Source: Kaiparowitsia implicata GSE-PSE-MK54-09C
GTDB lineage: Bacteria > Cyanobacteriota > Cyanobacteriia > Elainellales > Elainellaceae
Assembly (NCBI GenBank): GCA_019359435.1
Contig: JAHHHI010000062.1
Coordinates: 1 to 64,000 of the forward strand
Direction: 5' to 3'
DNA length: 64,000 nt
Shown here: positions 1-64,000 of the stretch, piece by piece
Numbering within the stretch: position 1 is the stretch's first letter
Layout: each line of letters opens with the position of its first letter
The notes under the pieces: model-generated
The model's database searches: none
What the model was told of the DNA's origin: nothing
The model's input: the letters and a program-made list of their open reading frames with translations, nothing else
Made by a program: the position numbers and the translations under genes

Positions 1-1
1 T

Positions 2-58
2 GACCACCTGATGCTCACCGCCGCTGGATTATGGAACTTCTACCTGATGGCCGCTTGA
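2..58 (+). CDS. C-terminal tail of an unidentified protein (cut by window edge)
   Basis: An open frame enters from the left edge and stops at TGA 56-58, giving 18 residues that end LWNFYLMAA. A short hydrophobic end of this kind can be seen in some transposases, but 18 residues cannot prove identity. About 50 to 120 bp downstream the sequence TTATTCCCCAACAG occurs twice as a direct repeat (about 107-120 and 160-173), which would fit the end of an insertion element. Low certainty. Confidence 0.3.
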   Translation, partial: DHLMLTAAGLWNFYLMAA

Positions 59-198
59 GACCAGCACCAAAACAGAACCACTGCCAGCGAGGGTAGTTCT
101 TTCAGTTATTCCCCAACAGCTCTAATACACATCGTCCTTATCTTCTCAGATATCTCCTTATTCCCCAACAGGTCTATTTACTTGCTGATGGGCCTTCT

Positions 199-1140
199 TT
201 AGATGTTTGCAGAGTGACCAATGGGTGAAGTTGGGGAACTGTGGAGTTTAGGGTGATCTGGTTGTAGAGAGTTGGATTGAGCCACCTCTTTTTGCAGTTC
301 TATCTTGCGGTGCAGATATTCTGAGATGAGGCCATGCAGCAGCAGGTTGCGGGCGGCGGCAAAGGCGCTGTTGGGTGCGAGGATGTGGCGATTCGTCACC
401 ACATGGTTCCAGGAAGCATCGCCTGTGAGATGAGTGAAGTAGAGTGCAAAGTTTTCGTCGAACTGGAGCGAAATCACCGCCCGCTCAAATTCATCGCTGG
501 TGAGGCAAAGGGAATAGATGATCTTAAACAATTCCACCGCACATTCCAGATCTAATACCTGAAACCATCTTCGTTTAGATACATCGATCTGTAACTCAAC
601 AGGTTGAATGCTGTCAAAATTGAATCCTCGTTGGTGTATTTTCTGTAGCCAATTGGGATTCCGCTCCTTTGCTTCGTGATAATCCAACACAAAGTTATAC
701 AGGATCAAGTCATGTTCTAAGAACGCATTCTCGGCTAAATCCGCCACGGTTTTGGGATAGAGGGTCGATTTAGCAATAGTGGAGTCAGGACCATTGTCAA
801 TCAAGAAGTTCACAATGTTAGACCCGAGGCAGAGGTGGCGCACAATCAGGTAGTTGGCCTCGGGGGTGACAAAGGTGGCGAGAAACACCGCCGCCATGCG
901 ATGCATAAAGCCGTAGGCGCTGAACTGAAACGGCAGCAGGCGCTTGGTGGTCATAATCAGCGCCAGCATCACATTGGCGAAGATGCGAATGGGAATCAGT
1001 AGGTAGTTGCGCGACCAGTTCTGCAAATCTCGCAGCATGTAGGCTTTGGCAACCGGGTCTACTGGTATGCACTGGTCGGCGTAGAGGGTGTCCCAGGTAT
1101 TGGGATTTTGGCGATCGCGCGGTTCATAGCTCCAAGTCAT
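199..1140 (-). CDS. Membrane-associated protein of unknown function, partner of the DarB-like ketosynthase (DUF6999-like)
   Basis: The start is the ATG at 1138-1140, giving 313 residues; an upstream in-frame Met would run into the ketosynthase gene and is unlikely. The ATG overlaps the stop codon of the upstream ketosynthase gene by one base (TAATG), so translation is probably coupled. Residues about 40-105 contain two hydrophobic stretches that could touch or cross the membrane; the rest is soluble and rich in aromatic residues and His, with no nucleotide-binding motif. It resembles, from memory, the family called DUF6999, often found beside StlD/DarB-type ketosynthases; that recollection was not checked. 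The coupling argues that it works in the same pathway, perhaps as a modifying enzyme or membrane anchor. The function is unknown. Confidence 0.75.
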   Translation of the reverse strand: MTWSYEPRDRQNPNTWDTLYADQCIPVDPVAKAYMLRDLQNWSRNYLLIPIRIFANVMLALIMTTKRLLPFQFSAYGFMHRMAAVFLATFVTPEANYLIVRHLCLGSNIVNFLIDNGPDSTIAKSTLYPKTVADLAENAFLEHDLILYNFVLDYHEAKERNPNWLQKIHQRGFNFDSIQPVELQIDVSKRRWFQVLDLECAVELFKIIYSLCLTSDEFERAVISLQFDENFALYFTHLTGDASWNHVVTNRHILAPNSAFAAARNLLLHGLISEYLHRKIELQKEVAQSNSLQPDHPKLHSSPTSPIGHSANI

Positions 1141-3158
1141 TAGCAGATTTCCTCCAGTTGCAGGCGATAGAGGCGAGCAGTCACTTGTGCGGTTTTGACA
1201 ATGCGCTGGGCGATCGCCTCGGTCATCCACTCAGCATTAAACAGTTGATCGAGCTTGTCGATATGGGCGTGGTCGTGCTCGCCGTGGTAAGCCATGAAGG
1301 ACACCTGCTCTTTCGAGAGCCCCAGCGTTTGCTGAATCTGCCCGGCCCACTGCGCCGCCAGCCGATTGCCCAAGCCTTCAATAATAAACATGCTGCCCAC
1401 CAGGTCGACCGGATTGTCTTGCGAGGCGCGGTGAAAGATAAAGGCCGACAGCGCTTCAGAGCCGAGGTTTTTCTCTGCGGCTTGAATCACCGCCAGGTCG
1501 CCCCCGACCGCCACATAGTTGCGCTCTAGCATTTGAAAATCGCGGTGCTCGTCTTGAGCATGCCCAATGAGGAGCGATCGCACCCGAAAATCGGTCATAT
1601 TCGATGCGGCCCGCGCAATCCACCGGGCACCCTCCACCACCTGAGGCCGCAGGTTGCACAACAGCGCTTGGTAATCGTCTAGCGTAAACTCGCCTCGGTT
1701 TAGCCGTCGAATAATGGGCACGGAGTGGAGCGATCGCTCAAACTCTAACCACACGAGCGCCAACTGTCGCAGCAACGCTGACGAAACGGGATTCACAGAA
1801 TCTCCCGTAGAATTGTTCATAGATTCATCCGTAGATTTATTCGTAGATTCATCCTTAGATTGATTCGCAGTAGATTTCACAGAAACATCCACTAAACTAT
1901 CTACCGATTCATCTGCGGATAAATCCACAAAGGACTGACGACTGGCGGTGGCCTGGGTAGAAGCGGTAATAGACGGGGCGATCGCCCCATCGCTCGAAAC
2001 ACCTGAATTGAGAAACACCTGTCCAGTGCCTTCTACCACCGTCAGCTTTAGGTAGGCCGTTGTGAAGCGTCCGCTCTCGGGCACAAAGCAGAACACCGTC
2101 TGCCCCGGTTGCAGCTTGCCAGAGGCCAATAGCTCCTCCAGCATGAGGTAAATCGAGGCGCAACCCGTGTTGCCCCGCGTATAGAGGTTAGTGAACCATT
2201 TGTCTTCGGGCACCATGCAGTCGGCCTGCTGCAACAAATTCACAATTTGCCCGCGAAAGAAGTGCGAGGAATAGTGACACAGCAGCCAATCAATCTCACT
2301 GGGGTGAATGCGCCCCGCCTCAATCAGCCGCAGCCAACCCTCAACGCCCAGCTTAATCACGTTATCCAGTAGGCGAATGTTTTGCCGCAGGTTGATCTGT
2401 CCGGCTGCCGCCGCCTCACCATAGGAGGGGGCATCCACCCAGCTTTGCAACTGTTGGGGATTATCCACCCCCGCATACATGCACACGGGGTAGGCATTCG
2501 CGTGAGAAATCAGCTCAATCCAATCAATGCGAAGGCTAAGTCCCTGGGCACTGGGGCGAGGTTCCACCAGCATCGCGCCCGCTCCATCCGATAGCATCCA
2601 GCGCAGAAACTCTGTATCAAACGGCAGCGTTTGCCCCGCCTGCACGCTGGCTTCGGCCTCAAACTTGGTATGACGAAACAGTCGCGAGGGGAGTTCAGAC
2701 GCAACGGCGATCGCCCGCTGCCGTTGCCCCACCCGCACCTGCGCCGCCGCATAGTTGAGCGCCGCCACCCCAGCACAGCAGACCCCCATGTGCGAGGTCG
2801 CCTCTAGGGGCGCTGTTTCTGGCAGTTCCCCATGTACCATGCTGCCAAACCCCGGCACCAGCAAATCGGCCCACGTCGTGGCACAGGCCAGCAAATCCAC
2901 ATCGCGAGGATTTAGCCCACTGTGGTGCAGCAGATCGCGCACCGCTGCAGCCGCCATCTGACTGTTGGAATATGTCGGGGCATGGGTCTGCGGATCAATC
3001 GCGTAGTGGCGCTGCACAATGCCATTGCTCGCCAGAATGCGGCGCTTCACCCGCGACGGCTTGCCGTTGACCTGCCCTAAATACTGTTCTAGCTCGTCAT
3101 TGGGAATGGGGTCGCCGGGCAAGAACTTGCCCAACTGCGTGATGTAGGCGGACTGCAT
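1140..3158 (-). CDS. StlD/DarB-type beta-ketosynthase with C-terminal heme-oxygenase-like helical domain
   Basis: The start is the ATG at 3156-3158, with GAGGTA as Shine-Dalgarno just upstream and a typical opening MQSAYITQLGKFLPG; the product has 672 residues. Residues 1-375 are a KAS III-type thiolase fold: putative nucleophile C128 in GVCCAG, a His in CHYSSHF (295 or 299) and N330 in RGNTGCAS. StlD/DarB enzymes condense two beta-ketoacyl chains into cyclohexanedione or resorcinol precursors. A Ser/Thr/Asp-rich repetitive linker (about 385-457) leads to an all-helical domain (460-672) like TenA/iron-containing redox proteins, with possible metal ligands E509, H538, E594, H625, D629 and H632. 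The fused domain may be normal for this family or may be a true oxygenase. Stop overlaps the next gene's ATG. High confidence for the ketosynthase, moderate for a metal site. Confidence 0.88.
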   Translation of the reverse strand: MQSAYITQLGKFLPGDPIPNDELEQYLGQVNGKPSRVKRRILASNGIVQRHYAIDPQTHAPTYSNSQMAAAAVRDLLHHSGLNPRDVDLLACATTWADLLVPGFGSMVHGELPETAPLEATSHMGVCCAGVAALNYAAAQVRVGQRQRAIAVASELPSRLFRHTKFEAEASVQAGQTLPFDTEFLRWMLSDGAGAMLVEPRPSAQGLSLRIDWIELISHANAYPVCMYAGVDNPQQLQSWVDAPSYGEAAAAGQINLRQNIRLLDNVIKLGVEGWLRLIEAGRIHPSEIDWLLCHYSSHFFRGQIVNLLQQADCMVPEDKWFTNLYTRGNTGCASIYLMLEELLASGKLQPGQTVFCFVPESGRFTTAYLKLTVVEGTGQVFLNSGVSSDGAIAPSITASTQATASRQSFVDLSADESVDSLVDVSVKSTANQSKDESTNKSTDESMNNSTGDSVNPVSSALLRQLALVWLEFERSLHSVPIIRRLNRGEFTLDDYQALLCNLRPQVVEGARWIARAASNMTDFRVRSLLIGHAQDEHRDFQMLERNYVAVGGDLAVIQAAEKNLGSEALSAFIFHRASQDNPVDLVGSMFIIEGLGNRLAAQWAGQIQQTLGLSKEQVSFMAYHGEHDHAHIDKLDQLFNAEWMTEAIAQRIVKTAQVTARLYRLQLEEIC
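1793..1935 (-). repeat. Degenerate tandem repeat encoding the inter-domain linker
   Basis: A unit close to GTAGATTYATYC recurs about eight times and encodes the Asp/Glu-Ser-Thr-rich linker between the ketosynthase and the helical domain (SKDESTNKSTDES-type repeats). The low-complexity DNA suggests that linker length changes by slippage. Confidence 0.7.
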
Positions 3159-3484
3159 GAGGGATACCTCTGAGACTCGTGACGTATCCCTACGATGGTT
3201 CCCACTTAGGCAAATTCCAAAGCTGGGTGGATCAGTTTCTACACAGGCTGCGCATTCAGGCGACAGGGCGATCGCCCCCACCACTGTCACAGCCTGTCAC
3301 ACTCTCACCCAAACCCCTCTCTTACAGCCGATTCATCCCACCATCAGCCCCAAAAAACCATCGCACCAAAAATTGTGCCAATTGTGCCAGTTGCGATCGC
3401 TATCACCCATCCGGGCGATCGCCCCTCCCCCACTGGGTACAGTAATAAAACTCCTCACCCCATCACCCCTCACCTCTTCACCCC
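3159..3484. other. Divergent intergenic region between ketosynthase and Coq4-like genes
   Basis: 326 bp separate the two divergent starts. The stretch holds HIP1 octamers and a pyrimidine-rich run of CCCTCACC-type words just before the Coq4-like start. I see no convincing operator or -10/-35 pair. Both promoters of this island must lie here if the genes are co-regulated. Confidence 0.5.
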
Positions 3485-4036
3485 ATGCCCCTCACCCTCC
3501 GCCAAGCCCTCGAGCGCTACTACGCCGCCAACCCCACCTTCACCCGCAATCAAGATCTATGGGTCGGCCGAATTCGGGTGCCCTGGCGGGATCTGCAAAA
3601 GCACGACATCATGCATGTGATCACGGGTTACAGCACCGAGTTAGATCAAGAACTGCAGCTGATTGGCTTTTTGCTCACCGCCATCACCTGGAAACGACCC
3701 TGGTACTTCTATTTGCAAAGTGTGGGCGTGTTTCTGGAGCTGTTGGGGCGATCGCTCACGGGTAAAACCTATGGCGCTCGCTACCTCTCGCCGCTGCGCA
3801 TCTGCCGCCTGTATGGACGAGGGATTCGGCAGGGGCGCACCGTGCGGCGCAAAATTGATGCCTACATCGATCCAGAGCCGCTGATGGACAGCCCCGTTTC
3901 AACCCTGCGGCAAGACTACGGCATTGCCAACGCAGGGGCCTGGGATGACGTGGACGCAAACAATTCAGGCAATTCAGGCAATTCAGATACTTCCAGTACA
4001 TCAGACACTTCAGGGCTTCCGAGGGAAGCGCTCTAG
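3485..4036 (+). CDS. Coq4-like protein
   Basis: This 183-residue protein carries an exact HDxxHx11E motif (H40, D41, H44, E56) followed by the VITGY stretch typical of Coq4, the ubiquinone-biosynthesis protein that binds a metal and carries out oxidative decarboxylation of the quinone ring. The N-terminal helix and basic central part also fit; the last 30 residues are an Asn/Ser/Asp-rich tail. Cyanobacteria make plastoquinone by a different route, so a role in another lipid or quinone pathway is possible, and the divergent DarB-like ketosynthase next door points the same way. The gene overlaps the convergent helicase gene by 27 bp. There is no clear Shine-Dalgarno; the start is chosen by length and context. 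Confidence 0.8.
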   Translation: MPLTLRQALERYYAANPTFTRNQDLWVGRIRVPWRDLQKHDIMHVITGYSTELDQELQLIGFLLTAITWKRPWYFYLQSVGVFLELLGRSLTGKTYGARYLSPLRICRLYGRGIRQGRTVRRKIDAYIDPEPLMDSPVSTLRQDYGIANAGAWDDVDANNSGNSGNSDTSSTSDTSGLPREAL

Positions 4037-6427
4037 CAGGGCGCGCAGGGCAGGGCTAGGGGCGCGGTCTTCTAGCGAGTCGAGCTTGTTCCAACTAAAG
4101 GGGGCTTGTCGCTCTGCCGCCATCCATAGTAGCTGGCGCGCTCGCGTCATAGCCACATACAGCAAGCGAAACTCCTCGGAGGTTTTGAGGGCATCGGCCT
4201 GGTGCCACGCATCCATAATGCTGGGCAGCAGCGGCTGCTGATGCACGATCGCCCGAATCTGCGCCCGCGCCACCTCCGACGGGTTGAACTCGCCCAAAAA
4301 TCGCGCCTGGGGCAACAGCCGAATGCTGCCGGGAATCATCTGCTCTTGCAAAAAAGGAATGAAGACGGCATCCCAATCCAATCCCTTTGCCTTGTGCATG
4401 GTGATGATGGTGAGCTGCCCCGGCTTGGTATAACGCTCATCCAGAGATTCTGTTTCCACAGGCGAAAACTGCTCTCCCCGCACAATCTCCTGCAATTCAT
4501 CCAATATTGCGCCGAGGGATGGGTTAAAGGCCGTGCGCTGGGCAATGCGGGCCGAGAGTTTGTCGGCGGTGGCAAGTTCGGTTTGGGCATATTTGAGCGT
4601 TAGCGCCAAAAACGGAATCAGTTGGTAGGTGGGCAGCTCGACCCGTGCCCGCAGCACGCTGGTGCAGTAGCGGCGGGCATACTGCACGGGGTCTGTTTGA
4701 ACAGGCTCTAGCGGCCCTGGGTAAAGAAATTGCTCAGGCTGGGTGCTAAGGGCATTCAAGTCTTGGCTAGGGATGAGGCGGCGCGTGGTCAGCACCTGAA
4801 GCGCTGCTTTGAGGTAGTCGGGAGCGTGGGGGCGATCGCAAAATTGCAGCAGTGCCAAGATCTCTTCAGGAATATGAGAGTGGCGATCGCGCTCACTCAC
4901 ATCATAAATTTCCACCCCCAGCGCTTCTAGCTCAATTCCCAACTTATAGGATTGGGGGTTGCGCAGCACATCGGCCACAAACTTGCCCTGCTTGTTTTCG
5001 CGCACCAGCACCGCCGCCCGCGTATGAGGATTGGCCTGAAACAAGTCAGCCAGCCGCGTCGCCATCAGCTCAACGGAGTGGTAAATATCTTGAGGAATCC
5101 GCAGCTCCAAGCCAGTGCCGAGCGGGGAGGGATTGGCATCCGTCTGCGGGTCGCCGGGGGCAACCGGGTGAATATCTTGCGGGCGAAACGGAAGCGCGGT
5201 GCCCTGCCACCCGCCCGCGGGCTGAGCGGGCCGAGACGAGGGCTGAGTGGATGAGCCAACCCCACCCGGCGGCTTGCCGTAGCGCTGGTTCACCCACGTA
5301 ACAAGGTAATTGGCCGCCTCTAGAATAATGGGACTGCTTCGCCCCGCCTGATCCATCTCTGCAAGCCGCCCTTGAGCCGCGCAGCGTTCGCAAAACTCTC
5401 GAAAAAAGATCGGGTCTGCCGGGGTAAAGGTGGAGTTGATGGCCTGGTTGGGATCGCCCACACGCACTAAGTTCGGGTGCGATCGCTCGGGGTGGCTGGC
5501 CAAAATTTCGAGCAGTTGCGTTTGCAACGGTGACGAATCTTGCGCCTCGTCTTCAAACACGGCATACACCTGCCGCTGCCACGATTCGCGCGCGCTGTCA
5601 TGCTGCAACACGCGCAACGCCGCCAAAATCATGTCGTCATAGTCGATAAAGCCCCGCTTTGCCAGCAGCGCCTGGTAGTGCTGATAAAGACCTGCGGCGA
5701 TCGCCAACAGGGTATAGCCCTCGGCGGGCTGGTCATCGGCAAGGGCAGTGGGTTCCCAATCCTCAGCCAATTGCGCCAGCGCATTGGGCAATAGGCCAGA
5801 GCTTTTGGCCTCGTGGATGACCGTGTGCGCCAGCCCCGGCAGCACCTCGGTTCGCAGCACCGACTGTCGCCGCAGCCGCTCCGTTTCTTCCCCGTCAAAC
5901 TGCTGCCCTTCGAGCAACTGCTGATACAAGCGGGGATTGCCCGCAATCCACTGTTCTACACTAGTGCGAATCAGGCGATGGCTTTGGTTGGGGGCCACGA
6001 GCGTCACCCGCTCGCTGCTCAGCCTCGACAGATCGGGGTGGCGGTTGGCAATGCTCAGCGCCAGACCGTGCAGGGTGTAAACCGCAAACCCCGTGCGGGG
6101 CAGACTCAAGTCATCCAGCCGCTGGCGAATCTTGAGCCGTAGGTTTGCAGCAGCGGATCGAGTAAAGGTGACCAGCACAATTTGGTCATCGGCAACGGCC
6201 TGCCCTGCGAGCGCATGTAAGTAGCGCTTGCCTAGCAAAATTGCTGTGGCGATCGCCATGCCAGTAGACTTGCCCGCACCCGGCACGGCCGACACCGCCA
6301 ACGGCCCCCCCGCCCAATCCGCCAAGGGCAACTGCCCCGGTCGCAGCTGCAGCCGCAGAGCGTCTAGCTTGGCCGTCAAAGCCTGATACCGCTGATCTCG
6401 ATCAACCGCTGGGGTCACGGGGTTCAC
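4010..6427 (-). CDS. UvrD/Rep-type superfamily 1 ATP-dependent DNA helicase
   Basis: The 805-residue product shows the full SF1 series: Walker A GAGKST near residue 53, motif Ia VTFTRSAAANL, motif II EDEAQD near 295, motif III VGDPNQAI, motif V MHKAKGLDWD and motif VI YVAMTRARQ near the C terminus. It lacks a RecB-type nuclease domain. Such enzymes unwind 3'-5' in repair or replication restart. A poorly conserved, Pro/Gly-rich insertion (about 390-440) lies between the two RecA-like domains. The gene is on its own; its 3' end overlaps the Coq4-like gene tail to tail. Identification as SF1A is firm; the sub-family (UvrD, PcrA or a cyanobacterial paralogue) is not resolved. Confidence 0.93.
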   Translation of the reverse strand: MNPVTPAVDRDQRYQALTAKLDALRLQLRPGQLPLADWAGGPLAVSAVPGAGKSTGMAIATAILLGKRYLHALAGQAVADDQIVLVTFTRSAAANLRLKIRQRLDDLSLPRTGFAVYTLHGLALSIANRHPDLSRLSSERVTLVAPNQSHRLIRTSVEQWIAGNPRLYQQLLEGQQFDGEETERLRRQSVLRTEVLPGLAHTVIHEAKSSGLLPNALAQLAEDWEPTALADDQPAEGYTLLAIAAGLYQHYQALLAKRGFIDYDDMILAALRVLQHDSARESWQRQVYAVFEDEAQDSSPLQTQLLEILASHPERSHPNLVRVGDPNQAINSTFTPADPIFFREFCERCAAQGRLAEMDQAGRSSPIILEAANYLVTWVNQRYGKPPGGVGSSTQPSSRPAQPAGGWQGTALPFRPQDIHPVAPGDPQTDANPSPLGTGLELRIPQDIYHSVELMATRLADLFQANPHTRAAVLVRENKQGKFVADVLRNPQSYKLGIELEALGVEIYDVSERDRHSHIPEEILALLQFCDRPHAPDYLKAALQVLTTRRLIPSQDLNALSTQPEQFLYPGPLEPVQTDPVQYARRYCTSVLRARVELPTYQLIPFLALTLKYAQTELATADKLSARIAQRTAFNPSLGAILDELQEIVRGEQFSPVETESLDERYTKPGQLTIITMHKAKGLDWDAVFIPFLQEQMIPGSIRLLPQARFLGEFNPSEVARAQIRAIVHQQPLLPSIMDAWHQADALKTSEEFRLLYVAMTRARQLLWMAAERQAPFSWNKLDSLEDRAPSPALRALLERFPRKP

Positions 6428-6470
6428 GGGGGTGAGTTGGGTTGCGGGGCAAGTCCTGATGTCGGTTATC

Positions 6471-7691
6471 TTAGGGCGTCGGGCTGACGGGTGTGAGCGC
6501 GCCTTTGATGGCCAAAATCTTCTCGATCACCTGTTCCACAATCTTGTCGGGCGTTGAGGCCCCCGAGGTAATGCCCACGGTAATCGCCCCGTCGGGTAGC
6601 CAGGGGGTTTGACGCTCTAGGTCACCCCCCAGGGGTTTGTGTTCGACCTGGTTGCCTGGCCCGATGCGATCGCCACTGTCGATATGCACCGAGGGAATCC
6701 CGCGCTCTACCGCAATCTCTTGCAGGTGGGTGGTGTTAGAAGAGTTGTAGCCCCCAATCACCACCATCAAATCCAGATCTTCTTCCACCAGTTGAAACAT
6801 CGCATCTTGCCGCTCTTGGGTGGCGTCGCAGATGGTGTTGAACGCCAGAAAGTGCTCATTCAGCGCCGTGGGGCCATACTTCTTCAGCATGGTGCGCTCA
6901 AATAGCTTGCCGATCTGCTCCGTTTCGCTCTTGAGCATGGTGGTTTGATTGGCTACACCCACGCGCTCCAGATCGCGGTCGGGGTCAAAGCCCTCTGAAC
7001 AGGCATTCTGGAACATCGCTAGGAACTCTTCCCGGTCGCCGCCCGAGAGAATGTAGTGGGCCACGTACTCCGCCTGCTTTAGATTAAGCACCACCAGATA
7101 GGTGCCCGCAAAGGAGCTGGTGGCCACGGTTTCTTCATGGTTATACTTGCCGTGGATGATGGAGGTGGAGGCAACGCGCTTGTGCTTTTCTACCGTATTC
7201 CACACCTTAGACACCCAGGGACAGGTGGTATCCACGATGATGCAGCCGCGATCGCTCAACAGCTGCATCTCCTGCACACTCGCCCCAAAGGCTGGCAAAA
7301 TCACCACATCGCCCGAGGCCACGCCCGAAAAATCTTTGACACCGGCGACCAGTTCAATAAAGAACACGTTCATGTCCTTCAATCGCTGGTTGACCGACGG
7401 GTTGTGGATGATTTCATTGGTGATCCAAATCCGCTCAGTGGGAAACTGCTGCCGGGTTTCGTAAGCCATTGCCACCGCACGCTCCACCCCCCAACAAAAG
7501 CCAAACGCTTCAGCGAGGCGAATCGTCACGTCCCCGCGCGTGAGCCGATAGCCGTTATCCCGCAGTTGCTGAATCAAGCCACTCTGGTATTCCGTCTGCA
7601 TTAGGCCCGAGACTTCGACCTCGTGACCAAACCCCTTGCGGTGGTAGTGGTCAGAATGGTTGAGCGATCGCTTAAATGCTTTGGTATCCAT
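6471..7691 (-). CDS. ispH: 4-hydroxy-3-methylbut-2-enyl diphosphate reductase (IspH/LytB)
   Basis: This is the last enzyme of the MEP isoprenoid pathway: it reduces HMBPP to IPP and DMAPP using a [4Fe-4S] cluster and ferredoxin electrons. The 406-residue length and the start [10 protein letters not shown] match the cyanobacterial and plastid form, which is longer than the E. coli enzyme. Cluster ligands are visible at C66 (FCWGVERA), C157 (TTCPWV) and C288 (ICDATQ). The start is the ATG at 7689-7691; a longer in-frame extension lacks family similarity. A family A repeat begins 59 bp upstream, so the promoter lies between or inside the repeat. It supplies precursors for carotenoids, phytol and quinones. 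Confidence 0.97.
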
Positions 7692-7749
7692 GCGGGTTAT
7701 ACGGTTCGTTAACAGTTCATTAGCAGGATCAGCGGACAAACATTAGTGG

Positions 7750-7886
7750 GTGCATCCCACTTTTGTAACCCTCACCCTATAATCCCTCTCCCATGGAAGG
7801 AGAGGGGCTTTGAATCCGGCTCCCCTTCTCCCAAAATGGGAGAAGGGGTTGGGGGATGAGGGCAAACTTGCAAAACTGGGATGCAC
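7750..7886. repeat. MITE-like repeat, family A, copy 1
   Basis: A 137-bp element is bounded by 16-bp terminal inverted repeats that differ at one position (GTGCATCCCACTTTTG at 7750-7765 and its complement at 7871-7886). The interior contains CCCTCTCCC and GGAGAAGGGG words that can form a hairpin. The same element occurs at 39162-39331. It sits just upstream of ispH. No target duplication is clear here. Confidence 0.8.
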
Positions 7887-7924
7887 TCAACATCAATGAA
7901 CAGCAGTATGTTGCTTTCAGCCTA

Positions 7925-7996
7925 TCAGAGACGATGGACTTTTACGCTGGACGCTTACGCTTACTTTACGCTTACTTATAGTGGAGCACTCTAAGC
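7925..7996. repeat. Fragment of repeat family D
   Basis: The stretch shares GACGATGG-CTTTTACGCTGGACGCT and GGAGCACTCTAAGC with the right half of the family D element at 47670-47808, but contains extra copies of CTTACGCTTA and lacks the other end. I read it as a decayed remnant downstream of the TPR gene. Confidence 0.6.
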
Positions 7997-8015
7997 GCGC
8001 CCACCTTTGGATGGT

Positions 8016-9209
8016 CTAGCAGCTTGATCTCACGTAGCAGTTTTCGGTTTGATGAGCGACCTTTCTGTCTTCGCGGACATACCAGCAAGTGTGTACCCAG
8101 TATTGATCCCATAGATCAATGCTATCTGAAGATGGAATGAGCCAGCACAGATAACATAAGTACAAAAACGCACGCTCTGGAGCAGAAACCTGGCTGCAAT
8201 AGGCTAAGTTGGAGATCTCAGTCGCAATTTGGGGTTCCAGTTGAACACTGGTTCGACGGCAGATATCTGCGAGTTCAGATTGCTCACAGCAGTGATAAGC
8301 AAACCCTAAGCCAACCCAAGCTTTTGCGTCATCGGATTTTATCCGAGTGGCAGATTCCAAACAAGCGGCTGCTTGCTGATAGTCATGTAGCAGCATGTAG
8401 GCGATCGCCATATCCCACCGCAACTCACAAGAATCCTGCTCTTGCGCCAATGCTTCTTGATAGCAAGCGATCGCCTCTTCATAGCGCTCTAGGGGAATGA
8501 GGGCGCGGCCTTTGTTATGCATGGCCCAGCCTCTATACTTTGGGTCACAGGTTTGTGAGCGTCGATCCCACTTCACAAAATTCACTAACGTTTCAAATGC
8601 AAAGTTATGGCAGTTGATCTGCAATCCATATTGTTGGAGCACCAGTACCGTTGCAATGATGTCATCCGACCCTTTCATCCCTAGCACTTCATCCTCATGG
8701 CTATGAATTACTCGCAGGAGTTCTAGTGCTTCAGTGAACTTAGCTTGGGCCTCATGATCGCGCCGCTGTTCCAACAGAGTGTAGGCCCAGTTAGATAGCA
8801 TGAGCGCCTTACTCAAGCAAATTTTATCGTAATCAGGCTGCAAGGCTAATGCGGAGTCGTAGAGGGCGATCGCCTTATCAAATTGATGAATCTTTGCTAA
8901 AGCACTGGCAAACGCCCACATAATTTGGTGGTTCTTAGGACAATACTCAGCAATGAGTTGACTAGCTGTGTAGATTTTATGAAACTCGCAAGGCTCTAAA
9001 CCATGGAGTTCCACTGGGCTCTTCACGTAATAAAGCTCAGCAGGGTGAGTTTCATAATCAAATTCAAAGTCATCAACCTGCTCACACTCATGCCCTGGGT
9101 TAAAGTGTGGAATTGGACTATCAATGGCGTCGAAATAGATCCTCTGAAGGTGACACACTTGTCGATATTCCAAACAGTTATAACTTCTTCGAGTTAGTTC
9201 AGCACTCAT
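8016..9209 (-). CDS. TPR-repeat protein of unknown function
   Basis: Using the ATG at 9207-9209 the product has 397 residues. Residues about 80-330 contain at least five tetratricopeptide units (for example AIALYDSALALQPDY and AIACYQEALAQEQDS). TPRs form a superhelix for protein binding, so a scaffold role is likely. The C-terminal 60 residues are Cys- and Trp-rich (CYLCWLIP, HTCWYVRED) and unlike a TPR. There is no signal peptide and no enzymatic domain. It stands alone between two repeat-bearing spacers, so context does not help. Confidence 0.8.
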   Translation of the reverse strand: MSAELTRRSYNCLEYRQVCHLQRIYFDAIDSPIPHFNPGHECEQVDDFEFDYETHPAELYYVKSPVELHGLEPCEFHKIYTASQLIAEYCPKNHQIMWAFASALAKIHQFDKAIALYDSALALQPDYDKICLSKALMLSNWAYTLLEQRRDHEAQAKFTEALELLRVIHSHEDEVLGMKGSDDIIATVLVLQQYGLQINCHNFAFETLVNFVKWDRRSQTCDPKYRGWAMHNKGRALIPLERYEEAIACYQEALAQEQDSCELRWDMAIAYMLLHDYQQAAACLESATRIKSDDAKAWVGLGFAYHCCEQSELADICRRTSVQLEPQIATEISNLAYCSQVSAPERAFLYLCYLCWLIPSSDSIDLWDQYWVHTCWYVREDRKVAHQTENCYVRSSC

Positions 9210-9545
9210 GACAGGCACCAATCGTTAAGGGGGGTATCAACGTTGTAGCACGCATACTACAAAGCCTGCAACTGATGAGAATTTCTGCTCAGCAACGAGC
9301 GATCGCATTATCGATAGCAACTGTTCACCCATTGGCATTGCGCCATTCGGTTAGGACAAGCGGTGTTTGGCCTCGCTGAATTGAGGGAATGGACTTTCAA
9401 AAACAATATCTTTGCATGGCCCCCTAAATCCCCCAATATTGGGGGACTTGGAAAACTCTTGCTCCTCCAGAATTGGGGGTTGGGGGGGGCAAGTCATCCC
9501 TACGCTAAACAACGCGCCCGCAACGCTTGAACGCTTGCTCGGCGG
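9210..9545. other. Intergenic stretch with CCCCCAAT-type palindromic repeat
   Basis: Around 9419-9500 the words CCCCCTAAATCCCCCAATATTGGGGGACTTG (split by a palindrome AATATT) and AGAATTGGGGGTTGGGGGGG recur in inverted sense. It resembles the 'cccctaaatcccc' dispersed repeats common in cyanobacterial spacers. Only one copy is in this window. Nothing else is apparent. Confidence 0.45.
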
Positions 9546-10013
9546 CTAATCAGCCTGCGTAGCTGGGTCAGCACTTGATACAGTGGCATCTGTTGCCTTA
9601 CCCCGCTGACTGACCCACTGGGTGACAATGTGCGACAGCAGTCCCATCGGCCCTGCAAACAGGCACAGCACCAGCGAATGCACCGTCCAGGTGCCCGTGC
9701 GCTCCCCTTCTAAATAAATCCAGCGGCCCACAAACAGATCCATCACCAAAAAGTGAATCCACCCCGTGGCGGCGACAGCAGGGGTCGAAAACAACTGGGT
9801 AATGGTGGTTAGGTCGGTTTGAGTAAAGGCTTCGGCGGTGTCGGGGTCGATGCTGTTGACGAAGCCATAGATATAAGCCGCCGCCAGCGCCACAAACGGC
9901 AGATGCGATGCCATCACGCGGCGGGTGACACCCCACTTGGGCAGCAAAATCATCAGCACCCAGAAGGGCAGCACGAATACGTTAGCCAGATCAAAGATGA
10001 GGTCGAGGGTCAT
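9546..10013 (-). CDS. ABA4-like integral membrane protein (DUF4281)
   Basis: 155 residues from the ATG at 10011-10013. Four hydrophobic segments are visible (about 5-22, 30-48, 80-100 and 112-133) with the family landmarks LFDLAN-like start, WGVTRR loop and GWIHFLVMDLFVGRWI. Plant ABA4 is needed for neoxanthin formation, and bacterial members are suspected carotenoid-modifying or chaperone proteins; the bacterial role is not settled. It lies 69 bp downstream of the KefC-like antiporter gene in the same direction, so co-transcription is possible but not proven. Confidence 0.82.
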   Translation of the reverse strand: MTLDLIFDLANVFVLPFWVLMILLPKWGVTRRVMASHLPFVALAAAYIYGFVNSIDPDTAEAFTQTDLTTITQLFSTPAVAATGWIHFLVMDLFVGRWIYLEGERTGTWTVHSLVLCLFAGPMGLLSHIVTQWVSQRGKATDATVSSADPATQAD

Positions 10014-10081
10014 GGGCGATCGCACGTCTACAAAAACAACAAGGACAACAGAAACAAGGCAACGGTTTCAGCATATCGTGT

Positions 10082-11947
10082 TCATTGCGAGGTGGGTTTT
10101 TGGGAGGGGTGGAGGGAGGAGACATCCCAGGCGCGATCGCCCTCATGACCCAAATCCTGCTGATCAGACTGAAGCAGGCGTTCTAGATCTTGGGAAAGTT
10201 GGCGCGATCGGGCCAGCAGTGCCGTTTCATCCCCCTGCATCACCGCTTGATCGTAGAGCGCTTGCTCATCGTGGTGCTGAAACAGTCGCGCCGCCCGCAC
10301 AGCCCGATAAGAGCGCATGCCCAGCAGCTTGAGCGCATCGATGCCCATCTCTAGCGCAGAGCTAAAGGTTTCGCGCTGAATGGCATCAACCCCCAGGCGA
10401 ATCAGCTCATAGGCATGGCGGCGATCGCCCGCCCGCGCCAAAATCTTGAGCTGCGGAAAGTGCTTGTGCGCCAGGTGAATCACCTGAGCCATCTTGTCGC
10501 GATCGTCAATGGCGAGCACCAGCAACCGCGCCTGCTCGGCCCCCGCCGCATGCAGCAGATCTAGCCGCGAGGCATCGCCATAGAACACCGTCCAGCCAAA
10601 CCGACGCAGCAGATCGATTTGCTCGGGGCTGTGCTCCAACACGGTAATGCGGTAGCCGTTGGCAATCAACAGCCGTCCGACAATTTGCCCAAACCGACCA
10701 AAGCCCACGATGATCACCGCATCATCTTGAGCCGTGATGGAATCGGGGTCGCGCGGAACGGCTACCGGGGCGAATCGGGGCTGAATCCCGCGCTCATAGG
10801 CAATCATCAACAGGGGCGAGAGCAACATCGACAGCGCCACCACCGCAATCAGCAGCCCCGCCACATCTTCTGTCAGCACTCGGCTCTGCGCCGCAAAGGA
10901 AAACAGCACAAAGGAAAATTCGTCGCCCTGCACCAGCGCCACGGCAAACAGCAAACTCTGACTCAGCCCAAGCCGAAACAGCGCGCCCAACCCCAGCATG
11001 ACGCCGCATTTGAGCAGCGCCACCCCCAACACCAGCCCCGCAATTAGCCACGGCTGCGCCAAAATTAGGTCAAAGTCGATGCTGGCCCCCACAGCCAGAA
11101 AAAACAGCCCCAGCAGCAGGCTCTGAAACGGCTCGATGGTGCTCATCAGCTCGTGGCGATACTCGCTTTCTGCCAGCACCACCCCACCCAAAAAGGTGCC
11201 CAACGCCGGAGACAGGCCCACCAGTTCCATCGCCAGGGTAATGCCGACCACCAGCAGCAGCGCTGTTGCCGTAAAGCTCTCTCGCAGTCGCGTGGCCACA
11301 ATGAAGCGAAAGACGGGGCGCATTAAGAAGCGTCCGCCGACCACGATGCCAGCCACGGTGCCCATCACCAGCAGGGTTTGCTGCCAACCGGCTAGGGCAT
11401 TGGCGGCGGGTTCTGCCGCAGCGCCCTCGGTTCCCAATAGGGGCAGCAGCGCCAAGATGGGGATGACGGCGATCGCCTGAAACAACAAGACCGAAAACGC
11501 CGCCTCGCCTCCGGGCGTTTTCATCAGGCCGCGCTCGGTTAGGGTTTGCACGCCGATGGCCGTGGAGGAGAGGGGCAAAATTAGGGCGATCGCCAGCGAC
11601 GTTTGCCAAGTCAGCCCCAGCGCCATCCCCAAGCCGGTAAACAGTGCCGTAGTGCCCACCATTTGCAGTCCACCCAGCCCCACAATCGGCAGCCGCATTC
11701 GCCACAGCAGCTCCGGCTGAAGCTGCAACCCAACTAAAAACAGCATCATCACTACGCCAAACCCGGCGAAGTTCATCACATCCTGCCCGTCTTGCCCCAC
11801 AAACCCTAGGCCAAAGGGGCCAATCACCACCCCGGCTATCAAGTAACCCAGCACAGACCCCAGCCCCAGCCGCTTCGCCACTGGCACCGCCAGCACAGCC
11901 GCCATTAAATAGACAAACGCCTGATAAAAAAAGGTGTTATCCGGCAT
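10082..11947 (-). CDS. KefB/KefC-type monovalent cation:proton antiporter with TrkA-N (RCK) domain
   Basis: The 621-residue protein has an N-terminal CPA2 antiporter part with about 12 membrane segments (1-390), then a Rossmann-type RCK_N domain starting VIIVGFGRFGQIVG (about 413) that binds nucleotides or glutathione adducts. Kef systems let K+ out in exchange for H+ when electrophile-glutathione adducts form, acidifying the cytoplasm. The gene starts inside the end of the KefF-like oxidoreductase gene (11-bp overlap), the same pairing as in enterobacterial kefFC. A hydrophilic tail of about 60 residues follows the RCK domain. Confidence 0.93.
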   Translation of the reverse strand: MPDNTFFYQAFVYLMAAVLAVPVAKRLGLGSVLGYLIAGVVIGPFGLGFVGQDGQDVMNFAGFGVVMMLFLVGLQLQPELLWRMRLPIVGLGGLQMVGTTALFTGLGMALGLTWQTSLAIALILPLSSTAIGVQTLTERGLMKTPGGEAAFSVLLFQAIAVIPILALLPLLGTEGAAAEPAANALAGWQQTLLVMGTVAGIVVGGRFLMRPVFRFIVATRLRESFTATALLLVVGITLAMELVGLSPALGTFLGGVVLAESEYRHELMSTIEPFQSLLLGLFFLAVGASIDFDLILAQPWLIAGLVLGVALLKCGVMLGLGALFRLGLSQSLLFAVALVQGDEFSFVLFSFAAQSRVLTEDVAGLLIAVVALSMLLSPLLMIAYERGIQPRFAPVAVPRDPDSITAQDDAVIIVGFGRFGQIVGRLLIANGYRITVLEHSPEQIDLLRRFGWTVFYGDASRLDLLHAAGAEQARLLVLAIDDRDKMAQVIHLAHKHFPQLKILARAGDRRHAYELIRLGVDAIQRETFSSALEMGIDALKLLGMRSYRAVRAARLFQHHDEQALYDQAVMQGDETALLARSRQLSQDLERLLQSDQQDLGHEGDRAWDVSSLHPSQKPTSQ

Positions 11948-12620
11948 GGCGGGGGGGCTCTGGGGAACGGTGAGAAACCGGGGCTAGGGCGGGCGCGGGT
12001 GCGTCTGCGAGGATGGCGTGGTCGAGCTGCTGGTTGAGGTGGCGCGCAGCGTCTAGCCCATCTGAGTTGAGCCGCCCATCGCGCAACGCTTCCACCACCT
12101 GGCGATAGGCAACGGCATGGGGTTCAATCTCGGCTTGGTGCTGAAGCTGGTGCGTGCCGTGAACGACGAAGGGGGGCAGGTAGGCCATGCCGCACAGGGT
12201 AGCAGTGCGCTCAAACGGGGTGAGCAGCTCGCGGATGGTGTAGTGGTTGTAGCCACTGCGGCAATAGGCGTCGGCACCGCCTCCGGTGGTGATGGCCGAT
12301 AGCAGGGTTTTGCCCTGTAGCGCCACGCCCTCATGGCCATAGGCAAAGCCGTGCTCAAGCACGAGGTCTTGCCATTCTTTGAGCAGGGCGGGGCTGCTAT
12401 ACCAATAAAAGGGATGGTGAAAGATGATGATGTCATGCGATCGCAGCAACTCTTGCTCGCGCTGCACATCAATGTGGAAGTGGGGATAGACTTCGTAGAG
12501 GTCATGCAGGGTGACTTGCTCTAGCCCCTGCACGGCATGAATGAGAGCGCGGTTAATGCGCGATTTTTCGAAGGCGGGATGGGCAAAGAGAATAAGGACG
12601 GCGTTGGAGCGCGATCGCAT
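11937..12620 (-). CDS. KefF-like NAD(P)H:quinone-type flavodoxin-fold oxidoreductase
   Basis: The 227-residue protein has a flavodoxin-like fold typical of the NQO1/MdaB/KefF family: VLILFAHP near residue 8, HHPFYWYSSPALLKEW (about 70-85) and SAITTGGG (about 108-115), which contact FMN/FAD. KefF activates KefC by binding at its regulatory domain and also reduces quinones or electrophiles. The 11-bp overlap with the antiporter gene shows a translationally linked pair. The last 50 residues are Ala/Pro-rich and probably disordered. Confidence 0.9.
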   Translation of the reverse strand: MRSRSNAVLILFAHPAFEKSRINRALIHAVQGLEQVTLHDLYEVYPHFHIDVQREQELLRSHDIIIFHHPFYWYSSPALLKEWQDLVLEHGFAYGHEGVALQGKTLLSAITTGGGADAYCRSGYNHYTIRELLTPFERTATLCGMAYLPPFVVHGTHQLQHQAEIEPHAVAYRQVVEALRDGRLNSDGLDAARHLNQQLDHAILADAPAPALAPVSHRSPEPPRHAG

Positions 12621-12765
12621 TGCAGAGTGGGGGTTAAGGGGGGAGCAGCAAGCTTACTCAGGATGATAGCGCAAGAGTCTGCCCTAGAGACGACAGCGGC
12701 AGGGGACGCTTCCCTACGGCGATCGCCCCGACCCCTCGCACTACATTGAGTAGTAGACGGGTATT

Positions 12766-12803
12766 AGACGGGTTGCGATCAGAGGACTCACCGCAACCCG
12801 TCT
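12766..12803 (-). terminator. Stem-loop downstream of the small gene at 12813
   Basis: A perfect 12-bp inverted repeat, AGACGGGTTGCG / CGCAACCCGTCT, encloses a 14-base loop starting 10 bp past the stop codon. There is no U tract, so it may act as a weak terminator or RNA-stabilising 3' end. Confidence 0.5.
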
Positions 12804-12812
12804 GCCCTGCCG

Positions 12813-13016
12813 CTACCGGGTCAGCACCGACATAAACTTGCCCTCAGAAAACAGCGCAGGAATAATCGGCGTAAACTGCGCTCGATCCGTCGCCACTTTC
12901 TTGACGTAGAGTTCATTCATCGCGTGGATCCCTTGATCCCGCGATCCCACAATCCAAATCTGCAAACAGCTATCGCCCTGCTGCGTGGGCAGCAGAGGAT
13001 TGAAGTCAGATGTCAT
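12813..13016 (-). CDS. Small protein of unknown function with structured leader
   Basis: From the ATG at 13014-13016 this gene encodes 67 residues, beginning MTSDFNPLLPT and ending KFMSVLTR. I do not recognise a named family; the pattern (hydrophilic start, QIWIVGSRDQ strand, MNELYVKKV helix) looks like a small folded cytosolic protein. The Shine-Dalgarno GAGG at 13026-13029 lies nine bases before the ATG, inside the 3' arm of a 12-bp stem (see leader entry). A longer in-frame start at 13091 would translate through that stem and is less likely. The gene is isolated, with a hairpin after its stop. Confidence 0.6.
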   Translation of the reverse strand: MTSDFNPLLPTQQGDSCLQIWIVGSRDQGIHAMNELYVKKVATDRAQFTPIIPALFSEGKFMSVLTR

Positions 13017-13147
13017 GAGTATTTGCCTCGCTAATGAGATGTATCGAAGAAACGCGCCTAGGGCGTGGTTGACCCAACCACTTGTCAGCATTAGCGAGGC
13101 GCTTGATAATCATCAAAGCCTGGCTCCTGCCTAGTCCAGGAGTCAGG
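13017..13147 (-). promoter_or_regulatory. Structured 5' leader that can sequester the SD of the 12813 gene
   Basis: Read on the minus strand, an 11-bp imperfect hairpin comes first (13119-13147, loop of 7). Then a perfect 12-bp stem GCCTCGCTAATG / CATTAGCGAGGC pairs 13089-13100 with 13025-13036; it encloses a 7-bp hairpin GTGGTTG-acc-CAACCAC (13065-13081). The 3' arm of the long stem contains the GAGG Shine-Dalgarno. Such a layout is typical of translation-controlling riboswitches, protein-binding leaders or thermosensors. I recognise no known riboswitch class. Confidence 0.5.
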
Positions 13148-13331
13148 TCAGCTGGTTAGTGAGTGCTGGATACACTCCTAATCAGCGCCCAAAACCCCAA
13201 GCGCGCATTTAGATGTCACCGGAACCTGATTCCGGTATCGCAAAGAATAAACCAACTAGCCAGAGAAAACAAGTGTTTCTCTCTACATTTTGTGACATTG
13301 CGCCACTGACCCATACAGGTGGCACCAGTCG

Positions 13332-13512
13332 ATGCTGGATAACCCCGGAAGCGAAGGTATTATCCAGCACATTCAACGGATAAGCACCCCATTCTCCAGC
13401 ATTAACCCTCAGATCTGCCGGATAACACCCCAAAGTCTCAGACTTATCCAGCAAATATCCTGTTTAATTCCTCAAGAACTGGATATTATCTCGTAGATCT
13501 GCTGGGTAATGC
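13332..13512. repeat. Cluster of TTATCCAGCA inverted and direct repeats
   Basis: TGCTGGATAA (13333-13342) and TTATCCAGCA (13360-13369) form a 10-bp inverted repeat; TTATCCAGCA recurs at 13444-13453, and near copies occur as AGATCTGCCGGATAAC (about 13421) and AGATCTGCTGGGTAAT (about 13495). The array ends just before the IS630 remnant. It may be a repeat-element remnant or a protein-binding cluster. Confidence 0.5.
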
Positions 13513-13520
13513 GGCAAAGC

Positions 13521-14814
13521 TAGTACGGGCTAGCTGAAATAGCCCTACCATTTAGGGGTAGGGCAACGAGGACTCTCTGTCATGACCAGACTGGCAGCCA
13601 CCCCCATCACCTTGAGCGAACCAGAGCGGACTGAATTAGAACACTTGGTTCGACGGCGGAGTACCTTCCAACAGATCGCCTTGCGCGCCAAGATTATTCT
13701 GTAAGCCAGCCAGGATAAAGGGCATGGCGAAATTGCCCGAGACTTGGAGATGAGCAAAGAGATGAGCCGACGTTGGCGGGGTCGTTGGCTGGAGCTGAGT
13801 CAGCGCAACGGTGCTGTCGAAGACCGACTACAGGATGCCCCGCGAGCGGGGGCACCCGCCACCTTTACCCTCGAGCAAATCACGCAACGCTATGCCCTCG
13901 ACTGTTCCCCGCCGGAGCAGTATGTCCGCCCCATCCGTCATTGAACTCCTCAAGGGCTGGCGGATGAACTGATGAAGCAGGGCATTGTCAAGCGCATCAG
14001 TCCGCGCCATGTGGGCCGACTCTTAGCCGAGGCTGATCTTAAACCGCACCAGAGCCGCTACTGGCTCCCTCCCCCCCCGACCCTAAATCTTCAGACAAAG
14101 TCAAAGACATCTGCCACCTCTACGAGCAAGCCCTGACTCGCGCCGAACACGGCGAATTGACATTCAGTGTGGACGAGATGACAGGGATTCAAGCCCTAGA
14201 ACGGACGATGCCCGACATTGCCATGAAGCTTGGGCGCTGCACCCTCGTCGAGTTTGAATATATTCGCCATGGCACCCAATCCCTAATTGCATCATTCAAC
14301 GTCGCCACCGGACAGGTGAACCAGGCCACCGTGGGAGACACCCGCACCGAGCAGGACTCGATGTCCATCTGCGAGCCTTACTGGCTCAATTGCCGGAGGC
14401 CCCCCAAGATTCATCTCGTCATGGATTGTCTCAATACTCACCAATCGCAATCCCTCCTGCGACTCGTCGCAGAACTGGAGGAGACCCCCATGGCGTTAGG
14501 CCAAAAAGGGAAGTCCGGTATTCTCCAGTCCATGGCGACTCGAGCGGCGGTTTTGAGCGACTCCAACCACCGTTGGGTCGTTCACGTTACCCCCAAGCAT
14601 TGCTCGTGGCTCAATCCCATTGAGATCTGGTTCAGCATCCTAGTTCGCAAGTTGCTCAGACGCTCAAGTTTTACCAGTACGGCCCAACTCAAAGCGAAGG
14701 TTTTAGCATTTGTCGATTATTTCAATCGCACCATGGCTAAGCCGTTCAAGTGGACCTACACGGGTAAGCCCTTGGTCTCATAAATACTTTGGTCATTTAT
14801 GCCGCTAAGTACTA
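13521..14814 (+). mobile_element. IS630-family insertion sequence, inactivated
   Basis: The element carries a transposase pseudogene. Its likely ends are TAGTAC...AAAT at 13521 and the complementary ATTTATGCCGCTAAGTACTA at about 14795-14814; 10 of 18 positions match as terminal inverted repeats and each end shows the TA expected for IS630/Tc1 targets. End positions are inferred from that match. Confidence 0.7.
13582..14783 (+). pseudogene. IS630-family transposase with two nonsense codons and one frameshift
   Basis: Translation from ATG 13582 gives an N-terminal helix-turn-helix part, stopped by TAA at 13702-13704 within an AKIIL-ASQDKGHGEIARDL context and by TGA at 13942-13944, where a Trp codon would be expected. 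The frame continues to a C-run at about 14071-14080, where a one-base shift is needed to enter the frame of the DDE domain (14157-14783). That domain keeps its acidic residues: Asp in SVDEM, Asp in VMDCLNTH and Glu in NPIEIWF, and ends YTGKPLVS. IS630 genes may use programmed frameshifting, but the two stop codons make this copy non-functional in cis. Confidence 0.88.
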
Positions 14815-15302
14815 GGAGACAATGTGTCCAGGTTGAGAGAACGATGCAGCTTGCAAGATTTTCCCCCCTTCCGCTCAGCCTGTAGAGATTCACCGGATAG
14901 GAACGCTTGTATTCTCGAACGAATGTATTATGGGTGCAGGGCTGGGAGATAGGACGGCGATCAGATTGGTTAGTCCAATCCGGGTGGTGAGGCTCTAGCA
15001 ACGCCAGAGTTCCACAACCCAAACCATTCAAAACCAGCGATTCAATGCGCTATCTACGTAAAGCCCTATAAGTAGATGGTAAATAGATGGACATTCGGCT
15101 TTGCTGGTTTGAAGAGAATCATCCCTGACTCAATGTCTCGCCTCTCATGCCATGTTCTCAATTGGGGCTAAAGCAATGGCTTGAACCATCCTTGTAGGGT
15201 GTGTTTCAACTCATTCCTCAACGCCGCTGTTTAGAGGACCGGCATCATGGGTGGTGCGATCGCCCTAGCGTTGCCGTTATTCACTGCGTCCATTCTTGGC
15301 CT
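14815..15302. other. Intergenic region between IS630 remnant and HerA-like gene
   Basis: 488 bp with no supported gene. It should contain the promoter of the HerA-like gene. I see no clear hairpin or repeat, only one HIP1 site near 15256. Confidence 0.4.
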
Positions 15303-17012
15303 ATGCATCCCGATCGGTCTCTCAGTTCTGTGCCCTTGGGCTCTGTTATCGAAGGCTCCCTCAGTCAGGGCTTGGCGGTGCGTCTACATCCCGATGTGTC
15401 CGTCGAAGACATGCGTGTGGGCAAGTTTTTGGTCGTGCAAGGACGGCGATCGCGCTTCTTTTGCATGCTGACAGATGTGACCCTGGGCACCGCCAGTCCC
15501 CGAATTTTGGCAAATCCACCTGATCCCAGCAATAGTTTTCTGCAAGATGTGCTGGCAGGCAGTGGCACCTATGGCACCATCGATCTCACCCCAATGCTGA
15601 TGTTTACGCCGGTGGATGCCACAGATCCTGATGCAGCATCTCCCTCGCCTTCTGGCCCTCGGGCCAACACCAACGCAGTGGATCTGCTGCCCGTCAAAAC
15701 AATCCCCAGCCATTTCAGCCAGGCCTATGACGCCACCGAGCGTGACTTCAGAGCCGTCTTCGGCTGGGAAGATGATCCCCACCGCCGTAACTTTTCCATT
15801 GGACAACCCATTGATATGGAGGTGCCCATTTGTATCGATCTGGATCGGTTTGTAGAACGCAGCAACGGCATCTTTGGTAAATCGGGCACAGGCAAGTCGT
15901 TTCTAACCCGGCTGCTGCTGTCGGGCATCATCCGCAAGCGTGCCGCCGTGAATTTGATCTTTGATATGCATTCAGAATACGGCTGGGAAGCCACCTGCGA
16001 AGGCAAGCAGTTCAGCACTGTTAAAGGACTGCGCCAGCTTTTCCCGGGTCAGGTGCAGATTTTTACGCTTGATCCTGCCTCCACCCAGCGACGTGGGGTG
16101 CGCGATGCTCAAGAGTTGTTCATCAGCTATGACCAGATTGATGTAGAAGACTTGATGCTGGTGCGGGGCGAGCTGAACCTATCAGAAGCCAGTCTCGAAA
16201 ACGCCATCATTCTGCGCAACGAGTTCGGCAAACACTGGATCAGCCGCTTGATGGCGATGACCAATGAAGAAATTCAGGAATTTTGCGAAGTCAAGATGGG
16301 CAGCAAGTCTTCGATTATGGCGCTACAGCGTAAGCTGACTCGACTGGATGATCTGAAGTATTTGCGCGCTGCCTCTCCGCATAACTATGTAAATCAGGTG
16401 CTCGATGCCCTGCAAGCCGGAAAGCATGTGGTGGTAGAGTTTGGCTCTCAGTCCAATATGCTGTCTTACATGCTGGCGACCAATATTATTGCGCGGCGCA
16501 TTCACGCTCACTATGTGACGAAGGCAGAGCGGTTTCTGCAAAGCAAAAATCCGAGCGATCGCCCTCAACCCCTCGTCATCACGATTGAAGAGGCCCACCG
16601 CTTTCTAGATCCGGCGACGGTGCGGCAAACGATTTTTGGCACCATTGCTCGCGAAATGCGGAAATATTTTGTGACGCTGTTGGTCGTCGATCAGCGCCCG
16701 TCGGGAATCGACAACGAGGTGATGTCGCAAGTAGGAACCCGCATTACCGCCCTGTTGAATGATGAAAAAGATATTGACGCGATCTTTACAGGCGTCTCTG
16801 GGGGCCAAGCACTGCGCTCGGTGTTGGCAAAGCTCGATTCTAAACAGCAAGCGCTGGTGCTGGGGCACGCCGTCCCCATGCCGGTGGTGGTTAGAACTCG
16901 CCCCTATGACAGCACGTTTTATGCCGAGATTGGCGATCGCGACTGGGAGTCTTCTTCAGATGCAGAGGTGCTGATCGCAGCCCAATCCGCCCGGCGGGAT
17001 CTGGGCGTTTAA
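15303..17012 (+). CDS. HerA-like ATPase (HAS-barrel plus DUF87 motor domain)
   Basis: Using the ATG at 15303 the product has 569 residues. Residues about 10-110 look like a HAS-barrel; the RecA/FtsK-like motor follows, with Walker A GKSGTGKS at 192-199, IFDMHSEYGW just after it and Walker B LVITIEEAH at 424-432, then VVDQRPSGID, typical of HerA. In archaea HerA works with the nuclease NurA in end resection; no NurA gene is seen here, so this may be the stand-alone cyanobacterial form. Upstream in-frame Met codons are considered less likely because they add low-quality sequence. Confidence 0.9.
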   Translation: MHPDRSLSSVPLGSVIEGSLSQGLAVRLHPDVSVEDMRVGKFLVVQGRRSRFFCMLTDVTLGTASPRILANPPDPSNSFLQDVLAGSGTYGTIDLTPMLMFTPVDATDPDAASPSPSGPRANTNAVDLLPVKTIPSHFSQAYDATERDFRAVFGWEDDPHRRNFSIGQPIDMEVPICIDLDRFVERSNGIFGKSGTGKSFLTRLLLSGIIRKRAAVNLIFDMHSEYGWEATCEGKQFSTVKGLRQLFPGQVQIFTLDPASTQRRGVRDAQELFISYDQIDVEDLMLVRGELNLSEASLENAIILRNEFGKHWISRLMAMTNEEIQEFCEVKMGSKSSIMALQRKLTRLDDLKYLRAASPHNYVNQVLDALQAGKHVVVEFGSQSNMLSYMLATNIIARRIHAHYVTKAERFLQSKNPSDRPQPLVITIEEAHRFLDPATVRQTIFGTIAREMRKYFVTLLVVDQRPSGIDNEVMSQVGTRITALLNDEKDIDAIFTGVSGGQALRSVLAKLDSKQQALVLGHAVPMPVVVRTRPYDSTFYAEIGDRDWESSSDAEVLIAAQSARRDLGV

Positions 17013-17103
17013 CTGGGTGCCACAGGGTGGGTTGGAGACATCTCGGTTGTTGGCGGAGTCCAAGATTCCTCCCGTTGGTCGGAATGACAGCATTTAATTA
17101 CGT

Positions 17104-17229
17104 TAACGTCAGTTCGGGTTAAGAGGGTTTTGGGGCATCGCGCGACGCGCGATGCCCCAAAACCCTTAATGTGCCGTGCGCGTCGCGCACGGCACATTAA
17201 GGGTTTGAGCTTATCCCGAACTCAGGTTA
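17104..17229. repeat. Double-hairpin MITE, family B, copy 1
   Basis: 126 bp bounded by imperfect 20-bp terminal inverted repeats (TAACGTCAGTTCGGGTTAAG and, at the other end, the complement of TAACCTGAGTTCGGGATAAG; 17 of 20 match). Inside are two perfect 20-bp hairpins with one-base centres at 17145 and 17183, sharing CCC. Both ends are TA, as expected for Tc1/IS630-type targets. It is identical by eye to the copy at 58229-58354. It lies 92 bp after the HerA-like gene. Confidence 0.9.
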
Positions 17230-18114
17230 CGTTACGCCCACCTACTTATAAAGCTGAAAATCAGCAATGCGACACCACGTTCGGTTATCCCGGGGGAGTA
17301 TCCGAACCTGCCTTCTATCCGAAGCTCTGATAATAAGATGAATGTTCACTGTGCATCGTTACATCAGGGCTCCGATTCAAGAGAAAATTTCTGACAAAAT
17401 CCGCACATCAAGCGGGTTGTCATACAGCGAAATTTTACACCTAGCTAACTCTAAGAAACTTAAACCTAGGTTTCCTTCTGGGTTTTCTACTAGGAATCTT
17501 GACAGTGAATATTTGCGTCTTCAGGATCAAGGCCATAGTGCAGCTGCTGTTTTTTGAGTGGCTGTATGGCTACAAAGCTGGTTGAGTCTAGCTTTGCAGA
17601 ACGCTGCCCTTCTATCCAACTTGCGGAGCCGAGCGATAGCAAGACAACTCGCATAAGGAGATTAAACTTTGGGTTCACCAGCGCTTAACACATTCATCCC
17701 TTAAGATCACCCTTCTGGATGAGTTTAGTTTCTTTACTGGAGATTAATGTTGTATTACTATAAGGAAGACGGCAAACTCATAACGACTTCGCATTTGCGC
17801 GGGTACATGTCAACTCTTTTCTATTCCTTTGTAGCATCTCGTCCGTTTTCTATTGACTTGACTGGTCTGGGTTTGACTCTATATCTCGCAGCGGATCATT
17901 CTCCCCACTTCTCTTCAGCCTTATTGTGTTAGCTTGATTCGCCGCTACATTTGCTGGTTCTTGCTATGACCTCGACTCACGATATCGACGCCAAGTCAGT
18001 CTATTTCTAGATATTGTGTTTTAGCACTCGAGTCTTGGTTTTCAGTTCTTTAGGGCGTAGGTTTCTAGCCTCGCTATATATCACAATTATTTTTCGATGG
18101 AGCCTCTGGCAATT
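17230..18114. other. Long intergenic region upstream of the sigma factor gene
   Basis: About 880 bp without a supported gene. Two short open frames (17342-17557, 17747-17932) lack ribosome binding sites and recognisable products. The AT content is higher than in the neighbouring genes. It may hold a long or multiple promoter region for the sigma gene, as is common for group 2 sigma factors, but no individual promoter can be assigned. Confidence 0.4.
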
Positions 18115-19101
18115 ATGGCAACTGCACACACTACAACGTCTAAGACAACCAAGCCCCTATTTACGGCAGACATGGTGCGTACCTATCTGCATGAAATTGG
18201 TCGCGTTCCCCTGCTGACCCATGAGCAAGAGATTGTCTATGGCAAGCAGGTGCAGCAGCTGATGGGACTATTAGAAACGCGCGATCGCCTGGCAGAAACG
18301 CTTGATCGAGCCCCTACTGAAGCAGAGTGGGCAGAGGCATCCAACCTTTCAGAGCCAATCCTCACAAAGACGGTGCGTGAGGGTCAGCGGGCAAAGCAAA
18401 AGATGATCGAAGCGAATTTGCGCTTGGTGGTGGCGATCGCCAAAAAGTACCAAAAGCGCAACCTAGAGTTTCTCGACTTGATTCAAGAAGGAACACTAGG
18501 CCTAGAGCGCGGGGTTGAAAAATTTGATCCGACCCGCGGCTACAAATTCTCGACCTATGCGTACTGGTGGATTCGTCAAGCCATTACTCGGGCGATCGCC
18601 CAGCAGGCCCGCACGATTCGCCTACCTATTCACATCACCGAAAAGCTCAACAAGATCAAGAAAGTGCAGCGGGAATTGGCTCAAACCTTGGGCCGCAGCC
18701 CCACACCTGCAGAAATCGCCCAGTCGCTAGATTTGGAGCCTGCAGAGATTCGAGACTTCTTGCTGATGGCGCGCCAACCGGTATCCCTCGACCTAAAAGT
18801 GGGCGATAACCAGGATACCGAACTGCAAGACTTGCTCGAAGACGAAACTGCATCTCCCGAAAACTACACCGTGCGTGAGTCAATGCGGCAGGATATCCAA
18901 ACCCTGCTGGCAGAACTCACCCCGCAACAGCGAGAGGTCGTAATACTGCGCTTCGGCCTAGAAGACGGCAATGAGCTGTCTCTAGCAAAAGTTGGACAAC
19001 GCATGAATATCAGCCGTGAGCGAGTGCGCCAGCTCGAGCGTCAGGCTCTCGACCACCTGCGGCGTCGCAAGGTGAATGTGAAAGGCTATCTCGCTAGCTA
19101 A
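18115..19101 (+). CDS. Group 2 RNA polymerase sigma-70 factor (SigB/SigD-like)
   Basis: 328 residues from the second in-frame ATG (MATAHTTTSK); the ATG at 18097 adds six residues and cannot be excluded. Region 1.2 appears as LFTADMVRTYLHEIGRVPLLTHEQE (about 18-42), region 2 as NLRLVVAIAKKYQKRNLEFLDLIQEG and YKFSTYAYWWIRQAI, and region 4 helix-turn-helix as LSLAKVGQRMNISRERVRQLERQAL. It lacks the long N-terminal region 1.1 of the principal sigma, so it is a non-essential stress- or nutrient-responsive group 2 factor. The sub-type (SigB, C, D or E) was not resolved. Confidence 0.93.
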   Translation: MATAHTTTSKTTKPLFTADMVRTYLHEIGRVPLLTHEQEIVYGKQVQQLMGLLETRDRLAETLDRAPTEAEWAEASNLSEPILTKTVREGQRAKQKMIEANLRLVVAIAKKYQKRNLEFLDLIQEGTLGLERGVEKFDPTRGYKFSTYAYWWIRQAITRAIAQQARTIRLPIHITEKLNKIKKVQRELAQTLGRSPTPAEIAQSLDLEPAEIRDFLLMARQPVSLDLKVGDNQDTELQDLLEDETASPENYTVRESMRQDIQTLLAELTPQQREVVILRFGLEDGNELSLAKVGQRMNISRERVRQLERQALDHLRRRKVNVKGYLAS

Positions 19102-19110
19102 CGTTTAGCC

Positions 19111-19232
19111 TAACGTCAGTTAAACCGACGTGACTTCGGCAAATTCTTAAAACCGTGCTGCCCGCAACGCGGGCAGCACGGTTTTAGGTTGTTTCAGCCC
19201 CGCACTGTGGGGCTGAAACAACGCGATTAAAC
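19111..19232. repeat. Double-hairpin repeat, family E, copy 1; likely also terminates the sigma gene
   Basis: Ten bases after the sigma stop comes TAACGTCAGTT, the same left end as family B, followed by two different hairpins: a 17-bp stem with a 3-base loop at 19149-19185 and a 14-bp stem (GTTGTTTCAGCCCC) with a 7-base loop at 19188-19222. The first is followed by TTTTAGG and can serve as a terminator. A diverged inverted copy lies at about 52024-52103. Confidence 0.7.
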
Positions 19233-19273
19233 GCACGCTACGACATGGACTTGAGGGCAAATCCTGCGCTCTA

Positions 19274-21550
19274 TCAACCCATCGGTGGGGGATTGTCGAG
19301 TAACTGCTCTGCGGACAGGGTTGTCATGTTGAAAGACTGCCATTTGGGAGTCACCAACTTAAACCGCCCAATGGCAACATCTACATTGGTATTGAAGTTA
19401 TCCCATCCGGCCTCAGGGCTAAGCCAATAGTCGGCACCCATGCCTAAAACATATTGGGCACTAGCGCGGTCATCAGGTTTAGCAGAATCATCTACAACCA
19501 AGCGGCCTTGTACGGTGGTATACACCCCAGCAATGTCGTTGGGGTCAATGGTGGCACGCGCTGCTTTGGGCCAAAAGTGGAAGTTGTAGCCATTATCTGC
19601 GATGACAGAAATGGAGCCTTCGCCTTCATCTCGCGCACCCGCTGGTTTGTTGCCGTTGTTCACATAGTCGGCTTGAAAGGCAGCTCCTTCAATTGCGGCA
19701 TCTTGCAACAGCGTCCATTGGCCGGTGGCTTTGCTCAATACATAGGTTTTAAGATCATCGAGCTGCACTCGCGAATTGGTTGCAGGGTTTCCTGCTGCTG
19801 CTTCGTATAGCTGTCCCCAAGCTGTAATCGCAGTGAAATTGTCTGGAGGGTTGTTGCCACTGCCCATGCGAGGTGCTTTGGCCCAGTCGTAATAGTCCGG
19901 CACACCAGCAGCTCGGGCTTCGTGGGGCAGCGTAGAGTCGTCGATAATTGCCTGGAGCCAGTCGCTGGGCGCAGTGGCGTCTGCTAGAGCAGGCAACGCT
20001 GGCTCGTCGGGTTCAAAAATCGACGCAGTAGGAGACGATACAGACTCAATGTCTGTGAAATCGTCTGCACTGGTATCGTAATCGGCGTTGTTAGGGATGG
20101 GGGGAGCGATCGCCCCTGAATCTGATTCCTCAGAGATTTCGTCTATCGGATCTGCGCTGACCTCTGTGGATGAATCATCGAAGACCCCAGGGGAGAGCAC
20201 ACTTGCCAACGGCGGCGGATTATCCTGCAATTGTTCTGCTGTTAACGTGGTCATCGTAAACGATTGCCAGTCCGCACTCACCTTCTTAAACCGTCCCATG
20301 GCTATACCGCCACTGGACTTAAAGTTATCCCACTGGGCTTCAGGGCTGAGCCAATAGTCGCCTCCCATGTTGAGCACATATTCTGCGGTGTGGCGATCAT
20401 CTGCTTGGGATGGGTCGTCAAGAATCAACCGCGCATCGACCTTAGTAAAAACGCCTGCAATATCGGTGGGGTTGATAGTTGCGCGAACGGCCTTAGGCCA
20501 GAAGTGGAAGGTATAGCCATCCCCCGCCATCACCGAAATTGAGCCATTCCCCTCGTCTCGCAAACCAGCAGGTTTGTTGGTGTTGTTTGCATAGTCTGTT
20601 TGGAAGGCAGCCCCTTCAATGGCAGCATCTTGCAACAGAGTCCACTGACCTGTAGCTTTACTCAGCACGTAGGTCTGAATTCCATCGAGCTGAACGCGGG
20701 TGTTAGTCGCCGAATTGCCCCCTTCTGCCTCATACAACTGCCCCCAGGCAGTCATCGCGGTAAAATTACTGGGAGGAGTGCTGCCATAGTGGGTGACCGG
20801 CCCTTGCGCCCAATCATAATAATCGGGCACCCCTGCCGGCTTTGCATCATGGGGTAATGTCGCGTCATCAATCAAGACTTGCAGCGGGTTGGGATCAAGT
20901 CCTGATGTGGATTGGACAGCCGCGTCTTGCGCATCTGCGACGTCTGCACCCATCGATTCAATCAAGGTCTCAGACAACGGTGCAGATTCTATGTCGCTAT
21001 CACTGCTGCTATTGAGGGTTTCTTCCCCATTCTGGAAATCGCTGGTCTGACCCATATCCGTTGGATCTAGCGTGCTGTTCAGCAAATTGTCGAATGAACC
21101 CGGATCTGCGGCAGTCTCTGACGGATCGTAGGACGTGCTCTTGTTTGCTAAATCAAGGATGAATTTGCTGAGGGCTAGCTTTTTGAGCTGCCGCCCCGAA
21201 GCTTGATTGAGCTCGTCGCCAGGGGCAAGGTCTCCGACGCGCGGCTCCTGTTCAGCTTGCTCGAGTGAATACTGGTTGAGGGTCGAGGCGATCGCCCGAA
21301 TATCTGACCCGGTGAGCCGGCTGAATGGATGGGGTGCGGAATCAGGTAAGGAACTGGGCAGAAGGGCGATCGCCTCTTCTAACTCTGAATTCAACACGGC
21401 TCCCAGCTTCGAAAGCTTTTGGTCTGGGGTCAAACTCCCAAAGGGCAACCCTGCATCATTCCACGGCAAAGCAGCACCAACCTGTGGCGCAAAATCACCA
21501 ATCATACAAATAACATCCTCTGAATTAGTGTGTGAGATAGTGACCTTCAT
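19274..21550 (-). CDS. Large protein with two tandem ~220-residue domains of unknown function
   Basis: 758 residues from the ATG at 21548-21550. Residues 1-140 form a non-repetitive N-terminal region; an acidic Ser/Asp linker follows. Domain 1 (about 222-444) and domain 2 (about 535-758) are clear duplicates, each opening IDD(A/S)TLPH(D/E)A, continuing GVPDYYDWA, TAWGQLYEA and YVLSKATGQWTLLQDAAIEGAA, and ending DNPPP. They look like beta-rich, Trp-rich modules that could bind carbohydrate or act on extracellular polymers. No classical signal peptide is seen. I do not recognise a characterised family. A possible small divergent gene lies upstream. Confidence 0.82.
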   Translation of the reverse strand: MKVTISHTNSEDVICMIGDFAPQVGAALPWNDAGLPFGSLTPDQKLSKLGAVLNSELEEAIALLPSSLPDSAPHPFSRLTGSDIRAIASTLNQYSLEQAEQEPRVGDLAPGDELNQASGRQLKKLALSKFILDLANKSTSYDPSETAADPGSFDNLLNSTLDPTDMGQTSDFQNGEETLNSSSDSDIESAPLSETLIESMGADVADAQDAAVQSTSGLDPNPLQVLIDDATLPHDAKPAGVPDYYDWAQGPVTHYGSTPPSNFTAMTAWGQLYEAEGGNSATNTRVQLDGIQTYVLSKATGQWTLLQDAAIEGAAFQTDYANNTNKPAGLRDEGNGSISVMAGDGYTFHFWPKAVRATINPTDIAGVFTKVDARLILDDPSQADDRHTAEYVLNMGGDYWLSPEAQWDNFKSSGGIAMGRFKKVSADWQSFTMTTLTAEQLQDNPPPLASVLSPGVFDDSSTEVSADPIDEISEESDSGAIAPPIPNNADYDTSADDFTDIESVSSPTASIFEPDEPALPALADATAPSDWLQAIIDDSTLPHEARAAGVPDYYDWAKAPRMGSGNNPPDNFTAITAWGQLYEAAAGNPATNSRVQLDDLKTYVLSKATGQWTLLQDAAIEGAAFQADYVNNGNKPAGARDEGEGSISVIADNGYNFHFWPKAARATIDPNDIAGVYTTVQGRLVVDDSAKPDDRASAQYVLGMGADYWLSPEAGWDNFNTNVDVAIGRFKLVTPKWQSFNMTTLSAEQLLDNPPPMG

Positions 21551-21769
21551 CCAGGCGTGAGGTTTAGGCGATTGCGAAGCGACCGCACTGCCTCCATATG
21601 CCTGAAGGTTGAAAACTACCCTGTGTGAAATTCGCGCACGCAATGCGTGATTGGAGCATCAATCCTCCATGAATTTCAGTTAACTCTTCACAAGGCTGCC
21701 TGGGTTACAGGACTGTTTTGTAATAGATTCTTGAGAAATCTACAAAGTTCGTTATAAATACGGAGAGGG

Positions 21770-21919
21770 ATGAAAACCGATTCTCTTGAAACAGCCTCCA
21801 AGTTAGGGGTTGCTACGATTGCACAGCAGCGTTGCACCCGATCTCGCCAGAACCCTCAACAGATTTACGCAGAATCTGGCCGCTATCCGTTTAATCACGC
21901 GGAATTTGGATTACCGTGA
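21770..21919 (+). CDS. Possible small protein, 49 residues
   Basis: An ATG at 21770 is preceded immediately by GGAGAGGG and opens a 49-codon frame (MKTDSLETASKLGVATIAQ...) to TGA 21917-21919. There is no recognisable domain, and part of the region resembles decayed family E repeat sequence (GCTTCAG...GGCTGAAACAGC at 21932-21967 lies just beyond). The good Shine-Dalgarno is the only support. Confidence 0.25.
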   Translation: MKTDSLETASKLGVATIAQQRCTRSRQNPQQIYAESGRYPFNHAEFGLP

Positions 21920-22114
21920 GTTCTGATAGCGTTGCTTCAGATCCCCATCGCAAGGCTGAAACAGCACTATGCTGACCTCATTGGAGGCAGCATGGTTCAA
22001 GAATTTGCCGAACTGACGTTAGATCGATTAGACACTATAGTCTTCGGCTCTTGCGTGTTTTTATACACACAGTACATTGCGGTTAGGGTCGCAAAGAGCA
22101 CCGTCTTCAGAGAT

Positions 22115-22239
22115 TAACGTCAGTTCGGGTGAAAAGGGTGTTGGGGCATCGCGCGACGCGCGATGCCCCAACACCCTTAATGTGCCGTACGCGTCGCGCA
22201 CGGCACATTAAGGGTTTGAGCTTATCCCAAACTCAAGTG
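22115..22239. repeat. Double-hairpin MITE, family B, copy 2
   Basis: The same organisation as copy 1, with substitutions: GAAAAGGGTGTTGGGG replaces GTTAAGAGGGTTTTGGGG, and the matching arm has compensating changes (CCCCAACACCC), so the hairpin is kept. The second hairpin has one unpaired position (CCGTACGCG against CGCGCACGG). The right end is decayed (CAAGTGA). It lies 74 bp past the SemiSWEET stop codon, in a 760-bp spacer that is otherwise without clear genes. Confidence 0.88.
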
Positions 22240-22312
22240 AGATTAGTGTCTGACGAAGAGACTAGGCGACTCTCGCGTGGCGATACCGATTTAAAACTTG
22301 TTTTGGCCCACA

Positions 22313-22567
22313 TCAAGCATATTTCAGCTTGAAATAGAGAATCGGCACTGTCAGCCCTAGCGTAATGCCGTTCGCCACCACAACGGGCGACGACTCAATC
22401 AATAACCCATAGAAAAACCACAGCGCGACCCCAGCAATAAAGGTGGTCAGCCACGTTAAAGACATATCGCGTGCCGAGCGAGATTTCCAGGTTTTGATCA
22501 ATTGGGGCAAAAATGCCAGCGTCGTTAACGCACCCGCCGCAAAACCTAAGAGCGTCACCAGATCCAT
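22313..22567 (-). CDS. SemiSWEET sugar transporter
   Basis: 84 residues with three membrane helices (4-26, 38-58 and 63-82) and the PQ motif FLPQLIKTWKSRS of the MtN3/PQ-loop family. SemiSWEETs work as homodimers and carry sugars along their gradient. The family length is 80-100 residues, so the gene is complete. It lies alone, 58 bases upstream of nothing in the same operon; function in this organism (sucrose, glucose or other) cannot be read from the sequence. Confidence 0.92.
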   Translation of the reverse strand: MDLVTLLGFAAGALTTLAFLPQLIKTWKSRSARDMSLTWLTTFIAGVALWFFYGLLIESSPVVVANGITLGLTVPILYFKLKYA

Positions 22568-22706
22568 AGAGTCCCCTAAACAACATCAGTTTTGGCCGCA
22601 AGTTGTTTGAAAAATAAGTTAAGCGAGGATACTGTGCAGCATCCTCGCTCAGCTATATCCCTAAATTGAAATTGACGCTCTTATAGTGAAGCGTTAGCTG
22701 AAGGCG

Positions 22707-23309
22707 TTAATTATCAATCTCTGCCATTTCAATCACGCGTCCATCCCAATCTTTAACTAAAAAATTCAGCGGTTTTTCTCGACGAATCTTGTACTGAGTG
22801 CCGCGCAGTTGCACCCGCATCAACAAAAGCTCCATGCAGTCATGGTCAAAGCAGACATGACGCTGACGGTCTTTTTGACCCGGGGTGGCTCCTACGATAA
22901 TGTGGAGCTGGGTATTTTTCTTGAGCTGATACCACAAGCCCTCGTTCTGGGGCGATCGCATGGTTTGAGTGCCCATGGCATAGGGCGCGGAATACATCGG
23001 GTCTAACCCGCCGGTGCCCAGCGTTTGTTCATAGTTGTAGTAATAGTGCAGCGGCATGTCTGCAATTGCCAGATCCAAGACCTCTTCATAGAAGCGGCGG
23101 GCCATCTGCAAGTCTGACACCATCACGGTATAAACCTTGGGCGCACTCGAGAGGAACATCCACATGGCACCGGCATAGGCAACCAGCAGCATCACCATCA
23201 CGCCCTGGGTAGACAGAAGCCCATCCATCAAAGGCAGCGACATCATGACGGAGAAGCCGTGTGCGCCTCCATGTACCGACATCCACGATCCTAAATCTAC
23301 AGCTTTCAT
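22707..23309 (-). CDS. Membrane-anchored VOC (glyoxalase/bleomycin-resistance) family protein
   Basis: 200 residues from the ATG at 23307-23309 (five residues shorter than the longest frame). Residues about 36-54 form one hydrophobic helix (GVMVMLLVAYAGAMWMFL); the rest is a VOC fold opening PKVYTVMVSDLQMARRFYEEVLDL and containing HIIVGATPG and ending EKPLNFLVKDWDGRVIEMAEID. VOC proteins include glyoxalases, dioxygenases and resistance proteins; the expected metal ligands are not complete enough to assign a reaction. It is a single gene. Confidence 0.82.
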   Translation of the reverse strand: MKAVDLGSWMSVHGGAHGFSVMMSLPLMDGLLSTQGVMVMLLVAYAGAMWMFLSSAPKVYTVMVSDLQMARRFYEEVLDLAIADMPLHYYYNYEQTLGTGGLDPMYSAPYAMGTQTMRSPQNEGLWYQLKKNTQLHIIVGATPGQKDRQRHVCFDHDCMELLLMRVQLRGTQYKIRREKPLNFLVKDWDGRVIEMAEIDN

Positions 23310-23556
23310 GAACCGCTCAATCACATTGCTGAACTATCGAACCTTGATCGAAACCTGCTGAATCAACAACCCGTGGGTCATTGGGAGTCCCTAACTTCCT
23401 CAGTCTATCAACAACCTCCAAGGTTCATCAAAATTTAACATCGTCTATCTGCGTAACCCAGCAGCCTGTCTAGGCATTGAGAACGGATTGGAACGTATGT
23501 GTGGGGAGGTATAGGTGAAGAGGGATAGGTAGGACTCATAGTCAAGATTCGGCCAC

Positions 23557-24816
23557 TCAAGATTCGGTAGGCGCTTGCTTCAGCATAATTTCTAGACTTT
23601 GCAGAATCCCAATGCAGACCAGGATGCTGAGGGCAGAGGCGAGCCAAAATCCATGGGCGATCGCCGGGGGTTGATCCATCGCCCAGCCGCCCAGCGCTGG
23701 CCCCACAAAGTAGCCCACAGCCCAGCACAGCGAGTTCACCGACAAGTAAACGCCACGAAATGCCACAGGTGCCAACCCGACCACGAGAGAGGATGCCGAG
23801 GGCGTATAGGCCACAGTGGCGATCGCCATCACACTTAGTGCCAGCACCGCCCACCACAGGTTTCCGCTCGGAACCACCCCCGTGACCCACATCAGCACAA
23901 ACCCCAAGCTCCATAGCCCCGACGACACCATTAACGCATGGGGTTGGCTAAAGGGGCGCAACACTTTAATAATGGGCAACTGCGTCAGCACGGTCAGCAC
24001 AATATGCCAAGAAAACAACGCACTGACCGTGGCCTCGGTGAAGCCCACGCCACTGCCACTGGGCACAAACCGAGTAAAGTAGAGCGGCAGTCCACTATTG
24101 ACATGGGCCAAGTATGTAGTCAGCAGTGAGTTGACAACGGCATAGGTTAACAGGGCGCGATCGCGCAATGCCACCTTCCAGCCTTCGCTCATATCTGGAT
24201 TCAGATTTTGTGGATCTAGCGTTTCGGCGATCGCCCAATACACCACCCCAAAGAACACCACAAACGAGATCCCATCCAGCACAAACAGCGCTCGGTAAGC
24301 CCCCGTCAACGAAATCACCGCACCGCCTAGCACAACCCCCAACCCCAGGCCTACGCTGTCTCCCAAGCGGGTAATGGCAAACGCCTCATGGCGCTGATCC
24401 ACCGTCGTCAGATCCACCACCACCGCCTCAGTTGCAGGCCAATACAGCCCAATCCCCAATCCCATCAGCAAATTGCCAGTCAAAAAGATCGGAAAATCTG
24501 TGGCCACGGCAAGAAACACATCTGCCAGCGCAGACACTGCCGCAGAGACGAGTAGCGTCCACCGTCGCCCCCATCGGGGAGAATCCGCCAGCGACCCACC
24601 CACCACGCGACCCACGATCCCCGCAATAGAGCCACTGCCGATGCCTAACCCCACCGCAGTCGCCGAGAGCCCCACCTGATTCGCAAAAAAAATCGGCGCG
24701 TAGAACAGCGTAAACCCTGTCCCCAACTGCGATAGCAGCCGACCTGCAATCAAAATCCACACTCGGTAATCAAACCGAGGAAACCCATTCAACAGCCTTT
24801 TGAGAGAAAACCGCAT
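23557..24816 (-). CDS. Major facilitator superfamily transporter
   Basis: 419 residues with about 12 hydrophobic segments and MFS loop motifs such as GGSLADSPRWGRRWTL between helices 2 and 3 (motif A) and GDSVGLGLGVVLGG in helix 5 (antiporter-like motif C). This fits a drug or metabolite efflux pump of the DHA1 type. The substrate is unknown. It stands alone, 240 bp upstream of nothing in its own direction and divergent from ruvA. Confidence 0.9.
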   Translation of the reverse strand: MRFSLKRLLNGFPRFDYRVWILIAGRLLSQLGTGFTLFYAPIFFANQVGLSATAVGLGIGSGSIAGIVGRVVGGSLADSPRWGRRWTLLVSAAVSALADVFLAVATDFPIFLTGNLLMGLGIGLYWPATEAVVVDLTTVDQRHEAFAITRLGDSVGLGLGVVLGGAVISLTGAYRALFVLDGISFVVFFGVVYWAIAETLDPQNLNPDMSEGWKVALRDRALLTYAVVNSLLTTYLAHVNSGLPLYFTRFVPSGSGVGFTEATVSALFSWHIVLTVLTQLPIIKVLRPFSQPHALMVSSGLWSLGFVLMWVTGVVPSGNLWWAVLALSVMAIATVAYTPSASSLVVGLAPVAFRGVYLSVNSLCWAVGYFVGPALGGWAMDQPPAIAHGFWLASALSILVCIGILQSLEIMLKQAPTES

Positions 24817-25053
24817 GGCAATCTGAGATAGCGTAGATCTGGTGTAGCCCAGAAGCGAGTCTCATCCCAGTGGATGCCCCCGGAACTCTGAGTAGCCCTC
24901 GCATTCTACCCTGCCCCGATTTGTCCCCACCCCCGGGTTATTGATCCCCACGCGAGGTCACTACTCCGGGGGTTCCTTACAGATAAATGGCTGATCCTTG
25001 CATCCGTTACCTACATTACTCTGCACTCTAATCCCCAAGCCCCCTTAACCTTC

Positions 25054-25680
25054 ATGCTCAGCTACCTCAAAGGCACCCTCGTCGCTATTCAGAAACCCAC
25101 TGCCACCCGCATCATGGCAATTCTGGACGTGAACGGCATGGGTTACGAAATTCAAGTCGTGCCGCGCCTAGTGCAAGCCGCCCCGGGCCTAGGAGAATCG
25201 GTGCAGATTTTTACCCATCAGCAGGTGCGCGATGATCAGATCGTCCTGTTTGGATTTACTTCAATGGCAGAGCGTGACTTGTTTCGGCAATTGCTAGGGG
25301 TCAGCGGGGTGGGGCCCCAAGTGGCGATCGCCCTACTCGACACCTTGGGCTTGCAAGAGTTAGTGCAGGCCATTGTGAGCAGCAACACACGACTGCTCTC
25401 GCGCACACCCGGCGTGGGCACCAAAACTGCTGAGCGCATTGCAGTAGAACTTAAGGCTAAACTGGCAGAGTGGCGCACCACAGCAGGGCTGACCACCATT
25501 CCTGATGCCGCCCCAGTTTCCGTCGTGCAAGAAGAAGTGGAAATGATGTTGGGGGCCCTCGGCTATAGCCCAAGCGAAATTTTGCAGGCGTTGCGCGCTG
25601 TGGGCCAAGAACAGGCGATCGCCAAAACGGCTGACCCCGAAGTGTGGATTCGAGAGGCGATCGCCTGGTTGAGTCGATAG
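25054..25680 (+). CDS. ruvA: Holliday junction branch-migration protein RuvA
   Basis: 208 residues. The N-terminal OB fold opens MLSYLKGTLVAIQ; two helix-hairpin-helix motifs follow (LLGVSGVGPQVAIALL near 74-89 and RTPGVGTKTAERIAVELK near 109-126), and the C-terminal three-helix domain III (about 160-208) ends EAIAWLSR and binds RuvB. RuvA holds the four-way junction for RuvB-driven branch migration. rpsO follows after 54 bp, a common cyanobacterial neighbourhood. Confidence 0.97.
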   Translation: MLSYLKGTLVAIQKPTATRIMAILDVNGMGYEIQVVPRLVQAAPGLGESVQIFTHQQVRDDQIVLFGFTSMAERDLFRQLLGVSGVGPQVAIALLDTLGLQELVQAIVSSNTRLLSRTPGVGTKTAERIAVELKAKLAEWRTTAGLTTIPDAAPVSVVQEEVEMMLGALGYSPSEILQALRAVGQEQAIAKTADPEVWIREAIAWLSR

Positions 25681-25734
25681 GCCGTGGGGTGTTATGATAA
25701 GTGATTGTATTTTGGAGATCTTTGAGACACTGCC

Positions 25735-26004
25735 ATGCCGTTGCTGCAAGAAAAAAAGCAAGAAATTATTTCAGACTATCAAGTCCATGAAACCGACACC
25801 GGGTCGGCTGATGTTCAAGTTGCCATGCTCACCGCGCGCATTTCTCGTCTGAGTGATCATCTAAAGATCAACAAAAAAGACCATGCCTCTCGTCGGGGCC
25901 TGCTGAAAATGATTGGTCAGCGTAAGCGTCTGCTGGCCTACATCAATAAACAAGACAACGATCGCTACCGCCAACTCATTCAGCGGTTGGGCATTCGTGG
26001 TTAA
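25735..26004 (+). CDS. rpsO: 30S ribosomal protein S15
   Basis: 89 residues, the normal length. The conserved S15 core is visible: [18 protein letters not shown] (20-37), [19 protein letters not shown] and [20 protein letters not shown]15 binds the central domain of 16S rRNA early in 30S assembly. A PAM68-like gene follows after 48 bp, a conserved order in cyanobacteria. Confidence 0.98.
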
Positions 26005-26052
26005 TGGGGCCGCTCCGGCGAGTCTCACACCGTAATACGCATCCTTAGGTTT

Positions 26053-26562
26053 ATGGCCTCCCCTTCTCCATCCGAATCTAACAATCAATCCCCCGAGCGG
26101 GCATCAATCCCCTTTGAGCCTAAACGGCGCAAACCTGCAGAAAAGCAGCCAAAGCGCTCAGCTTCACCCTCTCGTAAAGACTCGCCTGTTCCAGGTGCTA
26201 AGTCTGCTGCATCTCCCGTAGCATCGAGATCCTCTGGCTCAGGCATCCCCGAAGTGGTGAGCAATCGCATGTTGAAGCGCATGGCGATATTTTGTGGTGC
26301 GCCAACCGCATTAGGGGTGTCCTCATTTTTTATCAGCTATTTCTTAGTTACACAGGGCATCAATTTGCCTCATGTGGCTGTGCTGCTAGTGAGTCTGGGT
26401 TGCTTTGGGCTAGGGGTCGTAGGGCTAAGCTACGGCGCGCTCTCCACATCCTGGGATGAAACTGAGACAGGCAGCTTGCTCGGCATCCCAGAGTTTCGTC
26501 TCAATGTCAGGCGAATGGTTTCAGCCTGGCGTGCGAATGGAGACAGCACGCCAGACATGTAA
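26053..26562 (+). CDS. PAM68-like photosystem II assembly protein (DUF3464)
   Basis: 169 residues. The first 75 are basic, Ser/Pro-rich and probably disordered; two membrane helices follow (about 78-98 and 108-131) with VVSNRMLKRMAIFCGAPTALGV and LSYGALSTSWDE, which are family landmarks. Plant PAM68 and its cyanobacterial homologue help early photosystem II assembly with CP47 and ribosomes. Adjacency to rpsO supports the assignment. The Met at 26053 is the only good start after rpsO. Confidence 0.9.
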   Translation: MASPSPSESNNQSPERASIPFEPKRRKPAEKQPKRSASPSRKDSPVPGAKSAASPVASRSSGSGIPEVVSNRMLKRMAIFCGAPTALGVSSFFISYFLVTQGINLPHVAVLLVSLGCFGLGVVGLSYGALSTSWDETETGSLLGIPEFRLNVRRMVSAWRANGDSTPDM

Positions 26563-26679
26563 TGAGCAAACTCTCGGTGCATTAACGCTAGCCCTACAGC
26601 GCTCAGTCGTAGAATGGTCTAGTCTGAGGCTTTTGGGTTTATTAGCTGTGTTCTTTTGAGGATTTAGCAGGATTTAGAC

Positions 26680-27741
26680 ATGATTGTAGTGATGAAGGTT
26701 GGGACGCCTACCGCAGAGGTTGATCGCGTCAGTGAAGAGTTTCGCTCCCTAGGGTTAGAACCCGAAAAAATTGTCGGCAAGCATAAGACGGTGTTGGGCT
26801 TGGTGGGAGATACCGCCGACATGGATGCGCTCCAGCTTCAGGATTTAAGCCAGTGGATTGAGTCTGTATTGCGCGTTGAAAAGCCCTACAAGCGGGTCAG
26901 TCGGGAGTATCGTCACGGTGAAGCTAGTGAGGTGGTGGTGTCAACCCCAAGCGGGGCTGTGACCTTTAGCCAGCATCACCCAATCGTGGTGGTCGCAGGC
27001 CCTTGCTCCGTCGAAAATGAGCAAATGATTGTAGAAACCGCTCAGCGGGTAAAGGCGGCAGGCGCAAAGTTTTTGCGTGGCGGCGCATTTAAGCCGAGAA
27101 CCTCACCCTATGCCTTTCAGGGGCATGGCGAAAGCGCCTTAGCACTGTTGGCCGCAGCCAAGGAAGCTAGCGGTTTGGGCATTATTACCGAGGTAATGGA
27201 CGCGGCAGATATTGACGTTATCGCTGAGGTGGCTGATGTGCTGCAGGTGGGTGCCCGCAATATGCAGAACTTCTCGCTGCTAAAGAAAATTGGTGCCCAA
27301 GATAAGCCCGTGCTGCTGAAGCGCGGGATGTCAGCCACAATCGATGAGTGGCTGATGGCAGCGGAGTATATTCTGGCAGGGGGCAACCCCAATGTGATTT
27401 TGTGTGAGCGCGGCATCCGCACCTTCGACAGCTCCTATGCCCGCAACACGTTGGATCTGGCGGTGATCCCGGTACTGCGATCGCTCACCCATTTACCCAT
27501 CATGATCGATCCCAGCCATGGCACTGGCAAGTCAGAGTATGTGCCTGCTATGGCGGCAGCGGCGATCGCCGCAGGCACCGATTCACTCATGATTGAGGTT
27601 CATCCCAATCCGGCTAAGGCAATGTCTGATGGGCCACAATCCCTCACACCTGACCGATTTGATCAGGTGATGGGTGAGCTAGCGGTGATTGGCAATGCCG
27701 TCAACCGTTGGGATGCAAAGCCTGTGCCCGTACTGGCCTAG
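26680..27741 (+). CDS. aroF: 3-deoxy-7-phosphoheptulonate (DAHP) synthase, type I beta with N-terminal ACT-like domain
   Basis: 353 residues. Residues 1-68 form a ferredoxin-like regulatory domain (MIVVMKVGTPTAEVDRV); residues 90-345 are the TIM barrel with VVAGPCSVE, KFLRGGAFKPRTSPYAFQG, LLKRG and IDPSHGTGKSEYV, and a metal-binding Cys/His/Glu/Asp set. It condenses PEP and erythrose 4-phosphate, the first step of the shikimate pathway. The ferredoxin-like domain usually gives feedback control by aromatic amino acids. A strong terminator follows. Confidence 0.96.
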   Translation: MIVVMKVGTPTAEVDRVSEEFRSLGLEPEKIVGKHKTVLGLVGDTADMDALQLQDLSQWIESVLRVEKPYKRVSREYRHGEASEVVVSTPSGAVTFSQHHPIVVVAGPCSVENEQMIVETAQRVKAAGAKFLRGGAFKPRTSPYAFQGHGESALALLAAAKEASGLGIITEVMDAADIDVIAEVADVLQVGARNMQNFSLLKKIGAQDKPVLLKRGMSATIDEWLMAAEYILAGGNPNVILCERGIRTFDSSYARNTLDLAVIPVLRSLTHLPIMIDPSHGTGKSEYVPAMAAAAIAAGTDSLMIEVHPNPAKAMSDGPQSLTPDRFDQVMGELAVIGNAVNRWDAKPVPVLA

Positions 27742-27777
27742 GGTTTGCGGTTGTCCCAAACTTATCAAACGTACAAA

Positions 27778-27820
27778 CGTATAAAGGGGAGCCTGCAATG
27801 TGCAGGCTCCCCTTTATACG
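27778..27820. terminator. Bidirectional rho-independent terminator between aroF and the ABC permease gene
   Basis: A perfect 20-bp stem (CGTATAAAGGGGAGCCTGCA) with a 3-base loop ATG and an A/U-rich outer part serves both convergent transcripts, 37 bp past the aroF stop and 38 bp past the permease stop. Confidence 0.9.
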
Positions 27821-27857
27821 TTCAGCGATCTGTATTCGCCATTTATTTCGCCATTTC

Positions 27858-28658
27858 TCAAGCGCCCATGCCCGAGTAGCGCCGAAGCCCTTTACGCCAT
27901 AGCAAGCGATTCAGCACAAAAAATACCGCAATCCATACTAAGGTAATGCCAAAGCTTCGAGCAACCTGAACTTGAGTTCCCATCAACAAACTGGCGGGAA
28001 AGTGAATCATATAAGGGAACGGCGTCCATTCCACAACACGACGCAGCACTGGGGGAAACATTTCTAGAGGCGCAATTAGCCCAGAGAGAAAGAGATAGAA
28101 CAAAAACCAGAATTGCTCAATTGCATTGGCTCGCTCCATCCAAAAAGCCAGCATGGCGAAGGTGTATTGCATCACAAAGCGCAGCACAAAGGCAAGTGCA
28201 ACGGCAACCACAAAGAACATAATGGCACCCGGATTGGGAACCCAAAACGCTTGGGGATATAGCAAGAAGAAAAAGCCAAGTAGCACCATAGCAAAGGGCA
28301 ACCGAGCGAACCGTTCGGCAAAGTGAGAGGCAAAGTGGTGCCATCCAGGATCAAGGGGTTGCAACAATCGAAATGAGAGCTTCCCCTCTACGATTTCGCG
28401 CTCAAATTCCCAAATCACCCAGACGACGCTAAACTGCCGCACTAGAAAGACAGCTAAAAAGTAGCGAATAAATTCTGTCGGGCTGAGGCCTAAATCTTCC
28501 TGGCGAGACGCCTCAACCCATACCCCCATCAAGATCAGTGGCAATGAGCCAGATAGCACCCACAGCAACAACTCAGCTCGATACTCCACCATGTAGGCAT
28601 AGTAGACAGAAAGCAGAGTATTGGCGGTACGAACGGAGGCGCGTAAAGGCTTGAGCAT
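27858..28658 (-). CDS. ABC-2 type exporter permease
   Basis: 266 residues with six membrane segments and the ABC-2 permease layout; EREIVEGKLSFRLLQPLDPGWHHFA is the typical cytosolic motif between helices 2 and 3. It follows the ATPase gene after 79 bp in the same direction. These systems usually have two permeases; the second is not in this window, so either this protein forms a homodimer or the partner is elsewhere. The substrate is unknown. Confidence 0.9.
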   Translation of the reverse strand: MLKPLRASVRTANTLLSVYYAYMVEYRAELLLWVLSGSLPLILMGVWVEASRQEDLGLSPTEFIRYFLAVFLVRQFSVVWVIWEFEREIVEGKLSFRLLQPLDPGWHHFASHFAERFARLPFAMVLLGFFFLLYPQAFWVPNPGAIMFFVVAVALAFVLRFVMQYTFAMLAFWMERANAIEQFWFLFYLFLSGLIAPLEMFPPVLRRVVEWTPFPYMIHFPASLLMGTQVQVARSFGITLVWIAVFFVLNRLLWRKGLRRYSGMGA

Positions 28659-28737
28659 GGGAGATCGCTAGGCTGTGAGGAGAAGATGATTTTGCGACTC
28701 GATCGACGAAATTCGGCGGTGCAGGGAGAAAACTGAC

Positions 28738-29748
28738 TCAGGCTCCGTCCTGCGGCTCCTGCGATGACACGGTTCCAGATGCAAACACTCGGCCAATCAC
28801 CTCCTCAATCGGCGGGTCGGTGATCGTCAAGTCTATGACCTCTACCTCAGCCAATAAACGAGAGATGGTATAAGTCAATTTTTCTTGCGGAACGATGAAG
28901 TGAGCAACCCGCCCGTTGAGCGATTGCAGTGGGGCGATCGCTTCTAGGTCAAGGGGCGATCGCTCCCTCGCCAGCTCCACCGTAATTTCCCGACAGGGTG
29001 AAAACTGCTCCAACAGCTCATCCAAACTGCCATCGTAGATCAGCCGACCTTGATAAATCATCAGCACCCGCTTGCAAAGCGCCGTAATATCAGCCATGTA
29101 ATGGCTGGTCAGCAGCACTGTTGCGCCATAGGCATGGTTATAGGTGCGCAAAAAGTCGCGAACACTGGTTTGAGCATTCACATCTAGCCCCAAGGTCGGC
29201 TCATCCAAAAACAGCACCGTGGGCCGATGCAGCAGCGCCGCCAGCAGTTCCGCCTTCATCCGCTGACCGAGAGAGAGTTTACGGACGGGCTGAGTCAGCT
29301 GTGCTTGCAAATCTAGCATGTCTGCCAGTTCCCCTACGCGCTGGCGAAACTCAGCATCGGGGATATTGTAGACTGCAGCATTAATCCGAAGGGAGTCCAG
29401 CGTGGGCAAATCCCAAAGCAACTGCTGCTTTTGCCCCATAACCAGAGTAATGGTGCGGAGGAACGCTTCTCGACGCTGGAACGGTACTTGATCTGCCACC
29501 CGCACCTGCCCACTAGAAGGATGAATTAACCCCGTCAGCATCTTGAGAGTTGTGGTTTTGCCTGCGCCATTGGGGCCGAGAAACCCCACAATTTCACCGG
29601 GCTCAATGGTGAAGGAGACATCCTGAACAGCCACAATATTGCGGTACTGGCGGCGAAAGAAGTGCGCCAGCGTGCCCTTCATACCAGGTTCTTTAACAGC
29701 AACGGGATAAACTTTGGTGAGGTCGTCGACGGTGATGATGGGCGACAT
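28738..29748 (-). CDS. ABC transporter ATP-binding protein (NatA/DrrA type)
   Basis: 336 residues. Walker A GPNGAGKTT lies near 59-67, the Q-loop near MGQKQQLLWDL, the signature LSLGQRMKAELL near 160 and Walker B VLFLDEPTLGLD near 182-193, followed by TSHYM as H-loop. The C-terminal 100 residues (from LLEQFSPC) form the accessory domain common to exporters of this kind. It powers the permease encoded just downstream. Confidence 0.94.
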   Translation of the reverse strand: MSPIITVDDLTKVYPVAVKEPGMKGTLAHFFRRQYRNIVAVQDVSFTIEPGEIVGFLGPNGAGKTTTLKMLTGLIHPSSGQVRVADQVPFQRREAFLRTITLVMGQKQQLLWDLPTLDSLRINAAVYNIPDAEFRQRVGELADMLDLQAQLTQPVRKLSLGQRMKAELLAALLHRPTVLFLDEPTLGLDVNAQTSVRDFLRTYNHAYGATVLLTSHYMADITALCKRVLMIYQGRLIYDGSLDELLEQFSPCREITVELARERSPLDLEAIAPLQSLNGRVAHFIVPQEKLTYTISRLLAEVEVIDLTITDPPIEEVIGRVFASGTVSSQEPQDGA

Positions 29749-30041
29749 AGGTAGACCACAGGAGCAAACTATACTTCAGCTTAGCGGGCAAACCGAAGGG
29801 CTGTGCGTCAATCTAGCATTGGCTCAGACTCTCCGGTACTCATGAGTTTGAGGGAAGTAGTGCTGAGCGACATCCCCCAAATTGGCGAAGCTTGTGGCGG
29901 TTTACCGTCGAGGCCTCCTATCTAAACCTTGATGGAACTCATGCAGTCGGGTGAGTTTGGGGAGGCTTGACTTCCCTAAATTCGCCTCAAATTCCCAGAA
30001 CGCCGCACGGAGTGTGCCAGGCCTGATTAATTGCCATCGTC

Positions 30042-30806
30042 CTAGCCGCGCTGCACTGGACGGGCGTTGAGTGGAAATAGAGTGGCGAAGCGCTGAATTT
30101 GCTCTGCGGAAAGCATGACTGGCTGCATCATCACTAACCACTGCACGCCTTCGGTGCAGGGAGGCGTCGTTAGCGACCCACTGTATTCGACAAAGCGGGT
30201 GTCGTCTGGCAAGAGCGCGCGGGCATTTATGGGTTGCTCAGCTTTACCCTCCCCAAGGGCGTGGCCCAACGTCTGCTCTATGCCCAGAACCTCTGGCAGG
30301 GCTACCCATATGGGCAGCAGTGTTGCATTTACGGCTCCTGCGGTAAGCAGCACCGAAATAACCGCTAGATTGCCTGCGTCACTACGATGCAGCAAATGCA
30401 GTTCCATCTCAAACCGTTGACCCTGCAAGTGATGCTCGCTGGGGTGATGAAAGTGAAACTGCAACAGCGAGAACGGGGTGCCGTTAAGGCGGATAAAGCT
30501 GCCCGGTTCGTAGTTGATCTGAATGGTGCGCCCGGTATTAATTAGGCGCAACGGCGTATCAGCGTAATGGATTTCTAATTGAGAACTGCTCGGTTCGAGT
30601 TGGCTCAGATTAATGGGAGATTGTGAAACGCCTGTGCGGCATAGCTCAAAGCTCGGTGAGATCTGTCCCCAAAACTTAGGGGCATTCTTGCCGGTGTAGC
30701 CCCAACTGGGTACAGCCGCTGAATAAACAGGAGCTGGGGCGATCGCCCCAGCTCCCACCGTGAGCGATGTTGTAGACAACAGCTGTAATAGTCTGCGTCG
30801 ATTCAT
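30042..30806 (-). CDS. Alpha-type carbonic anhydrase, exported
   Basis: 254 residues. The N-terminus MNRRRLLQLLSTTSLTVGAG with AxA-like cleavage near residue 30 looks like a Tat or Sec signal, so the enzyme should act in the periplasm. Zinc ligands appear as two His in FHFHHPSEHH (about 120-129) and a third in ELHLLH (about 135-140); YSGSLTTPPCTEGVQW is the substrate-pocket signature. Alpha carbonic anhydrases interconvert CO2 and bicarbonate; in cyanobacteria the periplasmic form may aid inorganic carbon supply. The gene stands alone. Confidence 0.95.
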   Translation of the reverse strand: MNRRRLLQLLSTTSLTVGAGAIAPAPVYSAAVPSWGYTGKNAPKFWGQISPSFELCRTGVSQSPINLSQLEPSSSQLEIHYADTPLRLINTGRTIQINYEPGSFIRLNGTPFSLLQFHFHHPSEHHLQGQRFEMELHLLHRSDAGNLAVISVLLTAGAVNATLLPIWVALPEVLGIEQTLGHALGEGKAEQPINARALLPDDTRFVEYSGSLTTPPCTEGVQWLVMMQPVMLSAEQIQRFATLFPLNARPVQRG

Positions 30807-30858
30807 GAATGCGTTGTCATAACCACAGCTTTTCAGCTTAAGCCATTTGTAGCCTTGA

Positions 30859-31137
30859 TCAGGCCAGATCGCTGGAGTTACGCAGCCGGATCAGTTGTCG
30901 CCGCATTTCGGGAGAGGCGTCTACTTCGGAGATTTCTTGCGCATCCACTTCTACTTCAACCGGCTCAAGATAGTCATCAGCACCGCAAACAAACGCATCG
31001 AGCAACATTTCGAGAAGATGGTCACGATCGCCCAATGCCTGCTTTTCTTCAATCAGCCGAAACCGTAGCCGAACTTCGCAATCATAGACACCAACGTCAG
31101 AATTTGTGTGCAGATGCTTGGCAGATCTGGATTTCAT
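30859..31137 (-). CDS. Small conserved cyanobacterial protein (resembles Npun_R1517/Asr1734 family)
   Basis: 92 residues: an acidic middle part and the conserved C-terminal SPEMRRQLIRLRNSSDL. The pattern YDCEVRLRFRLIEEK...LLEMLLDAF resembles, from memory, a family named after Npun_R1517, whose Anabaena member Asr1734 affects heterocyst formation. That link was not checked and does not show that this organism makes heterocysts. It lies 52 bp upstream of the carbonic anhydrase gene in the same direction; coupling is uncertain. Confidence 0.7.
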   Translation of the reverse strand: MKSRSAKHLHTNSDVGVYDCEVRLRFRLIEEKQALGDRDHLLEMLLDAFVCGADDYLEPVEVEVDAQEISEVDASPEMRRQLIRLRNSSDLA

Positions 31138-31892
31138 CTCAGTAGAGTCTCAAAAGGGTAAAGGCAAAATCCTGCTGGAGTCAGCACGTCATCTGGGGAA
31201 TGAAGACGAGGGAATGGAAGCGTTGCGTCAATGCATCCTCAAATCGTGCCAATTAACCCGCATCAGCTATCCCAACAAGCTCCCTCAGAATTCCCCATTT
31301 TTTTGGGAAATCTGCCAGGGTCGGCGATGATAGTGACGCCATTAAGAGGCGTTCTTCGCTTGTTTCTGAAACATAGCACTCTAGCTATGGGGTTCAGGGC
31401 GATGCTCTATGAAGTGTGTGTAAGTGGATTGGGGGATGAGCTTCCCCGTAAAAGCCGTATCGAGACGTGGCGTTGGGTAACGTTGCGGATATGGGTTATG
31501 TAGGGCGATCGCCCTCAAGAATAGCCGTGAACAGCAACCTAAACGCGCGCTCAGCCCCCTCACCTAAGGATTGTGGTCAGTTTTACCCGGCACACTCGCC
31601 TCAGATCTAGACCTATCGCAAGCTACAGCGTGCTGTAGAAACTACGGGCACGCCGCCGCAAATCACTACGCTGAAATAAAATCAAGACCCAGTAGGGCGA
31701 TCGCCTTCTGAGGAATTCCACAGGCAGCTCAATCAAAAGGCTCTTGGTCTCTATACAGAAACATCAGATCTAAACCTGACCGTTTTTCTCACTAACAGCG
31801 GCAATCGTCTAGACCAACGGCGATCTGCGATCGCCTGACCAACGCTTTACTCTTTGAAACCTTATTAGTGCCTGCTGTAGTTCTATTTATCA
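31138..31892. other. Intergenic stretch without recognised genes
   Basis: About 750 bp. The small plus-strand frames here have no similarity I recognise and no good ribosome binding site. There are three HIP1 sites and no clear hairpin. It ends in a decayed family B repeat. Confidence 0.4.
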
Positions 31893-32017
31893 AGCCTGAG
31901 TTTGGGATACGCTCACGCCTTTAACACGCCGCACTCATTGCGCTCGGCCCATTAAAAGTTTTGGGGCACCGTGCGACGCATGATACCCCAAACCCCTATG
32001 AACCCGAATTGACGTTA
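31893..32017. repeat. Decayed double-hairpin MITE, family B, copy 4, inverted
   Basis: Reading right to left, the family B landmarks return: TAACGTCAATTCGGGTT at 32017 leftward, GGGGTATCATGCGTCGCACGGTGCCCC and GAGTTTGGG near 31900. Many paired positions have mutated, so the hairpins are broken. It ends one base from the trpA stop codon. Confidence 0.75.
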
Positions 32018-32018
32018 T

Positions 32019-32819
32019 TTAGTCTGAGGCGATCGCCCCTTTTAGCGCTCGGCAAAGCGACTCAACTGCAAGCAACGATTGATGAGGCTCGCCGTCTGCG
32101 AGGCGTTTTACGAAGGCGCTGCCCACAATCACCGCGTCTGCGCCCCACTCCATCACCTGCTTTGCCTGCCCTGGCTCAGCAATGCCAAAGCCCACCCCAA
32201 TCGGCTTATCAGTCACGCCCTGCAAATCCAACAAAATATCCTGGACTCGGCTCTCTATCTTGGTGCGAATGCCCGTCACCCCGGTGACACTCACGAGATA
32301 TATAAACCCCTGACATTTAGTGGCGATCGCCTCATAGCGTTCTTTGGGTGTCGTGGGTGCCACCAACAGCGTGACTTCTACCCCAGCAGCCTGAGCAGGC
32401 TTCAGCAGCACATCCATTTCTTCTAGCGGCAGATCAGGCACCACCAGACCCTTAACGCCTGCATCGACGACTGCCTGCAAAAATGGCTCAATTCCCCGAT
32501 TCAAAATCGGATTGTAGTAGATAAACAAAATGATGGGTGCCTGTAGCGTGGGACTCAGCGGTTTCAGCATCGCCAAGACATCATCTAGCCCAACACCCCG
32601 CGCCAGCGCCCGCGTTGCCGCAGCTTGAATCACCGGCCCATCCGCTAGGGGATCAGAATAGGGAACCCCCAGCTCAATCAAATCGGCACCACTGCGATCT
32701 AGCACCTGCAACGCCTTTGCAGTGGTGTCTAAATTGGGATCACCCGCCGTAATAAAGGGAATCAACGCACATTGCCCGCGATCGCGCAATGCATTCATCC
32801 GTTCTGACACCGATACCAT
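32019..32819 (-). CDS. trpA: Tryptophan synthase alpha subunit
   Basis: 266 residues. The TIM-barrel signature [18 protein letters not shown] (about 50-67) includes the two catalytic acids, Glu in LIELG and Asp in [17 protein letters not shown] and GVGFGIAEP are also typical. It splits indole-3-glycerol phosphate to indole, which passes to TrpB. It starts 3 bp after the DUF3007 gene stop, so it is the third gene of the ndhL-DUF3007-trpA operon common in cyanobacteria. Confidence 0.97.
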
Positions 32820-32822
32820 GCT

Positions 32823-33149
32823 TTACCCTTCATCCTTTGCCCGTGCAGCGAGCCTCTCCTGTTCAATTTCAGCCTGAAGCGCCTCCAGTTGCTCTGGAGT
32901 AAGCTCGTCTAACCGCTTTTGCAGCACCGCATCTTCGTAGTCTTTAACTTGCTGGTTATAGGTCATGGTTCGGGTCATCACTCGAAAGAGATAGGTACCC
33001 GTCCAGCCCAAGATCCCCAGTATCAGCACCAGTTGCGCCCAGATGCCTGCACTAATGCCGTCTAGCCCAGCCAGCTTAAACGCCAAAAACGCTGCGCCAC
33101 CGCCGCCAAATACCAGCGCTCCAATCCCAATTACATCAATGCGTCGCAT
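32823..33149 (-). CDS. DUF3007 membrane protein
   Basis: 108 residues with two N-terminal membrane helices (about 5-26 and 36-56) and a charged, helical C-terminal tail rich in Glu, Leu and Lys. The family is restricted to cyanobacteria and plastids and has no settled function. It lies between ndhL and trpA with 19-bp and 3-bp spacers, so it is co-transcribed with them. Confidence 0.9.
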   Translation of the reverse strand: MRRIDVIGIGALVFGGGGAAFLAFKLAGLDGISAGIWAQLVLILGILGWTGTYLFRVMTRTMTYNQQVKDYEDAVLQKRLDELTPEQLEALQAEIEQERLAARAKDEG

Positions 33150-33168
33150 CGCTAAAGCCCCAACTGAA

Positions 33169-33390
33169 CTAGGCCCCTAGCTCTCGCTTTTGGGGCCGCG
33201 CATTCACCAGCAGACTGAGAATTAGCAGCCCAGGGAAAAAGAGAAAAATTAGGAAATACATCAATAGCCGTTCAATCGAACCGCTGGTATAGAAGCGAGT
33301 CCGAAGGTAGAACATCGTTGCAGCAGGCAGCACTACCAAGTAAGCGCCGCCTAAAACCACGTAGGCAATGAGCGTGTAGGGAATGGTCAT
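33169..33390 (-). CDS. ndhL: NAD(P)H-quinone oxidoreductase subunit L
   Basis: 73 residues with two membrane helices and the typical opening IPYTLIAYVVLGGAYLVVLPA, then FYTSGSIERLLMYFLIFLFFPGLL. NdhL is an oxygenic-photosynthesis-specific subunit of the thylakoid NDH-1 complex that helps attach the peripheral arm, and is needed for cyclic electron flow and CO2 uptake. It is the first gene of the operon with the DUF3007 gene and trpA. Confidence 0.96.
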   Translation of the reverse strand: MTIPYTLIAYVVLGGAYLVVLPAATMFYLRTRFYTSGSIERLLMYFLIFLFFPGLLILSLLVNARPQKRELGA

Positions 33391-33724
33391 TGATTTGTAG
33401 AGTGCTGAACAGCAAAAATGATGTGCTTATGGAATAACCATATCAGGTCGTGGCCTAGATAGGATGATTCTAAGCTGCGGCAAGGTAACCTCTACCTCCA
33501 GCCAAAAAGTCCTACAGCTTTGGAGTAAAGCTGACACAAGTCAAACCTCAACTCTCTCCTATAAACCGTTCGTCGGAAGGCTGGCTCATAGATCAACTCA
33601 GCCTGCGGGTGAACCCAGCAGCAAAATCTGGCAAGACTATCCACTAAGCAGATAAGGCTAAAGTTACACAGGCACCCTTACACCGCTGATTGGCAAAGCT
33701 AGCCCTGCACATTCACAACTGGGA
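33391..33724. other. Promoter-bearing spacer upstream of ndhL
   Basis: 334 bp. It must hold the promoter of the ndhL operon. I see no repeat, hairpin or small gene that I can support. Confidence 0.4.
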
Positions 33725-34000
33725 TCACTGCTCTGGAGGCAATTCCACATCGGGAGGGGTTTTAGCATCAATCAGGTTAGCTTTGGAGGCTTTCAGCGCT
33801 TTCCAGAGTAGCTTGATTTGAGCGTAGGCTTCTTCAGCAGTGATCTTGCCTCCTGTTTCCAGATTGCAAATGATAGAAATCCGCTGGGTAAATTCTTGTA
33901 AGTTGGCATTAAACGCTAATGCTTCTGGAGAAAACTCACCCTGAAAGCCAGCTCGCGGATAAAAAAATGCGTCTTTATCTGCCTTAGATCGTTCGTCCAC
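33725..34000 (-). CDS. Small conserved cyanobacterial protein (DUF7219-like)
   Basis: 91 residues, acidic, mostly helical: FFYPRAGFQGEFSPEALAFNANLQEFTQRISIICNLETGGKI is the recognisable core. It has no membrane helix or signal peptide. I recall this as a cyanobacterial domain of unknown function called DUF7219; the exact number is from memory. It has its own promoter region. Confidence 0.7.
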   Translation of the reverse strand: MDERSKADKDAFFYPRAGFQGEFSPEALAFNANLQEFTQRISIICNLETGGKITAEEAYAQIKLLWKALKASKANLIDAKTPPDVELPPEQ

Positions 34001-34085
34001 AAGATTTCTCCACTACACCGCTAAACAACTACAGCGATCTCAACCATTTACTGTCGCGCAGGACTGATATTCAACTTCATCCTAC

Positions 34086-34215
34086 TAGGGGCTGTCATCA
34101 ATTAGCCTCTGATATCCCAGAAATCAACCGTCACAGCCCCTAGCCTGATTTTTGGGTCGGGCGTGACAACGCTCACAGCATCAGGCGTTTGGTTGGAACT
34201 GATGACACGCCCTAG
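34086..34215. repeat. MITE-like repeat, family C, copy 1
   Basis: About 130 bp starting TAGGGGCTGTCATCAATTAG and ending with the complement of CTAGGGCGTGTCATCA. The interior holds AGCCCCTAGCCTGATTTTTGGG and GGGCGTGACAACGCTCA. Copies at 43171-43301 and 53321-53465 share ends and interior. The terminal inverted repeats agree at about 13 of 18 positions. Confidence 0.85.
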
Positions 34216-34520
34216 CAGACCTATCCAAATTATGTTTGATTAATTATATTCGACTCGCTATATCAGCCGTCTTTGCTCGACACTGTCGCTGTAAAACCAG
34301 AATAATGCAGAAAGCCTTACGCTGAGCGCCAATCCACAGCATTCCACGCTTTGACTCAACTATTCTTTTCTATGCTATAGTCGCCCCCTTTCTTTTTTAA
34401 AGGCTACTCTAAAATTTCTTTAATTTATTACGCAAAATGCGGGAATGTATCCTGAGAGGTCTGAGGTATCTTCTCAGGCATCACCGTTGCTTATCCTCAG
34501 CATAGATTTAGGCAAAGCAG

Positions 34521-34619
34521 GTGAATTTAAGTGATCTGAAAGCACTCAAATTTATTGATCAAGCTGCTTCTCTAGTGATTGCCGAGGTAGTCATTACCAC
34601 TATTTTATTTGATAAATAA
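34521..34619 (+). CDS. Possible micro-ORF 1, 32 residues
   Basis: A GTG at 34521 opens 32 codons (starts MNLSDLKALKFIDQAASLV) to TAA 34617-34619; an in-frame stop lies 12 bases upstream. The peptide is amphipathic at first and hydrophobic at the end. The ribosome binding site is weak (GCAAAGCAG). The main reason to list it is that a second short ORF with a strong Shine-Dalgarno follows 15 bp later. No family recognised. Confidence 0.3.
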   Translation: MNLSDLKALKFIDQAASLVIAEVVITTILFDK

Positions 34620-34634
34620 ACACAAAGGAGAAGA

Positions 34635-34772
34635 ATGAGCGATCGCCCATCCTTCCCCATTCCCATCCAGGCTGCACAGGTTGCAGCTATAAAGTTTTGC
34701 CCAGACGCTACCCGTAACCCATGCAGCCCAGCCAATTCATTAAGGCCTAAATATCAAATGACACATCATTAG
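34635..34772 (+). CDS. Possible micro-ORF 2, 45 residues, strong Shine-Dalgarno
   Basis: AAAGGAG lies at 34624-34630, four bases before ATG 34635, an unusually good ribosome binding site for this window. The 45-codon frame starts MSDRPSFPIPIQAAQVAAIK, has two Cys (22 and 30) and stops at TAG 34770-34772. Its last 26 bases overlap the 3' end of the convergent GerMN-like gene. I recognise no family. Confidence 0.35.
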   Translation: MSDRPSFPIPIQAAQVAAIKFCPDATRNPCSPANSLRPKYQMTHH

Positions 34773-35409
34773 CCATGAAGATAACCTCGTCTACCCCATA
34801 GGTAGGTTCGGTTAACAACGTAGCGCGGATAGCCTCGAACAAACTGTATTGGTTTGCGCTGCTGAGGCTTTGCATCGCATCTGCCCCACGGGGACTGTCT
34901 ACCTCAAAGTTGACTTCTGCTTCTCGTTTAGTACTGTCTACATTCACCTCATACCCGGCAATCCCCACATCCTGACCTTCGTAAGCCTGAATGATTTGAT
35001 CAACCGCAATTTCAGCGGGTTCGTCTACAGAGACGAGCACCGACTGGGGCACAAGCTCTTGCGTGTTGGGATCAGGAATATAGACGGTAACTGGACGATA
35101 TTCTCGCGTAATGGAGGAGTCGATTTCGGGAACCGCCTGCTGACCAGAGTCTTGAGTAGGCTGCTGGGCAACGCGCTGCGACATCACCGAGGACTCAACC
35201 GCAGAGTCTGTGGGCATCGGGACTGGAATTTCAATTGGCAGGGCGATCGCCTGAGAGGGCATCCCAATGCCAATCACTAGACTCCCCATGCCCACTACTG
35301 CCGCAGCCGCGCCTTGGCAAACCCGGTTTAAGGTTGATGTTGGCATGTTGCGATAGCGCGATCGCAGGTTGCGTTGTAGTGCGGTGTCTACGTATCGTTG
35401 CGATTTCAT
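34747..35409 (-). CDS. Exported GerMN-like protein of unknown function
   Basis: 220 residues. A basic N-terminal region of 30 residues leads to a hydrophobic helix (about 32-55, AAAAVVGMGSLVIGIGMPSQAIA) with AxA-like cleavage, so the protein is exported or membrane-anchored; a start at internal Met 22 is also possible. The mature part has the strand-rich pattern VTVYIPDPNTQELVP...VDQIIQAYEG and ends LFEAIRATLLTEPTYGVDEVIFMAND, which resembles GerMN domains. GerMN domains in cyanobacteria are uncharacterised. Confidence 0.65.
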   Translation of the reverse strand: MKSQRYVDTALQRNLRSRYRNMPTSTLNRVCQGAAAAVVGMGSLVIGIGMPSQAIALPIEIPVPMPTDSAVESSVMSQRVAQQPTQDSGQQAVPEIDSSITREYRPVTVYIPDPNTQELVPQSVLVSVDEPAEIAVDQIIQAYEGQDVGIAGYEVNVDSTKREAEVNFEVDSPRGADAMQSLSSANQYSLFEAIRATLLTEPTYGVDEVIFMANDVSFDI

Positions 35410-35611
35410 CGTGGCTTACCCCGCTGCTCGGTCTACAGTTATAATCTCAAACATCGAATCTAAAAGTACTGACTTAAAAGAAAAGTTATAGCGCGATTCT
35501 GTGGGTAGCCCTTTTAACAGGTTTCCCACATTATATTTCGTTCTAAGGCATCTCGTTCTGATACAAAGCGACTGCCACTTTCTTATAATTTCCTTACGGT
35601 TGTTCTACGTT

Positions 35612-35637
35612 GAATTGAAGGAGCGCTCCTTCAATTC
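35612..35637. terminator. Perfect 26-bp palindrome downstream of the LOG-like gene
   Basis: GAATTGAAGGAGC is followed directly by GCTCCTTCAATTC. It lies 88 bp past the stop of the gene at 35725 and about 200 bp upstream of the GerMN-like start. It could be a terminator stem or a binding site for a dimeric regulator; without a loop or U tract a regulator site is as likely. Confidence 0.45.
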
Positions 35638-35724
35638 TTAGAGCGAAGTCTACGCTGTAACTTCATTCTGCAAGGTGACACAGATCACCGCGTAGCTCAA
35701 TAAAGCCATTTAAAAGTCATTTGT

Positions 35725-36228
35725 TCAACCCTTCCTTTTGAGTATGGTTTGGGCTATTTGCATAGCGTGTTCCACATCAACCGACACGTGCGTTTTGCCA
35801 GTGGAAAACTGTTCAAAAAACTGGCAGCTAATAGCGCTGCACGCCAGCAAAATCACAGGCCTTTCGCTTTTAAGGGCGATCGCAATTTCAGATGCTGTTC
35901 CTAATCCCATACCACAGGCAATCACCAGATCACAGGACAGGATATTGACCGTATTCCGAGCATGCCCAAGCCCCGTCACGATGGGAATGTCTAAATAATC
36001 AGACGCACCGTCCACCGTAGCTCCCGGCAGAATCCCAATTGTGAGTCCTCCCGCTGCCTTTGCACCTCGACTAGCTGCATCCATGACGCCAATGGCCCGG
36101 CCTCCGGTGAGCAAGACCCAGCCCTGCTCGGCGATACGTTGACCTATGACATAGGCCGCGCTGCACAATACATCAGATGCGGTTTCTCCAAGGCCCATTA
36201 CACCCACAATAATGCGTCGGGCATTCAC
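35725..36228 (-). CDS. LOG-like SLOG-family protein (TIGR00725 type)
   Basis: 167 residues of Rossmann-like fold with IIVGVMGLGE near the start, LLTGGRAIGVMDAASRGAKAAGG (about 39-61) and ACGMGLGTASEIAIAL (about 108-123, equivalent to the PGGxGTxxE motif). Relatives release nucleobases from nucleotides (LOG) or bind nucleotides. The motif here has MG in place of the PG/GG of catalytic LOG proteins, so substrate and activity are uncertain. Single gene. Confidence 0.85.
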   Translation of the reverse strand: MNARRIIVGVMGLGETASDVLCSAAYVIGQRIAEQGWVLLTGGRAIGVMDAASRGAKAAGGLTIGILPGATVDGASDYLDIPIVTGLGHARNTVNILSCDLVIACGMGLGTASEIAIALKSERPVILLACSAISCQFFEQFSTGKTHVSVDVEHAMQIAQTILKRKG

Positions 36229-36521
36229 ATTCCTGTACCCTTAGAGTGAATTAGACATTGATTTTAGCCATAACACTGCAACTGTCTAGCGTAATTTCAG
36301 ATTACTTTTAGTCTTTCAAATGTTAGATTCTGATCGAGTGTTTGCGTCTTCTTGTGTCGGATCTTTAGCCAACGTTTAGCATCAATGTTACGTCTTTTAT
36401 TGAGTCATCCATGAATTTGACAGGGGTTAATTCGCGCATTCACCTATTGTTCTCCGACTGATGTAGAGATGGGCTGTTGAGGTGACGAAGCTGCTGCAGC
36501 ATGGGGATTGTGCGGTATTGG

Positions 36522-37562
36522 TCAGGCTGGAGAGCATCCCAGTTGAGCCCAATCGGCTCTGGCTGGGACGGTTGAGGCTGAGGATTGAGTTGAGCGAATC
36601 GAGATGACCTTGGGGTGCTGAAGAAACTCAGGGGCGATCGCCCGGCAGTCTCCCGACGCGGTATGGCAAAACAGCGCCGTAAATGCACCCGCCCCCAGCC
36701 CATCTTGAGGAAACATGCGGTAGCAGGGACGCGGGGTTAGATGCGACTGAAACAGAGCCAAGTGCGGCACCGCTACCGGCTGAAATTTGGGAAACCGCTG
36801 CAACAGCCAGTCGCACACCTGCTCATTTTCTTCAGGTGAGAAGGCACAGGTCATATAGGCAAGATAACCGCCCGGTGCCACCACCTGCGCCGCATTGGCG
36901 AGAATGCGCTTCTGGCGGTTGGCATTTTTATTAATCGTGACTGGGTGAAAGCAGCCGGGTGCGGCGTCGCCCTTTGCTAATAGCGACTGCCCAGAGCAGG
37001 GGGCATCCACCAGCACCACCTCGGCAGAAGCAGGAATGCGCTCTGCCAACAGGCTAGAGTCTGCATTTAGGGCGATCGCCCCCACAGCGCCACAGCGCCG
37101 CAGGTTCGACACTAGTGCCCCCAATCGCTTACCAATGACCTCATTGCTCATCAGCAGCGGGGGACGCAGCGCCACCCAGCTAAACAGGCTCTTGCCGCCC
37201 GGTGACGCACACACATCCACCACAGTTTGAATCTGCTGGCGCATCTCAGATGGAATCGCCAGCAGCACCGAGGCCGCAAACACAGATGAAAAGTCCAAAC
37301 AATAATATTTGCCTTCGGTGTGCCAGGGATGGCGACCCGGCAGTTCCTCTAGCGCCAGCCGATCGATATAGGCAGGCTGCCATTCTAAAGGAGACACAGT
37401 CTGAAACGGAATAGAGTCAGGTCTTGCCTCACACCAAAGAATGCAGGCGGAAAACGGATGAGGATTGATTAGTGCATCCACAAACGCAGATTGAGTCGAA
37501 GGCTCGTTGAATAGATGCCGACTCAGTTTTAATAAAAGTTTGGATGGAGTTGCCACAGTCAT
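36522..37562 (-). CDS. RsmB/NOP-family RNA (cytosine-C5) methyltransferase
   Basis: 346 residues from ATG 37560-37562. The SAM-binding part holds VVDVCASPGGKSLFSW (about 115-130), VLVDAPCSGQSLLAKGD with the first motif Cys and LAYMTCAFSPEENEQV with the catalytic Cys (motif VI). Such enzymes add m5C to rRNA or tRNA. It lacks an N-terminal NusB domain and the C-terminal part is short and Pro/Ser-rich. It lies 32 bp downstream of mnmH, so the two RNA-modification genes may share a transcript. Confidence 0.9.
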   Translation of the reverse strand: MTVATPSKLLLKLSRHLFNEPSTQSAFVDALINPHPFSACILWCEARPDSIPFQTVSPLEWQPAYIDRLALEELPGRHPWHTEGKYYCLDFSSVFAASVLLAIPSEMRQQIQTVVDVCASPGGKSLFSWVALRPPLLMSNEVIGKRLGALVSNLRRCGAVGAIALNADSSLLAERIPASAEVVLVDAPCSGQSLLAKGDAAPGCFHPVTINKNANRQKRILANAAQVVAPGGYLAYMTCAFSPEENEQVCDWLLQRFPKFQPVAVPHLALFQSHLTPRPCYRMFPQDGLGAGAFTALFCHTASGDCRAIAPEFLQHPKVISIRSTQSSASTVPARADWAQLGCSPA

Positions 37563-37594
37563 GACACGAAACCCATATGCGGTAATCAACTAGC

Positions 37595-38668
37595 TCAGAC
37601 ATTCAAAGATGAATGGGACGCCGTAATGAAGTTGGGCTGAAGAGGCGGCGGGCAAACGGCCTGAACCTCTTGCAGCAAGCGCTTAGCGCTCGCCTCTGCG
37701 GATAACCCCGTAATGTCTACGGGAGTGGTGGTCACGTTGCGCTGTTGCAAGTCGTAGGTATAGGTTTTGTCATAGTAATGCAGCATCAAATCACAGGCGT
37801 CAACAAGGCGGCGATCGCCCAATAGATCAACAGCCTGCTGCGTGCGCAAGCCGCCCAGTCGCTTGCGAATGCGCTCAGTCGCCAGAATCAGCTCCTCCGT
37901 TGTCGCAGTGCCATAGATATCGACCAGCAGCGCCAGCCGTTCGTCGCGCGATCGCACCACTTCTAACACGGGGGCCTGCATCATTTGCTGAAACAAGGCT
38001 TCGGGAATGCGACATCGCCCCACGCGCTTGCTCTCGGCCTCTAGCCACACCACCCGCTGCGGATCGCACTGCGCCCACTGCACCGCCAGCTCATTTTCAA
38101 ACTGCTCATTGCTGGGCTGAGGCGGCAGGCCCAATGCGCCAAAGCTGCTGCCGCGATGATGGGCGATCGCCTCAAGATCCACCACCTGCTCCCCCAGTGT
38201 GGCTAACGCCTGGAGGATGTCGGTTTTGCCGCTGCCGGTCATGCCGCCCACGATCACGATGGGGCGAGGCAATTCCACAGCCTGTAGCGCCCAGCGTCGA
38301 AACGCTTTGTAGCCGCCTGCCAGAATCGCCACCTGAAATCCGGCTGTTTCCAATAGCCAAGCCATTGCACCGCTGCGCATGCCGCCGCGCCAGCAGTGGA
38401 GCCGCACCACGCGGTCAGGCGCGAGCTGCTTGGCTGTGGTGATAAAGCCGGGTAATTTGGGACTGGCGATCGCCAGTCCCAATTCTACTGCGGCATCTCG
38501 CCCCTGCTGCTTATAGCAGGTGCCAACCTCTGCCCGCTCTGCATCAGAAAACAGCGGAACGCTGATGGCGGCTGGAATATGCCCCTGCTCAAACTCTGCC
38601 GGACTGCGCACATCGAGCAGCGCCCCCGACTTGTCGAGAAACGTGGAAAGGTTGCAGGGTGTCACCAT
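37595..38668 (-). CDS. mnmH: tRNA 2-selenouridine synthase
   Basis: 357 residues. The N-terminal rhodanese domain (1-130) carries the catalytic Cys in LHCWRGGMRSGAMAW (near 90); the C-terminal part has a P-loop GGMTGSGKT (about 140-148) and the HRGSSFGALG motif. MnmH replaces sulfur by selenium at U34 of some tRNAs, using selenophosphate and geranylated 2-thiouridine as intermediate. No selD lies in the window. Length matches the family. Confidence 0.94.
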   Translation of the reverse strand: MVTPCNLSTFLDKSGALLDVRSPAEFEQGHIPAAISVPLFSDAERAEVGTCYKQQGRDAAVELGLAIASPKLPGFITTAKQLAPDRVVRLHCWRGGMRSGAMAWLLETAGFQVAILAGGYKAFRRWALQAVELPRPIVIVGGMTGSGKTDILQALATLGEQVVDLEAIAHHRGSSFGALGLPPQPSNEQFENELAVQWAQCDPQRVVWLEAESKRVGRCRIPEALFQQMMQAPVLEVVRSRDERLALLVDIYGTATTEELILATERIRKRLGGLRTQQAVDLLGDRRLVDACDLMLHYYDKTYTYDLQQRNVTTTPVDITGLSAEASAKRLLQEVQAVCPPPLQPNFITASHSSLNV

Positions 38669-39153
38669 GAGCTAGAAAACTGCGCTTAGTTCGAGACATT
38701 AAAATTCGAGAAATCACGATCGGTCTGCTTTCTATCTTGCCTAATTTCCAACCGTTGGGGGCTGTTCTCTCCCTGGGGCACTCCCACAGTAGTCCGCCAA
38801 TCGCCTGCGTCAAGCCTGAATCTGTGATTCGATGGGGATAGTCCACGATTAGGGAACACAAGGGCTGTGCTACGCTCTCTTCAATCATGACCCATTTTAG
38901 GTGACCCATTTAAGCGCCCTATTTAGGACGACCTATGATTCAATCAGAACGAGGTACGCAGTGCCGCTGTTCGGTCACCTGTGCGGAAATAGCAATGCCG
39001 GGGGAGTCCGTTAGGATAAGTGGCGGGGGCAAGCTGCGGGAGCGAGATCGGCAGGGCATCCGCTGCACGTTGGCTGCATTTTGGTTGCGCATCTTAATCA
39101 GCAATTGATTCCTCGGGCGTCTAGCGGTATACCTTTTAGGCTCTCTCAAACCA
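38669..39153. other. Intergenic stretch upstream of mnmH and malic enzyme genes
   Basis: About 485 bp. No small frame here has a recognisable product or a good ribosome binding site. It ends at the family A repeat copy 2. Confidence 0.4.
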
Positions 39154-39161
39154 GTAATGTT

Positions 39162-39331
39162 GGGAGCGTCCCACTTTCGTGAGCCCACTCATAGAGAAGC
39201 CGCTCCGCGTCTACACCCTAAATCCCTCTCCCAAGGCGGGAGAGGGACTTTGAATCCGGCTCCCCTTCTCCCTTTTTGGGAGAAGGGGTTGGGGGATGAG
39301 GGTCATAAGTTTGCAAAAATGGGATGCTCCC
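39162..39331. repeat. MITE-like repeat, family A, copy 2, with 8-bp target duplication
   Basis: 170 bp flanked by the direct repeat GTAATGTT (39154-39161 and 39332-39339). The terminal inverted repeats are GGGAGCGTCCCACTTTCG and the complement of GGGAGCATCCCATTTTTG. The interior shares CCCTCTCCC...GGGAGAGG, TTTGAATCCGGCTCCCCTTC and GAGAAGGGGTTGGGGGATG with copy 1. The clean duplication shows recent movement. It ends 85 bp before the malic enzyme start. Confidence 0.9.
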
Positions 39332-39416
39332 GTAATGTTTTTGGGGAGCAGTGGGGCGATCGCCCCCTTAGTTCCTGCGATCTAACCGTTCGTTTCCTTG
39401 AAAGTTGAGAACATTT

Positions 39417-40808
39417 ATGGTCACCCTGACGCCTAATCCGAGCTTTAGCCTTACGGTTCGGGTGCAACTCCCCAACCAGGTTGGTATGCTCGCTACCCTC
39501 ACTCGTGCCATTGGCGAAGCTGGCGGCAACATTGGGCAAATTGACCTGATTGAGCAGACCATGCGCTGGCTGGTACGCGACATTACCATTGATGCCTACA
39601 GCACCGAACATGCCGAAACGGTAGTAACTGCCATCAAAGCCCTCGATTCGATTCGCGTTATGAGCGTGTCGGATCGCACGTTTAATTTGCACAAGGGCGG
39701 CAAAATCAGCGTGGTAAGCAAACTGCCCTTGCACCATCAAGGCGATTTGGCGATGGCCTATACGCCGGGGGTGGGGCGCATCTGTACGGCGATCGCCGAA
39801 AATCCTGACAATCTCTACACTTACACCATCAAGAGCAACACCGTGGCCATTGTGACCGATGGCAGCGCTGTGCTGGGGCTGGGCAATCTGGGGCCGGGGG
39901 GCGCACTCCCCGTAATGGAAGGCAAAGCCATGCTGTTTAAGGAATTTGCAGGCATCGACGCCTTCCCCATTTGTTTAGATACTCAAGATACGGCGGAAAT
40001 TGTGCAGGCGGTGAAGCACATCTCGCCAGTGTTTGGCGGCATTAATCTAGAAGACATCAGCGCCCCTCGCTGTTTTGACATTGAGGCTCAGCTTCAGCGG
40101 GAGTTGAATATCCCGATCTTTCACGATGATCAGCATGGCACGGCCGTGGTCACTCTGGCGGCTCTTTACAACGCGCTAAAGCTGGTGAAAAAGTCGATGG
40201 ATGAGGTCAAAATTGTGATCAACGGCGCGGGTGCGGCGGGGGTGGCGATCGCCCAACTGCTCACTAAGGCCGGGGCTAGGCACATCTGCATGTGCGACTC
40301 GCGCGGCATTATCAGTCACGATCGCACCGATCTCACCACCACCAAGCGCAACTTGGCGATCGCCCAAGGGGGCACGCTCACAGATGCCATGATTGGTACT
40401 GATATCTTTCTCGGCGTCAGCGCACCGGGCGTGGTCAGCCCCGAGATGGTGCAGTCTATGGCAATCGATCCCATTGTGTTTGCGATGGCGAACCCCATTC
40501 CTGAAGTGCAGCCTGAGCTGATTGTGGATGATGTGGCGGTGATGGCAACGGGACGCAGCGACTACGCTAACCAAATCAATAACGTCCTTGCCTTTCCGGG
40601 CATCTTTCGCGGTGCGCTAGACTGTCGCGCTGCCACTATGACCACCCACATGTTTTTGGAAGCGGCTGGGGCGATCGCCTCTCTGGTGAAACCGTCAGAT
40701 CTAGACTATGAGCACATCATTCCGTCGGTCTTTGACCCGCGTGTGGTGCCTGCTGTCTCTGCTGCGGTGCAAAGTGCGGCCCGCAATGACGGCGTTGCTG
40801 CCAACTAG
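39417..40808 (+). CDS. Malic enzyme (NAD(P)-dependent, decarboxylating) with N-terminal ACT domain
   Basis: 463 residues from ATG 39417; a TTG four codons upstream is a weaker alternative. Residues 1-85 form an ACT-like domain (SLTVRVQLPNQVGMLATLTRAI), a likely amino-acid sensor. The catalytic part follows: AMAYTPGVGRICTAI, KSNTVAIVTDGSAVLGLGN, MEGKAMLFKEFAGIDAFPICLD, HDDQHGTAVVTLAAL, and a Rossmann motif INGAGAAGVAIAQLL. It converts malate to pyruvate and CO2. Cyanobacteria use it in carbon concentration, NADPH supply and growth at night or high light. The malic-enzyme signature is complete. Confidence 0.94.
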   Translation: MVTLTPNPSFSLTVRVQLPNQVGMLATLTRAIGEAGGNIGQIDLIEQTMRWLVRDITIDAYSTEHAETVVTAIKALDSIRVMSVSDRTFNLHKGGKISVVSKLPLHHQGDLAMAYTPGVGRICTAIAENPDNLYTYTIKSNTVAIVTDGSAVLGLGNLGPGGALPVMEGKAMLFKEFAGIDAFPICLDTQDTAEIVQAVKHISPVFGGINLEDISAPRCFDIEAQLQRELNIPIFHDDQHGTAVVTLAALYNALKLVKKSMDEVKIVINGAGAAGVAIAQLLTKAGARHICMCDSRGIISHDRTDLTTTKRNLAIAQGGTLTDAMIGTDIFLGVSAPGVVSPEMVQSMAIDPIVFAMANPIPEVQPELIVDDVAVMATGRSDYANQINNVLAFPGIFRGALDCRAATMTTHMFLEAAGAIASLVKPSDLDYEHIIPSVFDPRVVPAVSAAVQSAARNDGVAAN

Positions 40809-40877
40809 CCTTTAATCCCGATCCGGATATGGCGCTTTGAGCAACGCGGCTAGAAGAATGGGGATTAGAACCAAGCC

Positions 40878-40948
40878 TCGGGGGGGCGTCCCCCCGAACC
40901 CCCGCTAGGGGACGAAGCACGTCCCCTAGAACCCCTCCGCAAGGGGTT
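40878..40948. terminator. Three consecutive GC-rich hairpins between convergent genes
   Basis: CGGGGGG/CCCCCCG (40878-40896), CTAGGGGAC-gaagcac-GTCCCCTAG (40905-40929) and AACCCCT-ccgc-AAGGGGTT-like (40930-40948) follow each other between the malic enzyme gene and the convergent ABC transporter gene. Together they resemble the GGGGGACG-type palindromic repeats of cyanobacterial spacers and could stop transcripts from both sides. Confidence 0.6.
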
Positions 40949-41189
40949 TGGGGATAATGGCGTTGGACTGGGCAGTGGCAAGACGGATTGGCTGGGGACA
41001 GACGGGAGAGAGGAGCGATCGCCGGAAGAGGGCCGGGCTAAAAATCTCGGTTCGGGCTACGACGGGCGTAGGGCTGTGGGTGATGCGTGATGTCCCACAA
41101 ATTTTGATGTATCTGTCTGTCCAGAGGTTCATGTCCAGGGGTTCATGTCCAGGGTTTACGGGGTTCTCGAATTCACGTTTGAATGGGGG

Positions 41190-43067
41190 TTACGCTTCTA
41201 GCATTTGCAGGCGATAGAGGCTGGCGTAGAGGCCGTTTTGGCGCAGCAGCTCCTCGTGGGAACCCTGCTCTATCAGTTCGCCACGCTTGAGCACCAGAAT
41301 GCGATCGACGCTGCGGATGGTGCTCAGGCGGTGGGCGATGATGATGGCGGTGCGATCGCGCAATAACGTTTCTAACGCCGACTGAATCAGCGCTTCTGTT
41401 CCTACATCCAGGTTGGCAGTCGCCTCATCCAATACCAAAATGTCGGGGTTGCGAATGGCGGCGCGAGCAAAGGCTAGGAGCTGCTTCTGCCCGCCTGACA
41501 GATTGGTTCCCCGCTGCCGCAGCTCTGTGTCATAGCCCTGGGGCAATGCTTCGATAAACGTCGCGACGTTGGTGCTCTCAGCAGCCCGGCGCACCGCCTC
41601 GGGGGAATAGTCTTCGCCTAGGGTAATGTTGCTTGCCACATTGCCTGCAAAAATAAACCCGTCCTGCAAAATCACCGTCATGCGGCGGCGCAGTTCTGCC
41701 TGGGGCAGGTCGCGAATATCCACGCCATCGAGCAGAATGCGCCCTGCGGTCACGTCGTATAAGCGACATAGAATGCGGATGATGGAGCTTTTGCCCGCGC
41801 CCGTAGGCCCCACCAGCGCCACCTTTTCACCCGGACGAATGGTGAAGTTCAAGTTGCGCAACACCATCTCATCCGACTTATAGCCAAAGGACACGTTGTC
41901 GAAGCAAATTTCTGCCGGGGAGGTGGCGTCGAGAGGGGGCTCTGAGGGAGATTCCGCCTCGGGTTCCCGTTCTAACTCAGGGTCTACCAATGGATGCGTG
42001 GGTGAAGCCAGCATCACCGGGTCGAGAATTTCGATCGGTTCGTTGAGCACGTCGCTGATGCGCTCGAGCGCTGTGAACCCGGCCTGAATGGCGGTGAACT
42101 GCTCGGCAAACTGCCGCAGCGGGTCAAACAAGCGCTGGGCATAGAGAATGAAGGACGCCAAAATGCCAAAATTGAGCGCATCGCGCAGCACCAGCGTGCC
42201 GCCCAGCCACAGCACAGCGGCGATCGCCATCAGTGAGATCCACTCCAGCGTGGCCGACACTGACGAGTCAAAGTAGATGGTGCGGTCTACCTCTTGCACA
42301 TAGCGACGGTTGATTTTGTTAAACAACTGAGCGTTAAACCGCTCTCGCCGAAACAGCTGCACCACGCTAACGCCCACAATATTTTCTTGCAAGGTCGCGT
42401 TGAGGGCCGAGAGCTCTTCACGAGCGCGATAGTTAGCCTGGCGGAATTTGCGCTGAAAGTAAATCACCAGCACGGTAATGGGCCCTAGCATCGCCAGCAG
42501 CATCAACGCCAGTTGCCATTGCAGCACAAACATAGTGACGGCAATCACCACCAGCGAAAATAGATTGCCGACAATGCCGATCGCCCCGGTAGAAAACACA
42601 TCGCCCAGCGCATCCACATCGCTGGTGAGGCGGGTAATCAGCCTACCCACTGGGGTATTGTCGAAAAAGCGCACCGCTAAGGACGTGACATGGGCAAACA
42701 GGTCATCGCGAATATCTGCTGTAATGCGCTGCCCGACCTTTTGCACCAAAAACCCCTGCACCCCATTGAATGACAGGCGGATGGCAATTGTAATAAACAG
42801 CAGCAGCGCCAGCAGGTTTAGCCCCATCTGCAGCCCCATCCCCTGCAAAAACCACATGACGGGTTCGTTGCGGATGAGGGAGATGGTTTGCCCGACTAAA
42901 ATAGGCTGCACCGCTTCGCCAACCGATACCGGAATCAGTAGCAGCAGGGCGATCGCCAAGGTTCGGCGATAGCGCAAGGCGTAGGGCAACAGCATCTTAA
43001 GCAACCGCCAGTCAGTCTGGCGCTGGGGACGCGGCTGGTGTTCGTCCTCAAGGGTGGCAGGGGTCAT
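41190..43067 (-). CDS. ABC exporter, fused permease and ATPase (MsbA-like)
   Basis: 625 residues. Six membrane helices lie in residues 25-330, then a Glu/Pro/Ser-rich linker (about 345-380) and an ATPase with Walker A GPTGAGKSS, signature NLSGGQKQLLAFARA, Walker B ILVLDEATANLD and IIAHRLSTIRS as H-loop. It would act as a homodimer exporting lipid, peptide or drug; the substrate is unknown. It is the only gene on this strand between two plus-strand neighbours. Confidence 0.94.
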   Translation of the reverse strand: MTPATLEDEHQPRPQRQTDWRLLKMLLPYALRYRRTLAIALLLLIPVSVGEAVQPILVGQTISLIRNEPVMWFLQGMGLQMGLNLLALLLFITIAIRLSFNGVQGFLVQKVGQRITADIRDDLFAHVTSLAVRFFDNTPVGRLITRLTSDVDALGDVFSTGAIGIVGNLFSLVVIAVTMFVLQWQLALMLLAMLGPITVLVIYFQRKFRQANYRAREELSALNATLQENIVGVSVVQLFRRERFNAQLFNKINRRYVQEVDRTIYFDSSVSATLEWISLMAIAAVLWLGGTLVLRDALNFGILASFILYAQRLFDPLRQFAEQFTAIQAGFTALERISDVLNEPIEILDPVMLASPTHPLVDPELEREPEAESPSEPPLDATSPAEICFDNVSFGYKSDEMVLRNLNFTIRPGEKVALVGPTGAGKSSIIRILCRLYDVTAGRILLDGVDIRDLPQAELRRRMTVILQDGFIFAGNVASNITLGEDYSPEAVRRAAESTNVATFIEALPQGYDTELRQRGTNLSGGQKQLLAFARAAIRNPDILVLDEATANLDVGTEALIQSALETLLRDRTAIIIAHRLSTIRSVDRILVLKRGELIEQGSHEELLRQNGLYASLYRLQMLEA

Positions 43068-43170
43068 AGGGCTTGGGGGTGATTGCGGTGATCTGCATTG
43101 CTGCGGGCTTTATTGCGGGCTTTATTACTGTAGCGTGGGGCGAGGCGCAGAATGGAGGATCAGCGATGCC

Positions 43171-43301
43171 CTAGGGGCTATCATCAATTAGCCTCCGATG
43201 TCCCAAAAATCAACGGTCACAGCCCCTAGCCTAGTTTTTGGGCCGGGCGTGGCAACGCTCATAGCATAAAGCTTTTGGTCGGAATTGATGACACGCCCTA
43301 G
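43171..43301. repeat. MITE-like repeat, family C, copy 2
   Basis: 131 bp beginning CTAGGGGCTATCATCAATTAG (read as 20 plus 1 bases) and ending GAATTGATGACACGCCCTAG. It shares AGCCCCTAGCCTAGTTTTTGGG and CGTGGCAACGCTCATAGC with the other two copies. It lies 94 bp before a family D element, both in the spacer between the ABC exporter and cax genes. Confidence 0.85.
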
Positions 43302-43394
43302 GGAGGGAGGTGATACCCGTATCGGGTGCGACAGAGCAAAAGCACGGAGAATACAGAAAGCGCGAGATCTGGTTTGCCTATCTCTTCCCAGCTT

Positions 43395-43532
43395 CTAGAG
43401 TGCTCCAATCTAATCAGCGTCCAGCGTAAAAACCCATCGTCAAAGATGTTTCGCGTCGCTTAACCTGACATGGCGTGTCAGTCCGACCGAAGGGGGAACT
43501 CTCAACTGGATCACGATTTCCTTGGGACACGC
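43395..43532. repeat. MITE-like repeat, family D, copy 1
   Basis: This is the reverse complement of the 47670-47808 element: CTAGAGTGCTCCAATCTAATCAGCG on the left and GATCACGATTTCCTTGGGACAC on the right (each end within 20-base words). It shares the words CCAGCGTAAAAACCCATCGTC and GTCAGTCCGACCGAAGG. The target duplication is not visible here. It ends 50 bp before the cax start. Confidence 0.8.
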
Positions 43533-43583
43533 CTAACATCCAGCTTCTGACCTTTAACTTCTAACACCTAACCTCTACGTCTA

Positions 43584-44660
43584 ATGCCATCAAAACTGCT
43601 TTACACACTACCGCTGATTCTGACTCTGGTGCCGCTGTCGTTGGCAGCGCATTGGCTGGGCTGGGGCGATGGGGCCGTGTTTGCACTGTCGGCGTTGGCG
43701 ATCGCCCCGCTGGCCATTTGGCTCAGCACCGCCACAGAGGAACTGGCGCTGGCGACCGGGCCCACCGTGGGGGGGTTGCTGAATGCGCTGTTTGGCAACG
43801 CTACGGAACTGATTATTGCCCTCGTTGCGCTGCGGCAAGGGCTAGTTGAGATTGTGAAGGCTAGCATTACGGGCAGCATCTTGGGCGATTTGCTGCTGGT
43901 GCTGGGGCTGGCGATGTTTTTGGGCGGGCTTAAGTTCAAAGAGCAGGAGTTTCAGAAGGTAGTGGTGCGGGTGAGTGCGCCGACGATGGCGCTTGCCGTG
44001 ACGGCGATCGCCCTTCCCACAACGGTGATCAACACCTCTCAAGTCGTCGATCCGGCGGCGATCACCAACCTCTCGGTGATTGCGGCGGGGGTGCTGATTG
44101 TGGTGTATGGCCTGACGCTGTTGTTTTCGCTCAAAACCCACAGTCATTTATATGAAGTGGGGTTAGCCAGTCAGCTAGAACTGGCCGAGCCTGCCCCGTC
44201 TAACATGATGCTGTGGATTGCGGTGCTGGTGGTCGCCAGCGCTGGCGTTGCAGTTGAGTCAGAGCTGTTTGTGGGCGTGGTGGAAAGCGTCACCCAGGGC
44301 GTGGGGCTGACGCCGCTGTTTACTGGGGTGATTTTGCTGCCGCTGCTGGGCGACATTGCAGGCTATGTGACGGTGGTGCGCGTGGCGATGAAGAACAACA
44401 TGGATCTTGCCGTATCGGTAGCGATGGGGTCGAGCCTTCTGGTGGCGCTGTTCGTGGCTCCGGTGCTGGTGCTGGTGGGGCAGTGGATGGGCCAGCCGAT
44501 GGATTTGAACTTTAATTTGTTTGAGGTGGTGGCGATCGCCCTAGCCGTGACCGTCACCAACCTGATTAGCCTTAGCGGACGCTCAAACTGGCTGGATGGA
44601 GCGCTGCTGCTGGCAACCTATATCGTGCTGGGCGTCGCCTTCTACTATCACCCGGCCTAG
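43584..44660 (+). CDS. Calcium/proton antiporter of the CAX family
   Basis: 358 residues with 11 or so membrane segments. The CAX signature GNATELIIALVALRQG (about 71-86) repeats as a related motif in the second half (LLPLLGDIAGYVTVVRVAMKNNMDLAVSVAMGSS). These proteins exchange cytosolic Ca2+ for H+ and give salt and calcium tolerance. The hydrophilic loop in the middle (around 190-205) separates the two halves. Single gene. Confidence 0.95.
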   Translation: MPSKLLYTLPLILTLVPLSLAAHWLGWGDGAVFALSALAIAPLAIWLSTATEELALATGPTVGGLLNALFGNATELIIALVALRQGLVEIVKASITGSILGDLLLVLGLAMFLGGLKFKEQEFQKVVVRVSAPTMALAVTAIALPTTVINTSQVVDPAAITNLSVIAAGVLIVVYGLTLLFSLKTHSHLYEVGLASQLELAEPAPSNMMLWIAVLVVASAGVAVESELFVGVVESVTQGVGLTPLFTGVILLPLLGDIAGYVTVVRVAMKNNMDLAVSVAMGSSLLVALFVAPVLVLVGQWMGQPMDLNFNLFEVVAIALAVTVTNLISLSGRSNWLDGALLLATYIVLGVAFYYHPA

Positions 44661-44690
44661 CGATCGCTCACCAGAATCAGCTCACCAGAA

Positions 44691-45398
44691 TCACCAGTCA
44701 ATCTCTTGGCGATCGCGAAAAAACTTGCCGCTGGCACTGCGGGGCGCATCAGCCGCCAGCCAAATCGCAGTATCGGCACCGTCTTCGGGCGATCGGGGTG
44801 CCGCCTCACCGCCCATATCCGTTCGCACCCAGCCGGGACACATGGAATTCACCACAATCTGTTGCGGCTGGAGCGCCTGCGCCAGCATCAGGGTGACGCC
44901 GTTGAGCGCCAGTTTTGATAGACAATAGCTGGGGACTTCCGCAGACAAGCCCGCCAGTTGCCCATAGCCGCTCGCCATGTTGATGACGCGGGCATCTGCA
45001 GAGCGCTTGAGCAAGGGCAGACAAGCTTGGGTCATGACTACGGCGCTGAGGGTATTGATATTGAGCGTCGAGGCCAGCAGTTCCCGCGAAATGGTAAGGA
45101 GGGTCACCCCGTCATCGGGATACACACCCGCATTGTTGATCAGCACATCCAGAGAATCGGTGTGCTGCCGCAGGGCATCTATGGCGTGGTGAATGGAGGC
45201 ATCGCTCCCCACCTCTAGCTCTAGAGGAATCACCGATCCCAAGGATTGCAGCATGGTGGCGGCTTGGGTGGCGGCGGCGAGCGATCGCGCCGTTACAATC
45301 ACCTCATAGCCCCGAGCCAGCAACCCCTGGGCGATCGCATAGCCAATGCCTCGACTGCCGCCCGTAACCAAGGCTCGTTTGGGCTGTGTAGAGTCCAT
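44691..45398 (-). CDS. Short-chain dehydrogenase/reductase
   Basis: 235 residues. NAD(P) binding TGGSRGIG lies at 12-19, NNAG near 89-92, the active-site Ser in the NMASGYG stretch and YCLSK near 155-159. SDRs reduce or oxidise carbonyls or alcohols with NAD(P)H. The substrate is unknown. It is convergent with cax and divergent from the J-domain gene. Confidence 0.92.
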   Translation of the reverse strand: MDSTQPKRALVTGGSRGIGYAIAQGLLARGYEVIVTARSLAAATQAATMLQSLGSVIPLELEVGSDASIHHAIDALRQHTDSLDVLINNAGVYPDDGVTLLTISRELLASTLNINTLSAVVMTQACLPLLKRSADARVINMASGYGQLAGLSAEVPSYCLSKLALNGVTLMLAQALQPQQIVVNSMCPGWVRTDMGGEAAPRSPEDGADTAIWLAADAPRSASGKFFRDRQEIDW

Positions 45399-45516
45399 TC
45401 GTTAATCTCATCTAAATGCAACAGCGGAATGCAAGAGAACGCACCCTTCATGAATAGTGGGATGCGCTACGCTTACGCTAAAGCATTCTGCGCCGCATGT
45501 TCTGTTTCTGTTGCTG

Positions 45517-47082
45517 ATGAAGTCCAAAACCCTAAAGGCCAGCTATACCCTGACTGCCAGCACCCTAGACGAGGCGATCGCCCAACTGTCTGGGCTCTAT
45601 CTGCGCGCCACCAAAACCACCTGTCGTGTGGTGAAGCAGGCCACGGGTTTTCCGCTGATTAACCTGTGCAAGCCGTTGATTGACGACTGGCGCAGCGGCA
45701 AGCAGCCGTATCATCCCGGCGAGATCACCCTGTCCTTTGGGGGCGAACTCGATCTGGAGGCCGACTTGCTGGTGTATGCGCCACTGGTGGGGGATGGCTC
45801 AGAGGGATCGCCCCCGACAGTGCCCGATCGCAGCAGCACCGATCGGCTGCTGTATTCTCGCAAAACCCAGCGTCCCCTAGGGCAGCTCAGTTTGCCCATT
45901 GAGGATGACATGGTGGTGCAGATGGCGAAGCAACTGCGGGTGCTAGCCGATACGCTAACGCAGCTCACTGAGAGCCAGCGGGCCATGGAAGCGCGGCTGG
46001 GATCTCTGGCGGATCTAGGGCGACAGGCCAGTGCAGCACGTCCTGCTGGCTCCTCGGCTTCAGCGCCTGCCGCCAGCGAGGCTACGACTGGGGCCGCCCG
46101 CAGCAGCACGGGTGGGCCAGACACCGGGGCGATCGCCAAACACATGCGCGAGCTGCTCGAAGCGCAAACGAACTTGATGACCCAGATGATTGCCCGCCAG
46201 GTGCAGGCGGCAGTGGAGCCCCTGGCAGAGCGGTTAGAAGCCCTGCAAGCCCAAATGGAGCGGGCGATCGCCCTCGGCAACGCCGACGATGGCTCCGCAG
46301 ATATCCCTGATATTCCTGCCCCCAAGACGGAAGCCGAGTGGCGACAGCGAATTCAAGACACCTGGGGCACCGTGGGCGACTATGAGCAATACAGCGCCAG
46401 CTATCGCGACGCCAATGCCGAGACGCCGTTGTTTGAGACCCCCGACTGGGTCGCCCTCTGCGAACTCGACTGGGCACGCCAGCTTTGTCCGGTGCTGGGG
46501 GCGCTGCACACGCTCATTCACGCCAGCGACGGCATTGGCTATAGCGGGGCAGATGTGCTGCAACAGTTTGGGCAGCATCTTGATCCGCGTACGGGCGATC
46601 GCTACTATATTTACACCCTAGGCGGGGTGAGCGCGGCGGAAGCAATGGCGCAAATGGTCAGCCATCCGCAGCAGTCTTGGCTGCCCGAGCTAAAAGCCCT
46701 AAGTGCGATCGCCCCTCGCTTTCCCGATGTGTTCAAACTGTTTGGATGGGAAAAAGAGGCGATCGCCGCGCTCGATCAGATCATCAGCCAAGCGCAGCAA
46801 GAGCGCCAGTCTGGGCAGCGCTCCTACAGCTCGCAACAGGGGCAACACACCTCTCAGCAGTCTGGGCAGCACAGCACCCGCGCCGGAACCTCCCTCGGCG
46901 ACCACCTCGCCATTCTTAACATTGGCCCCTTCACACCCATTTCAATGGAGTCGCTGAAGCAAGCCTACCGTCAGGCGATGAAGACCGCCCACCCCGATGC
47001 AGGCGGTAGCAAAGAACGCGCCCAGCGGGTCAACGAAGCCTATGAAGCAGTGCTGCGGCACTATTTCTCGACACCCCACTAA
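45517..47082 (+). CDS. Protein with C-terminal J domain
   Basis: 521 residues from the ATG at 45517; a Met 20 codons upstream is less likely since it lies within low-quality sequence. The last 65 residues form a J domain (LAILNIGPFTPISMESLKQAYRQ, HPD in KTAHPDAGGS, VNEAYEAVL), which would stimulate an Hsp70/DnaK. The N-terminal 130 residues look like a compact domain (LDEAIAQLSGLYLRATKTTCRVVKQ); a coiled, Ala-rich region follows (about 155-270) and a Gln/Ser-rich linker precedes the J domain. Type III-like J-protein; substrate unknown. Confidence 0.85.
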   Translation: MKSKTLKASYTLTASTLDEAIAQLSGLYLRATKTTCRVVKQATGFPLINLCKPLIDDWRSGKQPYHPGEITLSFGGELDLEADLLVYAPLVGDGSEGSPPTVPDRSSTDRLLYSRKTQRPLGQLSLPIEDDMVVQMAKQLRVLADTLTQLTESQRAMEARLGSLADLGRQASAARPAGSSASAPAASEATTGAARSSTGGPDTGAIAKHMRELLEAQTNLMTQMIARQVQAAVEPLAERLEALQAQMERAIALGNADDGSADIPDIPAPKTEAEWRQRIQDTWGTVGDYEQYSASYRDANAETPLFETPDWVALCELDWARQLCPVLGALHTLIHASDGIGYSGADVLQQFGQHLDPRTGDRYYIYTLGGVSAAEAMAQMVSHPQQSWLPELKALSAIAPRFPDVFKLFGWEKEAIAALDQIISQAQQERQSGQRSYSSQQGQHTSQQSGQHSTRAGTSLGDHLAILNIGPFTPISMESLKQAYRQAMKTAHPDAGGSKERAQRVNEAYEAVLRHYFSTPH

Positions 47083-47296
47083 GGGCCAAGGCTCTGGGTT
47101 GAAAGATCTGGTTCAACGAGCAGTAGAGTCTCGGTAGATTGGTCGTGTTGTAGACATGTGGATGATAATTCTGAATGCCCTAAGCCTTAGGCAGTTTAGC
47201 AACCCTGACCACAGGTCTAGAACATCACCCGGTAGATTGGCCTGCCAAATCAACCCGTCCAATCCACGCACCAGGTCAACGCACCAAGTTAACGCA

Positions 47297-47626
47297 TCAG
47301 GTCAACGCGTCGCGCAGTAGGGCGATCGCCCCCGGCACAATGCGGTAATAGATCCAAGTGCCCCGGCGATCGCGCTCCACCAGTCCAGCGTCATACATCA
47401 CTTTGAGATGATGGCTCACCGTCGGCTGCGCGAGGCCCAGCGGCTCCACCAAATCGCAGGCGCACACCTCACCCCCCGGCTGGGCTGCAATCAGGCGCAG
47501 CAGATGCAGCCGCGTGGGTTCTCCCAGCACGCGAAAGAGAACCGCCAGCCGCGACACCTCTTCGTTCGACAATGCATCGGTGAGCAGCGGCGCGCAGCAG
47601 GGGCGCGAGGGTGGCGATGGGGTCAT
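47297..47626 (-). CDS. arsR: ArsR/SmtB-family metalloregulator
   Basis: 109 residues from the ATG at 47624-47626; the ATG at 47647 adds seven residues and may be used. It contains a winged helix-turn-helix (LAQPTVSHHLKVMYDAGLVERDRRGTWIYY) and Cys pairs: CC near the N-terminus and CACDL before the recognition helix, which suit As(III) or other soft metals. ArsR represses until metal binds. It is divergent from an arsI-like gene; two near-palindromic sites lie between them. A family D element sits between this gene and those sites. Confidence 0.92.
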   Translation of the reverse strand: MTPSPPSRPCCAPLLTDALSNEEVSRLAVLFRVLGEPTRLHLLRLIAAQPGGEVCACDLVEPLGLAQPTVSHHLKVMYDAGLVERDRRGTWIYYRIVPGAIALLRDALT

Positions 47627-47669
47627 GGCAGCGTGACGCGATTGCATTCCGTTAAAACCAGCTTAAAAA

Positions 47670-47808
47670 TAAGAGTGTTCCAAGAAAATCGTGATCCAGT
47701 TGAGAGTCATCCCTTCGGTCGGACTGACACGCAATGTCAGGAAGCGACGCGACACATCTCTGACGATGGGCTTTTACGCTGGACGCTGATTACATTGGAG
47801 CACTCTAA
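47670..47808. repeat. MITE-like repeat, family D, copy 2, with 9-bp target duplication
   Basis: 139 bp flanked by the direct repeat GCTTAAAAA (47661-47669 and 47809-47817). The ends are TAAGAGTGTTCCAAGAAAA and the complement of TTAGAGTGCTCCAATG, an imperfect terminal inverted repeat. A 9-bp duplication is normal for some IS families (for example IS1 or IS4 groups). It lies between the arsR start and the operators at 47895-47962. Confidence 0.9.
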
Positions 47809-47894
47809 GCTTAAAAACTAGCCTAAAAATCAACATTGCCAGCACGGCTTTCAGCTTAAACCTGGCTAACCCGAACTGACATTCATATCTCTCC

Positions 47895-47964
47895 TATATT
47901 GACATGCATCGATATAGCCTGCCAGAATATCGATAGGCCTAAATATTGACACTCATCAATATAG
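47895..47964. promoter_or_regulatory. Two ArsR-type operators upstream of arsI
   Basis: Site 1 (47895-47916) is TATATTGACATGCATCGATA plus TA, an inverted repeat ATATTGA-N6-TCGATAT with one mismatch. Site 2 (47943-47962) is the perfect ATATTGA-N6-TCAATAT. A half site AATATCGATA lies between. Such 7-bp arms with 6-base spacers match ArsR/SmtB sites in general form. They lie just before the arsI ribosome binding site, so ArsR should repress arsI and perhaps itself. Confidence 0.8.
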
Positions 47965-48011
47965 CGGTGTCCACACTACATCCCGCAAACCCATCAAGAG
48001 AGGATTTCTCC

Positions 48012-48425
48012 ATGTCTCGTGTTCAACTCGCGCTCAATGTGAGCGATCTCGATGCGGCGATCGCCTTCTATAGCAAGCTGTTTGCCACCGAACCCGCCAA
48101 ACGTCGCCCCGGCTATGCCAACTTCGCCATCGCCAACCCGCCCCTGAAGCTGGTGCTGCTGGAACAAGCCAATGCCCCCGACCGGCTGAACCATCTGGGC
48201 ATTGAGGTGGCGTCTTCAGAGGAGGTCGCAGAAGCGAGCGATCGCCTGCAACAGCAAGCCCTTGCCACCACCACCGAGGCCCAAACCACCTGCTGCTACG
48301 CCGTGCAAGATAAGGTCTGGGTCACTGATCCAGATGGGGCCGATTGGGAGGTCTATGTGGTGCTAGAAGATGCCGCTGAGTTTGGAGCATCCGCCAAAGC
48401 CGGAACCTCAGCCTGCTGCGCCTAG
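48012..48425 (+). CDS. arsI: ArsI/CadI-family VOC protein (organoarsenical or cadmium resistance)
   Basis: 137 residues from ATG 48012 with GAGAGGA just upstream. The VOC fold opens RVQLALNVSDLDAAIAFYSKLF; TTCCYAVQDKVWVTDPDGADWEVYVVLED includes the vicinal Cys pair that binds trivalent arsenicals in ArsI and the Glu and His-type metal sites. ArsI cleaves the carbon-arsenic bond of methylarsenite and aromatic arsenicals. A C-terminal Cys pair (ACCA) is also present. It is divergent from arsR. CadI-type cadmium binding is the main alternative. Confidence 0.88.
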   Translation: MSRVQLALNVSDLDAAIAFYSKLFATEPAKRRPGYANFAIANPPLKLVLLEQANAPDRLNHLGIEVASSEEVAEASDRLQQQALATTTEAQTTCCYAVQDKVWVTDPDGADWEVYVVLEDAAEFGASAKAGTSACCA

Positions 48426-48495
48426 GGCGATTCCCGCAAACCTCACGCCGCACCAGGGGCAAATCTTGTGGGGCTGATGCAGTGGGGCGATCGCC

Positions 48496-50626
48496 TCAAA
48501 GCATCAGCCCCACCAAGGGCAGCAGCTTAGCTCCGTGCTCGCCCAGCCAGCCCGCAGCGTTTTGCACCGGGGGGCGCAGCTTTTCAATCGCCTCGGCAAA
48601 GCCTTGGAGATTTTGGGCATAGGTCAGCCCCGTCTCTAGAGTAGTGGCAACAACGCTTTTATCCGGGACAGGCTTAGCGGCTTCGGCTTCGAGCTTGGCA
48701 GCAATGCCAGTGGTAACGGGGTCGTTGAGACCCGCGAGAATAGCTTGCAGAGCCGCTAGCTCGGCCTGAATATTGACCTGCTCAGGCGGCGGCAACGTCA
48801 CCTGCTGAAATTTGATGGAGGCTGTGTTGCCACCCCCAGTCTGAAAGACGTTGCCCGTGGCATTGCCGCCCACACTGATATTTTTGGCTGTTGTCGTTTC
48901 CTTGCATGGCTTTGCTCTCTGCGGTGGCTTTAACATCTACATTAATCGGTCGCTGGGCCAGCAGCTTGACCACTTCTTGCATGTTGGCGCTCTGCTGGCG
49001 ATAGTCGGCAATTTGGTCGTCTTTGGCGTCGAGCTGAGCTTTGTAGCGGGCTTCGGCTTCTTGCAGTGCCAGTTGGTAGATTTCGGTGAAGGATTGGTGA
49101 ATGGCAGGCTTATCGGCATCTGGTGCGGCGTGGAGCTTGACGACAACGACGCCATCGCCTTTGTTTTCGATGGCCTGCACACCTAAATCAGCATTGTCAT
49201 ACTGTTCCTGAACATCGTTGAAGGTGCGCACAAAGGCTTTCCAATCGACCCCGTTTTGAAAGATCAGGTCGATGGTGTCGAGCACTTCTTGAAAGAGTTT
49301 GGTGAAGTCGCCGGGGGCAAAGCTGCCGCTACTGGGGCGACGCTCTTGCTGATTGCGGAGGAGATAAACGTAGTCGCAAATGGCTCCGTCGAGTTGGGTG
49401 GTGCTGTCAATGTTCCACGCTTCCAAGGTAGCTCCGCTGAGAATGGTTTGGCGAAAGCAGGTGCCCAGTGCTTGAGTTTTTGTCAGGACGGCTCGCTCCA
49501 GGGTAGCCCCCGCCAGCGTGGCTTGGCTGAGGTCGGCCTCGGTAAAGTCCGCATCAGCCACATCGGCCCCGACTAAGTATGCTCCTTTAAGGTTTAGACC
49601 AACGTAGGATCGTCTACTGCCACGTAGGGAAATCAACAGGTTTTGCACGTCAAAATTGGCAAGAGCTGTTTGTCCAAGACGGGCTAGATTAACACTTTTT
49701 GCTAAGTGAAAATTGGTTCTAGTTAAATCAGACTTGTAGAGATGAGTACTTTTAAGATTTGCCTCTGAAAAAGCTGCATCGGTCAAGTTTGCGCCCACAA
49801 ATTTGGTGCCGCCCCAGGAGCCAAGCCAGATGGCAAGACTGCGAACTAAGGCATCTCTAGAATCGCCTTCCAGGGCACGCCTTGAAATCAGGAGATTGAC
49901 TACTAGAGTTATAACAATGCCAATAGTTCCAATTCCCATAGCTACTGGCTTGCCGAGAGCAACTTGAGCAGCGATAGAAACAGAAACAGCAAAACCAAAA
50001 ATGAAAGTGATAGCAAAAGTGACAATCTCAGCGCCAGCGACAACAACAGCATAAGCAGCAGCACCAGCAGTAGCGAAAGTAACAATGCCAGCAAGAGTGA
50101 TAGCACTCATAGCGACAACGCTAAAAGTGCCAGCGTCAACGAAAGCAACAGCGGCAGCTAAAGCAATAGCTCCTAAGGCAATCCCCAAGGTAGCTAAAAT
50201 ACCCTTAATATAAGTCAGTCCTAAAAAGCCTGAGAAAAGGACAAGTCCTAAAATGCCAAATAGGACGTCTTCAATAAACCTTCCTCTATCCGTGAAAAAG
50301 GGGATAAGGATAGACAGCGCAAAAATTCCCCAAAACGCTCCAACAATGAAGCTGCTAAGGGTCGTCAATACGAAAGCAATTAGCAGCTTTGGTACCAGCC
50401 AGCGGCGTTGGGTGCCCGCCTTGGCAGCAACAAACTGGGTGCTGATTAGGGTGGCTTTAGTAAAGTCAGTACCGCGAATGTCGGTGCGGCTAAGGTCGGC
50501 TCCGCTGAGGTCAATACCTTTTAGGTTCATGCCGCGCAGCGATTCGCCGCTGAGGTCTACCCCAACGAAGTTGCGCTCTCCGGCGCGGTAGCGGCGCTGT
50601 AACTCTTTGACAGTAAGGTGTTGCAT
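48496..50626 (-). pseudogene. Membrane pentapeptide-repeat protein broken by a one-base frameshift (or assembly error)
   Basis: From ATG 50624-50626 the frame runs through pentapeptide repeats (VDLSGESLRGMNLKGIDLS), four or more membrane helices (about 80-220, from KLLIAFVLTTLSSFIVG on), a second pentapeptide block (LTDAAFSEANLKSTHLYKSDL... to ADFTEADLSQATL) and a coiled region. Near 48881-48887 the expected S-K-N-I-S-V-G is split: one extra base in CCAAAAA moves the ribosome to a frame ending at 48782. The other frame (48496-48936) supplies the natural C terminus (NATGNVFQTGGGNTAS to LLPLVGLML). A single-base correction restores one long protein of about 710 residues. Antisense low-complexity frames are not genes. 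Confidence 0.85.
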
Positions 50627-51351
50627 GGGCAGGGGGTTAGGTGTTCTCCCTTCGCGAGGCGTTCCACGTTGGCAACGCCTGCCCAAAGGACAAACGACGT
50701 TGCTCAGCCTGCATCCACCATTCACTGCGATTGCGTTCAGCGAACGATGAAAGCGGTTATCCCTAACCCTACAAGCACTCAGCCAAGATTTCGGTAATAT
50801 TTCGCCAAAGAATCAAGATTTAGAACCCCGGTTTCTTGCCCGGTGGAGTTATCGAATCATATCAATTCTCTAAATCAGAACGACGGATTGTTTGAGGAGG
50901 GGGGTGGGGAACTGCATTCTCCACAAGGGGGCTTTGCCCCCTTGCCCCCCATTTGTAGCCCAAATTTTCGGAATTGATATCACCTGTGTGCAGCAACGGC
51001 TGCGAGACGCCGATGAACTTTCTCAACCCCAGACGGGCAAAGTCTTTGGCTATTGGGAGCAGCACTATCGCCAAGTAGGGCGGCCCGTTCCGCAAGGAGA
51101 GCCGGGATCGCACCCCTCACTACTGACCCTCAGCGAAGCGATTGAGGTAGTGCATTGCTACGGCGATCTGGCTTGAATGCAGAGCACGTCCCGTAGTTTG
51201 CCGGATGGCAGTTGGGGCCTGCGTTTACAACAATTTTAGATAGGGCTACTGCCACTCCCCGATGAGGGTGGGATGGCAGTTGCGCCCAGCGCGAGTTGCA
51301 CCTGCGTGTCTTGAATCAATATTCCGTTTGTAGCGATCGCCCCATAAAACC
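50627..51351. other. Intergenic stretch with a possible decayed small gene
   Basis: About 725 bp. The plus-strand frame 50892-51176 ends GIDITCVQQRLRDADELSQ...LTLSEAIEVVHCYGDLA, which has protein-like composition and no known family; its N terminus overlaps a GGGGGCTTTGCCCCC palindrome and has no Shine-Dalgarno. I regard it as a possible gene fragment, not as a gene. Confidence 0.35.
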
Positions 51352-51921
51352 ATGCACTCCTCATTCATCCAGCCATCCACTCAACCCAATGCCATTCCCA
51401 TCCTAGAATCACGCCGCGATTATGCCCCTTGCCACGTGACGCTGGCAGGGTCAGGCGAGCGATCGCCCGCGATTGAGTACAACGGCAGCTACTATAGCTT
51501 TTTTCGGGTCGAGACCACCCAAGCGCGCGCCCTCCAAGTCGCGTCACGGCTTCAGCAGCGCTATCAGCCCATTCTCACCCAAATCCCCAAAGGCTATGCC
51601 ATCTGGACCCTTGAAGCAGGAGCGATCGCCCTACCCAAACGTCTCCGGTCTACTCCATCTGTGGGCGATGAGAGCACCTATCGCTTGTTGATGTCGGCGT
51701 CTCAGTATCGTTCTTGTGCGGTGCGTGTGCCTGACCTCAACCAGTCCTTAGAGGCGATCGCCCATCAAGGCAACTACTACAGCCGCTTCAAGACCGTCAA
51801 CACGGTCGATGATGCGATCGCCATGGCCAGGCGCCTACCGACAGGAGACATGGCGCTGATCACCAAAACTGGGCCACAGTTCAGCCTGTGGATCCACGAA
51901 CGCGATGCGACGCTAGCCTAG
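51352..51921 (+). CDS. Protein of two tandem ~70-residue repeats, unknown function
   Basis: 189 residues. Repeat 1 (about 28-95) contains EYNGSYYSFFRVETTQARALQVASRLQQRY and GYAIWTLEAGA; repeat 2 (about 120-186) contains AHQGNYYSRFKTVNTVDDAIAMARRL and QFSLWIHERDA. Both have the pattern Y-Y-S-x-F-x-x-V followed by an alpha helix and a Trp strand. No signal peptide or enzyme motif is visible. The upstream start ATG 51352 is chosen because the repeat-free N terminus of 25 residues keeps the frame open. Confidence 0.7.
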   Translation: MHSSFIQPSTQPNAIPILESRRDYAPCHVTLAGSGERSPAIEYNGSYYSFFRVETTQARALQVASRLQQRYQPILTQIPKGYAIWTLEAGAIALPKRLRSTPSVGDESTYRLLMSASQYRSCAVRVPDLNQSLEAIAHQGNYYSRFKTVNTVDDAIAMARRLPTGDMALITKTGPQFSLWIHERDATLA

Positions 51922-52023
51922 CAGCGAGGCGCTATAAACCCAACCGTAATAAGTTCGGATTCATAGGGCTTTGGAGCATCGCGCACTCAGGCTATCTACC
52001 CAACCGCCAGTTCGGTAGCGTTG

Positions 52024-52103
52024 ATAGCGTTATTCCAGCCCGTAGGGCGGAGCTGAAACAGCGTAAACCAGTGTTGCCTGCAACGCGAGCACCACGAGTT
52101 TAG
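52024..52103. repeat. Decayed double-hairpin repeat, family E, copy 2, inverted
   Basis: GCGTTATTCCAGCCCGTAGGGCGGAGCTGAAACAGCG and CAGTGTTGCCTGCAACGCGAGCACCACGAG match, as inverted and mutated words, the two hairpins at 19149-19222. Upstream (51940-52020) GGAGCATCGCGCACTCAGG resembles a remnant of family B. Confidence 0.55.
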
Positions 52104-52154
52104 GACTTTGTTGAGCCGACATCTATCCAAGGATTAGGGAGATATACGTCCGCT

Positions 52155-53000
52155 CTATCGGCGTCCGGCAAATACCCGCTGGGCTGGCCCCGTCATATAG
52201 AGTCGATTGTCGGCCTCTGACCAGTGAATGAGCAGGGTGCCGCCCGGGAGTTCAACAGTGGCGCGGCGATCGCACCAATCATTCAGAACGCCAGCCACAA
52301 GCGTCGCGCAGGCTCCCGTACCGCAGGCTAGGGTAATGCCTGCACCTCGTTCCCACACTCGCATCTTGAGATAGTCGCGCTGCACCACCTGCACAAACTC
52401 TGCATTGGTGCGCTTGGGAAAGCTGAAATGATGCTCAAACTGAGGGCCAAGGGCTGCTAGCGGAATGTCGGCCACATCATCGACCCGTGCAATACAGTGG
52501 GGATTGCCCATACTGACGCAGGTGACCTGCCAAGATTGGCCCGCCACGTCTAAGGGCTGGTTCACCACCTTTTCCTCAGGGGTTGCCAGCGTCGTGGGGA
52601 TCTCGGCTGCCACCAAGCGCGGCTCGCCCATATCCACCGTAATCTGGCCGTCGGCCTCTAAGTGGGGCACCATCTGCCCTGCCAGCGTGTGAATGGTGTA
52701 GGTGTGGCGCGCCTGCCCCTGCTCTGCCGCTTCTAGATCGGCAATAAACTGGGCCAGACAACGAATGCCATTGCCACACATCTCCGGCTCTGACCCATCT
52801 GAGTTAAAGATGCGCATGGTGTAGTCGGTGCCTGATTGCCCCGGCAGCGCAAAAATAACCCCATCGGCCCCAATCCCAAAATGGCGATCGCACCACTCCA
52901 CCGCCTGCTCTGGGGTTAGCACCGGCTCAGCTTGATGGCGATTGTCCACCAAAATAAAGTCATTGCCCAACCCGTGATACTTCACAAATTCCATCACCAT
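52155..53000 (-). CDS. dapF: Diaminopimelate epimerase
   Basis: 281 residues from the ATG at 52998-53000 ([15 protein letters not shown]); a further Met two codons on is also possible. The two catalytic Cys lie in [10 protein letters not shown] (about 86) and [10 protein letters not shown] (about 230). DapF converts LL- to meso-diaminopimelate for lysine and peptidoglycan. The longest frame adds 26 residues with no family similarity. Length is normal. It stands alone, with the family C repeat upstream. Confidence 0.96.
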
Positions 53001-53320
53001 GCTGCTCTCTGTCTCTGCATCTTTTCTAAGTCTCTGCTGAATCTCTAGTAGGCCGTCGCCTCGTTGCAGGCTTTGCACAGGTGGTGCCGTGAACTTCTGG
53101 CTTTAGCTGCGGGCTACCGCACTAGCCAAGTCTGACTGAAAAGCATTTAACTGAACCGCAGACTCCAATAAACCTAAGTGCAGGATCAGCTCAAACCCTG
53201 GATGTGCCCAGCCCGACACGCAGTGTTCCAAACTCCATCTTCCCTCAAACTAAGGTGCCAATACGGTGGGGATTACGGGAGTATGACAGGTCATTCCCAT
53301 CTTTTGCGATAGTGCCATCC

Positions 53321-53465
53321 TAGGGCGTGTCATCAATTCCGACCAAAAGCTTGATGCTATGAGCGTTGCCACGCCCAACCCAAAAACCAGGCTAGGGGCT
53401 GTGACCGTTGATTTCTGTGACATTGATTTCTGGGACATCAGAGACTAATTGATGATAGCCCCTAG
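53321..53465. repeat. MITE-like repeat, family C, copy 3, inverted
   Basis: 145 bp starting CTAGGGCGTGTCATCAATTC and ending GATGATAGCCCCTAGG, the reverse complement of the 43171 copy, with GTTGATTTCTGTGACATTGATTTCTGGGACATC as a short internal duplication (words GATTTCTG repeated). It lies between the dapF start region and the glycosyltransferase stop. Confidence 0.85.
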
Positions 53466-53495
53466 GTGTGGCCCGATCCATTCACCCTCTCGATG

Positions 53496-55577
53496 TTATA
53501 CATCTAAGATCTCAATCCCTGCATTAACAATTTGGCGCAGGTGCGGATCATGGGGACTGTAAAATAATCCGCGTTGAGCAATGATTTTGGCCTGATCCTC
53601 TAAATCTAGCTTGAGGAAGGCGTTACAGATCAGGCGGTAGAGGTAGGGGCGAGTTGGGTCAAGGGCGATCGCCCGGTGCAACACCTGAAGCGCGGCATCA
53701 TAGTGCTGCTGGTTAAACTGCCCAGTGGCTTGCAGCGTCAACAACGTGACATTTTGGGGAAAGTTAGCCAATCCCGCTGTGGCGACGGCAGTAACGTGAG
53801 GCCAGTGCTGCAATCGTTCAGCAGCTTGAGCCCGACCGATATACGCAGACAGTGGGGGGGCGTCATGCTGAAGGGCTATGTCAAATGCGGCGATCGCCTC
53901 GGCCACCTCCCCCAGCCGCAGCAGCGCGATGCCCAACTGAGTGGACAGAATCGGGTGCTCGGGTGCTAACGCTAAGCCCGCGACAGCAGCAGCTTGCACC
54001 TGGAACCACTGACCCAGCCGCCCAGCCGCCCAACATTGATGCAGATAGGCGTTGATTGAATAGGGATTGAATTGGAGTGCTCGCCCCAACATCTCCAAGG
54101 CGTCTTCGTTACGCTGCTGCGCATAATAGTCAAACCCCAGCCCTAGCAATGCTCTGGGGTCATTGGGGTTAAGCGCAACGATGCGCTCATAGGCTTGGAT
54201 CATCGACGGCAGATCTGGACGGCGGCGGTGGAGCTCAGCCAGTCGGTGCAGCAGCGGAACTTTGAGTTTTTTATCGTGTTGGATGCTCGCTTCGAGGAGG
54301 GCGATCGCGTCATCCCAGTGCTCTGCCAGAATTTTAATCTCAGCTTGGCTGGCGATAATTTCGACATGCAGGGGCGATCGCTGTGCCCGCTGATGCAGCA
54401 ATGCCTCAGCCGCCTGGGGCTGGCCGAGGTGGGCGATCGCCTCTGCATGCAGGCAAACGGCCCCAATCATGCGCTGTTCTGCCGGCTGTGTAGAACGCAT
54501 GACTTCTTCTGCGCCTTGCCAATCGCCACTTTGTGCCAGCGATCGCCCCAGCTCTAGCCGCCACCGCCCCTGACTGGGGCATTGATCCACTAAGTGCCGC
54601 CAGCGTTCTACACGCGCCTCAGGCGATACCCGCCCCAGCCGACTCAGCACCTGAAGTTCCAATGCCTCTCGCTGGCTGGCGGTTAGCCACAGGTTGGCAA
54701 GGGACATATCATTCGCAGTCAAACTAGTTAGATCTGGCAGGCGATCGCCCTCCACCAACTGAATCTGATGCTGCGCTAGTAGGTCATCCAACCCTGTCAG
54801 CGACGAGAGATTGACATGTTCTAGAAGCAGATAGGGCGAATAGAAGATCTCCTCGGCTAACTGTTGCTGAACATCAGGCTGGCGCAGACGATGCAGCCAA
54901 GTTTGCAGTTCTGCAATGCGTTGTGCGGGGGGATCAGCCTGACGCTCAGGAGCGCCCAAATGTACCGCTGTCGGGCGCAGCACACTTGCCGCTGCCACAC
55001 CCGCGCAGGCAAACTTAGCCCACATGTAGATATCGGTGTAATACCCAACAGGGGTTGTCGTCCAGCCTTCTGGCAAGTCCAAATAGGCCTGGCGGCTATG
55101 GCCCGTTGCTGACAGCCCATAGCCGCCACCCGTCAACACCCGCGCCTGCATTTGAGGGCGAAGTAGAGGCGAGTTGAGGTTGTGCAAGAGGTTGTAGGGC
55201 ACCCCATCAACGGCAACATCGAGAAACAAGGTCTGGACAAATGCCGCGTGCTGAAGTGCAGCGACTAGGGTTTCGAGATGCTGGGGCAGCCACAGGTCAT
55301 CATCTGCCAGATAGGTGATGTAAGGGCTAGTCAGTTGCCGAATCAGGCGATCGCGATACACTTCGCCGTGGCGTTTGTCTTTGGCCTGGGGCAGGTAGTG
55401 AATGCGCGAATCTGCAGCGCTAATTTCCGCCAGAATCTCGGCAGTGCGAGCGGGCGCACCATCCCCCAGCACAAACACCTCAAAGTCTGAGAGGGTTTGC
55501 TGTTGCACACTGGCGATCGCCGTCCGCAGGGTATCTTGATGATCAAACGTGGGAATGATGACAGAGACAAGAGCCAT
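53496..55577 (-). CDS. Family 2 glycosyltransferase with C-terminal TPR repeats
   Basis: 693 residues. Residues 1-230 form a GT-A domain: VSVIIPTFDHQDTL at the start, EVFVLGDGA and ITYLADDDLW with the Asp motif near 93-98. Residues about 300-690 hold at least nine TPRs (for example DALEMLGRALQFNPYSINAY, AIAAFDIALQHDAPPLSAY). GT2-TPR fusions are known from glycan or protein-glycosylation systems of cyanobacteria. It is the last gene of a same-strand block with the oxidoreductase and cupin genes, but 105 bp separate it from them. Confidence 0.9.
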   Translation of the reverse strand: MALVSVIIPTFDHQDTLRTAIASVQQQTLSDFEVFVLGDGAPARTAEILAEISAADSRIHYLPQAKDKRHGEVYRDRLIRQLTSPYITYLADDDLWLPQHLETLVAALQHAAFVQTLFLDVAVDGVPYNLLHNLNSPLLRPQMQARVLTGGGYGLSATGHSRQAYLDLPEGWTTTPVGYYTDIYMWAKFACAGVAAASVLRPTAVHLGAPERQADPPAQRIAELQTWLHRLRQPDVQQQLAEEIFYSPYLLLEHVNLSSLTGLDDLLAQHQIQLVEGDRLPDLTSLTANDMSLANLWLTASQREALELQVLSRLGRVSPEARVERWRHLVDQCPSQGRWRLELGRSLAQSGDWQGAEEVMRSTQPAEQRMIGAVCLHAEAIAHLGQPQAAEALLHQRAQRSPLHVEIIASQAEIKILAEHWDDAIALLEASIQHDKKLKVPLLHRLAELHRRRPDLPSMIQAYERIVALNPNDPRALLGLGFDYYAQQRNEDALEMLGRALQFNPYSINAYLHQCWAAGRLGQWFQVQAAAVAGLALAPEHPILSTQLGIALLRLGEVAEAIAAFDIALQHDAPPLSAYIGRAQAAERLQHWPHVTAVATAGLANFPQNVTLLTLQATGQFNQQHYDAALQVLHRAIALDPTRPYLYRLICNAFLKLDLEDQAKIIAQRGLFYSPHDPHLRQIVNAGIEILDV

Positions 55578-55681
55578 AGTGCAACCATTGGGTCATCGAA
55601 ACAAGCTAATCTGCAACCCCCTTGCTATATCTGGCGATCGCCCCTTCACCCAGTATTAATTTAGGGATTTAGTTTAGGGGT

Positions 55682-56608
55682 TTAGCGACTCAAGGATGGG
55701 GGCTCTGCACGTAGCGGTTGCGCAAGTTGGCGGATGGAGGCGATCGCCTCCACCATCCTCGTCGCCTCCACCGCATTGGTCAACGGGGGTGCCCCGCCCT
55801 GCAAGAACTCACAAAACACGCGCAACTCTCTCAAAAGGGGAAACTCTGTAGAAATCGAGATATAGTCTGGCTCGGCACATCCATTCTGAAAGACCTGAAT
55901 GGCGCTAGCTAGGGGATCATCCAGGACAGCCACCGCATCCGCCCCCGCTACAGAGATCAGGCGGCTATTCACCGGCTGTCGAGTTGAGACTTCAATAATG
56001 GCCGCAGGGCGATCGCCCAATAGCGCCACCACGCCATCCATCTGGTCTGGAGTGCCATGGCCTACCGCAGCCCTCGGTGGTGGAATCTCTCCCAAAATAT
56101 GCTGCACGATAGCCAGGTCGTGCGGCGCCAAAACCCAGACTCCATCCACATCGCGGTGGGGGTTTCCCCACTGCACTCGCCGCGTTTGCACCTGCTGAAT
56201 GGCCCCTAACTGCCCAGACTGGGCAACCTGGCGCAGTGCATCCACGCCGGGATGGTAGCGCCACTTGTCCATCAGAAAAACTTGATTGGGAGCGCGCTCG
56301 GCGATCGCCCGCGCTTGCGCTACATCATTGGACAACGGCTTTTCACAAAAAATCGGGCGATCGCGCCCCAGCAATTGCAGCACCACCTCAACATGGGTTG
56401 CCGTTGGGGTGGCCACCACATAGCCGTCTTGCGCGTCTGGCAAGTGATCTAGATGACTCACGACTTGCGTTGCGCCAACAGTCAGCGCGTGCGATCGCGC
56501 CTGCTCATTGTGATCCGCCACGGCCACCTCACAGCCCAGTGCCTGCAAATCCCGCAAAATATGCTTGCCCCAGCGTCCGCAACCTACTAAGCCAACTTGC
56601 AACGTCAT
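55682..56608 (-). CDS. Gfo/Idh/MocA-family oxidoreductase
   Basis: 308 residues. The nucleotide-binding Rossmann motif VGLVGCGRWGKHILRDL starts at residue 5; EKPLSNDV (about 94-101) includes the EKP motif, and DKWRYHPGVDALR (about 119-131) follows with the catalytic-area Tyr/His. Members oxidise or reduce sugars. It lies 59 bp after the first cupin gene, on the same strand, which suggests a sugar-nucleotide pathway. The exact substrate is unknown. Confidence 0.92.
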   Translation of the reverse strand: MTLQVGLVGCGRWGKHILRDLQALGCEVAVADHNEQARSHALTVGATQVVSHLDHLPDAQDGYVVATPTATHVEVVLQLLGRDRPIFCEKPLSNDVAQARAIAERAPNQVFLMDKWRYHPGVDALRQVAQSGQLGAIQQVQTRRVQWGNPHRDVDGVWVLAPHDLAIVQHILGEIPPPRAAVGHGTPDQMDGVVALLGDRPAAIIEVSTRQPVNSRLISVAGADAVAVLDDPLASAIQVFQNGCAEPDYISISTEFPLLRELRVFCEFLQGGAPPLTNAVEATRMVEAIASIRQLAQPLRAEPPSLSR

Positions 56609-56667
56609 AGGCTTGTTCTCATTGGTTACCCTGGTTTATCTTGGTTTATCTTTTGCTCTAGCGCTAA

Positions 56668-57249
56668 TCACCTGAATCCAGCGAGAGACTTGCGCCCGCA
56701 GGCCGCACGATATTCATCCCGCATGGCCGCAAAACTCCCAGCCTCTCGATCGCGGGAGGAAAGGATGGGGGTCTCTACCTTCCACGTCAACGACAACGCT
56801 GGATCATCCCAGCGGCACCCCAGCTCATCATCTACCGCCCAATAGTGAGACACGCCAACGATAGACGTCGACGGTTCTAGAAAATAAAACCCATGCGCCA
56901 CCCCTGGCGGGATGCATACCATCTGCAATGGGTCTGGCGTTAGATCCATCATTTGCGGCATCCCCACCGTTGGCGAATCGTCGCGCAGATCAACCAGTGC
57001 CAACACCATCCGCCCAGCATAGAGCAGCAAATGATCAGTGTGCTGATGATGCACATGCACTCCGCGCAGCACATTGGCACCAGACATCACCCAGTTCCAC
57101 TGCACGGGCGATCGCCCTACGAGCCAGTCTTCACGAAATATTTCAGTTCCGCTACCCAGGACATCCCGATGAGTGCTGGGATCTGTGACCATCACCCCAG
57201 ACAGCATTCTCCCTTGACCAACCTCAGGGATTTGGTTGATTTGATTCAT
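56668..57249 (-). CDS. RmlC-like sugar-nucleotide epimerase homologue, active site altered
   Basis: 193 residues of the RmlC cupin family (dTDP-4-dehydrorhamnose 3,5-epimerase type). The catalytic-base His is kept (H65 in LRGVHVHHQH), as is GCRWDDPALSL. At the position of the usual catalytic Tyr (in the LY/FLYK motif) there is Val (V131 in TSIVGVSHYW), and the expected DERGxFxE start motif is degenerate (HRDVLGSGTEIFRE). The neighbouring paralogue keeps both. So this copy may be a 3- or 5-epimerase of changed specificity, a ketoisomerase, or a partner subunit. Confidence 0.88.
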   Translation of the reverse strand: MNQINQIPEVGQGRMLSGVMVTDPSTHRDVLGSGTEIFREDWLVGRSPVQWNWVMSGANVLRGVHVHHQHTDHLLLYAGRMVLALVDLRDDSPTVGMPQMMDLTPDPLQMVCIPPGVAHGFYFLEPSTSIVGVSHYWAVDDELGCRWDDPALSLTWKVETPILSSRDREAGSFAAMRDEYRAACGRKSLAGFR

Positions 57250-57304
57250 TTAAAAAAATATAAAGGGTAGATAAATGGGGGTGATTCAGTCGTTCCATAG
57301 CCGT

Positions 57305-57898
57305 CTACTGACGCCGACATGCTAGATCATAGGCCTGACACATGGCCCCAAAACTTCCAGCAGCTTGATCACGTTCAGAAATCAGCGGAGATGTCACCTG
57401 CCATGGCAGCGCCAGTGCAGGGTCATCCCACCGACAGCCCAACTCGTCTTGGGGGTTCCAGTAATGCGACACGCCATACAAGGTAGTAGAAGGCTCAAGA
57501 AAGTGAAACCCGTGCGCAACCCCCGCCGGAATAAACACAGCCTGTAACGGGCTCGCAGTCAGCTGCAAAATATGCCGCGCGCCCGTCGTCAGCGATTCAG
57601 ATCGAATATCGACCAGTGCTAGCTGCATTTTCCCCTGGGTCACAAGCAAATAGTCATCGTGCTGAAAATGCACATGCACACCCCGCAAGACATTAGCCGC
57701 AGACGTAACCACGTTCCATTGCACAGGAACAGCCCCAAGTTGCCATTCCGCCCGAAAAATTTCAGTAAAGCTTCCCCGCTCATCTTCATACGACGTCAGG
57801 GGCTTAACCACGACCCCGCTAGGTAAGCTCTGAGCATAAATGCTGGCGGATGGATTAGGGTCACGATGAGTCGTAGTGTTAGACGTCGTAAAAGACAT
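57305..57898 (-). CDS. RmlC-like sugar-nucleotide 3,5-epimerase
   Basis: 197 residues from the ATG at 57896-57898; five residues longer is possible. The intact family motifs are DERGSFTEIFRAEW (about 39-52), LRGVHVHFQH with H75, Y141 in TTLYGVSHYW, and GCRWDDPALALPW. It should epimerise a 4-keto sugar nucleotide. It is a paralogue of the adjacent cupin (about half the positions shared over the core). With the oxidoreductase and GT2-TPR genes it forms a glycan block. Confidence 0.9.
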   Translation of the reverse strand: MSFTTSNTTTHRDPNPSASIYAQSLPSGVVVKPLTSYEDERGSFTEIFRAEWQLGAVPVQWNVVTSAANVLRGVHVHFQHDDYLLVTQGKMQLALVDIRSESLTTGARHILQLTASPLQAVFIPAGVAHGFHFLEPSTTLYGVSHYWNPQDELGCRWDDPALALPWQVTSPLISERDQAAGSFGAMCQAYDLACRRQ

Positions 57899-58190
57899 GG
57901 CAGGGGTTAGCAATCCAAATAAAAATAAAGCTGCCTAAATTATGTTCTCGTTACAACGCTTGGCGAGGCGTGTCCACAAAATAAATTTAATCTCAAGGTG
58001 AGTTTGAGAAAAAACGGTGAGCTGTTAGGGCATTAGTTACTTAGACTCGTGAATGCTCTTGCAGTTTAGCAGTTATTTTTCAGAGGGTAATCCGCTGAAA
58101 ATAATAGAAAAATAGCGTAATTCACCTCTCGTGTCGTGAAAGAGGTGTCACGTTATTTGGCTCTGCGATAAGGGCGATCGCCATAAATAC
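57899..58190. other. Promoter-side spacer of the glycan block
   Basis: 292 bp upstream of the first cupin gene. It is AT-richer than the genes and contains an imperfect inverted pair CACCTCTCGTGTCGTGAAAGAGGTG (58127-58151). I see no gene. Confidence 0.4.
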
Positions 58191-58225
58191 AACAAAGAGC
58201 AACAGCATTGCCATTGCTCTTTGTT
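58191..58225 (-). terminator. Likely terminator of folE
   Basis: A perfect 12-bp stem AACAAAGAGCAA / TTGCTCTTTGTT with an 11-base loop. On the minus strand it ends TTGTTGTATTT, a partial U tract. The family B copy 3 sits directly against it, between it and folE. Confidence 0.65.
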
Positions 58226-58228
58226 ATG

Positions 58229-58354
58229 TAACGTCAGTTCGGGTTAAGAGGGTTTTGGGGCATCGCGCGACGCGCGATGCCCCAAAACCCTTAATGTGCC
58301 GTGCGCGTCGCGCACGGCACATTAAGGGTTTGAGCTTATCCCGAACTCAGGTTA
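58229..58354. repeat. Double-hairpin MITE, family B, copy 3, identical to copy 1
   Basis: 126 bp with the same sequence, by eye, as 17104-17229, including both 20-bp hairpins and the 20-bp end repeats. It lies between the folE stop (58487) and the hairpin at 58191-58225. Identity over the full length with a copy 41 kb away means recent movement or strong conservation. Confidence 0.92.
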
Positions 58355-58486
58355 TGTAGGGTTTTAACATTCAGCACTATGGCAGTTGAAGCAGTCGTTG
58401 ATTCATTTAGCGATGTAAGATCTGCACACAGCGAAGTCTCACATCGCTAGTTGGCTTCGCCGACGAAACAGTTGGCACAAGCACAC

Positions 58487-59212
58487 TTAGAAGAACGCGG
58501 GCTGATGGCGAATTAAACTTAGAAACTCATCACGGGTGCGCTGATCTTCTTGGAACGACCCAACCATAGCGCTGGTGACTGTCCAAGAACCCGGCTTCTG
58601 AACCCCTCGCATCACCATACACATGTGGGTAGCTTCCATCACAACAGCAACACCCTGGGGCTCTAGAATTTCCTGAATTGCTTCTGCCACTTGGCGCGTC
58701 AAGCGCTCCTGCACCTGCAATCGGCGAGAATACATTTCAACAATGCGAGCCAGTTTGCTCAACCCCACCACTTTTTGATTGGGGATGTAGGCCACATGGG
58801 CGCGTCCCATAAACGGCAGCATGTGATGCTCACACAGGCTGAAGAAATTGATGTCGCGCACGAGCACCATCTCATTATGCCCTTCGTCAAAAATAGCGCC
58901 GTTCACCAATTCCTCTAAGGATTGCCCATAGCCACTGGTGAGAAAGCGCATTGCCTCAGCCACACGCTTAGGCGTTTTCAATAATCCTTCTCGCTCTGGA
59001 TCTTCTCCGAGAGATTCCAGCATGGTTCGCACCGATGCCATCATGTCATCCATCTCTACTTCGTGGAGAGTTTCTGCATCATCTTGCAGAGTTTTGGCGC
59101 TGCGATCGGGGCGAATGGTATAAGCTTTGCCGTCGGGAGAAGTCGCTAGCTTTTGCTCGTTAGACTCAGCTGAAATTGACCCGTTAAAACCATTAGAAGA
59201 CGCAATAGACAT
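58487..59212 (-). CDS. folE: GTP cyclohydrolase I
   Basis: 241 residues. After a variable N-terminal 75 residues the core shows [24 protein letters not shown] (Zn ligand Cys and His pair), [23 protein letters not shown] and [20 protein letters not shown] with the second Cys. It makes dihydroneopterin triphosphate, first step of folate and pterin synthesis. It lies 61 bp downstream of the SDR gene. The family length is normal for cyanobacteria. Confidence 0.96.
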
Positions 59213-59273
59213 AGAATAATTCTCGACGTAATCTTCAGAACATTAAACAAACAATGAAACTTGGTAGAGCGAC

Positions 59274-59999
59274 CTAAAGCGCTCCGGCACTGGGCACTAA
59301 GGTAAGCTCTTCGATCACAGCGCCAGGCGGCAGGAGCGCAGTGTGCAAAATGGTTTGAGCAACGGTATCTGCTGTGAGCATTTTTGAGCGGTCGAAGTCG
59401 GCTTGAACCGTGTCAGTATCCCAAATGCTAGTGTTGACCGCACCCGGGCTCACAAGGGTGACCCGAATTCCGTTGGCGCGCTCTTCAACGGCCGCAGTTT
59501 TAGACAGTGCAATTAACCCGGCTTTACTAACACTATAGGCTCCCCATCCGGGAAAGAATTGAGTGCCTGCAATGGATGCAACGTTAATGATAATGCCGCT
59601 ACTGCGATCGCGCATCAATGGCACCATTGCCTGCATACACAGAAACACACTTGTCAGATTTAGGTCTAACACCTGCTGCCAATCAGCAGCCGAGGTATCT
59701 ATCAGATTACCGGTGTATCCCATGCCCGCGTTGTTGACCAGTATGTCAGGCGTGCCAAAGTCAGCGACGATCGCCCGCATCTGGTCTGGCACATGAGCGA
59801 GATCTGCCAAATCAACCCCATAGGACTTGGCCGTGACGCCTGTGGCAGCAGCCTTGCTTGTGACATCTTGCAATCGTTCGGGCGATCGCCCCACCAATGC
59901 CACATCAATACCAGCATTTGCAAAAGCCAGCGCTGTCGCCTTGCCAATGCCACTGCTCGCCCCAGTAATCAATGCACGACGATGATTTGAGGAAGCCAT
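59274..59999 (-). CDS. Short-chain dehydrogenase/reductase
   Basis: 241 residues. TGASSGIG lies at 14-21, NNAGMGYTG near 90-98, NVASIAGTQ with the catalytic Ser region near 138-146 and YSVSK near 154-158. The first gene of a likely two-gene unit with folE. Since pterins and SDRs (pteridine reductases, sepiapterin reductases) can be linked, a pterin role is possible; substrate not known. Confidence 0.92.
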   Translation of the reverse strand: MASSNHRRALITGASSGIGKATALAFANAGIDVALVGRSPERLQDVTSKAAATGVTAKSYGVDLADLAHVPDQMRAIVADFGTPDILVNNAGMGYTGNLIDTSAADWQQVLDLNLTSVFLCMQAMVPLMRDRSSGIIINVASIAGTQFFPGWGAYSVSKAGLIALSKTAAVEERANGIRVTLVSPGAVNTSIWDTDTVQADFDRSKMLTADTVAQTILHTALLPPGAVIEELTLVPSAGAL

Positions 60000-60813
60000 A
60001 ACTACAAACCCTCAATGCACACAGAAACAGCTACAAAACCTGTCGATAAAGCCTTGCCTTAAGACAATCAATCGGCAGAAGACCCTAGAAGATCGCAACA
60101 CCAATCGAAATTACTGCACTTGGGAAAACCGATTGGGATTCAATACATTGGAATTCAATATATTGGAATTCAATACATAAAGACCCCACTCGACTGTACC
60201 AAAATGAATTTCAAAGCATTATTTTGCATCCCACAGAAATTAATCAATGCTACTCAGCAGCAGCACTCCCAGCAGATTTGTAGGGAAGCCTTACTACATA
60301 AAACATCCACAGTAAATTGGCCTGTGAGCAACTTAAACGAGCAAAACCCAACACAACTGAATTACAAAATTCACAATTACAACGACATGCAAGACGCGCG
60401 ACATTCAAAACTGAATGTTGACCCTGCTAATCCAGCATAACTAAACATCAAGCGTCACATATCATCCATACGGTTCAATCCACAGGATATGGACGGAAAT
60501 CCCTTTCCAACAAGGACTTCAAACAGGTGTTGCCATGTCTGCCTCAAGTTGCGTGAAAGCAAACGTCTCTCAACAGCTATTAACTCAGGGAACGCGCTCT
60601 GAATAGAGCTTTGGCGCAACAGCAATCTAGATCAATAAAATATTACGGTTTGTTAACACATCTCATTATAGCACTCGGGTTCTAAGGGTCGCCGTGCCAC
60701 TGTTCTGAATCACACCCCAGCATCAGTGCGGATATCCGGTCTGTGATTGGGGCGTTTTTCCAACTCTGTTTTGCTGAGGTGGGGTCTCGCCTCTACCCCC
60801 TTTCTCGAGCCTC
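60000..60813. other. AT-rich spacer with three 15-bp tandem repeats
   Basis: About 810 bp without a supported gene. At 60132-60176 three units close to ATTGGAATTCAATAY follow head to tail, about 130-180 bp upstream of the SDR start. A plus-strand frame through it would read IGIQY repeats but has no good start. The rest has no clear structure. Confidence 0.5.
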
Positions 60814-61368
60814 TCACACCATTGATGCATCTGCAATCAGCGCTACGGTCACGATCTCTGGCTCTGGCTGGCTCAATGCTACGCGAATCCCCGGTCCAAA
60901 GAAACGCTCAATGCGCTCGCGCTTCTTTTCCCATACGTCAAACTCCACGGCTTCTGATGCAAACTCGAGCACTAGCGTATAAGCGCCATCGGTATCTTCT
61001 TCCCGTAGCCCCTGCAGAATAGGGTGCTCGTCATCGGTTTGCCCCAGAGCCAGAGACTCTAGCGAGGTATCCAGGTGGATTTGCTGCCCATAGCGGAACC
61101 GAGTCACGTCTTTGCGGATTTGGTTTTGGGTATCCGTTGCATGTTGCTCTCGCAGCGTGAGCACGTCAGGCGGCGTGGGCACAGTAAACGGCACAGGCTT
61201 TAGCTCAGCAGCTTTGAGCGCTAGCCCACCCAGCAAAATAGGAATGCCATAGAAAAACCCAATTAGGTTTAGGGTAGAGTTGCCCATGAAGTAGGCCACA
61301 AAGCCCATCACGGCAAGGACTCCACCTACAACCAGACCTATTGATCCAAGCGATGTACGACCGAGCAT
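60814..61368 (-). CDS. DUF2854 membrane protein
   Basis: 184 residues with two membrane helices (about 10-30 and 36-55: IGLVVGGVLAVMGFVAYFM, LIGFFYGIPILLGGLALKAAELKP). The soluble part includes PPDVLTLREQHATDTQNQIRKDVTRFRYGQQIHLD and ends EPEIVTVALIADASM. The family occurs in cyanobacteria and plastids; function unknown. Single gene, divergent from the 61-residue gene. Confidence 0.85.
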   Translation of the reverse strand: MLGRTSLGSIGLVVGGVLAVMGFVAYFMGNSTLNLIGFFYGIPILLGGLALKAAELKPVPFTVPTPPDVLTLREQHATDTQNQIRKDVTRFRYGQQIHLDTSLESLALGQTDDEHPILQGLREEDTDGAYTLVLEFASEAVEFDVWEKKRERIERFFGPGIRVALSQPEPEIVTVALIADASMV

Positions 61369-61882
61369 AGACTGAAGGTGTCCGCTAAAGGGTGATTACA
61401 AATGTTGCAGCAAGCCGTTAAGTTAGGTAGCCATTGTTCAGCGGTCTGCTTAAAACTCGGGAGAATGCCCCAAGCCTTGGAGAATGCCCTAGGCTTTATA
61501 GTTGATTCTCATTGGTTCTCATAGGTGGCTCTGAGTTTGGTTCTGGATTTAGCGGCACAGGCTTATGGCAACAGCCCTCGCGGTGAGTCTGCACAGACTG
61601 GCGAAGCCTCGCACGCTCGAAGAATTTCATCAGCCTAAGCTATATCGCCTGACGCAGCGAGTGCGACGGATGACCATTAATGCAGATGCAGAGCATTTAC
61701 CGAAAAGTCATGAGCGTTAGAACGTCCTCCGCCCATGGCGCTGTGGCATCAGCGTCCAAACCTAGAGGTCACTCATAGACCGAAATTTAAGAAGGTGACG
61801 CTACTTAACTATTTAGATTATTCACTATGACGGGAACGGTTTTGATAGGATGAGGCAGGGTTGAATTGGTTAACAGCAGAGT
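61369..61882. other. Divergent spacer, no clear features
   Basis: 514 bp between the DUF2854 gene and the small gene at 61883. Promoters for both must lie here. I see GTTGATTCTCATTGGTTCTCAT (near 61500) as a short direct repeat of ATTGGTTCTCAT-like words and no hairpin. Confidence 0.4.
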
Positions 61883-62068
61883 ATGCAAGATTTTCAGAGT
61901 ATGAAAGAGCGCATGAACACTGTAATGAACAAGCGTGATGCCTTAGTGCGCTTACTCGAGCAGCCCGATTTGGGAACGCTGCGCATTGATGTCAATCAAG
62001 CGCTCGAGGAATTGGATGATTTGATCGACGAGTTCAAGCGGACGTTCCCCGCCGAGGGTCAGGGGTAG
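61883..62068 (+). CDS. Small helical protein, unknown function
   Basis: 61 residues, charged, entirely helical: MKERMNTVMNKRDALVRLLEQPDLGTLRIDVNQALEELDDLIDEF. The heptad-like Leu/Val spacing fits a short coiled coil or two-helix hairpin. The upstream stretch AACAGCAGAGT is a weak ribosome binding site. I do not recognise the family; composition favours a real protein. Confidence 0.6.
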   Translation: MQDFQSMKERMNTVMNKRDALVRLLEQPDLGTLRIDVNQALEELDDLIDEFKRTFPAEGQG

Positions 62069-62235
62069 GGCGATCGCTCTGGATATTCCGCACCTATCAG
62101 CGATTTCGTTATGCCAACTATCTTGCGCAGGATAGGGCAGGGTGTTCGGCTAGGCCTGAGTCCTGTCGGTCATTGTGTCAGGCATTACATCTCGCCAGTT
62201 TTTGTAAACGCTTTGTGAGCAACCGCTTTTCGACT

Positions 62236-62562
62236 ATGGCGCATACCTATTCTGTTGAAATTCAGCATCAGGGAACGACCCACACGATTCCTGTTTCTGA
62301 AGATGAGACCGTACTGAGCGCAGCGCAGGCGCAGGGGCTAGAGTTGCCCTACTCCTGTAGTGCTGGCGTTTGCACCACGTGTGCCGCAAAGCTGCAAGCG
62401 GGCACGGTGGAGCAGTCTGATGCAATGGGAATTAATAAGGAGCTGCAAGAACAGGGGTTTGCCTTACTCTGCGTAGCCTATCCTCGCTCAGATTTGCGGA
62501 TAGACACTGAGCAGGAAGACACTGTGTATGAGCTGCAGTTTGGACAATTTCAAAAGAAATAA
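62236..62562 (+). CDS. Plant-type [2Fe-2S] ferredoxin
   Basis: 108 residues from ATG 62236. The cluster ligands are C41, C46, C49 (CSAGVCTTC) and C79 (LLCVAYP). The C-terminal tail of about 25 residues (DLRIDTEQEDTVYELQFGQ) is longer than in PetF, so this belongs to the sub-family of longer cyanobacterial ferredoxins, which may serve stress-related or biosynthetic reductases. It carries electrons from photosystem I. The Ala-Val replacement in the loop (usual RAGAC) is typical of such paralogues. Confidence 0.92.
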   Translation: MAHTYSVEIQHQGTTHTIPVSEDETVLSAAQAQGLELPYSCSAGVCTTCAAKLQAGTVEQSDAMGINKELQEQGFALLCVAYPRSDLRIDTEQEDTVYELQFGQFQKK

Positions 62563-62610
62563 GAATGTAGTAGACCGGCCATACCAAACCCCATATGAAA
62601 TCGGGGCGCT

Positions 62611-62877
62611 ATGCTGACGCAGTTTGTGACAATTGAGGTGCCGCTAGAGGGCTTGCGGGTAGACAGAGTCAGTGCCGAGACTGGTTTGGCCCTGTCCCCT
62701 GCTGCCGCCAATCTTCCGGCGGCCATTTACCAAGCGCTGAAACAGTATGGAGAACCGCTGCGCTGGGCGGTTACTGCGGTAGACACTCCTACTCGTACGG
62801 CTACGGTAGAAGCGGTTGTGACTTACAGTGCCGATTGTCCCACTCGTTTCGAGACTCACACTATAAAAGATTTATGA
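62611..62877 (+). CDS. Small protein of unknown function, coupled to DUF3326 gene
   Basis: 88 residues, acidic, with a strand-helix-strand pattern: MLTQFVTIEVPLEGLRVD, ANLPAAIYQALKQYGEPLRWAVTAVD and TATVEAVVTYSAD. No signal or membrane helix. The stop TGA overlaps the ATG of the next gene (ATGA), so the two are translated together. I do not recognise the family. The gap of 48 bp from the ferredoxin gene suggests one operon. Confidence 0.7.
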   Translation: MLTQFVTIEVPLEGLRVDRVSAETGLALSPAAANLPAAIYQALKQYGEPLRWAVTAVDTPTRTATVEAVVTYSADCPTRFETHTIKDL

Positions 62878-64000
62878 CGCGTCCGTTTACGGTAGGGCTG
62901 CTGGTGCCCACGGGGGTGGGTGCGGCGATTGGGGGCTATGCAGGCGATGCATTGCCGGTGGCGCGGGCGATCGCCCAAGTTGCTGATCGGCTAATCACCC
63001 ATCCAAACGTGCTCAACGGGGCCAGTCTTTATTGGCCGCTGCCCAATGCCTATTACGTAGAAGGCTATGGACTAGATCAGTTTGCCGCCGGGCAATGGGG
63101 GCTGCGCCCAGTGGACTATAACCGCATTGGTCTGTTGCTAGACAAAGCCATTGAGCCAGACTTGCGTCAGCGCCACCTGCAGGTGGCAGATGCAGCCCGC
63201 GCCACGCTGGGGCTGCACCTCACAGACTATGTGGTGACCGATGAGCCGTTGGGGGTGGAGTTGCGCACGGCTGCGTCTGGGGCAACGTGGGGCACGCTGC
63301 AACGCCCCGATAGCCTGCTGCGCGCTGCCGAGCGGCTGATCCACCAAGCGGGTGCGACGGCGATCGCCGTGGTGGCACGCTTTCCGGATGATGATGACAG
63401 CGCTGCACTGCAAAGCTATCGCCAGGGACAGGGCGTTGATCCGCTGGCGGGGGCAGAGGCTGTGATCAGCCATCTGGTGGTGCGAGAACTGCAGGTGCCC
63501 TGCGCCCATGCCCCAGCGCTTTCGCCGCTGCCGTTGGAACCGACGCTTTCCCCAAAATCGGCTGCGGAAGAATTGGGCTATACCTTTTTGCCCTGTGTGC
63601 TAGCCGGGCTGAGCCGTGCCCCGCAGTTTGTGCGCCACCGTCAAGGGCTCGATCGTGAGGGTGCCTTGTCTGACCTGTGGGCTGAGCAGATGGATGCGCT
63701 CGTGGTGCCTGCTACTGCCTGTGGCGGTAGTGCCGTAATGAATGGGCGATCGCCCCTGATCACCGTGCGCGACAACACCACCCGAATGCAGGTAAGCGCC
63801 CGTGATTTGGGGCTTTCTGCCATTGAAGTGCAGTCCTATCTGGAGGCGCTCGGAGTGCTAGTGAGCCTTAAGGCGGGAATTAGCCCCAGCGCTCTGCGCC
63901 CTCAGATTTCTCCGTTAGCGATGTTGCCTGAACAATCTGCCTCAGCCGCATTTGACGGTATGGCTTCTCCAGCACCGGGAATAGACGCGCTGTTGCGTTT
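62874..64000 (+). CDS. DUF3326-family protein (truncated by window edge)
   Basis: The frame starts at ATG 62874 within the ATGA overlap and stays open to the right edge: 375 codons plus two bases, so the C terminus is missing. The product opens TVGLLVPTGVGAAIGGYAGDALPVARAIA and includes THPNVLNGASLYWPLPNAYYVEG, VVPATACGGSAVMNG and ITVRDNTTRMQVSARDLG. This matches, from memory, DUF3326, a cyanobacteria- and plant-conserved family of unknown function. No signal peptide and no known enzyme motif. Confidence 0.85.
   Translation, partial: MTRPFTVGLLVPTGVGAAIGGYAGDALPVARAIAQVADRLITHPNVLNGASLYWPLPNAYYVEGYGLDQFAAGQWGLRPVDYNRIGLLLDKAIEPDLRQRHLQVADAARATLGLHLTDYVVTDEPLGVELRTAASGATWGTLQRPDSLLRAAERLIHQAGATAIAVVARFPDDDDSAALQSYRQGQGVDPLAGAEAVISHLVVRELQVPCAHAPALSPLPLEPTLSPKSAAEELGYTFLPCVLAGLSRAPQFVRHRQGLDREGALSDLWAEQMDALVVPATACGGSAVMNGRSPLITVRDNTTRMQVSARDLGLSAIEVQSYLEALGVLVSLKAGISPSALRPQISPLAMLPEQSASAAFDGMASPAPGIDALLR

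Follow-up and report, generated by a model that had tools for sequence, protein, structure and literature searches.

The repeat that occurs twice, 41 kb apart, in the window (the whole 64,000-nucleotide stretch of DNA analysed here) is a 122-bp non-autonomous MITE of the IS982 type. The differences between copies in the arms and loops of its hairpins suggest that arms are copied from one another during DNA replication, rather than being kept matched by a job done as RNA. We judge it probable that the hairpins of this IS982 MITE are kept matched mainly by template switching between the arms.

The Element and Its Copies in the Window

An earlier note on this DNA had judged by eye that the stretches at 17104-17229 and 58229-58354 are identical; when the copies in the window are compared, the identity is indeed exact over 126 bp and ends at both borders. 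The element proper is 122 bp long (17106-17227, plus strand, with the ends ACGTCAG...CTCAGGT), and the outer TA on either side belongs to the duplicated target site. In this first copy the target duplication TACGTTA takes up 7 bp on the left (17099-17105) and recurs on the right (17228-17234); it grows to 8 bp, TTACGTTA, if one assigns the final T of the element to the target. The copy of the same sequence lies at 58231-58352 on the plus strand, between TATGTA at 58225-58230 and at 58353-58358. Another copy, 94.4% identical across 124 bp (22115-22238), holds its element at 22117-22238 on the plus strand, with GAGATTA at 22110-22116 and 22239-22245. The fourth copy, on the minus strand, had been called decayed, and rightly: its match (31895-32017) is down to 77.2% identity across 123 bp, and an exact target duplication was looked for at the flanks of the element (31894-32015) and not found. 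There are also two probable fragments of the MITE, one of the right half at 53171-53222 on the minus strand (81% over 52 bp) and one of the left end at 51952-51984 on the plus strand (85% over 33 bp).

The two hairpins that had been proposed for every intact copy are borne out by complete Watson-Crick pairing in both identical copies, with 17 of 17 pairs in hairpin 1 and 18 of 18 in hairpin 2. In the first copy, hairpin 1 occupies 17127-17163 on the plus strand and has the loop GAC, and hairpin 2 follows directly at 17164-17202 on the same strand with the loop GTC; the self-matches span 17124-17166 and 17160-17206, respectively, and that of hairpin 2 overlaps the right arm of hairpin 1. The 94% copy has 17 pairs in each hairpin, while the decayed one retains 13 of 17 and 11 of 18. 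The compensating changes that the earlier note read in the 94% copy hold for hairpin 1, where a T-A pair has become G-C through one paired change at element positions 23 and 55 (0-based), and fail for hairpin 2, where the one change, at position 72, is unpaired.

Copy Number and Target Sites

The genome of the window (G000) comprises 6.72 Mb in 109 contigs, and the right end of the element (15 bases, at most one mismatch) occurs in it at 155 sites, compared with one site for the reversed pattern. Our sample from this genome consists of 100 fetched regions and the window, which hold the 100 exact right-end sites listed among the 155, plus the IS982 loci and one further copy; copies with an altered right end are therefore under-sampled, and listed sites with no recognisable left end were dropped from the element set. 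Both ends could be recognised for 92 elements of this sample; 72 of these measure 122 bp, and 20 have other lengths. The 122-bp element is short and contains no transposase gene. Thirteen of the 72 sampled 122-bp copies, both window copies included, are identical to one another, and this, together with the 155 sites against one, argues that the repeat is not a product of chance. There are two 84-bp versions, representing two subfamilies (C55:183093-183176 and C81:39499-39582); in both, the same segment between the hairpin loops has apparently been lost.

Target duplications in the IS982 family measure about 6-9 bp. An exact duplication of 6-9 bp flanks 59 of the 72 copies, the other 13 having none; when left and right flanks were shuffled (1000 tries), the mean was 1.83 copies with a duplication and the maximum 7. 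An A immediately precedes the element in 68 of the 72 copies and a T immediately follows it in 70, so that the TA which the earlier note had taken into the element is part of a preferred TA-rich target. One unoccupied site could be identified. The copy on contig 37 sits inside a DDE transposase gene, and contig 85 carries a related DDE transposase gene (92.6% identical, ungapped over 351 bp across the insertion point) that is empty at this place; the empty site reads CAGGTA, and the filled one has TAGGTA on both sides. That the repeat is a mobile element, as had been proposed, is upheld by these duplications and by the ends it has in common with a transposase-bearing element of the same genome.

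By a simple open-frame rule, the genes next to the 72 copies stand in tandem in 26 cases, convergent in 22 and divergent in 11, with 13 cases unassigned; there is thus a weak lean toward gene ends, convergent over divergent. A search of plasmid records with the 122-bp element gave no match.

A Probable IS982-Type Mobiliser

From the TA at both ends and the inverted repeats, the earlier note pointed to a mobiliser of the Tc1/IS630 type, and it proposed to look in the genome for a transposon with the same ends. Such a transposon is present, and it is of the IS982 type. On contigs 1 and 35 there are 979-bp IS982-type elements whose left 18 bp are the same as those of the MITE and whose right end is near-identical, and contig 97 has the left end of another such copy. 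A 170-aa frame of the 979-bp elements scores 148.7 bits, compared with the NCBIfam IS982 cut-off of 130. In Oscillatoria sp. CS-180, a 303-aa open frame lies within the same ends, and 292 aa of it score 260.5 bits.

Nine matches were obtained when G000 was searched with PF13612, and no intact IS982 transposase was found among them. The 979-bp copies share stops, the reading frame is broken in the copies on contigs 7 and 90, the match on contig 77 is partial (98 residues aligned) with no matching ends, and those on contigs 72 and 84 are cut by the ends of the contigs; an intact copy may exist unassembled. The near-identical elements on contigs 1, 35 and 97 (L138, L137 and L125) have their internal stops in common, and they therefore seem to have been copied when already broken; the end piece on contig 84 (L039), which is 98.9% identical to them over 189 bp, shares these stops. 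An exact target duplication of their own was sought for the copies on contigs 1 and 35, and none was seen. Two other genomes, G003 and G013, have 160 and 184 exact right-end sites, respectively, with 0 in the reversed control, and no PF13612 match was found in either despite the many elements. Elsewhere, exact matches to the 18-bp left end turn up in other genomes in at least 101 stretches; of the 80 matches listed, 76 have cyanobacterial titles. From the shared ends, the target duplications and the unoccupied site we infer that an IS982 transposase would have moved the MITE in trans.

A Tc1/IS630 mobiliser, in comparison, has next to no chance of being the right one. Genes of the IS630 type with a DDE domain do exist in G000 (9 matches), one of them inside the window, and the copies as delimited earlier do begin and finish with TA. 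However, the duplicated target is 6-9 bp and not TA, which refutes membership of that group, and the ends that match those of the MITE belong to IS982-type elements. Eight of the nine IS630-type loci were fetched and inspected, and none of these has a MITE end within 2 mismatches; four of the eight have a stray single match with 3 mismatches. The IS630-type gene in the window is a transposase fragment (DDE_3) at 14157-14783, some 2.3 kb before the first copy of the MITE, and the stretch around it has no matching ends.

Covariation of the Hairpin Arms

G003 and G013 represent two other genera of the same family, and their 122-bp elements have the same layout as those of the window, with identities to the window element of 75-77% and 86-90%, respectively, among the matches shown. 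The commonest element length is 122 bp in all three genomes. For the covariation test that had been suggested for these hairpins, we used a pooled ungapped alignment of 50 sequences (16 from G000, 18 from G003 and 16 from G013), selected to be diverse out of 45, 27 and 20 distinct sequences, respectively, and in part picked by similarity. The decayed window copy was excluded from this alignment, from the loop tree and from the neighbour-step counts of G000.

The hairpins do covary. Double changes are seen in 24 of the 35 hairpin pairs and in 0 of the 15 pairs of the terminal repeats, and when the partner is slid by 1-3 columns, 5-10 double-change pairs are left out of 48-50 for the whole structure. 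Counted by cells, the hairpin pairs of the pooled alignment have 259 two-sided changes, 13 one-sided changes and 19 unpaired states. One position is shared by the two hairpins, and it has changed jointly with both of its partners in three distinct sequences of G000.

Comparison of near neighbours indicates that both arms change together in small steps in each genome. There are 14 paired and 12 single steps in G000 (random placement, 1000 tries: mean 0.39, maximum 4), 17 and 22 in G003 (mean 1.0, maximum 6) and 26 and 16 in G013 (mean 2.6, maximum 8). With the decayed copy added, the G000 counts are again 14 and 12, with a null maximum of 3. These combined counts include copies picked by similarity, 14 of 29 in G003 and 13 of 20 in G013; when only the samples drawn by the right end are used, the paired and single steps number 8 and 12 in G003 (null maximum 3) and 18 and 10 in G013 (null maximum 9). 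Of the 20 right-end sites drawn in each genome, 5 in G003 and 13 in G013 gave no 122-bp element with both ends; among the latter, a contig end truncates five, and several seem decayed by eye. Transversions account for 4 of the 14 paired steps in G000, 2 of 17 in G003 and 14 of 26 in G013. The single changes leave G·T in 4 cases and A·C in 7 in G000, 6 and 8 in G013, and 17 and 4 in G003; G·U pairs are rare overall, with an excess of G·T among the single changes of G003.

Loops in Reverse-Complement Forms

The three-base loops vary in a manner of their own. In five of the six hairpin sets from the three genomes, the two commonest loops are reverse complements of each other. Over the six sets, 22 loop types have a reverse-complement partner, whereas 20,000 null draws that preserved the distance of each type from the commonest loop gave 5.07 on average and never more than 16; loops with imperfect inner arms were excluded from the counts. 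Taken one at a time, the sets are of uneven strength, with P values of 0.13 and 0.04 in G000, below 0.001 and 0.11 (hairpin 2) in G003, and 0.47 and 0.05 in G013. The loop forms stand at 48 to 19, 47 to 7, 12 to 5, 8 to 3 and 8 to 4, and in hairpin 1 of G003 at 10 to 8. On a tree built with the loop columns left out, the two loop centres of G000 took 12 and 11 steps, against a median of 1 over the 54 variable columns, the next columns taking 5 and 4. Paths of single steps from one loop form to its partner exist (e.g., TAC, TAA, TTA, GTA), so that inversion of the loop in place is a statistical result and not one seen as single events; several of the single sets are weak, and assembly error is possible.

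Since the loop pairs could be an effect of assembly, we examined G085, a genome in one contig (4,729,581 bp) whose elements are of the Pseudanabaena type and in most cases 145 bp long. Fourteen loci were fetched, of which 11 entered the loop count, 10 of them with paired inner arms. Hairpin 2 has GTA in 7 and TAC in 3 (P 0.04), and hairpin 1 gives P 0.09. When G085 is taken together with 14 other records of the Pseudanabaena type, 10 loop types have a partner (null mean 0.96, maximum 8); the other Pseudanabaena records give P 0.19 for hairpin 2. The one-contig genome agrees with the excess of reverse-complement loops, more weakly than the drafts.

What Keeps the Arms Matched

The proposed mechanism would start from the two adjacent near-perfect palindromes that lie between the terminal repeats. 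During DNA replication, template switching at such hairpins would copy one arm onto the other, and where the copied stretch spanned the loop, the loop would come out inverted in place. Arms matched in this way would require no RNA function. Multi-base compensation and loop inversion are the footprints of template switching described in the part available to us of one study (PMC8794818). The paired small steps, the scarcity of G·U, the transversions and the reverse-complement loops all argue for arm copying; what speaks against it is that in G000 and G003 single steps are about as frequent as paired ones, that G·T is in excess among the single changes of G003, and that the loop tests of several hairpin sets are weak. 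The hairpins may, besides, help transposition or tolerance between genes.

The earlier note held that selection on the fold would explain the compensating changes. The changes are real; as their cause we prefer the copying of DNA arms, the loop pairs being something that selection on an RNA does not predict. Selection on a transcribed hairpin (a terminator, a stabiliser or a small RNA) that restores its fold would suit the strong covariation of the 50-sequence alignment and a predicted fold that is very stable, and it predicts the kind of single change that prevails in G003, where G·T is left far more often than A·C. The single changes of G000 and G013, which leave A·C more often than G·T, go the other way, and the copies lean only weakly to gene ends. 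An Rfam search of the window found no known RNA family at gathering score, and neither a terminator-like nor a promoter-like site was found around the first copy (17000-17330). In the pooled alignment, one-sided cells are rarer than unpaired ones (13 vs 19, beside the 259 two-sided), and these counts, the paired transversions and the loop pairs together lead us to conclude that there is a better explanation than selection on an RNA fold; we regard such selection as distinctly improbable. Selection could also act on the fold of the DNA, if a cruciform or hairpin aided transposition or host tolerance and compensating mutations in two steps were selected. The commonest length of 122 bp in G000, G003 and G013 would fit with this, as would the Pseudanabaena records, which share the two-hairpin layout with other stems at mostly 145 bp. 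The inversion of the loops is left unexplained by it, however, and other cyanobacteria have elements that share these ends but lack strong hairpins (e.g., L216, L218 and L269 at 122 bp; L189 and L241 at 101 bp). We place this explanation on the unlikely side, and note that such selection can act alongside arm copying.

The main caveat on arm copying is assembly error, as short-read assemblers can misjoin palindromes and could thereby invert loops or homogenise arms. It is conceivable that the short-read assembly of a high-copy palindrome has yielded the loop inversion and a part of the arm matching: the assemblies of G000, G003 and G013 are drafts with some 100 to 360 contigs each, the starts of a number of contigs in G013 lie no more than about 110 bases from an element end, and the loop state fits the tree poorly. 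An assembler would not, on the other hand, invent matched differences in the stems between genera; the recurrence of the loop pairs in the one contig of G085 may count against an artefact too; and the two forms of a loop are mostly unequal in count, except for the 10 to 8 of hairpin 1 in G003. An artefact of this kind seems improbable to us.

Beyond template switching between the arms as such, a broader proposal can be put forward tentatively, and we hold it to be possible rather than likely. The IS982 MITEs of cyanobacteria would have become self-correcting palindromes more than once; template switching would have made the double hairpin out of plain elements with the same ends and would go on keeping it matched, and the palindromes would aid spread or tolerance. 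If this is true, the copies, well over a hundred per genome, would amount to a natural archive of template-switching events in bacteria.

Relation to Known Elements

MITEs derived from IS982 are already known (PMC9769881), as are MITEs in cyanobacteria (PMC10969869, PMC3733652), as far as the available parts of these papers go. Close in kind is MITECca01, an IS982-derived MITE of Cardinium: like the present element, it is short and non-autonomous, has inverted repeats of the IS982 type and has its parent IS in the same genome, but it is about 240 bp long as opposed to 122 bp, and the accessible text of the paper contains neither the word hairpin nor the term secondary structure and reports no covariation (PMC9769881). 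Nezha, mentioned in passages of two papers (PMC3733652, PMC10969869), is likewise a MITE in cyanobacteria. REP elements with GTAG or CGTC tags are palindromes in many copies as well, the GTAG type occurring in part in cyanobacteria, and CGTC is also found within the left end of the 122-bp MITE. They are, however, 20-40 bp long, whereas the MITE has terminal repeats and target duplications, and cyanobacteria are not among the five phyla from which CGTC repeats are reported, according to the portion of the source available (PMC3733652).

Template switching has been documented with laboratory reporters in E. coli (PMC7202029) and inferred in RNA genes (PMC8794818). The template-switch mutations in RNA genes resemble what we see, in that paired compensating changes go with loops inverted in place; in the portion available, 6 cases of compensation with loop inversion are counted, and 69 of loop inversion by itself (PMC8794818). 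The difference from these is that here we have a MITE and that both loop forms are common. A search of the open-licence literature, outside of which most subscription papers fall, found no IS982 MITE with paired hairpins and no template switching in a bacterial MITE.

Covariation is usually read as strong evidence of a functional RNA, and here textbook covariation is met in a mobile DNA element. The scarce G·U pairs and the reverse-complement loops point to a mechanism of DNA copying, and they caution against calling such repeats RNA genes. At the same time, the many copies of the element are natural replicates on which template switching could be measured.

Related Elements in Other Genomes

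A structure-model search of 117 genomes gave a match at E 0.001 or better in 25 of them. Matches above 120 bits were confined to G000, G003 and G013, the others reaching at most 52 bits; these weaker matches include 101-bp elements with no two hairpins, and we accordingly do not count all 25 genomes as carriers. The records from Pseudanabaena have two adjacent hairpins between similar ends, with stems that differ and a length of mostly 145 bp.

Elements with the same ends and no two strong hairpins are found in other cyanobacteria, some at a similar length (L216, L218, L263 and L269, 122 bp) and others shorter (L189 and L241, 101 bp; L250, 112 bp); elements of this kind are possibly the ancestral form. 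A spacing of element lengths by about one helical turn (101, 112, 122, 133) was considered and set aside, since outside G000 the lengths 122 and 145 predominate, with 126 and 137 also occurring. In G107, two elements of 147 bp (L335 and L360) have two near-perfect hairpins of yet another sequence.
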